A DNA stretch of 34,681 nt from SAR202 cluster bacterium AG-426-M11 (GTDB lineage: Bacteria; Chloroflexota; Dehalococcoidia; Lucifugimonadales; UBA826), in the NCBI GenBank assembly GCA_003213095.1, contig QCNV01000013.1:1-34681 (forward strand). Reading direction: 5' to 3'. Below are positions 1 to 34,681 of this stretch, one piece after another; positions within the stretch are counted from its first letter, which is position 1, and the number at the start of each line of letters is the position of its first letter. Made by a program: the position numbers and the translations under genes. The notes beneath the pieces were generated by a model. It had not been told where the DNA came from. It saw nothing but the letters and a program-made list of their open reading frames with translations, and did not search any database.

Positions 1-2
1 GT

Positions 3-617
3 ATGAAGATGAATTTGGATTTATTGGGTAGAAATTTAGAAATGGATACCTTGCAAAGATATGAAATTGTTTCAGATCTTTTGGATCAACAAGAAAATTT
101 AATTAATATTTTGGAATCATTAAGATTGTTGGCTAGAGGTGATTTATCAGAAGAAAATATTTTTGAGGAAATTGATTTTACTCAATTTATCATAGATTTA
201 GCTGCAAAATATCAACGACAATATCCGGAATCTCAATTCCATTTGACTTCATATTCAGAGAAACCTTTGATTTTTGCATGGAGGGAAGGATTACATGTGA
301 TGCTTAGTAACATTATAGTGAATTCTATAACTCATTCTAATAAGAAGCTTGAACAATTAGTAGTAGAAATTTCTACTGAAATTTCTGAAAATCGTTTGAT
401 TTTAACCATAGATGACAATGGAATTGGAATTCCAGAAACTGAAAGAACATTAGTTTTAGAGAGATTTAGAAGAGGAAACTCTACTTCAATAAAAGGCTCT
501 GGATTAGGTCTTGCTCTAGTGAAACAACAAGTAGAAATTCATAATGGTTCTATTGAAATTACATCAAATCCGTCGTCTGGAGCTAGATTTGTGATAAGTT
601 TGCCAGTAGTAATTTAA
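3..617 (+). CDS. Sensor histidine kinase, C-terminal part (HATPase_c), probably truncated by window edge
   Basis: Translated ORF has N-box-like NIIVNSITHS, G1 DDNGIGIP and G2 GSGLGLALVKQ motifs; starts at the window edge. Confidence 0.85.
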   Translation: MKMNLDLLGRNLEMDTLQRYEIVSDLLDQQENLINILESLRLLARGDLSEENIFEEIDFTQFIIDLAAKYQRQYPESQFHLTSYSEKPLIFAWREGLHVMLSNIIVNSITHSNKKLEQLVVEISTEISENRLILTIDDNGIGIPETERTLVLERFRRGNSTSIKGSGLGLALVKQQVEIHNGSIEITSNPSSGARFVISLPVVI

Positions 618-631
618 TTAGAGGGGAAAAC

Positions 632-1633
632 ATGGAATTTGGTGTTCAGGTAAATGTATATGAAACTGATTGGGATTCTATTTCAAAATCTATTATGACC
701 ATGGAGGCTGGTAGATGGGGAAGTGTTTGGTTTGCTGACCATTTTTTACCTCCCCATGTGTCTAGTACAAAAACTGATCAAATGGAAGCTGAATCTGAAA
801 CAGCTTTTGAAGGCTTCACATTGATATCAGTAGTTGCAGGGATGACACAAAGACTTAAGTTGGGTCATTTAGTTTTAGGGAATTCATATCGAAATCCTGC
901 ATTAGTAGCAAAAATGGCCACTACTTTAGACCAGGCTTCAAAAGGTAGATTTACATTATCTTTGGGAGCCTCTTGGTATGAGAGAGAACATTTAGCGTAT
1001 GGATGGAAGTTTCCTTCACTTAAAGAGAGATCAGATAGATTTGAAGAAGCATGTAAGTTGATTAGACTTTTATTTACTTCTGAACAACCTGTAAGTTTTG
1101 ATGGAGAATTTTATCAACTTGATCAAGCTCCATTGTCTCCTAATTGTTATCAAAAACCACATATTCCTATTTTAGTTGGAGGAACAGGAGAAAAAAGAAC
1201 TTTATTGACTCTTGCGAAATATGGAGATGTATTCAACTTGGATGGGTGGTCTGGGCGAGGAATGTCGATGGATTTGTACAAGCACAAAGTTAGTGTTTTA
1301 GAAAAACACTGCGAAAATGTCGGTAGAAACCCCACAGATATAAAAAAGACATTATTAATGCCTATAAAAATCACCAATAGTAAATCTGAAGCTAGAGAAT
1401 TTATCGAAAAACTAGGATACCGATCATCTGATTCTACTCATGGAAGTTTTGGTGGAAAATTAGTTTCTCCATTAGAAACTGACTCAGTGGCAGGTTCAGT
1501 AGATTATGTCGTACAAAGAATCGGAGAATTTATTGATGAAGGTGTAGAAGAAATCATGTTTGGAGCTATTGATACTGGCGATTCTGAAACACTTCAAATG
1601 ATAGATGAGGAAGTTTTACGGCATTTTGTTTAA
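632..1633 (+). CDS. LLM-class flavin-dependent oxidoreductase (luciferase-like monooxygenase)
   Basis: 333-aa ORF with luciferase-like features (WFADHFLPP, LKLGHLVLGNSYRNPALVAKMATTLDQASKGRFTLSLGASW, PILVGGTGEKRTL); SD-like gagggg upstream. Confidence 0.9.
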   Translation: MEFGVQVNVYETDWDSISKSIMTMEAGRWGSVWFADHFLPPHVSSTKTDQMEAESETAFEGFTLISVVAGMTQRLKLGHLVLGNSYRNPALVAKMATTLDQASKGRFTLSLGASWYEREHLAYGWKFPSLKERSDRFEEACKLIRLLFTSEQPVSFDGEFYQLDQAPLSPNCYQKPHIPILVGGTGEKRTLLTLAKYGDVFNLDGWSGRGMSMDLYKHKVSVLEKHCENVGRNPTDIKKTLLMPIKITNSKSEAREFIEKLGYRSSDSTHGSFGGKLVSPLETDSVAGSVDYVVQRIGEFIDEGVEEIMFGAIDTGDSETLQMIDEEVLRHFV

Positions 1634-1665
1634 TCTATCTGAATGTTGATATACGTGAAACTCAA

Positions 1666-2901
1666 ATGAATACAATCTTAAACAAATCTTTTGAATCATT
1701 AATTGTGATTAGATTCAGGTATATGTGGTTAGGTGATTTTGCTCTTTTATGTGCTGAATTTATGGAATTGTTAATTCTATCTTGGTATGTGTTGAATCAA
1801 ACTAATTCACCGATGATTTTAGGTGTTTATGCTGCACTAAGATTTACTGGCACCCTTTTTTCTCCACTCTTTGGAGTAATAGTTGATAGGCTAGGAAAAA
1901 GAAATATTTATATTTTTTCAAGAATTTGTTTCGTGATTTTATCTACGATCGTGATGGTTTTATATATTACAAATACTATTTCAGTTACATATGTTTTGAT
2001 TATTTCACCATTTGTTGGTTTATCTAGATCGTTAGATATGATAGTTAGACAATCTGTTATACCTTCAATTGTTGGGAATCGATTGCTTCAAAATAGTATT
2101 GCTCTATTAAGAACATCTAGAGATATTACTCAAATTGTGGGTCCCATAATGGGAGGTGTTTTATTAGAATTATTAGGAGCATCATTTAGTTATTTGGTAA
2201 TAGTTTGTCTTTATGTTTTAGCTTTAGTATTTGTATTGATGATTAGAGACATTCCCAATGATTTCTCTAATTCTAAAGAGTCACTAATTCTAAATTTTAA
2301 ACAAGGAATTTCTTATGCGTTATTGCATCCTTTTTTAGTAGGAATTTTAGTCATAGCATTTATGGTTAATTTAACTGGATTCCCTTTAAACAATGGATTG
2401 ATGCCGGTAATTGCAAAAGATATTATGAAAACTGATGCTGTAGGTTTGGGGTGGATGTTAGGGATGTATTCTGCGGGAGCTCTGTGTGGTTCTTTGGTAA
2501 TGGGTTATTTTTCTAATATGAAATGGGTAGGTATTTTAATGGTCTTAGGCGCACTTTTATGGCATGTGGGGATATTTTTCATTGGATTTGTTTCAACTTT
2601 ATTAGTTGCAATTCCTTTATTGTATTTGATAGGTATTTTTCAGTCTTTTGCCATGGTGACTATGGCAATGCTATTGATGTCTTACACCTCAAAAGAAATG
2701 TTGGGTCGAATATTAGGGTTGAGACAACTATCTGTTTATGGGCTTCCATTAGGATTATTGTTTTCAGGATCAATTGCCGATAATTTTGATGTGACATGGG
2801 CTTTATATTTGAATGGGGTTATCGGTTTTGTGATACTTGTAATAGCTGTGGTAATTTGGCCAAGTACATTTAAGTCAGATTTGTCTTATCAAAAAAACTA
2901 G
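1666..2901 (+). CDS. MFS transporter
   Basis: 411-aa highly hydrophobic ORF, ~12 TM pattern, MFS-like loop GVIVDRLGKRNIYIFSR. Confidence 0.85.
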   Translation: MNTILNKSFESLIVIRFRYMWLGDFALLCAEFMELLILSWYVLNQTNSPMILGVYAALRFTGTLFSPLFGVIVDRLGKRNIYIFSRICFVILSTIVMVLYITNTISVTYVLIISPFVGLSRSLDMIVRQSVIPSIVGNRLLQNSIALLRTSRDITQIVGPIMGGVLLELLGASFSYLVIVCLYVLALVFVLMIRDIPNDFSNSKESLILNFKQGISYALLHPFLVGILVIAFMVNLTGFPLNNGLMPVIAKDIMKTDAVGLGWMLGMYSAGALCGSLVMGYFSNMKWVGILMVLGALLWHVGIFFIGFVSTLLVAIPLLYLIGIFQSFAMVTMAMLLMSYTSKEMLGRILGLRQLSVYGLPLGLLFSGSIADNFDVTWALYLNGVIGFVILVIAVVIWPSTFKSDLSYQKN

Positions 2902-2912
2902 CTGTTTTTGAT
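2888..2912. terminator. Bidirectional terminator overlapping convergent stop codons
   Basis: ATCAAAAAAAC-TAGC-TGTTTTTGAT; same arms as 31116-31142. Confidence 0.55.
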
Positions 2913-4457
2913 TAAATCAGCAATTTTTTCACCAATCATCATAGTCGGTACGTTAGTGTTTGCTCTTGGGCAATCTGGCATGATTGATGCATCTGCTACT
3001 TTTAAGTTTTTGATTCCATGCACATTCCCGTATTGATCGACAACTGAAGTTGGGTCAGATTCCGGACCCATTTTGCATGTTCCAGATATATGATGACTAG
3101 TTCTAGCATTTTCTTTTAGCCAAATATTTAGTTGTGTGTCAGAGTTAAGTATTTCTTCGGTAGGAGCTAACCTGAAGTCAATTAGGTGTTTATATGAAGA
3201 TCCTGCGGCTACATCTACACACATTCTTACAGCATCTCTCATTCTTCTTAAGTCTTCTGTTTCTTTGAAAAAATTGTAATTAATATTTGGCTGAATACTA
3301 GGATCTGATGTTCTTAAGGATAATTCGCCTTTCCCTTTAGCCAAGTAAATAGCCACAATCATCCCAACTCTACCAAACATATTAGTGGTGTCTCCAAAGT
3401 AAAGTTTTGAACCCATTCCAAAACTAGTTTGATGAATCAACATGTCGTTTCGTAAATCTGAGCCCTTTGCAGTATATCTAATTGCAACATCTACTCCTCT
3501 AAGGTCAGGATCACTTTCTTGACCTTTTTGCACTTGCCAAGTAAGTGGTACTTGAGGATGGTCTCTCAAGTTTTTTCCAACGTTTGGATGGTGTAATAAA
3601 GTTTCAATTCCTTGATCTGATAGCATGTCATCTGGTCCTATTCCAGATAACATTAATATTTGAGGGGAATTAATAGCTCCTGCAGAGACTATGATTTCGT
3701 TGCCTTCAATAGTTTCCAAGCCACTTTCTGTACTAACTATTACCCCTTTTGCCTGTAAATTATCTAAAATAATTTTTTGAACTTGAGCATTGGATAGTAT
3801 CGTTAGGTTGCCTCTATCAAGGTAAGGCTCTAAGTATGTGATCCAAGTGTTTTGTCTGATTCGATTGATTGTATTAAATGGTAGGGGCCCCACTCCAGTA
3901 GAATCAGGGTCATTATGGTCATCAACGTGAGGATACCCTAAATCTCTGAAACCATCATAAAAAGCAATACTGTCTTTTTGCCATTCGTTTTTTGGTGTTC
4001 GTATACACCTTACAGGACCTGATTGGCCATGAAAATCTCCTGAAAAATCTAGATCGTTTTCTAGTTTTCTGAAATAAGGCAAACATTCTTGAAAGCTCCA
4101 AAGATCATTCCCAGAGTTAGCCCATTCATCATAATCATCTGGTTCGCCCCTTAAGAATATTTGAGCATTAACTGCGCTAGATCCTCCTAGTGTTTTTCCT
4201 CTAGGAACTAAAATAGGCTCACGTAATTCGGTAGATTTCCCAATAAAAGTTCTGCCATGATCAGGATTTGTGAAAAACCAAGATCTATTTCTATTAGCAC
4301 CAAAACCGTATTTCACTTCATTTGGGGTTTGATCTATGGATGTGTATCCTGGACCACTCTCTATTAATAATACAGAATTTTTATGGGATTCAGAAAGTCT
4401 TGAGGCTATGATAGCCCCAGCAGATCCCGATCCTATTATGATGTAGTCGTATGCCAT
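2898..4457 (-). CDS. GMC family oxidoreductase (choline dehydrogenase-like)
   Basis: N-terminal YDYIIIGSGSAGAIIASRLSE FAD motif, GGSSAVNAQIFLRG and GAINSPQILMLSGIGP GMC signatures, C-terminal SHHISGTCKMG. Confidence 0.95.
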   Translation of the reverse strand: MAYDYIIIGSGSAGAIIASRLSESHKNSVLLIESGPGYTSIDQTPNEVKYGFGANRNRSWFFTNPDHGRTFIGKSTELREPILVPRGKTLGGSSAVNAQIFLRGEPDDYDEWANSGNDLWSFQECLPYFRKLENDLDFSGDFHGQSGPVRCIRTPKNEWQKDSIAFYDGFRDLGYPHVDDHNDPDSTGVGPLPFNTINRIRQNTWITYLEPYLDRGNLTILSNAQVQKIILDNLQAKGVIVSTESGLETIEGNEIIVSAGAINSPQILMLSGIGPDDMLSDQGIETLLHHPNVGKNLRDHPQVPLTWQVQKGQESDPDLRGVDVAIRYTAKGSDLRNDMLIHQTSFGMGSKLYFGDTTNMFGRVGMIVAIYLAKGKGELSLRTSDPSIQPNINYNFFKETEDLRRMRDAVRMCVDVAAGSSYKHLIDFRLAPTEEILNSDTQLNIWLKENARTSHHISGTCKMGPESDPTSVVDQYGNVHGIKNLKVADASIMPDCPRANTNVPTMMIGEKIADLIKNS

Positions 4458-4467
4458 TTCAGCCCTT

Positions 4468-5493
4468 TTACTTGATTAGTTTGTATGTTTTCTCGGCAGT
4501 GTTTTTGAACATATCATTTCGTTCTGAAGGGGAGAAGTTTTTAGAGTATTTTTTGAAAGCGTTGTATAAAACATGATACGAGAAAGAAACTTTATCAACA
4601 GGGAAATTACTTTCAAACATACCTCTGCTAGGAGTGAATTTTTCTATACAAAAATCTAGATACGGTTTCATATCAATTGCTAGAGTATCTGAATCAACTG
4701 GAATTGGAAGATTATGCCAATTATGTCCAGTTTGTGGCATTCCTAATCCCCCTAATTTAATGACTACATTGGGACATTCTGAAAGGTCAGAAATATTTTG
4801 TTGCCAGATTTTTATCACTTCTTCTCTGCGAGAGTCATACGGACCTATTTGGATTAATCCTCCAACATGGTTAACAATTATAGGTAGATCAGGTATTTGC
4901 TTAGCTATATTTAATAGCTCTGGTAGCTGATGGAAATACATCCAAGATTCAAAAGTTAACCCCATTTCTGAAACAATTTTGGCACCTTCTAAAAATTCAG
5001 GTGAAGACATTTGTTCAGGGATGCCATAAGTAGGATTATTTTCTATTTCAGGATATTGATCCCAAGTGACAGTATGCCTGATTCCTTTGAAACGATTTGG
5101 GCTTGCTTCTATAAGCTTTTCCAATACAGGTTTTACCCCATCTCCTAGACTTAAGTTAGCATGCCCAACAATTGCTGCACCTGCCCTAGTTTTTCCATAA
5201 ATCCCACTTGAACTAGCTGCAGAAAGACCTTCTACAAACTCTACTTCACCAACAGTTTTGAATTTTTCATCAACATCAATGTTGTACATTGAGCGAGCTT
5301 CTACAAAAACTGTAGAAACTATATTGTGACCAGAGTCAGTATCAGCCATGAGTTCATGAAGTAAATACCTTTGATAAGGTATTCTTTCATATCTGTGATC
5401 CCAAAAATGATGGTGTGGATCACAAATAGGTAAATCTGGTTCAATAATTTCTTCTTTGGTTAATTCTAACCAGTCGTTTCCTCCGTATGGCAT
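4468..5493 (-). CDS. Amidohydrolase family protein (COG3618/L-fuconolactonase-like)
   Basis: CDPHHHFWDHRYERIPYQRYLL metal motif, VNHVGGL, ESNFPVDK; start moved to ATG at 5493 (MPYGGNDW), preceded by GGAG. Confidence 0.88.
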   Translation of the reverse strand: MPYGGNDWLELTKEEIIEPDLPICDPHHHFWDHRYERIPYQRYLLHELMADTDSGHNIVSTVFVEARSMYNIDVDEKFKTVGEVEFVEGLSAASSSGIYGKTRAGAAIVGHANLSLGDGVKPVLEKLIEASPNRFKGIRHTVTWDQYPEIENNPTYGIPEQMSSPEFLEGAKIVSEMGLTFESWMYFHQLPELLNIAKQIPDLPIIVNHVGGLIQIGPYDSRREEVIKIWQQNISDLSECPNVVIKLGGLGMPQTGHNWHNLPIPVDSDTLAIDMKPYLDFCIEKFTPSRGMFESNFPVDKVSFSYHVLYNAFKKYSKNFSPSERNDMFKNTAEKTYKLIK

Positions 5494-5554
5494 ATGAATC
5501 TCCGAATTTATAATTTGAAGAATCATAGCAAATTTATAAATTTAAAGTGTTAAC

Positions 5555-6934
5555 ATGAAAGACGAAAATCATATGAACTTACACGATTCACCCAGAACCC
5601 GGTTGATTTTGCAATCAGCTATACCCAATATGTTTTATCGATTGGCTGCTCCTAATATGTTAGCTGTCATAGTAATTTCTTTAGTTACATTTTCAGAGGC
5701 ATGGTACATAGGTAAAGTAAATACTGTTGCATTGGCAGGATTAGCAATAGTTTTCCCGTTTCAAACTTTAATGGGAATGATGGGAAACGGAGGTATGGGA
5801 AATGGCACAGCCTCAGCATTATCTCGTACAATTGGTAAAAATGATTTTAAAAGGGCTCAGTCTGTAATTTGGCATTCAGCGTTAATTAACTTTTTATTAT
5901 CTTTAATATATCTAATCTGTCTTGGAATATTTTCAAGATCTATTTTTGATTTGTTTGGGGCATCTGAAGAAGTAACAAGTCAAGCAGTCTTATTTTCTCG
6001 AATATTTTTTGGATTGGCACCTTTTATATGGTTATATTTTTGGATGAAATCTGTGTATAGAGGTTTAGGTGCGATTCAGATTTTGGCTCGACTTGATATT
6101 GTTGCAAGTGTCATTCAGCTTGTTCTGAGCGGTGCTTTAACTTTAGGTTGGGGCTTTTTCCCATCTTTAGGATTGCTAGGACCGGCAATTGCTGCAGTGA
6201 TCTGCCAAGGGTTTGCAGGTGTAGCAATGTTGTGTTGGTTCATTTTAGGAAAATTTGAAATTTCACTTAAAATTGTTTCTTTAGATTTTGATGTTGCTGG
6301 AGATATATTGAAAGTTGGAGGAATGGGTGTTTTATTAGCTTCTAACATTGCTTTGACTATAATGTTAACTACTCGGTTTGTGGCTGATTTTGGTACTGAG
6401 GCAATAGCAGGGTATGGAGTATGTGGTCGTTTAGAGCAAATGTTCATCCCTTTAGCTTTTGGAGTTGGAGGAGTATTAGTAGTAATTGTAGGAACAAATT
6501 TTGGAGCGACTCAATATGAAAGAGCTAGAAAGTCTGCTAGATTTGGTGCTTTAATAATCGCTTTAGTATCTACTTTGATTGGGGTGATTCTTGCACTATT
6601 TCCGAGTTTATGGATAGATTTGTTTACTAAAGAACTAGGAGCATTTGCTATAGGTTCTGTATATTTGAGAATTGTCGGTCCAGTTTTTGGGCTTTTTGCA
6701 GGAGGGCAAACATTGTCGTTTGCTAGCTATGGTACCGGCAGCATGATTATCCCTGTTTTAGGTGGTATGTATAGAGTTTTTATTACTACTATTTTTGGAT
6801 TATCGATTGCATACTTTTCGTTGGATATTTCATTTCTGTTTTTAGGAGTGACCCTAGGAATGATTGGGTGGGCAATTATTCTTAGTTTAAATATGGTTTC
6901 AAAAGGATGGAATCCAGAAAAAACTATAGATTGA
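5555..6934 (+). CDS. MATE family efflux transporter
   Basis: 459-aa polytopic ORF with MATE-like duplicated architecture (APNMLAVIVISLVTFSEAWYIGKVNTVALAGLAIVFP); start could be the in-frame ATG at 5573. Confidence 0.85.
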   Translation: MKDENHMNLHDSPRTRLILQSAIPNMFYRLAAPNMLAVIVISLVTFSEAWYIGKVNTVALAGLAIVFPFQTLMGMMGNGGMGNGTASALSRTIGKNDFKRAQSVIWHSALINFLLSLIYLICLGIFSRSIFDLFGASEEVTSQAVLFSRIFFGLAPFIWLYFWMKSVYRGLGAIQILARLDIVASVIQLVLSGALTLGWGFFPSLGLLGPAIAAVICQGFAGVAMLCWFILGKFEISLKIVSLDFDVAGDILKVGGMGVLLASNIALTIMLTTRFVADFGTEAIAGYGVCGRLEQMFIPLAFGVGGVLVVIVGTNFGATQYERARKSARFGALIIALVSTLIGVILALFPSLWIDLFTKELGAFAIGSVYLRIVGPVFGLFAGGQTLSFASYGTGSMIIPVLGGMYRVFITTIFGLSIAYFSLDISFLFLGVTLGMIGWAIILSLNMVSKGWNPEKTID

Positions 6935-7784
6935 GGCTTCTATCTCTATATCCCCAAAATCCTATGATCAAGAACAGGAGAATTTTGAAGATTACTAGAG
7001 ATAAATCTGCAAAATCCAATCCGTTAACATAAGGGTTGTTATATGCTCCAAATGAAGATATCCATTCCTTCACAAATTCAAAAATCTCATTTGTTTGAGC
7101 TAACATACCAGATAGCCATTCCATAGCCAAAAGTCCAATGCCTGCAGCCCAACTCAATGATGACTTGCCTGTATATGCTCCTATGGCAAATCCAAATGCA
7201 GCAAAACTTACTCCGCCAAGTGCACTTTGGATTACTGATTCCACAAGAGATGAGTAATTCAAGCTAGCGTCTACAAAAAGCGTCATGATGAAAATTAAAT
7301 TCACCCATACAAAAGGAATAAGCATTCCTAATCCGATTAAAATAATTGCTTGAGCAGAAAATATCATAGTTCTAGTAAAAGGTAATGATGCAACAAATTC
7401 GAAAGTCCCATCTTCTTCTGATTTTGCTCCAATTTTGTTCATTAACCCTATGATGCAAACAGCAATAAGTAATGGCATGAATAAGTTCATGAGATATCCT
7501 GAGACTAGTCCTTCTAAAGACCATATTGAATCCCAATTACTGATTCCAAATGCATTAAGTACTACTGAGTTATCAGAAAAACCTGATGTCTCGAGGGCGT
7601 TTTTCTGGCCATCGATTAAATTTTCTTTTAAATTTGAGTTTCCAAAAGCCAAAGGAATTATCATTAAATAGACTCCAGGGGCGAATGTCCAAGTTGATAT
7701 CCATCTTTGTGAGGAAATAATGATGTACCAACCATAAGTAGCTAGAAATTTAATCAAAACTCTTTTCCTTATCGAAAAAATCAA
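6924..7784 (-). CDS. ABC-2 type transporter permease
   Basis: 286-aa membrane ORF overlapping the upstream ABC ATPase; FEFVASLPFTRTMIFSAQAII-like ABC-2 motif. Confidence 0.8.
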   Translation of the reverse strand: MIFSIRKRVLIKFLATYGWYIIISSQRWISTWTFAPGVYLMIIPLAFGNSNLKENLIDGQKNALETSGFSDNSVVLNAFGISNWDSIWSLEGLVSGYLMNLFMPLLIAVCIIGLMNKIGAKSEEDGTFEFVASLPFTRTMIFSAQAIILIGLGMLIPFVWVNLIFIMTLFVDASLNYSSLVESVIQSALGGVSFAAFGFAIGAYTGKSSLSWAAGIGLLAMEWLSGMLAQTNEIFEFVKEWISSFGAYNNPYVNGLDFADLSLVIFKILLFLIIGFWGYRDRSLNL

Positions 7785-8469
7785 AGAATTGATTCTCAGC
7801 TGATGTGTTGTTTTGTTCGGCCATTTTTTTGAACCCTTCTAAGGATTGATCATATATTTTTTCCCCTTCTTTCATCACAGCTAGTGAGTCAACAGTTTTT
7901 TCAACTTCAGAAATTATGTGTGAAGAAAGTAATATTGATGTTCCATTGTTGGCAAAATCATTGAGTATTTGAAACAAGGTTCTTTGGTGAAAAGGGTCGA
8001 GGCCAGAAGTGGGCTCATCTAATATTAAAGCTTTGGGTTTATGCAAAAGAGATAATATTATAGCGGTTTTCTGTTTATTTCCTTTTGAAAGTTTTTTGAG
8101 TGTCTGTTTAATGTCCAGATCAAAATTTGTAGCTAATTCTAAAGCATAGTCTAATTTGACATTTCGGGCATTAGCTGCAAATTTGAACAGTGTTTCTGAG
8201 GATAAATTATCTGGTAACCGAGAGTCTCCCGGAAGAAACCCTATTATTTTTTTTGCTTCTACAGGGTTAGATATCGGGTCAATTTTATTGACTGAAAGAA
8301 TTCCATATGAACATTTTAAGAAGCCCATGAAAGATCTCATGGTAGTGGTTTTTCCAGAGCCATTCGGTCCCAATAATGCCTTTGTTTCCCCATCTTGAAT
8401 GGATATAGAGATGTTTTTAACTCCTTTGCCATTTTGATATAACATTGTGAGGTTATCTATAGATATCAT
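7750..8469 (-). CDS. ABC transporter ATP-binding protein
   Basis: Walker A GPNGSGKTTTM, signature-like LSKGNKQK, Walker B ALILDEPTSGLDP, H-loop SSHI. Confidence 0.95.
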   Translation of the reverse strand: MISIDNLTMLYQNGKGVKNISISIQDGETKALLGPNGSGKTTTMRSFMGFLKCSYGILSVNKIDPISNPVEAKKIIGFLPGDSRLPDNLSSETLFKFAANARNVKLDYALELATNFDLDIKQTLKKLSKGNKQKTAIILSLLHKPKALILDEPTSGLDPFHQRTLFQILNDFANNGTSILLSSHIISEVEKTVDSLAVMKEGEKIYDQSLEGFKKMAEQNNTSAENQFFDFFDKEKSFD

Positions 8470-8879
8470 TATTGATGTAAATCAGAAATTATTTTTGATG
8501 GGACCAATTTAAATATCACTACATCTTTAGCATTGTCACGATACAAATTAGAGAATTCAACTCCTTCTGTCAATCCGTAATATTTCACAGATAAAGATTT
8601 TACGAATTGATTTATAGGTATTTGTACCTGCTCCACTTTGCCATGAATTATTACTGATTGGTATGGTGGCTCTCTGTCGTCTACACACAAAGTAGCAAAA
8701 GGGTTTTGTAATAAGTTTTTCCACTTTTGTGTGTTAATTCCAGTAAACATTAATGCCTCACAATTTACCCAAGAATACCAAATAGGGACAGAGTGAGGCA
8801 TGTTATGTTTATCAACTGTACTGAGTACAGCAATTCTCGTTTTTTCTAGAAACTTTTGCGAAGTAGTATCTATTTTTAT
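8469..8879 (-). CDS. Pyridoxamine 5'-phosphate oxidase-like flavin/F420-binding protein; start codon uncertain (AUA at 8879 proposed, ORF track ATG at 8801)
   Basis: Frame upstream of ATG 8801 reads IKIDTTSQKFLEKTRIAVLSTVDKHN then MPHSVPIWYSW, the usual family N-terminus; no ATG/GTG/TTG between upstream TAG (8889-8891) and 8801. Confidence 0.65.
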   Translation of the reverse strand: MKIDTTSQKFLEKTRIAVLSTVDKHNMPHSVPIWYSWVNCEALMFTGINTQKWKNLLQNPFATLCVDDREPPYQSVIIHGKVEQVQIPINQFVKSLSVKYYGLTEGVEFSNLYRDNAKDVVIFKLVPSKIISDLHQ

Positions 8880-8888
8880 AGTTTTATC

Positions 8889-9821
8889 CTAGGAATCAAT
8901 AGGAGTGTTCTCTAGGTTACCCCATTCAGTCCATGAACCATCGTACACTGCAACATTTTCATATCCAAGTAATTCTTGTAATACAAACCAGCTGTGGGTA
9001 GCTCGTACGGCAGTTTGACACAAAGTGTAAATATCTAGCTCATTTGTTACAGAAGTAGAATTGTATAAATTCTTTAGATCTTCAGCTGGTAAAAATTTAC
9101 CATCTGCGTCAACATTTTGTACCCATTCTACGTGTATGGATTCAGGGATGTGTCCTCCTCTTTCAGCCCTAACGTCTCTACCAGCATATTCATCGGCAGA
9201 TCTAGTATCTAAAACTATTGAAGTCTCATCATCAATTGACTCCATTACTTTTTGTAAAGATATGATTAGTTCAGGCTTTGCCTCTCCCGTAAAAGAATAT
9301 TTTGAGGAAGATATGGAAGTCGAATCTGATGTTATTTTTTTACCTTCTGATTCCCAGAGTGCATAAGACCCGTCCATGAGTTTTGTATCTTTATGGCCGT
9401 ATACTTCTAGAGTCCAAAGCAGTCTGCTAGCCCAAAGATTTTTAATGTGGTCGACTACTACAATTGTGTCAGTATCTTTTATTCCTAATGCACTTAGCTT
9501 AGTAGACATTTCATTTTCAGAAGGAATTAAACCTTTGACTCCATCTCTTTCTACTTGTAGTTCTTTATAAGATAGATTGACTGAGTCAGGAATATGTCCT
9601 GCGGCATAATCTTCAGGTAACCTGATGTCGATAATTTTCAAGTTTTTGTCATCTAATCGCTCTTCAACCCATGAGGTTGAAACTAATTTGTCAGTAGAAG
9701 CGTATCCTTTAGATTCTAATGATGTGTCAGAATTGGACTCATCAGAAGAACACCCTATGAATAATAGCGATGATAAAGCAAGCAAAAATATTGTTTGAAG
9801 TGAAATAATTTTTTTAATCAT
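8889..9821 (-). CDS. Tandem-rhodanese sulfurtransferase, predicted lipoprotein
   Basis: Lipobox LFIGC after hydrophobic signal; two rhodanese domains; active-site-like LCQTAVRATHSW in the C-terminal domain. Confidence 0.9.
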   Translation of the reverse strand: MIKKIISLQTIFLLALSSLLFIGCSSDESNSDTSLESKGYASTDKLVSTSWVEERLDDKNLKIIDIRLPEDYAAGHIPDSVNLSYKELQVERDGVKGLIPSENEMSTKLSALGIKDTDTIVVVDHIKNLWASRLLWTLEVYGHKDTKLMDGSYALWESEGKKITSDSTSISSSKYSFTGEAKPELIISLQKVMESIDDETSIVLDTRSADEYAGRDVRAERGGHIPESIHVEWVQNVDADGKFLPAEDLKNLYNSTSVTNELDIYTLCQTAVRATHSWFVLQELLGYENVAVYDGSWTEWGNLENTPIDS

Positions 9822-9828
9822 TTGATTC

Positions 9829-10062
9829 CTATTTGAATAATTTAATTTTCCATTCTCCCGGCTTAATTTCTTCTATTTCACAGCCGTAACCTCTTTTCAT
9901 GGCTTCAGGTGGAATAGTTGAAAGGGCAGGGGGATGATCAGTTATTACATCTAATGAATTGGGCTTAGGGTCTGATTCGTCTAATTCTCGATTTGTTCGG
10001 AGCATAGGATAGGGACATATTTCGCCTCGTACATCTAGGGTCGCTATCTCAGTTTGTTCCAT
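9829..10062 (-). CDS. TusA/SirA-like sulfur carrier protein
   Basis: 77-aa ORF with LDVRGEICPYPML (CPxP motif); strong SD AAAGGAG upstream. Confidence 0.9.
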   Translation of the reverse strand: MEQTEIATLDVRGEICPYPMLRTNRELDESDPKPNSLDVITDHPPALSTIPPEAMKRGYGCEIEEIKPGEWKIKLFK

Positions 10063-10081
10063 TTAAACTCCTTTTTTTGTC

Positions 10082-10115
10082 AAAAAAAATCCCCGCTCAA
10101 TTTGTTTGGCGGGGA
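10082..10115 (-). terminator. Rho-independent terminator/attenuator upstream of tusA-like gene
   Basis: Minus strand TCCCCGC-CAAACAAATTGA-GCGGGGA followed by T8; lies upstream of the gene, after a poly-Cys uORF. Confidence 0.85.
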
Positions 10116-10142
10116 ATTATGGACCGTGTGTATTCCTCGCTG

Positions 10143-10193
10143 TTAGCGCATACAACAACAACAATTCATTTGGTTTGATGATAATTTAATCAT
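10143..10193 (-). CDS. Leader peptide MIKLSSNQMNCCCCMR (poly-Cys uORF)
   Basis: Minus strand ATG ATT AAA TTA TCA TCA AAC CAA ATG AAT TGT TGT TGT TGT ATG CGC TAA; four consecutive Cys codons next to an attenuator-like terminator. Confidence 0.7.
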   Translation of the reverse strand: MIKLSSNQMNCCCCMR

Positions 10194-10199
10194 AGGAAA

Positions 10200-10228
10200 A
10201 CTTTAACAATGAGCTAAATTGTTGTCAA
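10200..10228 (-). promoter_or_regulatory. Predicted sigma70-type promoter for the leader/tusA operon
   Basis: TTGACA - 17 nt - TAAAGT; expected +1 is at or next to the A of the leader ATG (10193), i.e. leaderless. Confidence 0.6.
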
Positions 10229-10249
10229 ATTATCGAAATGCAATAAAAT
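10222..10249 (+). promoter_or_regulatory. Predicted promoter for the yeeE-like gene, sharing -35 DNA with the divergent promoter
   Basis: TTGTCA - 16 nt - TAAAAT on plus strand upstream of ATG 10276. Confidence 0.5.
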
Positions 10250-10275
10250 GAATCAATAAATCGATAGGACATAAA

Positions 10276-11520
10276 ATGCAATCTACTCAAAGTGATGTAA
10301 ACAATTCAAAAGACTTGTATTTTTACGCTAGCATTTTGATATTAGTAGCTATTTTTGGAGTTTGGTTGACATCTCTAGTATTTGAGTTAGGTGGGGCAGG
10401 GGTATATTGGATAGCTGGAATTGCTTTTGGTGTTACTGTTCAGAGAAGTAGGTTTTGTTTTACTTCAGCATTTAGAGATTATTTTCTTTTAGGTCAAACT
10501 CGAATTCTAAAAGGTATTTTGGTAGGCCTTGTAGTTGCATCAGTTGGCTTTGCAATGATTATGAGTACAGTAGTTCCAAATCCTGATTTTGGATCTCCCC
10601 CTTCAGATGCCAATTTATTACCCGTAGGTTTATCTACAATACTTGCTGGATCATTATTTGGGGTTGGTATGGTACTCGCAGGTGGATGTGTTTCTGGATC
10701 TCTTTATAGAATGGGAGAAGGGTATGTTGCTTCTTGGTTTGTTATTTTAGGAGTAATGGTAGGTCTTTTTTTCTTAAATAACACATGGAATTGGTGGTGG
10801 GATAATTTAATTTCTACTGAATCTAACATTTGGTTACCTGAATATTTGTCTTACTCAGGATCTATCTTAGTTACTTTGATTTCTATTTTGTTTATTCTGT
10901 ATTTAGCTGTTCGTAAAGAACGAAAAGTAAATGCTGGATTTGTTATGCCAGTAATCACCAAAAAATTTTCAGAACCTCATATTACATCTACATTAGGAGA
11001 GATTTTTAGTTACTTTAAGAAACCTTTTAATACTGAATGGAATCCTATTTTAGCGGGAGTAATTCTAGCTTTTATAAATATTTTACTATTTATAAAATTT
11101 CACCCATTTGGTGTAGTTGGTGAGATTTCTCGTTGGTCAACTGATATATCTCAAATGATCGGATTCCCAGAGCTTGAATTAAGAGGACTAGAGGGTTTGG
11201 GTGCATGTGTGATGATAGTTACTGAAGGCTCTTGGTTTACAGAAGGATTTTTCTTTAATGTGGGAATAATAGCAGGTTCTGCTGCTTCCTCAATTTTGTC
11301 CAGAGAATTTAAAGTTCGAATCCCAAAATCTCCTAGGAGATATATTCAATCTTTAATTGGTGGAACAATTATGGGTTATGGTGCAGGTTTAGGTGTTGGA
11401 TGTACATTAGGGGCATTTTTTTCTGCTATCCCATCTTTGGCACTAAATGGATGGGTTTACGGAGCAGGACTATGTGTAGGGGCATATCTTGGTGTTCAAA
11501 TCATAAAAAGATTTCCTTAA
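10276..11520 (+). CDS. YeeE/YedE family sulfur-compound transporter
   Basis: 414-aa polytopic ORF with family motifs GVTVQRSRFCFTSAFRD, LAGGCVSGSLYRMGEGY, GAGLGVGCTLGAFFSAIPSLALNGWVYG. Confidence 0.9.
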   Translation: MQSTQSDVNNSKDLYFYASILILVAIFGVWLTSLVFELGGAGVYWIAGIAFGVTVQRSRFCFTSAFRDYFLLGQTRILKGILVGLVVASVGFAMIMSTVVPNPDFGSPPSDANLLPVGLSTILAGSLFGVGMVLAGGCVSGSLYRMGEGYVASWFVILGVMVGLFFLNNTWNWWWDNLISTESNIWLPEYLSYSGSILVTLISILFILYLAVRKERKVNAGFVMPVITKKFSEPHITSTLGEIFSYFKKPFNTEWNPILAGVILAFINILLFIKFHPFGVVGEISRWSTDISQMIGFPELELRGLEGLGACVMIVTEGSWFTEGFFFNVGIIAGSAASSILSREFKVRIPKSPRRYIQSLIGGTIMGYGAGLGVGCTLGAFFSAIPSLALNGWVYGAGLCVGAYLGVQIIKRFP

Positions 11521-11532
11521 AACTGTTTGAAA

Positions 11533-11748
11533 ATGATTGATTTAATTAACTCTAATATGAAAGTACAAATAGATGAAATCCATCGACTGTTGAATGAATT
11601 TGATGGTTCCAAAGACCTTGAGGTTTTGGTCAGTTCTTCAATTGTTGGTTCTAACGCTTTGTCACAGGCAGCTTCTCAAGGAATCAAATGTCGAGTTGAG
11701 CCATATGGAAAAGATTTTTGGAAGATTGTTTTGGTTTCTAATTCATAA
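11533..11748 (+). CDS. Small TusA-like protein lacking CPxP
   Basis: Follows yeeE-like gene; C-terminal GIKCRVEPYGKDFWKIVL resembles GYGCEIEEIKPGEWKIKL of the upstream TusA; ORF track uses TTG at 11527, ATG at 11533 more likely. Confidence 0.55.
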   Translation: MIDLINSNMKVQIDEIHRLLNEFDGSKDLEVLVSSSIVGSNALSQAASQGIKCRVEPYGKDFWKIVLVSNS

Positions 11749-11840
11749 ATAACATATAGGTTAAATTTTATTTCTTATCTTGTTCTTGATTTCTAATGAA
11801 TAACCAAAGACAATGCCCTAAATTTACTTGGAGTTGATGG

Positions 11841-13181
11841 ATGAGTATTTCTGAGATAATTCAAAGAGAAATAGATCAATATGTTTCGAGAACTCCTATG
11901 TCTGCAAAAATGCAACAAAATGCAGAATTGTTTTTGCCAGGTGGTAGTTCAAGAGGTACTGCTTATTTCGATCCGTATCCTCACTTCATTGAAAAAGGTG
12001 AAGGTCATTACATCATTGATGTAGATGGGAATAAATACTTAGATTTTATGATTAATGCTACGAGTTTGATACTAGGGCATTCTAATTCTAATGTGGCGTC
12101 AGTGGTCAAAGATCAAGCAGACAAAGGTTTAGCATTTAGTGGGCCTACAGATTCTCAAGTTAGGCTAGCTAAGCTGCTTACAGATCGTATTCCTTCTGTA
12201 GAGACTATTAGGTTTACTAATTCAGGAACTGAAGGGACTATGATGGCTATACGTGCGGCTAGGGAATTTACTGGAAGGAGTAAAATTGTAAAAATTGAAG
12301 GAGGGTATCATGGGACTCATGAGGATGTTGCTGTAAGTGTGTATCCGAATAAAGATCATTTAGATCCTATTCAAACTGCTCCCATTCCAGAATATTCAAA
12401 TCAACCAAGTTCAGTTTTGGATAATGTCATTGTGGTTCCTTACAATGATATCGAAGTAACCAATCAAATGATCCGTGCTGAATCAAAAAATATTTCATGT
12501 GTAATTATCGAACCTGTAGTCTCATCATTTGGGTACACCCCTGCAAATGTGGACTACTTACAGTTTGTTAGAGATATTACAACTGAACTAGGTATTGTTT
12601 TGATTTATGACGAAGTTCAAAGTTTTAGAGTTTCTCCTGGAGGAGCTCAGGAATTGTTAGGTGTGATCCCTGACATGACTACTCTAGGTAAAATTATTGG
12701 TGGTGGTATGCCTGTAGGAGCTTTTGGGGGCCGACGAGACATTATGGATTTATATAATCCGACTGACGGAGGGGCCCAAATTGGCCATGCCGGAACTTTT
12801 AATGCTAATCCTGTGACTATGAGGGCAGGAGAGGTTGTGATGAATACTTTAACTCCAGAAGCGTATTCTAGAATGAATGATCTTGGAGAAATTTTAAGAA
12901 GCAAACTTAAAGCTGTTTTTGACGAATTAAACATTGAAGTTCAGGTGACAGGAATAGGTTCTTTATTTGGAGTTCATTTTACTGCCGAACATATCCAAAA
13001 TTATAGGAATGTTGTTAATGCTGATACAGATATGAAAAAAGCATTTTTCTTTGGGATGCTTAATGAAGGTATTTTGTTACAAGGTGGAGCTGCAGGTTCT
13101 CTGAATATTTGTACAACTGAAGAGCATGTGGATAATTTTGTTGATTCAGCAAGGAAAGTAGTAATCAGAATCTGTAAGTAA
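11841..13181 (+). CDS. Class III aminotransferase (glutamate-1-semialdehyde 2,1-aminomutase-like)
   Basis: FTNSGTEGTMMAIRAAREFTGRSKIVKIEGGYHGTHED, LIYDEVQSFR, TTLGKIIGGGMPVGAFGGRRDIM (PLP Lys). Confidence 0.93.
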   Translation: MSISEIIQREIDQYVSRTPMSAKMQQNAELFLPGGSSRGTAYFDPYPHFIEKGEGHYIIDVDGNKYLDFMINATSLILGHSNSNVASVVKDQADKGLAFSGPTDSQVRLAKLLTDRIPSVETIRFTNSGTEGTMMAIRAAREFTGRSKIVKIEGGYHGTHEDVAVSVYPNKDHLDPIQTAPIPEYSNQPSSVLDNVIVVPYNDIEVTNQMIRAESKNISCVIIEPVVSSFGYTPANVDYLQFVRDITTELGIVLIYDEVQSFRVSPGGAQELLGVIPDMTTLGKIIGGGMPVGAFGGRRDIMDLYNPTDGGAQIGHAGTFNANPVTMRAGEVVMNTLTPEAYSRMNDLGEILRSKLKAVFDELNIEVQVTGIGSLFGVHFTAEHIQNYRNVVNADTDMKKAFFFGMLNEGILLQGGAAGSLNICTTEEHVDNFVDSARKVVIRICK

Positions 13182-13211
13182 CATCTTCATTACAATTTTG
13201 ATATTAATAGA

Positions 13212-13288
13212 TGGAGGCGACGAAGGGATTCGAACCCTTGAATAGAGGTTTTGCAGACCTCCGCCTTAGACCGCTTGGCTACGTCGCC
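13212..13288 (-). tRNA. tRNA-Cys (GCA), CCA encoded
   Basis: GGCGACG...CTGCAAA...GGTTCGAATCC...CGTCGCC-T-CCA cloverleaf on minus strand. Confidence 0.95.
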
Positions 13289-13302
13289 TAATCAAGTGTA
13301 AT

Positions 13303-13390
13303 TGGTGCCGAGGAGGAGACTCGAACTCCTACAGCCTATTCGGCCACAGCGCCCTCAACGCTGCGTGTCTACCAATTCCACCACCTCGGC
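13303..13390 (-). tRNA. tRNA-Leu (GAG), CCA encoded
   Basis: GCCGAGG...CAGCGTTGAGGGCGCTG...long variable arm...AGTTCGAGTCT...CCTCGGC-A-CCA on minus strand. Confidence 0.95.
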
Positions 13391-13509
13391 ATAATTATTT
13401 ATAACCGAATTCTTTGGTAATGAGGAATTATATCTTTTAGAAAAATTACTGTCCACAATTTTATGAATTTGTAGTTTAATTAAGTCACAATTTTTTTTAG
13501 AGAGAGATT

Positions 13510-16500
13510 ATGTTTCAATCAGTAAATTCTAAAGTTGACTTTCCAAAGTTGGAAAATGAAATATTAAATTGGTGGGAAGAAAATAATATTCCTGACAAAT
13601 ACATGTCCAAAAATGAAAACTCTGATAAACGTTATTCGTTTATTGATGGCCCAATTACAGCCAATAATCCTATGGGAGTTCATCATGCTTGGGGTAGAAG
13701 TTATAAAGATTTGTTTGCAAGATTTAGAACAATGCAAGGTTATAAGCAGAGATATCAAAATGGTTTTGACGGCCAAGGATTGTGGATAGAGGTTGAGGTA
13801 GAAAAGGAATTGGGTTTTCAATCAAAAACTGATATTGAAAAATTTGGGGTTGGTAAATTTGTAACAAAATGTAAAGAGCGGGTACAGAAATTTGCTGATA
13901 TCATCACTTCACAGTCTATTAGGCTAGCTCAATGGAATCATTGGGATAATTCTTATCACACGATGTCTGATGAAAACAATTACACCATTTGGCATTTTTT
14001 GAAAACGTGCCAAGAAAGAGATTTAATTTATCAAGGAACAGATGTGATGCCTTGGTGTCCTAGGTGTAGTACGGGACTTTCTGAGCACGAAATTGTCACA
14101 GAAGGATATATAGAAACCGATCACCCCGGATTATTTGTTAAATTCCCAATTTTAGATTCGGGGTCAAAAAGAACTCCAAATGAATCTATTTTGATTTGGA
14201 CAACTACTCCATGGACGTTGTCTTCAAATTGTGCTGCTGCAGTAAATGAAGATATGGATTATGTCAAAGTTGAACAAGATGGTGAATTTTATTATTTAGC
14301 AAAATCTCGACTTAATATTCTCAAAGGTGAGCATGAGATAGTTAGTCATATGAAAGGTAAAGATTTAGTAGGCTTAAAGTATCAAGGTCCTTTCGATGAA
14401 TTGCCAGTACAAAAAGATCGAGATCATAGAGTATTAGCATGGGATGAAGTTTCTGAAGGTGAGGGAACTGGAATTGTTCATATTGCACCAGGAGCTGGTA
14501 AAGAAGACTTTGCTTTGGGTAAAAGAGAAGGAATTGAACCCATAGCACCATTGAATGATCTTGGAGATTTTATTGAAGGATTTGATTGGTTGACCGGCTT
14601 AAATGTATACGACGTAAATGAGAAGATTTATGAGAGTCTTAAATCTAAAAATGTCTTTTATAGAGTTGAAAAATATCGTCACAGATATCCTCATTGTTGG
14701 AGGTGTGGTTCAGAACTTGTTTTCAGATTAGTTAATGAATGGTTTATAAAAATGGACCCCCTTAGAGACTCATTGGCTAGGGTAACGCAAAATATTAATT
14801 GGGTACCTGAATTTGGTATGAAACGTGAATTGGATTGGTTGAAAAACATGGATGATTGGATGATCTCCAAAAAAAGATACTATGGTTTAGCGTTGCCAAT
14901 TTGGGAATTTGAAGATGGTTCATTTTATGTTGTTGGCTCTAAAGAAGAATTGAAAAAATTGGCAATCGAAGGATGGGATGATTTTGACGGGAATAGTCCT
15001 CATAGGCCTTGGATAGATAATGTAAAAATTCGACACCCTGAATCTGGATTAATTGGAACAAGAATTCTAGATGTTGGCAATCCATGGTTAGATGCTGGCA
15101 TTGTGTCATTTTCTACTTTGAATTACAGAAATGATAGAGATTATTGGAAAGAATGGTTTCCTGCAGATTGGATTTCAGAAAGTTTTCCTGGTCAATATAG
15201 AAATTGGTTTTATTCGTTATTAACTATGAGTACAGTGTTAGCTGATTCTGAGCCTTGTAAAAACATTTTTAGCTATGCTTTGATGAGAGATCAAAATGGT
15301 GAAGAAATGCATAAGAGTAAGGGGAATGCAATTTGGTTTGAAGATGCTGCAGACAAAATGGGCGTAGATGCTATGAGATGGCAATTTGCAAGCCAGAACC
15401 CTGCGTCAAATTTGAATTTTGGATTTGAAACTGCTGATGAAGTGAGACGACAATTTTTGATTCCTTTCTGGAATGTTTATTCATTTTTTGTAACTTATGC
15501 CAATATTGATCAATTTGATCCAGATTCTAAGTTTCCGGAACTTTCAGAAAGATCTGAGTTAGATAGGTGGATTATTTCAGAATTAAACTCATTAATATCT
15601 TATGTGACCAACGGATTAGAAAGTTTTGAACCAGAAAAAATTACTAGAGAAGTAGAAAATTTTATGGAATTTTTATCCAATTGGTATGTTAGGAGAAGTA
15701 GGCGTAGGTTTTGGAAGTCAGGGTTACTTAACATTGATGAAGATGCAGATTTAGATAAATTATCAGCATATTCAACTTTATATGAAGTTTTGGTTACACT
15801 ATCAAAATTACTTGCTCCAGTAATTCCATTTGTCACAGAAAGTATTTATCAAAATTTAGTTGCCAATACTAAAAAAGGTAGACAAAGTGTTCATTTGGAA
15901 GATTATCCATTAGTAGATAACAATGCTGTGGATGAAGATTTAGTATCTAGGATTAGGTTAGCTATGAAGATTTCTAGTTTAGGGCGATCTGCTAGAAGTA
16001 AAGCGAACATCAAAGTCAGGCAACCATTACAGAATTTGTATGTTAAAACTAGAGATCAAAATGAAATTAAAATGCTAGATTCTATACAAGATCAAATTAT
16101 TGATGAACTAAATGTGAAATCCATTGTTCCAATAGATAATGCGGCTGAAATCATAAAGTTTAAGATTCAACCAAATTTGCCAGTTTTAGGACCAAAATTA
16201 GGGAATCAAATTGCTCAGATCAAAAAAGAGCTGGATCAGATAGATCCCGAAATTATTAGATCTTCTGTATCACAAGGAAAGTCAGTTCTAGTTGCAGGCA
16301 ATGAACTGACTGGTGAAGATTTTCTGATTGGTTCTGAAGAACTTGAAGGGTATTCAACTTCCATGGAAGGGCCATATGCAGTGGGAATCTCTATAAATAT
16401 TTCTGAAGATTTAATTCACGAAGGTATTGCTAGAGAATTGGTTCATAAAATTCAAAACATGAGAAGATCAGCAGACTTTGAAATATCAGACCATATTGAA

Positions 16501-16674
16501 ACTTGGATTAACACAAATTCAGATTTGAAATTTATTATTGAAAAACATAGAGATTATATTAATTCAGAGATTTTGTCAGACTCTATTAACATGTCAAATT
16601 TTAGTGATGGCCTATTTATAGAAAAACAAGATTTTGATGGAGTTGAAGTATTGATAGGTATTAAAAAAGTTTAG
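13510..16674 (+). CDS. ileS: Isoleucine--tRNA ligase
   Basis: 1054-aa class I synthetase; WTTTPWTLSSNCAAAVN editing motif, HKSKGN (KMSKS equivalent), anticodon-binding C-terminus. Confidence 0.95.
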   Translation: MFQSVNSKVDFPKLENEILNWWEENNIPDKYMSKNENSDKRYSFIDGPITANNPMGVHHAWGRSYKDLFARFRTMQGYKQRYQNGFDGQGLWIEVEVEKELGFQSKTDIEKFGVGKFVTKCKERVQKFADIITSQSIRLAQWNHWDNSYHTMSDENNYTIWHFLKTCQERDLIYQGTDVMPWCPRCSTGLSEHEIVTEGYIETDHPGLFVKFPILDSGSKRTPNESILIWTTTPWTLSSNCAAAVNEDMDYVKVEQDGEFYYLAKSRLNILKGEHEIVSHMKGKDLVGLKYQGPFDELPVQKDRDHRVLAWDEVSEGEGTGIVHIAPGAGKEDFALGKREGIEPIAPLNDLGDFIEGFDWLTGLNVYDVNEKIYESLKSKNVFYRVEKYRHRYPHCWRCGSELVFRLVNEWFIKMDPLRDSLARVTQNINWVPEFGMKRELDWLKNMDDWMISKKRYYGLALPIWEFEDGSFYVVGSKEELKKLAIEGWDDFDGNSPHRPWIDNVKIRHPESGLIGTRILDVGNPWLDAGIVSFSTLNYRNDRDYWKEWFPADWISESFPGQYRNWFYSLLTMSTVLADSEPCKNIFSYALMRDQNGEEMHKSKGNAIWFEDAADKMGVDAMRWQFASQNPASNLNFGFETADEVRRQFLIPFWNVYSFFVTYANIDQFDPDSKFPELSERSELDRWIISELNSLISYVTNGLESFEPEKITREVENFMEFLSNWYVRRSRRRFWKSGLLNIDEDADLDKLSAYSTLYEVLVTLSKLLAPVIPFVTESIYQNLVANTKKGRQSVHLEDYPLVDNNAVDEDLVSRIRLAMKISSLGRSARSKANIKVRQPLQNLYVKTRDQNEIKMLDSIQDQIIDELNVKSIVPIDNAAEIIKFKIQPNLPVLGPKLGNQIAQIKKELDQIDPEIIRSSVSQGKSVLVAGNELTGEDFLIGSEELEGYSTSMEGPYAVGISINISEDLIHEGIARELVHKIQNMRRSADFEISDHIETWINTNSDLKFIIEKHRDYINSEILSDSINMSNFSDGLFIEKQDFDGVEVLIGIKKV

Positions 16675-18164
16675 TTTCTTAACTGCGGGAATAATATTAC
16701 TTCTCTAATTGACGGGTTGTTGGTAAGTAGCATGGCCAGCCGGTCTATCCCTATACCTAATCCACCTGTTGGTGGTAATCCATGTTCTATAGAAACAAGA
16801 AAATCTTCATCAAGTCTGTCCATTTCTTCATTTTGAAATTGCTGATGTAGTTTTTCTTGTTCTTCAAATCGGAGCCTTTGGTCTTCAGGATCATTTAGCT
16901 CAGTGAATGAATTACAAATTTCCATACCACAAACAAAACCTTCGAATCTTTCAGAAATATTGTTGTCTGTCTCTGATTTTTTAGCTAATGGTGACATTGC
17001 AACTGGGTAATCGATTAAAAAACAAGGTTGTAATAATGTGGGTTCTATTTTTTCAGAAATTAATTTGTCCATTAATCCTGCCCAACTCACTTGATGAGAT
17101 ACGTCTATTCCAATATTTGCCATAGCCGATTTTAGTGATTCTACTGAATCATGAACTAAGAAATCTATTCCACTTTCTGAAATGATTTTTTCTCTTAAAT
17201 TCATTCGAGGCCAAGGGGGTGTAAAGTCTAATGTTTTATCTCCGTACTCTAATTTCATAGTTCCATTTAAGTGTTTGGCCGATGAACTCACTAATTCTTC
17301 TACCATTTTCATTACATCAGTATAGTCGGCGAATGCTTCATAGCTTTCCATTGTGGTAAATTCTGGATTGTGTTGTAAATCGATCCCTTCATTTCTGAAG
17401 ACTCGACCTATTTCATACACTTTTTCTAACCCTCCGACTACTAGACGCTTTAGGTGCAATTCTGTAGCAATTCGTAAATATAAATTTCTGTCTAATGCGT
17501 TGTGATGTGTACTAAAAGGGTTGGCCATACCTCCAGCAGCAACAGGGACTAGTATAGGAGTTTCAACTTCCAAAAATCCGCGCTTATTCATAAAATCTCT
17601 GATGTGTGAGACTAGCTTGCTTCTGAGTATAGCGGTTTTTTTGGCATTTTCATTTGATATTAGGTCGAGATACTTTTGCCGATATCTTGTTTCTGTATCA
17701 GTTAATCCATGCCATTTTTCTGGAAGTGGTAAAAGAGATTTTGAAAGTAATTCAAATCTTTCTACTTGCAAAGTGATTTCTGATGTTCTAGTGCGAAACA
17801 TTGTTCCAGTAGCTCCGATCCAATCACCAATATCTAAATCTTCTAAATCTTCATATCTTTCGTTTAATTGATTAGCCCTCATCATAATTTGTATATTCCC
17901 ATCGATATCTCTCAAGTCAATAAATGACGCTTTTCCCATCCCCCTTCTTCCCATAATTCTTCCTGCTACAGATATTTGATTATCAATCAAAGTTTCACTT
18001 GTTTCGGACTTGATAAATTCATCTACGGCTTGTTTGCTTGTATGAGTTCGATGAAACTTTGTGGGGTAAGGGTTAATTCCCTTTCCTCTGATTCTTTGGA
18101 GCTTTTCTTTTCGAACACGAAAAAATTCGTTTTCAGATTCAGGCAACGTATACACCTCTAACAT
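16671..18164 (-). CDS. lysS: Lysine--tRNA ligase, class II
   Basis: VAGRIMGRRGMGKASFIDLRD OB fold, FLEVETPILVPVAAGGMANPFSTHHNALDRNLYLRIATELHLKRLVVGG, GLGIGIDRLAMLLTN motif 3. Confidence 0.97.
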   Translation of the reverse strand: MLEVYTLPESENEFFRVRKEKLQRIRGKGINPYPTKFHRTHTSKQAVDEFIKSETSETLIDNQISVAGRIMGRRGMGKASFIDLRDIDGNIQIMMRANQLNERYEDLEDLDIGDWIGATGTMFRTRTSEITLQVERFELLSKSLLPLPEKWHGLTDTETRYRQKYLDLISNENAKKTAILRSKLVSHIRDFMNKRGFLEVETPILVPVAAGGMANPFSTHHNALDRNLYLRIATELHLKRLVVGGLEKVYEIGRVFRNEGIDLQHNPEFTTMESYEAFADYTDVMKMVEELVSSSAKHLNGTMKLEYGDKTLDFTPPWPRMNLREKIISESGIDFLVHDSVESLKSAMANIGIDVSHQVSWAGLMDKLISEKIEPTLLQPCFLIDYPVAMSPLAKKSETDNNISERFEGFVCGMEICNSFTELNDPEDQRLRFEEQEKLHQQFQNEEMDRLDEDFLVSIEHGLPPTGGLGIGIDRLAMLLTNNPSIREVILFPQLRN

Positions 18165-18323
18165 ATCAATTTTTCATGAAAATTGTACTATCGAGTAAAT
18201 GAAGTGTAAAACCAAATTTATAGAAAAATGTTAATAAATCTTGTATAAATTCTGCTTTATGTGTTCTTGATTCATTGTTAGTATCTTTGATGTTGCATGG
18301 TAAATCCATGAGGTTAGATTTTT

Positions 18324-18884
18324 ATGTCTATTAGAATTTCAGGAGGTAGATTAAAAGGGCGATTGATAGGATCACCTCAGGTTGCTAATGGGGTTAGGCC
18401 TACTACTGAACGGGTTAAGTTAGCGATTTTTTCAATAATTAGTACTTGTTCAGTTCAGGATAAAAGTGTATTGGACTTGTACTCGTGTACAGGAGCTTTA
18501 GGGTTTGAGGCTATTAGTAGAGGAGCCTCAACAGTAGACATGGTTGAGAAGAACTTTAAAAACTATAAATTAATTCTTGAAAATGTGAAGAAATTAGAGG
18601 TTCAGGATGTGGCTAAAGTTTATAAGTCAACTGTCAGGGATTTTTTAAATCATATAAATAAAAAATATGAATTAATACTGGTAGACCCGCCCTTTGAATT
18701 AAATGAATGGGAAAATATATTAATGAATATAGGTCAGAGGGGAATTTTAAATAGCGGAGGTGTTTTGGTAGCAGAACACTCTTCTAGTTTGAGTTTAGAA
18801 AAAAAGTATGGTGAATTAGAAATGTTAGATCAACGAAAGTACGGAGATTCTTTAGTTTCCTTTTTTGAGGTGTGTAATGGCTAA
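18324..18884 (+). CDS. rsmD: 16S rRNA (guanine966-N2)-methyltransferase RsmD
   Basis: ISGGRLKGRLI, RPTTERVKLAIFSII, VLDLYSCTGALGFEAISRGAS, LVDPPF. Confidence 0.93.
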   Translation: MSIRISGGRLKGRLIGSPQVANGVRPTTERVKLAIFSIISTCSVQDKSVLDLYSCTGALGFEAISRGASTVDMVEKNFKNYKLILENVKKLEVQDVAKVYKSTVRDFLNHINKKYELILVDPPFELNEWENILMNIGQRGILNSGGVLVAEHSSSLSLEKKYGELEMLDQRKYGDSLVSFFEVCNG

Positions 18885-19350
18885 AGCTTTTTATCCTGGA
18901 AGTTTTGATCCAGCACATAATGGTCATATTGATGTTGCTTCTAGAGCGTCTGAATTGTTTGATGAAGTCATAGTCGGCGTTTATGAAGCTACTCCCAACA
19001 AAAAATTAATGTTTACTACAGATGAGCGAGTAGATTTGTTTAAAAAATCTTTGTCAGCTCCAAATGTAAGAGTTGTCCCATTTACGGGATTAGCTCCTAA
19101 TGTAGCTAAAGAGTTTGGGGCGTCTGTAATTTTAAGAGGCCTTAGAGCAGGTTTTGATTTTGAGCAAGAATTTGAGATGGCTTTAATGTGGAGAAATTTA
19201 GTTCCCGAAATTGATGTTGTTTGTATGATGACAGCTCTTAAGCATCAGTTTATTTACTCAAGTCGAATCAAAGAAGTAGCTATGCTAGGTGCTAGTATAT
19301 CTGATTTGGTACCCCCACATATAGCTACAGCAATTCAAGAAAGAATTTAG
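18877..19350 (+). CDS. coaD: Pantetheine-phosphate adenylyltransferase
   Basis: AFYPGSFDPAHNGHIDVASRA (HxGH), ILRGLRAGFDFEQEFEMALMWRNL; start at 18877 (MAKAFYPG), overlaps rsmD stop. Confidence 0.95.
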   Translation: MAKAFYPGSFDPAHNGHIDVASRASELFDEVIVGVYEATPNKKLMFTTDERVDLFKKSLSAPNVRVVPFTGLAPNVAKEFGASVILRGLRAGFDFEQEFEMALMWRNLVPEIDVVCMMTALKHQFIYSSRIKEVAMLGASISDLVPPHIATAIQERI

Positions 19351-19364
19351 TAAGGAGAAACCAA

Positions 19365-19958
19365 ATGCAATTAAATGAAATTTTGAAAGAATTGAATTCA
19401 ATTATAGATTCAGGTAGGAAAGTACCCGGATTTAACGGTAAGATGATGATTGATTCTGAGAAACTTTCAGAAATTTTTAGAGAATTATCTAATAGTGCAG
19501 ATGCAGGATTGAATGAAGCTCAATTAATTATTACTCAAAAAGAGAGTATTTTAGAGCAGGCTCAATTAGAGTCCAATCGCATAAAAGAGCAGGCAGAAAA
19601 CTCAGCTTTGGAAATTCAAGAAAGTGCTAATTTGACAAGAAATGAGAGGCTTTCTGATTCAGATATTATTAAAGAAGCAGAAGAAACTGCAGAAAAAATT
19701 GTTCAAAAATCTCATGAAGATGCTCAAAATATAATTCAAGATGCCCAAAGACAGGCATTTAATTTAATTAGTGAATCAGAATCACGATCAAGTGATCAAC
19801 GTGATGGAGCTGATAGATATTCCAGAGAAGTACTTTCTAATTTAGAAGAAAGATTGTCTGATGTGTTAGGTCAGGTCAGAAGAGGATTGGATACACTTGG
19901 GTCGGATCAAAATATGACTGGAGATAGGTCAAACGGTAATCATACTATAGTCAGTTAA
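19365..19958 (+). CDS. Coiled-coil (DivIVA/ATPase b-like) protein of unknown function
   Basis: Ala/Glu/Gln-rich helical repeats, SD aaggag upstream. Confidence 0.6.
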   Translation: MQLNEILKELNSIIDSGRKVPGFNGKMMIDSEKLSEIFRELSNSADAGLNEAQLIITQKESILEQAQLESNRIKEQAENSALEIQESANLTRNERLSDSDIIKEAEETAEKIVQKSHEDAQNIIQDAQRQAFNLISESESRSSDQRDGADRYSREVLSNLEERLSDVLGQVRRGLDTLGSDQNMTGDRSNGNHTIVS

Positions 19959-19961
19959 GGT

Positions 19962-20807
19962 TCAGTCGGGTAATTGGGACTCTTGAATGATTTGCTCAAG
20001 TACTTTTGAATTTCTTTTAATATTGAATCCGTCTACACAATATTCATGAACTCCTGATATACCATCTACTGCTCCTAGTTCTACTAATTCAATTAATAAA
20101 TTTTCAGCGTATTGAATAGATGGTAATAAGTTTAAGTTTGTCATTTTGGATATTGCGCCAACTAGTCCGTATCCACCCCAATTAGATACACTGCTTATTA
20201 TTAATTCAGACACTTTTGATACCGCTGGAAAATTTACAAGAGTTTTTGAATTTATTATTTGTTGATATAAATTTCCCATTCCTATTTCATTGCCTCCGTC
20301 GCCAATTCCAATAGATTTAATTTTAGAATTAAATAAGGTGTCAATTCTAGCAACATGTTCAGTAAATTTAATGTCTCTCATATTTCTATATTGATTGTCA
20401 GAATGAGAACCTGGACGTTCTATTGATATCAAAAGAGAAGGATTTTCTTCCAAAATGAGATTGTTTGAGAATATTATACTTTCTTCTAAATTGAGTATAG
20501 GAAATAAAATTTTCCTAGAAGTTGGAGTCGCAAATTTATTAATATATGGGTCTATATATTGGTCTGTAATGTATACAACATCAAATCCTAGTTTTTCTAA
20601 AGCATTTCCGATGGCAATTGCTCCCAATGGACCGTCAGTTTCTATAGCTTTAGATTTTTTAATGTAAAAGCCAGTTGTTATAAACACTGTTCCAATATTC
20701 TCTAAAGTTAATTTTGCAGCATTTATACAAAAATCGGGGACTAAAAATTTTGATAATTCACTAATTCCTCTTGTGTCGTGCTGTAAAATGATTTTTTCAA
20801 AACTCAT
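19962..20807 (-). CDS. DUF4392-family (D-glutamate cyclase C-terminal-like) protein
   Basis: TDGPLGAIAIGNALEKLGFDVVYITD, SIERPGSHSDNQYRNMRDIKFTEHVARID, SIGIGDGGNEIGMGNL. Confidence 0.75.
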   Translation of the reverse strand: MSFEKIILQHDTRGISELSKFLVPDFCINAAKLTLENIGTVFITTGFYIKKSKAIETDGPLGAIAIGNALEKLGFDVVYITDQYIDPYINKFATPTSRKILFPILNLEESIIFSNNLILEENPSLLISIERPGSHSDNQYRNMRDIKFTEHVARIDTLFNSKIKSIGIGDGGNEIGMGNLYQQIINSKTLVNFPAVSKVSELIISSVSNWGGYGLVGAISKMTNLNLLPSIQYAENLLIELVELGAVDGISGVHEYCVDGFNIKRNSKVLEQIIQESQLPD

Positions 20808-21604
20808 TACAGAATAGAGTAATCTTCATCTTTTTTGTCTGTAACAAACATATGGCCAGGTGAATGAGTAATCATGATTGATGGCTTGGAATTCATTGCT
20901 ACCGATTGAGGCGTAACTCCACAAGCCCAAAACACTGGTGTTTCGCCTGAATGTATTTCAGGAGGGTCACCGAAATCTGGAGAACTTAAATCTGATATTC
21001 CTATCTGTTTGGGGTCTCCTATGTGTATGGGTGATCCGTGTACATCAGGAAAACGAGATGTAACTTGAACACTTCTGACAACTAGATCTGAAGAAATTGA
21101 TCTCATAGATACAACTAATGGTCCAGAAAAAACACCTGAAGGGGTTGTCTGAATATTTGTAATGTACATAGATACATTTGTGCAGTTATCTATGTGAGCA
21201 AGTTTAATCCCATTATTGATTAGAGCTGTTTCAAATGAAAAACTACACCCTAACAGAAATGTCACGTAATCGTCTTGCCAAATTTTCTGGATGTTTTGTA
21301 TTTCATCACTCAAAGTTCCGTTGGTGTAAACCCTATACAATGGGACATCTGTTCTTATATCGCTACCAGGTGCAGTGATTTTAGCTTCAAATTCTCCAGG
21401 TTCTAAGACTTCGATCAAAGGGCAAGGCTTAGGGTTGCGTTGGCAAAATAAAAGAAAATCAAATGCATATTGTTTTGGTAGTATAGCTACATTTGTTTGG
21501 ATGTGGCCAGGAGCAAATCCTGACGTAGGTTTATAGAATTTACCTTCTCTAATACTTTGTCTTAAATTTTGAGGTGAAATATTTGATTGAATTAAAGATG
21601 TCAT
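20807..21604 (-). CDS. DUF1445/UPF0317 putative hydro-lyase
   Basis: TSGFAPGHIQTNVAILPKQYAFDFLLFCQRNPKPCPLIEV, FLLGCSFSFETALI, TPVFWACGVTPQSVA; start set at MTSLIQSN (21604). Confidence 0.9.
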   Translation of the reverse strand: MTSLIQSNISPQNLRQSIREGKFYKPTSGFAPGHIQTNVAILPKQYAFDFLLFCQRNPKPCPLIEVLEPGEFEAKITAPGSDIRTDVPLYRVYTNGTLSDEIQNIQKIWQDDYVTFLLGCSFSFETALINNGIKLAHIDNCTNVSMYITNIQTTPSGVFSGPLVVSMRSISSDLVVRSVQVTSRFPDVHGSPIHIGDPKQIGISDLSSPDFGDPPEIHSGETPVFWACGVTPQSVAMNSKPSIMITHSPGHMFVTDKKDEDYSIL

Positions 21605-21676
21605 ATTTTTCTCCGTTCCGACATTGTACACTGTCTTATAGTAGCTAATAAATTCATGATATTCTTTTATTTTCGT

Positions 21677-21752
21677 CGGGGAGTGGCGCAGTTGGTAGCG
21701 CACACGGCTGGGGGCCGTGAGGTCGCAGGTTCAAGTCCTGTCTCCCCGACCA
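21677..21752 (+). tRNA. tRNA-Pro (GGG), CCA encoded
   Basis: CGGGGAGTGGCGCAGTTGGTAGCGCA CACGGCTGGGGGCCGTG ... AGGTTCAAGTCCT ... CTCCCCG-A-CCA. Confidence 0.97.
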
Positions 21753-21832
21753 TTAATAAATATTTAAAGTATTGTTATTATTCATTTCCACGTAAAATAA
21801 GATTAGCTTGTATATTATTATCCGAGGTGATT

Positions 21833-22723
21833 ATGGTTACTGAAACTTTTAATATTCACAAATCTGATTTCCCTTCTACTTTTGCCTTTGAATACAGTGT
21901 CAATAATTACGAAAATATAAACTATAAATTATATAGACATGAAAGACGTCGTCTGCAGTTAGAACTTTTGAAATTTCAGGAATGGTGTATAAAGGAAAAA
22001 CGGAGTGTTGCTATAGCTTTGGAAGGTAGAGATGCTGCGGGTAAAGGTTCAACTGCCGCTTATCTTACTCAATACTTGAATCCTAGGTACTCAAAAATAA
22101 TTTCGTTAGGGGTACCGACAAAGAGTCAAATGCGGAGTTGGTTGAGAATTCATCAATCAATGATGCCTGATTTGGGCCAAACAGTTATTTTCGATCGATC
22201 TTGGTACTCTCGAGCAATGATTCAGCCTGTAATGGGATATTGTTCAATGAATCAATATAAGTATTTTTTGAAGAATGTTAACGATTGGGAGTATGAACAA
22301 ATTGAATCAGGAACTGACATAATTAAAATATACTTATCTGTTTCTCAAGTAAGCCAAAATTTAAGATTACAAAATAGACAAAATAGTCCTCTAAAATATT
22401 GGAAATACAGTCAAAATGACAGAACTGCAATTGAAAAATGGCATTTGTATACATACTTTAAAGAAAGAATGTTTTCAGTGACTTCGACTGATTATGCTCC
22501 TTGGTACATAATTAAGTCCGATAACAAATTATCGGCCCAATTGTGTGTAATGAATTTGATTTTAAGCAAATTTGATTACGATGATAAAAATCAACTTAAT
22601 TTGGGTGAGACTATCGCTTCAGGGGGTGAAATTAACCATATTTATTTAGATGGAGTTAGGTTTGATAATTTAACTTCAGAACAAATAGAAGTTTTGGAGA
22701 GATTTAAAATTCATGCCGACTAA
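21833..22723 (+). CDS. Polyphosphate kinase 2 (PPK2) family protein
   Basis: ALEGRDAAGKGSTAAYLTQYLNPRYSKIISLGVPTKSQ and FDRSWYSRAMIQPVMGYC; ORF track start at 21656 reads through the tRNA, true start ATG 21833. Confidence 0.93.
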   Translation: MVTETFNIHKSDFPSTFAFEYSVNNYENINYKLYRHERRRLQLELLKFQEWCIKEKRSVAIALEGRDAAGKGSTAAYLTQYLNPRYSKIISLGVPTKSQMRSWLRIHQSMMPDLGQTVIFDRSWYSRAMIQPVMGYCSMNQYKYFLKNVNDWEYEQIESGTDIIKIYLSVSQVSQNLRLQNRQNSPLKYWKYSQNDRTAIEKWHLYTYFKERMFSVTSTDYAPWYIIKSDNKLSAQLCVMNLILSKFDYDDKNQLNLGETIASGGEINHIYLDGVRFDNLTSEQIEVLERFKIHAD

Positions 22724-23177
22724 TTCTACTAACGATAACATTTTGCCCATACTCACTGCAGCAGGTGGGATAGTAGTTGAACAAGAAAAACTTTTGTTAA
22801 TCAGAAAAAATGGTAAGTGGGATTTTCCAAAAGGGAAGAAGGAACAAGGAGAATTAATAGAAGAATGTGCAGTAAGAGAAACTAGTGAGGAAACAGGACT
22901 TGAATTATCTGCATTAAGAATAGTTAAACTTGTTGAAAATTTTAACTATTATCGAACTTATTCAGGTGTGCAATATCTAAAACAGGTGCATTGGTTCCAG
23001 ATGCTATCTGAGAATGGGATGAAAGATGAATTACATCCAGACTTAAAAGAGGGAATTGATTATTGTCACTGGGTTCATTTTTCGGAGCTGAAAAACTTGG
23101 TGTTTAGGCCCTATATAACCAGTTTTATTTCTGAATTAATATTAAAACCTCAATATGTTTTGGAATTTAATCAATAG
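22713..23177 (+). CDS. NUDIX hydrolase
   Basis: Nudix box GELIEECAVRETSEETGLEL. Confidence 0.92.
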   Translation: MPTNSTNDNILPILTAAGGIVVEQEKLLLIRKNGKWDFPKGKKEQGELIEECAVRETSEETGLELSALRIVKLVENFNYYRTYSGVQYLKQVHWFQMLSENGMKDELHPDLKEGIDYCHWVHFSELKNLVFRPYITSFISELILKPQYVLEFNQ

Positions 23178-24192
23178 TTTTATATTCGGAAGATTCTAAT
23201 AGTTCAAATACTGTAGTAACCCATTGTTCAGGTAAAATTAATACAGGTTGGTAAGGATCAGCATTATCAGGTCTACCATATCTAGTTAGAATATTTTTAC
23301 CTGTATCTCCAATTAAGAAAACATTAGATTTTTTATAAGTTCTGCCTTCTTCTGAAATATCATCGTATCTGATTTCGATTAACATACCATTTTCAGATAT
23401 TCCCCATTCCGTATAATCTTTGTCAGGAACTCTGTGAACTTGGATAGCTACATTTTCGGGTCTACGTAATACATTTAAAGATTCTAAAAATTTTGACTGG
23501 TTAACAGGTCGAGGGGTTTCGTCTATCCTGAAATCTGTTAAAGTCCAGTTTTCAGCCTTGTCGTCATATAGGTAACTGACGTAATTTGTTTGGTTCTCAG
23601 GGTCAGGGCTAGGTTCAAAAATATTTATTTCATCTATTCTTTGTGGGTTAATTAACGTATACCATTGAGGCAATGGAGGTTCCGTTACCATTCTTGCAAT
23701 CACGTCTCCCCAGACATCTGCAATTAAAAACAATTGAGGAAAACCTGTTACTTGACCATAGTGGTGATTTCCATCCGTTGTTTTATCACCTAATTTAAAT
23801 TGTAATGTTCTGTTTAATGTTAGGCTTATAGTTACAATTGTATGAGGATTATCCAATCCGTATTGAGCAGGGTCTTCAATGATTACAGTTGTTTCTGATA
23901 AATCTCTTTTTGTTTGTGGTCCACCTAACAGAAAATCAACAGCTCCCCATCTAATCCTATCCGGAGGAAGTAATTGATCCGTATCAAACGCCCAAGTGTT
24001 TGATTCCGTTCTTACAAATGATGTGTTATCTCCCATATGATCTATAGAAATTCCCATCATATCGTCTACGTGCACTTGATAAAACCAAGGTTTTACAACT
24101 TTAGCTTCTTCTGAATTAAATGGATTTATGAGGTATACAATACCCGCTACAATAGCAAAAAATAACAATGCAAATGTATATTTAATATTCAT
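23167..24192 (-). CDS. DUF4340-like protein, membrane-anchored
   Basis: N-terminal TM then repeated W..F-type segments; next to GldG-like gene. Confidence 0.75.
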   Translation of the reverse strand: MNIKYTFALLFFAIVAGIVYLINPFNSEEAKVVKPWFYQVHVDDMMGISIDHMGDNTSFVRTESNTWAFDTDQLLPPDRIRWGAVDFLLGGPQTKRDLSETTVIIEDPAQYGLDNPHTIVTISLTLNRTLQFKLGDKTTDGNHHYGQVTGFPQLFLIADVWGDVIARMVTEPPLPQWYTLINPQRIDEINIFEPSPDPENQTNYVSYLYDDKAENWTLTDFRIDETPRPVNQSKFLESLNVLRRPENVAIQVHRVPDKDYTEWGISENGMLIEIRYDDISEEGRTYKKSNVFLIGDTGKNILTRYGRPDNADPYQPVLILPEQWVTTVFELLESSEYKTID

Positions 24193-25841
24193 TATCTACG
24201 TCTCCACCAAACTATAGAAGCCATTAGAATCATTATTAAAGGCGGGAAAACCCAACTAGACCATTTGACGAACTCCTTTTCTAATGAATTCACCACAAAT
24301 TCTCTATAGGGAACTAATTTGGGGCGAATAGAAATTAATTCGTAATCTTCAGCCAGCCAATTGACTGAATTTAGAAAAATATCTCCATTATCATTACTGT
24401 AGAAATATTTGTTTGAAGCAAAATCGGAGTCACCAAAAACTACTAGTTTGAATAAATCTTGAGTAGAGCCTAGATCTTCAAATGTTCCTGTAGCTTCTAT
24501 AACTCCAGAAATAGTGTATTGCCCAGTATATTTTTCAACGTTATATTCCGAATCTTCTCCAGGTGCTACAAGCCAACTAATAGGAGTTGTAGATGCTAAT
24601 TCAGAAAATTTAATATGGTCTCGTAATGCAAATTCTTCAGGTGGAGGTGTTTGGAGAGCGGCTGTATCAGGAAAAAATGCCACCGATATATCATCTGCAA
24701 TATTAATGTTTTGGTGAACTGCACTGGTAGCAAATTGTGCATTTGCTTTTTGTAATAGGGGGGTGAGTGTTTCACCTCCAACATTACTGATAGCATCAGC
24801 AACTTTTTGAGGAGTAACTACTACTCCGTAGAGGTAAATGAGGTCATTGAATAATTTTGGTGGGTTGGGATTAAGCATCATTAATATTCTTCCACCAGAT
24901 TTAGCATAATTGACTAGTGCTTCATATTCAATATCAGTTAAATCTTGGTCAGGGCCTGCAATTATTACTACTGATGCATCACTAGGTACCACTTCAAATT
25001 GTTGCAAGTTTAGGGGTAATACAAAATAATTATCTCTTTGCATACCAGCTATAGCTAAATCTAAACCATAATCTTCTTGCTTTTGAAACATTGGATCAGA
25101 TGTAGAAGTAAGTTCACCATGTCCAGTTAAGTAATAAATTGTTTTTTGCCTTTTACCAGTAGAAATTAATATACCAGTAATAAATTCTTGTTCAGTAAAA
25201 TTTGTAACAACATAGTTTTGTTCATCATTGAAAGAAAAAACAACTGAGGGATATTTAGTCACACCAAAATTTAACGCTTCAGATCTATTAATTTCAGGGT
25301 CTACAAATCTATAAGAAAAATTTTCAGATTTTCTGCTAAATTCATTTAGAATATCTTCTACTGTAGTTTTTGTGTTTTCGCTAGCTGTATTTTCAACAAA
25401 AAAAGCATGAGCAACAACTTTTTGATTTTTATCTTCTAAATCTTTTAGTACACTCACAGTTTGTGGAGAAAGTGTGAAAAACCTAGTAGCAGTAACGTCA
25501 ATTCTGTTTGGATTAGTAAACATGAAATAGTTTGCTACTAATAATATTATAAATACAGCTAATGTCATTAATGCAGCATTTAAGCCAAATCTACCTCTTC
25601 TTCCAGAGACAAATATAGCAATTGCTCTAGGAGATAGTCCTATAGCTAGAAGAATTAATATTGCGCCCAAAGATGTGACTAATAACAACACATCAGACAT
25701 TTCTTCAAATGTCAGATATAAGCCACCACCTAGTAAGAAAGCAAAAACACCGGTTACGCCAGATATAAGGCTCCAAAATGAAGTCGATTTGACCAAGTTT
25801 ATTAATATATATATATAGCTATTTTCTTGGTGTTTATTCAT
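24192..25841 (-). CDS. GldG-like ABC-type uncharacterized transport auxiliary component
   Basis: FFTLSPQTVSVLKDLEDKNQKVVAHAFF, TIYYLTGHGE, RILMMLNPNP; C-terminal TM followed by WWRRR; start likely MNKHQENS at 25841. Confidence 0.85.
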   Translation of the reverse strand: MNKHQENSYIYILINLVKSTSFWSLISGVTGVFAFLLGGGLYLTFEEMSDVLLLVTSLGAILILLAIGLSPRAIAIFVSGRRGRFGLNAALMTLAVFIILLVANYFMFTNPNRIDVTATRFFTLSPQTVSVLKDLEDKNQKVVAHAFFVENTASENTKTTVEDILNEFSRKSENFSYRFVDPEINRSEALNFGVTKYPSVVFSFNDEQNYVVTNFTEQEFITGILISTGKRQKTIYYLTGHGELTSTSDPMFQKQEDYGLDLAIAGMQRDNYFVLPLNLQQFEVVPSDASVVIIAGPDQDLTDIEYEALVNYAKSGGRILMMLNPNPPKLFNDLIYLYGVVVTPQKVADAISNVGGETLTPLLQKANAQFATSAVHQNINIADDISVAFFPDTAALQTPPPEEFALRDHIKFSELASTTPISWLVAPGEDSEYNVEKYTGQYTISGVIEATGTFEDLGSTQDLFKLVVFGDSDFASNKYFYSNDNGDIFLNSVNWLAEDYELISIRPKLVPYREFVVNSLEKEFVKWSSWVFPPLIMILMASIVWWRRR

Positions 25842-26554
25842 TATCTCCACCGCCTAGTTTCTAAAGAACGGATTGTTAGGAAAAGAAATATAACAATTAA
25901 ACTTAGGAAATAAATAATGTGGCTAGTGTCAATAATTCCTCTTGAAAAATCAGTTAATCTTTGATCCATTGATAACGAATTTAGAAATGTGGCAGCAGTT
26001 CCTTCTACTAGGGATGCTACAGCATCAATAAATGAGAAAATTACAAGAATTGCTATAGACACTACTGCTGCAACAATTTGGTTACCTGATAGGGATGATC
26101 CTAGTATGCCTATGGACAAAGCAGCAGCTCCATGTAATACCAAACCTAAATAAGTACTTAAAATAGGGCCAGTATCAGGTTGTCCAAATATATAAAGTAA
26201 TAGAACATAATATAAAGTGGCAGATTGGATAAATAATAGCATGAATAAGCTTGCTAAATATTTTCCAACAACTACTTCCCATTCTCGTACAGGGGATGTA
26301 AGTAGCAATTCTAAAGTTCCTAGTTTTTGTTCTTCTGAAAGTAGCTTCATAGTGATTAATGGAGCAAGAAATATAATAAATGAACCAGACCAGTTAGAAA
26401 TTCCTCTAACACTAGCTTCTGCGAATGGTCTTGTAATATCAAATACAAAGAAAACCCCGGTTAATACTAAAAACATAGCACCTACTATGTACGCAGAGGG
26501 AGTCGAAAAATAAGATCTTGTCTCTCTTAAAGTTATGGCAATTAAATTTTTCAA
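25841..26554 (-). CDS. ABC-2 type permease (GldF-like)
   Basis: KNLIAITLRETRSYFSTPSAYIV, APLITMKLLSEEQKLGTLELLLTSPVREWEVVVGKYLAS. Confidence 0.9.
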   Translation of the reverse strand: MKNLIAITLRETRSYFSTPSAYIVGAMFLVLTGVFFVFDITRPFAEASVRGISNWSGSFIIFLAPLITMKLLSEEQKLGTLELLLTSPVREWEVVVGKYLASLFMLLFIQSATLYYVLLLYIFGQPDTGPILSTYLGLVLHGAAALSIGILGSSLSGNQIVAAVVSIAILVIFSFIDAVASLVEGTAATFLNSLSMDQRLTDFSRGIIDTSHIIYFLSLIVIFLFLTIRSLETRRWR

Positions 26555-26571
26555 CTGATATTTCCTAATAT

Positions 26572-27510
26572 TTATTCTTCATGAACAGTAATTTTTAAAA
26601 ATATTTCTTCAAGGGACATTCCAATAGATTGAAGTTTCAATAGTTCCCATTGGTTTTCTAATATTACAGATGCTAATTGAGACCTGATTTCAGATCCAAC
26701 ATCTACTGATATTTGATAACGATGATATCCGCTACCTGTGATAGGTATTCTTTCAATAGAATTAACGTGATCTACTTTTTCTAAAACAGGAATAATTTCT
26801 TGGTTTGGGCCTTTAACTTCTATCTCAACTCTTTCAACTCCCGATAGGTTAGTCCCCAAGTTTTTAGGATTATCTACCGCAGCTATTTGTCCCTCATTGA
26901 TTATAATTACTCTGTCACAAATCATGCTGACTTCAGGCAAAATGTGAGAACTTAGAATTAAAGTGTGAGCTTCTCCGAGGCCCTTAATTAATTGCCTGGT
27001 TTCGACTACTTGAATAGGATCAATCCCAATAGTGGGTTCATCTAAGACTAATACATCTGGTTCATGAAGGATGGCCTGTCCAATTCCAACTCTTTGTTTG
27101 TAACCTTTAGATAGTTTTCCTATTATCGTCTTGTAGTAGTCCTGAAGGCTACAAGTCTCTATAACTTCAGTAATTCTTTGTTTTATTTTTTTAGAATTCA
27201 TTCCTCTGATTTGACCCATAAATGATAGGTATTCAGATACATTCATTTCTAAATATAATGGAACTGTTTCAGGAAGATATCCAATATGCTTTCTAGCATT
27301 TAAAGATTCTTCTAAGATGTTAAATCCTGCAATTTCTACTGTTCCAGATGAAGGCGGCATAAATCCGGTAAGTATTTTCATAGTTGTAGATTTACCCGCA
27401 CCATTAGGGCCCAGAAATCCTAAAATTTCTCCTTTAGGAACTTCAAAGCTGAGATCCGTGATTGCTGGGAATTCACCATAAAATTTTGTAACTTTATCTA
27501 CTTTAATCAT
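26572..27510 (-). CDS. ABC transporter ATP-binding protein (GldA-like)
   Basis: GPNGAGKSTTMKILTGF, LSKGYKQRVGIGQAI, VLVLDEPTIGIDP. Confidence 0.95.
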   Translation of the reverse strand: MIKVDKVTKFYGEFPAITDLSFEVPKGEILGFLGPNGAGKSTTMKILTGFMPPSSGTVEIAGFNILEESLNARKHIGYLPETVPLYLEMNVSEYLSFMGQIRGMNSKKIKQRITEVIETCSLQDYYKTIIGKLSKGYKQRVGIGQAILHEPDVLVLDEPTIGIDPIQVVETRQLIKGLGEAHTLILSSHILPEVSMICDRVIIINEGQIAAVDNPKNLGTNLSGVERVEIEVKGPNQEIIPVLEKVDHVNSIERIPITGSGYHRYQISVDVGSEIRSQLASVILENQWELLKLQSIGMSLEEIFLKITVHEE

Positions 27511-27626
27511 TTAATTATTTATTTATATTAAATTTCACTAACTACAGATAGTAATTCAATAAAAAATTATGTTCAAGCTGAAACAATAACGTCGCATGAT
27601 AAAATTCTGTTAATAGAGAGTAAAAC

Positions 27627-28811
27627 ATGAAAAATGAACAAATTTATCTAGATCATGCAGCCACAACTCCCTTAAGGGCAGAAGTGTTAGATTCTATGAT
27701 GCCTTTTTTAACAAACGATTTTGGTAATCCATCATCGCTTTACCAACAAGGACAAGTTGCCAGAAAAGCTGTAGATGAATCTAGAGAATTAATTGGAAAA
27801 GTCTTAGGGGCTAGAGTTGGAGAAATTGTAGTTACTAGTGGAGGTACGGAATCGGATAATGCTGCAATTAAAGGTGCAGCATTAGCTATGAAAAGCTATG
27901 GAAATCATATAATTACCTCACAAATCGAACATGAAGCAGTTTTGAATTCTTGTGAACAATTGAAAGAGTTTGGTTTTGAAACTACATTTTTGCCTGTAGA
28001 TTCAGATGGATTAATTAACCCTGACGATGTAGTTAAAGAAATAAACTCAAGCACTATTTTAGTTAGTCTAATGATGGCTAATAACGAAATAGGAACTATT
28101 CAACCTATTAAAGATATTGCACAAAAAATTAAAGTAGAATCTCAAAATCTAGGACATCCTGTTTTATTTCATACTGATGCGGTTCAATGTGTAGGTTCTT
28201 TGGAAGTGAATTTTAAAGATTTAGAAGTAGATTTGCTAAGTTTATCAGCTCATAAATTTCAAGGGCCTAGAGGGGTTGGTGCTTTACTGATAAAGCGTAA
28301 TACTCCATTTTTTCCATTGTTGACGGGTGGGGGACAAGAAAGAGATCGCAGATCAGGAACAGAAAATGTTGCGGGAATTGTCGGAATGGCTAAAGCTTTG
28401 CAACTATCAAGTTTAGAGAAAGAAGTAGTCAATCAAGAATTAATTTTTTTGAGAGATATGATTATAGATGGAGTTTTAAATTCTATCGAAGGCAGTTTTT
28501 TGAATGGGCATCCCACTCAAAGGCTACCCAATAATGTCAATTTTTCTTTTGATTCTGTAGAAGGCGAGCCTATATTATTAGGATTAGATTTTGCAGGTAT
28601 TTCGGCATCTAGCGGAAGTGCTTGCTCTGCATCTGTTAATGAGCCGTCACATGTTTTGATCGCAATTGGTAGAAGTAAAGAACTAGCACAAAGTGCTTTG
28701 AGAATCACATTAGGACCTAGCAATACAAAATCTGAAGTACAGTACTTTTTGGAAACATTGCCCCAATTGATTAAAAAATTAAAATCTATGCCATCATTAC
28801 AAAAATCTTGA
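27627..28811 (+). CDS. Cysteine desulfurase (NifS/IscS family)
   Basis: [37 protein letters not shown] (PLP Lys), [16 protein letters not shown]. Confidence 0.95.
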
Positions 28812-28867
28812 ATTTGTTGTATTGATTGAAAATTAATTGTTAGGTACGATAATGTGATTGGTGAAAA

Positions 28868-29449
28868 ATGAAAATTTATATTTCAATATTAATTTCAATT
28901 GTTTTTTTGATGGCTTGTAATTCAATTGAAAATATTAATCCTTTATCAGGAGAAAACAGAGAATATCCTTTTGCATCTGCGGGTAGAAATATCGAAGTAC
29001 ATGCTAAGGAGCCTCAGGTTGTTGATGTTGCATATTTTGTAGATTCAATACCTGGTCCAAATGGTCAATTGGTTTCTAAAAAATTTGAATTGGCTCCTTC
29101 AGCTTCAAATAAGAAGCTGGTTTTATTAGATTTAATGATTGTGAATAGGTCTAGTACTGTTATTCCTATGCTTTTTGATGAAAATGCAGTGAGAATAGGA
29201 GATCGTAGAGGTAAAAGGATTGAAGCATCCAATCCATACCAAATATCAAGAGAATTAGATTTATCAACTGAAAATAATGGTACTGAAGTGACTCAGCTTG
29301 TATGGGGTGATATTGAGCTTCCTAGACAGACCCAGATTGGCGGTACTATGGTTTTTGAGGTCCCCAAAGGTTTACTACTAGGCACATTGTTTTGGGATGA
29401 GATAGAATTCATACCCATAGATTACATTGATTACAATAAGAATAAATAA
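28868..29449 (+). CDS. Predicted lipoprotein, DUF4352-like fold
   Basis: Signal with lipobox LMAC; LVLLDLMIVNRSSTVIPM... Confidence 0.6.
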   Translation: MKIYISILISIVFLMACNSIENINPLSGENREYPFASAGRNIEVHAKEPQVVDVAYFVDSIPGPNGQLVSKKFELAPSASNKKLVLLDLMIVNRSSTVIPMLFDENAVRIGDRRGKRIEASNPYQISRELDLSTENNGTEVTQLVWGDIELPRQTQIGGTMVFEVPKGLLLGTLFWDEIEFIPIDYIDYNKNK

Positions 29450-29458
29450 GGAGTAATT

Positions 29459-29788
29459 ATGTCAGACCCCGTAGAAATAACCGATGAAAATTTTCAACAA
29501 GAAGTACTTAATTCAGAAACTCCAGTGTTGGTAGATTTTTGGGCTGATTGGTGTCAACCATGCAAAATGATCGCTCCTGTAGTTGAGCAAATTGCTGAAG
29601 AATATGATGGAAAAGTTAAGATTGGTAAATTAGATGTTGATAGCAATCAACAAACTTCTCAAGCAATGGGGATCAGAGGCATCCCGGCTTTAATTATTTT
29701 TAATAATGGTAAGCCTGTAGATCAAATTATAGGTGTTGTACCAAAATCAATTATTCAGAAAAAAATAGATGAGGTTTTAGCCTCTTAG
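29459..29788 (+). CDS. trxA: Thioredoxin
   Basis: PVLVDFWADWCQPCKMIAPVVEQIAEEY...MGIRGIPALIIFNNGK; active site WCQPC. Confidence 0.96.
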   Translation: MSDPVEITDENFQQEVLNSETPVLVDFWADWCQPCKMIAPVVEQIAEEYDGKVKIGKLDVDSNQQTSQAMGIRGIPALIIFNNGKPVDQIIGVVPKSIIQKKIDEVLAS

Positions 29789-29792
29789 TTTT

Positions 29793-29890
29793 GGGGGCGG
29801 ATGGGGCCTGGTGGTCCCCGCGGACTTCAACTCCGTTGGCAGCGGTCCTTCGATTGGTGCGGTGGGTTCGACTCCCTCGCGCTCCCGCCA
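29793..29890 (+). tRNA. selC: tRNA-Sec (UCA anticodon), CCA encoded
   Basis: 98-nt gene with anticodon arm GCGGA-CTTCAAC-TCCGT (TCA), long D stem GGGGCC..GGTCCCC, long variable arm GCAGCGGT..ATTGGTGC, GGTTCGACTCCC, 3' GCCA; a couple of acceptor/T-stem pairs look mismatched by hand. Confidence 0.87.
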
Positions 29891-29902
29891 TTGGGAAATG
29901 TT

Positions 29903-30373
29903 ATGGGAAATAAATATTGGTTAATGAAATCAGAGCCTGATGATTATTCTATCGACGACTTGATTAATGAACAAAATTCTACCGCTGAATGGGATGGAGT
30001 AAGAAATTATCAAGCTAGAAATTTTCTTCGCGATCAAATAAAAATAGGGGATCAGGTTTTATACTACCATTCAAATTCCAAACCCTCAGGTGTAATAGGT
30101 ACTGCTAAAGTTGTCAGAAATGGCTATCCTGATTTTACTGCTTGGGATCCAAATTCCAAGCACCCTGATCCTAAAAGCACTCCCGAGTCACCAATTTGGT
30201 ATATGGTAGATATTAGGGCGACTAAAAAGTTCAATCAAATTATTTCTTTGCAACAAATAAAGCAAATTCCTGAATTATCTGAGATGGTATTAGTAAAAAA
30301 CTCTAGGCTTTCAGTTCAGCCTGTTACTAAGCAAGAATTTGAAATTATACAGAATATTGGTTTAAGTAATTAG
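29903..30373 (+). CDS. EVE domain-containing protein
   Basis: KYWLMKSEPDDYSIDDL, WDGVRNYQARNFLRD, GDQVLYYHSN; real start ATG 29903, the ORF track N-terminus is tRNA read-through. Confidence 0.93.
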   Translation: MGNKYWLMKSEPDDYSIDDLINEQNSTAEWDGVRNYQARNFLRDQIKIGDQVLYYHSNSKPSGVIGTAKVVRNGYPDFTAWDPNSKHPDPKSTPESPIWYMVDIRATKKFNQIISLQQIKQIPELSEMVLVKNSRLSVQPVTKQEFEIIQNIGLSN

Positions 30374-30804
30374 CTTTGAATAAATTCTATCCAATTGCCT
30401 TCTGGATCTTGGCAATAACAAATTCCCTTTTCTTTTCCGTCTTCTGTAACACTCATTATTGGTGGGGTAACAAACTTTATACCTTTCGATAATAAGTTTT
30501 CATAAAGCTCTTCTATTTTTTCAACATTGAAACAAATGTGCGATGCTCCTAGTTGATTTCTATCTAAATGTCCAGATGGACTTTTAGGGTGAATAAAATA
30601 TACTAATTCAAGCGCATGTTCTCCACCTTTACCTACAAAAATTAAGGTTCTATGAGCACCTGGTATACCTGTGTGGTCACCTGATTTAGGAGATAGGCTG
30701 TCTACTTCACGTTCAATTTTCAATCCTAAATCATCTCTATAGAAAGAGACCATTTTTTCTAAGTTTTTTACTACAAACCCAGAATGATTAAATCCGGTAA
30801 TCAT
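30370..30804 (-). CDS. VOC/glyoxalase family protein
   Basis: GFNHSGFVVKNLEKMVSFYRDDLGLKIE, HICFNVEKIEELYENL, CYCQDPEGNWIEFIQ. Confidence 0.9.
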   Translation of the reverse strand: MITGFNHSGFVVKNLEKMVSFYRDDLGLKIEREVDSLSPKSGDHTGIPGAHRTLIFVGKGGEHALELVYFIHPKSPSGHLDRNQLGASHICFNVEKIEELYENLLSKGIKFVTPPIMSVTEDGKEKGICYCQDPEGNWIEFIQS

Positions 30805-30846
30805 ATTTATCCTATTAATTAATAATTGCAAAAATTATCTATATCA

Positions 30847-31110
30847 ATGTACCCTACATTGATGGAAAAAATTATACAAATATTAAGAGTACCCTATATT
30901 TGGGGAAGTTTAGCTTTATTGAATGGATTAGTTTTTGCAGTCCAATCTATCTCAGTCTGGATTGTTGCTGCTTTGATGTTGTTGTTTATAGCTTTTTTGA
31001 AAATTCAAGGTGAAGCTGAACATCATACGGAAGGTAAGATTTTTGCTGGAGGACCTTTAATTATGATTGGCTGGATAATAGGGTTTTCTATTAGAGGTAT
31101 TATTTTCTAA
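30847..31110 (+). CDS. Small membrane protein of unknown function
   Basis: Three hydrophobic segments; ATG at 30847. Confidence 0.5.
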   Translation: MYPTLMEKIIQILRVPYIWGSLALLNGLVFAVQSISVWIVAALMLLFIAFLKIQGEAEHHTEGKIFAGGPLIMIGWIIGFSIRGIIF

Positions 31111-31115
31111 AACAC

Positions 31116-31142
31116 ATCAAAAAAACGCGTGTTGTTTTTGAT
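31116..31142. terminator. Bidirectional terminator between convergent genes
   Basis: ATCAAAAAAAC-GCGTGT-TGTTTTTGAT inverted repeat in the convergent gap. Confidence 0.6.
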
Positions 31143-31172
31143 AATGGTATGTAATTGCACTGAATGTTAATT

Positions 31173-33230
31173 TTAAGCGCTCTTTGTGCCGAAAATAGAA
31201 TTTTCAAGTGAATCTAGAGATGTAGAAGGTAATTCACACTGGTAATTGTTACAAATGAATACAGTTGCTACTCCTGATTCTGGACACCTTTCTTCAAATA
31301 GGGGAGAAAGTGATTCTATTCTGTCATTTTTGATAGAAAAGTAAGCATTTCCTACAACTACCTTGTTGGGTATAAATTTTTTGTAAAGGTATTTACGCAT
31401 TTCTGACACTGATACGGGATCATAAGATAACAAACACACTTGAACTGTATCCGTGTAATGCATAAGTAAAATTTTTAACCAATTTGAGAACCCACTAGGA
31501 AAATCTCCTATAAAAGAAGTTGTTATGTTAAATTGGGATATTAATATATCTAAATATATACTCTTGTCAGTAATTGAGTAGAGTTTTTGTAGTGCTTTTA
31601 CTGCCTCAGAGATCCCTGAGGGGGTGGCATTATCGTAAAGATTGATGGGTTGGGTGATGAGTTCCTCTCCATTAATAGGGGAATCTATGAAAATGTTTCG
31701 ATCACTGTCATAGAATAGTTCAATCATGGTGTCTGTAAGTTCTATGGATTTTTTTAGCCAAGAAGTATCTAAGGTAGCTTCATGAAGAGTGATTACAGTG
31801 TTAATTAGTGATGAGTAGTCTTCTAAAAATGCGTATCCAGAGACTTTATTTTGTTTAAAAGACCGAAATAATCCGTTGTTGTGTTCTGAAATTTTTAAGA
31901 TTGATTTTACGTTTTCGTTAGCTATTTTGAGGTGTTTTTCTATGCCTAGGTGTAGGTACGATAAAAGAAAAGCTTGGCTGGCAAGTGAGTTCCATGAGGT
32001 AATGTGTTTTTCGTCAGTAAATGGACGTGTTTTTTGTGATCTTAAGTCTTTAAGTTTGGATCTTATTTTTACAATAATAGGGTCTAGTGACAAGAATCCA
32101 TTGTTACTGTTGTTAGTTGAGTACCTTAGTATTGTTTTGTTTTCGAAGTTGCCTTCGCTAGTGATTTCAAAATTCTGTTCTAGGGTGTTTAGTTCGTCGG
32201 GGTTTAATTTTTGTGAGAGGCAGTTTTTTGTCCATGTGTAATATTTACCTTCCTCTCCGTCAGTATCTGCGTCTTGAGCTGTGAAGAATAGGTGAGTGTC
32301 AGGATCCATCATTTCGTCTTCTAGGTATGAGAGGATATCGAGGGCAGCGAGTTTAAATTTTGAATTTTGTGTAATTGTGTAGCACTGTATTAAGACAGGG
32401 ACAATTAGGGCGTTGTCGTAAAGCATTTTTTCAAAATGAGGAATAGTCCAGGTAGGTTCTGTAGAATACCTGTGGATGCCACCTCCGATATGATCGTAAA
32501 TGCCCCCTGAAATTATTGCGTTTAATGACTTTTCGACCATTTGTAGGGCTTTTGAGGTTGGATTCTGGTAGTGGTATGAAAGTAAGAAATCAAAAATTTG
32601 AGGTTGTGGAAATTTAAGTGTTTTTCCGAATCCTCCATTATCGTGGTCAAACTCGTTAACTAGATTGTTGTATGCGTTATCTGTGATGCTTATTGGCGAA
32701 TGTTGATTTTCGTTGGGTGTAGGTATAGATATTTTTGATACGTGCTCAGTTATTTGCTTTGATGTAGTTTTAATATCTTCTTTTCTGTTTTTGTATGCAT
32801 CAATAATGGATTTTAATAATTGAGTGAAGCTCGGCATTCCATGCTTAGGTTGGGGAGGGAAGTATGTACCTCCGAAAAAGGGGAGCTTGTCGGGGGTTAA
32901 GAAAACCGTCAGGGGCCATCCTCCTTGTCCGCTCATAGACTGAACTGCAGACATATATATAGAATCTAGGTCGGGTCTTTCTTCTCGGTCTACTTTTATA
33001 GACACGAAGTTTTGATTCATGATTTCAGCTGTTATAGGGTCTTCGAATGATTCTGACTCCATTACGTGACACCAGTGACACGAAGAGTAACCTATGCTTA
33101 GTATTACTGGTACATCCCTTTCTTTTGCTTCTTTGAATGCATCTTCACACCAAGGGAACCAGTTAACCGGGTTGGTGGCATGCTGAAGTAGGTAGGGGCT
33201 AGTTTCTTTTATTAGTCTGTTAGGGTTCAT
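31173..33230 (-). CDS. Thioredoxin-domain protein, DUF255 (YyaL/SPATA20-like)
   Basis: [64 protein letters not shown] at 33230 rather than TTG 33248. Confidence 0.96.
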
Positions 33231-33248
33231 CTGTGGTGTTTTACTCAA

Positions 33249-33325
33249 TGGCGTCCCAGGAGGGAGTCGAACCCACGACCTACAGATTAGAAGTCTGTCG
33301 CTCTATCCAGCTGAGCTACTGGGAC
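33249..33325 (-). tRNA. tRNA-Arg (TCT), CCA encoded
   Basis: GTCCCAGTAGCTCAGCTGGATAGAGC...GACTTCTAATC...GGTTCGACTCC...CTGGGAC-G-CCA on minus strand. Confidence 0.96.
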
Positions 33326-33373
33326 ACTTTTAATAATATTTTCGCCCCTTTGCCTTTGTCAGTCAAATCCACT

Positions 33374-33406
33374 GAGGTGATGAATCGTGTTAAGCACCTC
33401 TTTTTT
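33374..33406 (+). terminator. Orphan rho-independent terminator
   Basis: GAGGTG-15 nt-CACCTC followed by TTTTTTATTTTT; no plus-strand gene immediately upstream. Confidence 0.6.
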
Positions 33407-33453
33407 ATTTTTGAAATAACTAGAAATGTAAAAGAAAAGGTTGAAAAAAACAA

Positions 33454-33482
33454 TTGACATAGTTTAAAACTATAAATATTAT
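33454..33482 (+). promoter_or_regulatory. Near-consensus sigma70 promoter with palindromic spacer
   Basis: TTGACA - 17 nt - TATTAT, spacer region contains ATAGTTT-A-AAACTAT. Confidence 0.75.
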
Positions 33483-33509
33483 CTAACTCCAATGATTTCG
33501 GAGGTATAT

Positions 33510-33740
33510 ATGTCCAATCGGAAAACAAGAAAAATGTTAGCTGTAGAAGAGCGATTTCGACAGCCTTTAGAGAAAATGTTGCCTGAAATGGTTACAGAGC
33601 AAGGCTTAACTGCTACTGCTGATTATCTTGGTGTAAGCAAAGCTACTTTAGGGTACTGGTTACTTAAATTCCGTATTGATGTACGCCGTGTTGCCTTAGC
33701 TCCAGGGGATACTATGCAAGTTAATAGGCTGGATGATTAA
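33510..33740 (+). CDS. Small helix-turn-helix protein
   Basis: LTATADYLGVSKATLGYWLLKFRI HTH-like segment; SD GGAGG then ATG at 33510. Confidence 0.7.
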   Translation: MSNRKTRKMLAVEERFRQPLEKMLPEMVTEQGLTATADYLGVSKATLGYWLLKFRIDVRRVALAPGDTMQVNRLDD

Positions 33741-33741
33741 T

Positions 33742-33945
33742 ATGACTATAAATAAGAACAAAGAAATTAATGATTCTCCTGACATACTAATTGATAGTCC
33801 TTTGCTTGATTCACAGTTATTGAAACTTAAAATAGAACAAGCGCCTCATGTTATTGATAGTCCTTTGCTTGATTCACAGTTATTGAAACTTAAAATTGAA
33901 CAAGATCCTAAGAGGTTTCGCTTTTTCTTTTTAGGGCACTTCTAG
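33742..33945 (+). CDS. Small hypothetical protein with internal duplication
   Basis: Follows HTH gene by 1 nt; contains two copies of IDSPLLDSQLLKLKIEQ; coding status uncertain. Confidence 0.4.
   Translation: MTINKNKEINDSPDILIDSPLLDSQLLKLKIEQAPHVIDSPLLDSQLLKLKIEQDPKRFRFFFLGHF
33790..33904 (+). repeat. Two direct copies (~52 bp) with 63-bp periodicity
   Basis: ATTGATAGTCCTTTGCTTGATTCACAGTTATTGAAACTTAAAATAGAACAAG at 33790-33841 and again 33853-33904 with one A/T difference. Confidence 0.95.
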
Positions 33946-34369
33946 CTTCTCTTTCTTGGTCTCTAGTTTTAATTAAATTTCTTTTGTCGTAATTTTTTCT
34001 ACCCTTTCCTATTCCTATTAGTACTTTTGCGTAATGCCCCGCTATATACATTTTTAATGGCACTAATGTTGATCCGTTTTGTTCTGATGCTGAAATGAAT
34101 TTTTTTAATTCTTTTCTGTGTAGTAAAAGTTTTCTACTTCTCATTGGGTCCGTTGGATTTGATGCAAATGGGTACGGCGCTATATGCATATTGTGTAGCC
34201 ATAATTCGCCTTTTATCGGATAAGCGTATGAGCCTGTTAGGTTTGCTCTGTTTTCTCTGATGGATTTTATTTCCGATGAATTCAATACTAATCCGGCTTC
34301 TATAGTCTCTGATATTTCATAATCAAAATTAGCTTTTTTGTTTGTAATTAGAATTTTATTTTGTTTCAT
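33908..34369 (-). CDS. smpB: SsrA-binding protein SmpB
   Basis: ITNKKANFDYEISETIEAGLVLNSSEIKSIRENRANL, RKLLLHRKELKKF, GIGKGRKNYDKR. Confidence 0.96.
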   Translation of the reverse strand: MKQNKILITNKKANFDYEISETIEAGLVLNSSEIKSIRENRANLTGSYAYPIKGELWLHNMHIAPYPFASNPTDPMRSRKLLLHRKELKKFISASEQNGSTLVPLKMYIAGHYAKVLIGIGKGRKNYDKRNLIKTRDQEREARSALKRKSETS

Positions 34370-34380
34370 ATAAATCACTA

Positions 34381-34681
34381 TCAATTTATTAATGAGTTGA
34401 TGATTTCATATCCCTTATCTAATTGGTCTGCAGCAGCTTGTTGCTCGTCATTTGAAGAAATTACTATGTCTGGTTCTAGTCCTCCTTCTATAGGTCTTTT
34501 ATTTGGTGTGTACCAACGTCCTATAGACATATACAGAGCTCCGCCGTTTGGTAATGGTGCGTACTGGTTTACTGTACCTTTACCGAATGATTTTTCTCCA
34601 TGGTCTTGAAATGCTCCCATTAATATTTCGCTTCCACTAGCACTAAATCTGTCTACTAGTACTACTAGTGGGAGTTCTTTA
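34381..34681 (-). CDS. S41 family C-terminal processing peptidase, C-terminal fragment (continues past window edge)
   Basis: Frame is open to the window end: [39 protein letters not shown]...[27 protein letters not shown]. Confidence 0.93.

Follow-up and report, generated by a model that had tools for sequence, protein, structure and literature searches.

Upstream of a tusA-rhodanese operon, the minus strand of the window (the whole 34,681-nt stretch of SAR202 DNA analyzed here) very probably carries a ribosome-mediated transcription attenuator, which would read the charging of tRNA-Cys and control this operon. Judged from comparative sequence analysis, it would be one of a series of similar SAR202 attenuators that precede genes that serve the transport of sulfur, the use of sulfonates, and the synthesis of Met and Cys. 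The initial annotation had interpreted the locus as a cysteine attenuator; this interpretation was supported and could be widened, because orthologs were found in three genera and independent Cys leaders were located before other sulfur genes.

Leader, Promoter, and Regulated Genes

The leader ORF MIKLSSNQMNCCCCMR (10143–10193, minus strand; all leader peptides are written up to their stop codon) had no Shine-Dalgarno (SD) site. It contained the four consecutive Cys codons TGT TGT TGT TGT (10152–10163, minus strand) that the initial annotation had described as a run in a short ORF, and relatives kept CCC or CRCCC. A promoter overlooked in that first reading was located upstream of the leader, within a promoter-pattern match at 10191–10228. 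It comprised a −35 element TTGACA (10223–10228, minus strand) and, 17 nt away, a −10 element TAAAGT (10200–10205, minus strand), the 3′ end of which lay 6 nt 5′ of the leader ATG. This TTGACA-17-TAAAGT-6-ATG spacing placed the predicted transcription start at or beside the A of the leader ATG. The leader of the tusA attenuator is thus probably leaderless, which would explain the missing SD site. The same geometry of TTGACA, −10 element, and ATG was present in the Cys leaders of relatives, and an SD-like motif was found in none of 32 leaders (13 nt inspected) vs. 15 of 20 downstream structural genes. The structural gene of the YeeE operons in family f29 likewise had no SD site, and its ATG followed the T tract directly or nearly directly.

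The first regulated gene encoded a TusA-family sulfur carrier of 77 aa (9829–10062, minus strand; Pfam PF01206, 58.6 bits). As claimed before, its SD (AAGGAG, just upstream) and its ATG (10062) came after the terminator. The second gene, 7 nt 3′ of tusA, encoded a probable lipoprotein of 310 aa with two rhodanese domains (8889–9821, minus strand; Pfam PF00581, 121 bits in two stretches), and a Cys lipobox was visible in its sequence. The divergent gene on the other side encoded a YeeE/TsuA-type sulfur transporter (10276–11520, plus strand; Pfam PF04143, 220 bits), and in other SAR202 genera this type of gene was itself found behind a Cys leader. The best NCBIfam matches below threshold were YedE/FdhT and YedF, all far from the cut-off, and TsuA matched as well. 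A tRNA-Sec gene was also detected in the window (29793–29886, plus strand), and tRNA-Sec scored above the cut-off in 14 of 16 family genomes.

Antiterminator, Terminator, and Folding

Three alternative pairings had been proposed for the region between leader and tusA, and all of them were found base for base on the minus strand. The region 1:2 hairpin CGCT-AAC-AGCG (10138–10148) spanned the leader stop codon and also formed when folding was constrained by a ribosome placed at the first Cys codon. Region 2, GCGAGGAAT (10132–10140), formed the 5′ arm of the antiterminator. Its duplex with region 3 contained one A-C mismatch and gave p values of about 0.002–0.011 against shuffles. Region 3, ATTCCCCGC (10109–10117), was both the 3′ arm of the antiterminator and the 5′ arm of the terminator in the sequence and in constrained folds, so the two structures are mutually exclusive. 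Region 4, GCGGGGA (10090–10096), supplied the 3′ arm of the terminator on the same evidence and was followed by a T8 tract (10082–10089). The intrinsic terminator reported between the leader and the TusA-like gene was present.

The folded region was more stable than its shuffles (z −2.3; 3/200). Folding constrained by a ribosome on the Cys codons, with arm 4 not yet made, gave the 2:3 antiterminator (−7.0 kcal/mol); a ribosome placed at the stop codon left only five 2:3 pairs (−2.3 kcal/mol). Spacing and constrained folds agreed in their geometry: a ribosome at the Cys codons frees region 2, and a ribosome at the stop codon covers it. At equilibrium with arm 4 present, the full terminator beat the antiterminator in all ribosome states. 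This indicated that the switch must work through the order of folding, as is accepted for classical attenuators. In the absence of a ribosome, an upstream hairpin forms and the terminator is left free, which would make the default state off. No T-box (RF00230) was matched in the window at 9800–13600 at E up to 1, and no other Rfam element was found at the attenuator locus; a T-box or other Rfam element was accordingly rejected as the identity of the locus.

Conservation and Covariation before tusA

Orthologous loci in three genera (g1, g6, and g2) retained the Cys codons, the frame, the antiterminator, and the terminator. Within the same genus, a near-identical genome had the leader MIKFSSNQMNCCCCMR, and genome G001 (g1) had MNNISSNLTTRGCCCMR, in which one TGC replaced TGT synonymously. 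The leader of genus g6 ended in CRCCCMR. It was taken from locus L173, the contig of which stops at the terminator, and tusA was located on a different contig with a fold-back end; the upstream ends were absent in L002, L004, and L005 because of contig ends. The fold-back palindrome at L004/L027 (G007:C31 end) was centred on the terminator hairpin and was an apparent assembly artefact. Six species of genus g2 shared 31-codon leaders ending in CSCMN. The N-terminal residues of these leaders drifted, with more nonsynonymous than synonymous codon changes, and the frame, the length, and the block TGTTCTTGTATGAATTAACAAGGGGTATTTT were constant across the six species.

The antiterminator helix showed compensatory changes between the genera: GGAAU:AUUCC in g1, GGAUU:AAUCC in g6, and GGGGU:ACCCC in g2, the counterparts of region 2 being GCGAGGATT in g6 and GGGGT in g2. 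The terminator arms also co-varied. The comparison of related genomes that the initial annotation had suggested thus found the Cys codons kept and the arms of both helices covarying, and no loss of the Cys run or the hairpins was seen in the three genera.

Further loci were recorded. In family f9 (L014, L015, L078, L079), the leaders MLTKYEDDLFHLCTSP and MLIRFKDDLFHLCSSPL before tusA had one Cys codon and a terminator, which is possibly a related attenuator. Locus L024 (PBFH01000003.1), labelled as a Rhodospirillaceae bacterium, was nearly identical to this Chloroflexota window and is likely a mislabelled MAG.

Controls and Spacing

Four TGT codons in a row were not rare by themselves: the window genome contained three such runs, the same number as for the control pattern. 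A chance Cys run was nevertheless rejected, because its context exceeded chance, namely the well-spaced promoter, the conservation in relatives, and the residue control. In that control, runs of at least three identical residues near the end of a short ORF were counted before 23 distinct terminators at tusA-selected AT-rich loci, giving nine for Cys, one for Val, and none for the others; several of these loci were related, and the counts are not independent events. Since the leaders were partly found with patterns or models containing Cys, this TusA-selected control, with its few terminators, was the sole unbiased test of the residue.

The antiterminator arm started 7–15 nt past the last Cys codon (sd 2.3; 30 leaders), at about one ribosome edge, vs. 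−44 to +6 nt relative to the stop codon (sd 10.8; 30 leaders). These figures were calculated for 30 of the 32 leaders, L066 and L187 being dropped because the terminator or the last Cys codon was mis-called automatically. The search window of 5 to about 32 nt partly imposed the tightness, but not the clustering inside the window. The arm was thus anchored on the Cys codons and not on the stop codon, which is what stalling at the Cys codons requires. The 2:3 duplex was better than mononucleotide shuffles at p < 0.05 in 23 and at p < 0.01 in 11 of the 32 leaders, the single p values being modest (mostly 0.002–0.2).

Further Cys Leaders and a Proposed Sulfur Regulon

Further leaders were found with a covariance model of the elements and with the leaderless-promoter pattern, and some searches required Cys; the window genome's own regulon was searched by pattern and model only. 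The window genome contained a second Cys leader, MLKILTIECPQQFICSCCCHQNRWEY (G000:C3:55917–56083; L193, L221), with TTGACA-17-TATTAT-6-ATG and then a terminator. It preceded a gene for an SsuD-like LLM monooxygenase, an arrangement conserved in three species, and the enzyme most resembled alkanesulfonate monooxygenase (219.7 bits against a cut-off of 518). This supported the view that the tusA attenuator does not stand alone but would belong to a sulfur regulon, of which the window genome has at least two members.

In genus g2, leaders ending in CSCM(K/S) preceded an XRE regulator (L170, L171, L172, L189 (L129)); a paralogous Cys attenuator before an XRE-type regulator could be part of a regulatory cascade. 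Leaders with clusters of both Met and Cys codons, such as MKPQELSQNNNIVFAHMMCCDMGCCMN of g2, preceded metY-metA (L176, L181, L182, L224, L231), and the metY product matched O-acetylhomoserine sulfhydrylase above the cut-off (666 bits). The mixed codon clusters suggest that metY-metA may be under joint Met/Cys control. Elsewhere in the order, poly-Cys leaders with terminators were found before tusA-containing operons of YeeE/TsuA-type transporters (MKNITNSNCCCCTPLNGVI, MKLYCANVCCCCTCLGRGI, MTKNILTNIMCICCCCMQSIRFL, and others) and before genes for a NIR/SIR reductase, a thioredoxin, a DUF4395 protein, and a RimK-like ATP-grasp protein. By family match, the regulated genes fitted a sulfur pathway of transport, transfer, SsuD-like enzymes, and OAH/OAS sulfhydrylase, and their role is predicted on this basis.

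Two other candidates were noted. L239 (G033:C32), from another family, had the leader MHKMFKCCCCSQEGGLTRFPLATRIAV with TATAAT-6-ATG and a terminator; L187 (G053:C197) had a possible Cys leader, MNSHLKLDCACMH, with TTGACA-17-TAGACT-7-ATG, and its contig ended before the downstream gene. The matches at L177–L180, L183, L184, L186, and L188, together with most class-wide model matches, were ordinary terminators without Cys leaders, which means that outside the order models R1 and R2 do not pick out Cys leaders specifically. L279, L280, the first hit of L264, and most other pattern matches looked like coding sequence or chance.

L251 and L226 were rejected as Cys leaders since both were T-boxes. 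The former (G000:C2:69424–69512) was located before an ilvB-like gene in the window genome, and the latter before ileS in a relative. No T-box was found in the Cys leaders tested. That the lineage has T-boxes before ilvB and ileS makes a leader-peptide solution for cysteine notable. We tentatively propose, at a little under an even chance, that sulfur acquisition in SAR202 is run mainly by many independent leaderless Cys-codon attenuators (dual Met and Cys before metY-metA), one of them controlling a transcription factor, instead of by a CysB- or CymR-like regulator or by cysteine T-boxes.

Proposed Mechanism and Alternative Explanations

In the mechanism that we infer, the RNA polymerase would begin the transcript at or beside the A of the leader ATG, and its leaderless end would be engaged by a ribosome. 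With plentiful Cys-tRNA, the ribosome would pass the four Cys codons, reach the stop codon, and mask region 2; region 3 would then pair with region 4, and transcription would stop at the T8 tract. With scarce Cys-tRNA, the ribosome would stall on the Cys codons, its leading edge stopping immediately 5′ of region 2. The emerging region 3 would pair with region 2, the terminator would come too late, and tusA-rhodanese would be transcribed. This inferred part of the scheme includes the leaderless start, the stalling of the ribosome, the role of cysteine as signal, and the direction in which the switch responds. The parts of the switch, their conservation and covariation, and the Cys-anchored spacing were observed.

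An improbable alternative is that the ribosome is arrested by the nascent Cys-rich tail itself, through metal binding or a reaction with sulfide or persulfide, so that the signal is a metal or reactive sulfur instead of tRNA-Cys charging. The runs CCCC, CxCM, and MCMCCC may resemble metal- or thiol-reactive motifs, the downstream TusA, rhodanese, and thioredoxin handle reactive sulfur, and a nascent exported protein is reported to sense copper in another system (PMC9973294). However, leaders of 8–31 residues are often too short to exit the tunnel, their Cys residues follow no strict pattern (CCCC, CSC, CRCCC, CACM) and have drifting neighbours, Met codons are added in the leaders of metY-metA, and the Cys codons anchor the spacing. 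Stalling for want of charged tRNA-Cys remains the preferred reading.

It is less probable still that the structure is a constitutive terminator or a small RNA with a chance ORF, with tusA transcribed by read-through or from another promoter. The terminator is strong and the TGT run alone is as frequent as the control pattern, but there is no upstream gene on the same strand to terminate (YeeE is divergent), three genera have kept the leader frame and the Cys codons, both of which are seen again before unrelated genes, and the alternative helix shows covariation. A selenium-specific operon (YedE/YedF-like), with a leader responding to selenium or selenocysteine status, was not favoured and has only a very slight chance of being correct: the best NCBIfam matches and the tRNA-Sec in the window point to it, but those matches are far below the cut-off with TsuA matching as well, tRNA-Sec also occurs in family genomes without a tusA match (e.g., G004 and G006), which makes a selenium-only role unlikely, and the codons are UGU/UGC, not UGA, in a leader type also found before sulfonate and methionine genes.

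Sulfur Biology of SAR202

The deep ocean harbours SAR202 bacteria in abundance, and almost none of them have been cultured. The 16 family genomes, the assemblies of which are incomplete, yielded no convincing PAPS reductase; weak partial matches of 20–23 bits were located in ORFs of 558–576 codons. This fits a reliance on reduced or organic sulfur, and a dependence on such sulfur that is rationed by Cys-tRNA is a testable idea. Similar switches before sulfur-scavenging genes in many SAR202 relatives suggest that these bacteria have a common means of rationing sulfur that has not been described before. If the proposed mechanism is true, the switches would provide a list, visible in the sequence, of genes turned on under cysteine shortage, including those for the DUF4395, XRE, and ATP-grasp proteins. 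It would also mean that a terminator-based attenuator can work with leaderless translation and that at least three phyla make use of Cys attenuation.

Comparison with Known Attenuators

The classical trp, his, leu, and phe attenuators share with the SAR202 locus the regulatory codons, the 1:2, 2:3, and 3:4 pairings, and the T tract. The classical leaders have ribosome-binding sites, whereas the SAR202 leader is seemingly leaderless. A weak resemblance to the Rfam Phe_leader was found in two relatives, far below the threshold. The T-box (RF00230) likewise controls amino-acid genes by tRNA charging, but the SAR202 Cys leaders would use the ribosome instead.

Leaderless polycysteine sORFs of mycobacteria are described as cysteine-responsive attenuators (Canestrari et al., 2020, PMC8764745, as cited in PMC9094748 and PMC13236596), and the earlier statement that poly-Cys uORF attenuators had been described in mycobacteria agrees with the latter two sources. 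Shared features, on these accounts, are a short ORF (here predicted to be leaderless), a run of Cys codons, a position before sulfur or cysteine operons, and several copies per genome. For M. smegmatis, translation attenuation is described (PMC13236596), whereas in SAR202 an intrinsic terminator with a competing antiterminator comes after every leader; the lack of an intrinsic terminator, a trait of the mycobacterial type, is thus not found here. The SAR202 leaders also belong to a different phylum and precede mostly other genes (YeeE/TsuA, TusA-rhodanese, SsuD-like, and metY-metA). Candidate cys leader peptides with Cys runs near the stop codon were reported before cys operons in Mycobacterium, Propionibacterium, and Bifidobacterium (PMC1262725, 2005). 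No terminators were found for these actinobacterial leaders and Rho was suggested, but terminators are present in SAR202. In Rhodobacterales, the uORFC-8-2 motif, for which attenuation was proposed, combines tandem Cys codons in a uORF with stems and a terminator U-run (PMC8632094). It is located only upstream of cysS in Alphaproteobacteria and has two conserved Cys codons, whereas the gene here is tusA and the phylum is Chloroflexota.

No description of Cys leader peptides in Chloroflexota was found in the open-access literature searched, an absence that is weak evidence. Actinobacteria and Rhodobacterales were already known to have poly-Cys attenuators, and the terminator-based, predicted leaderless form in Chloroflexota is a new variation on these.
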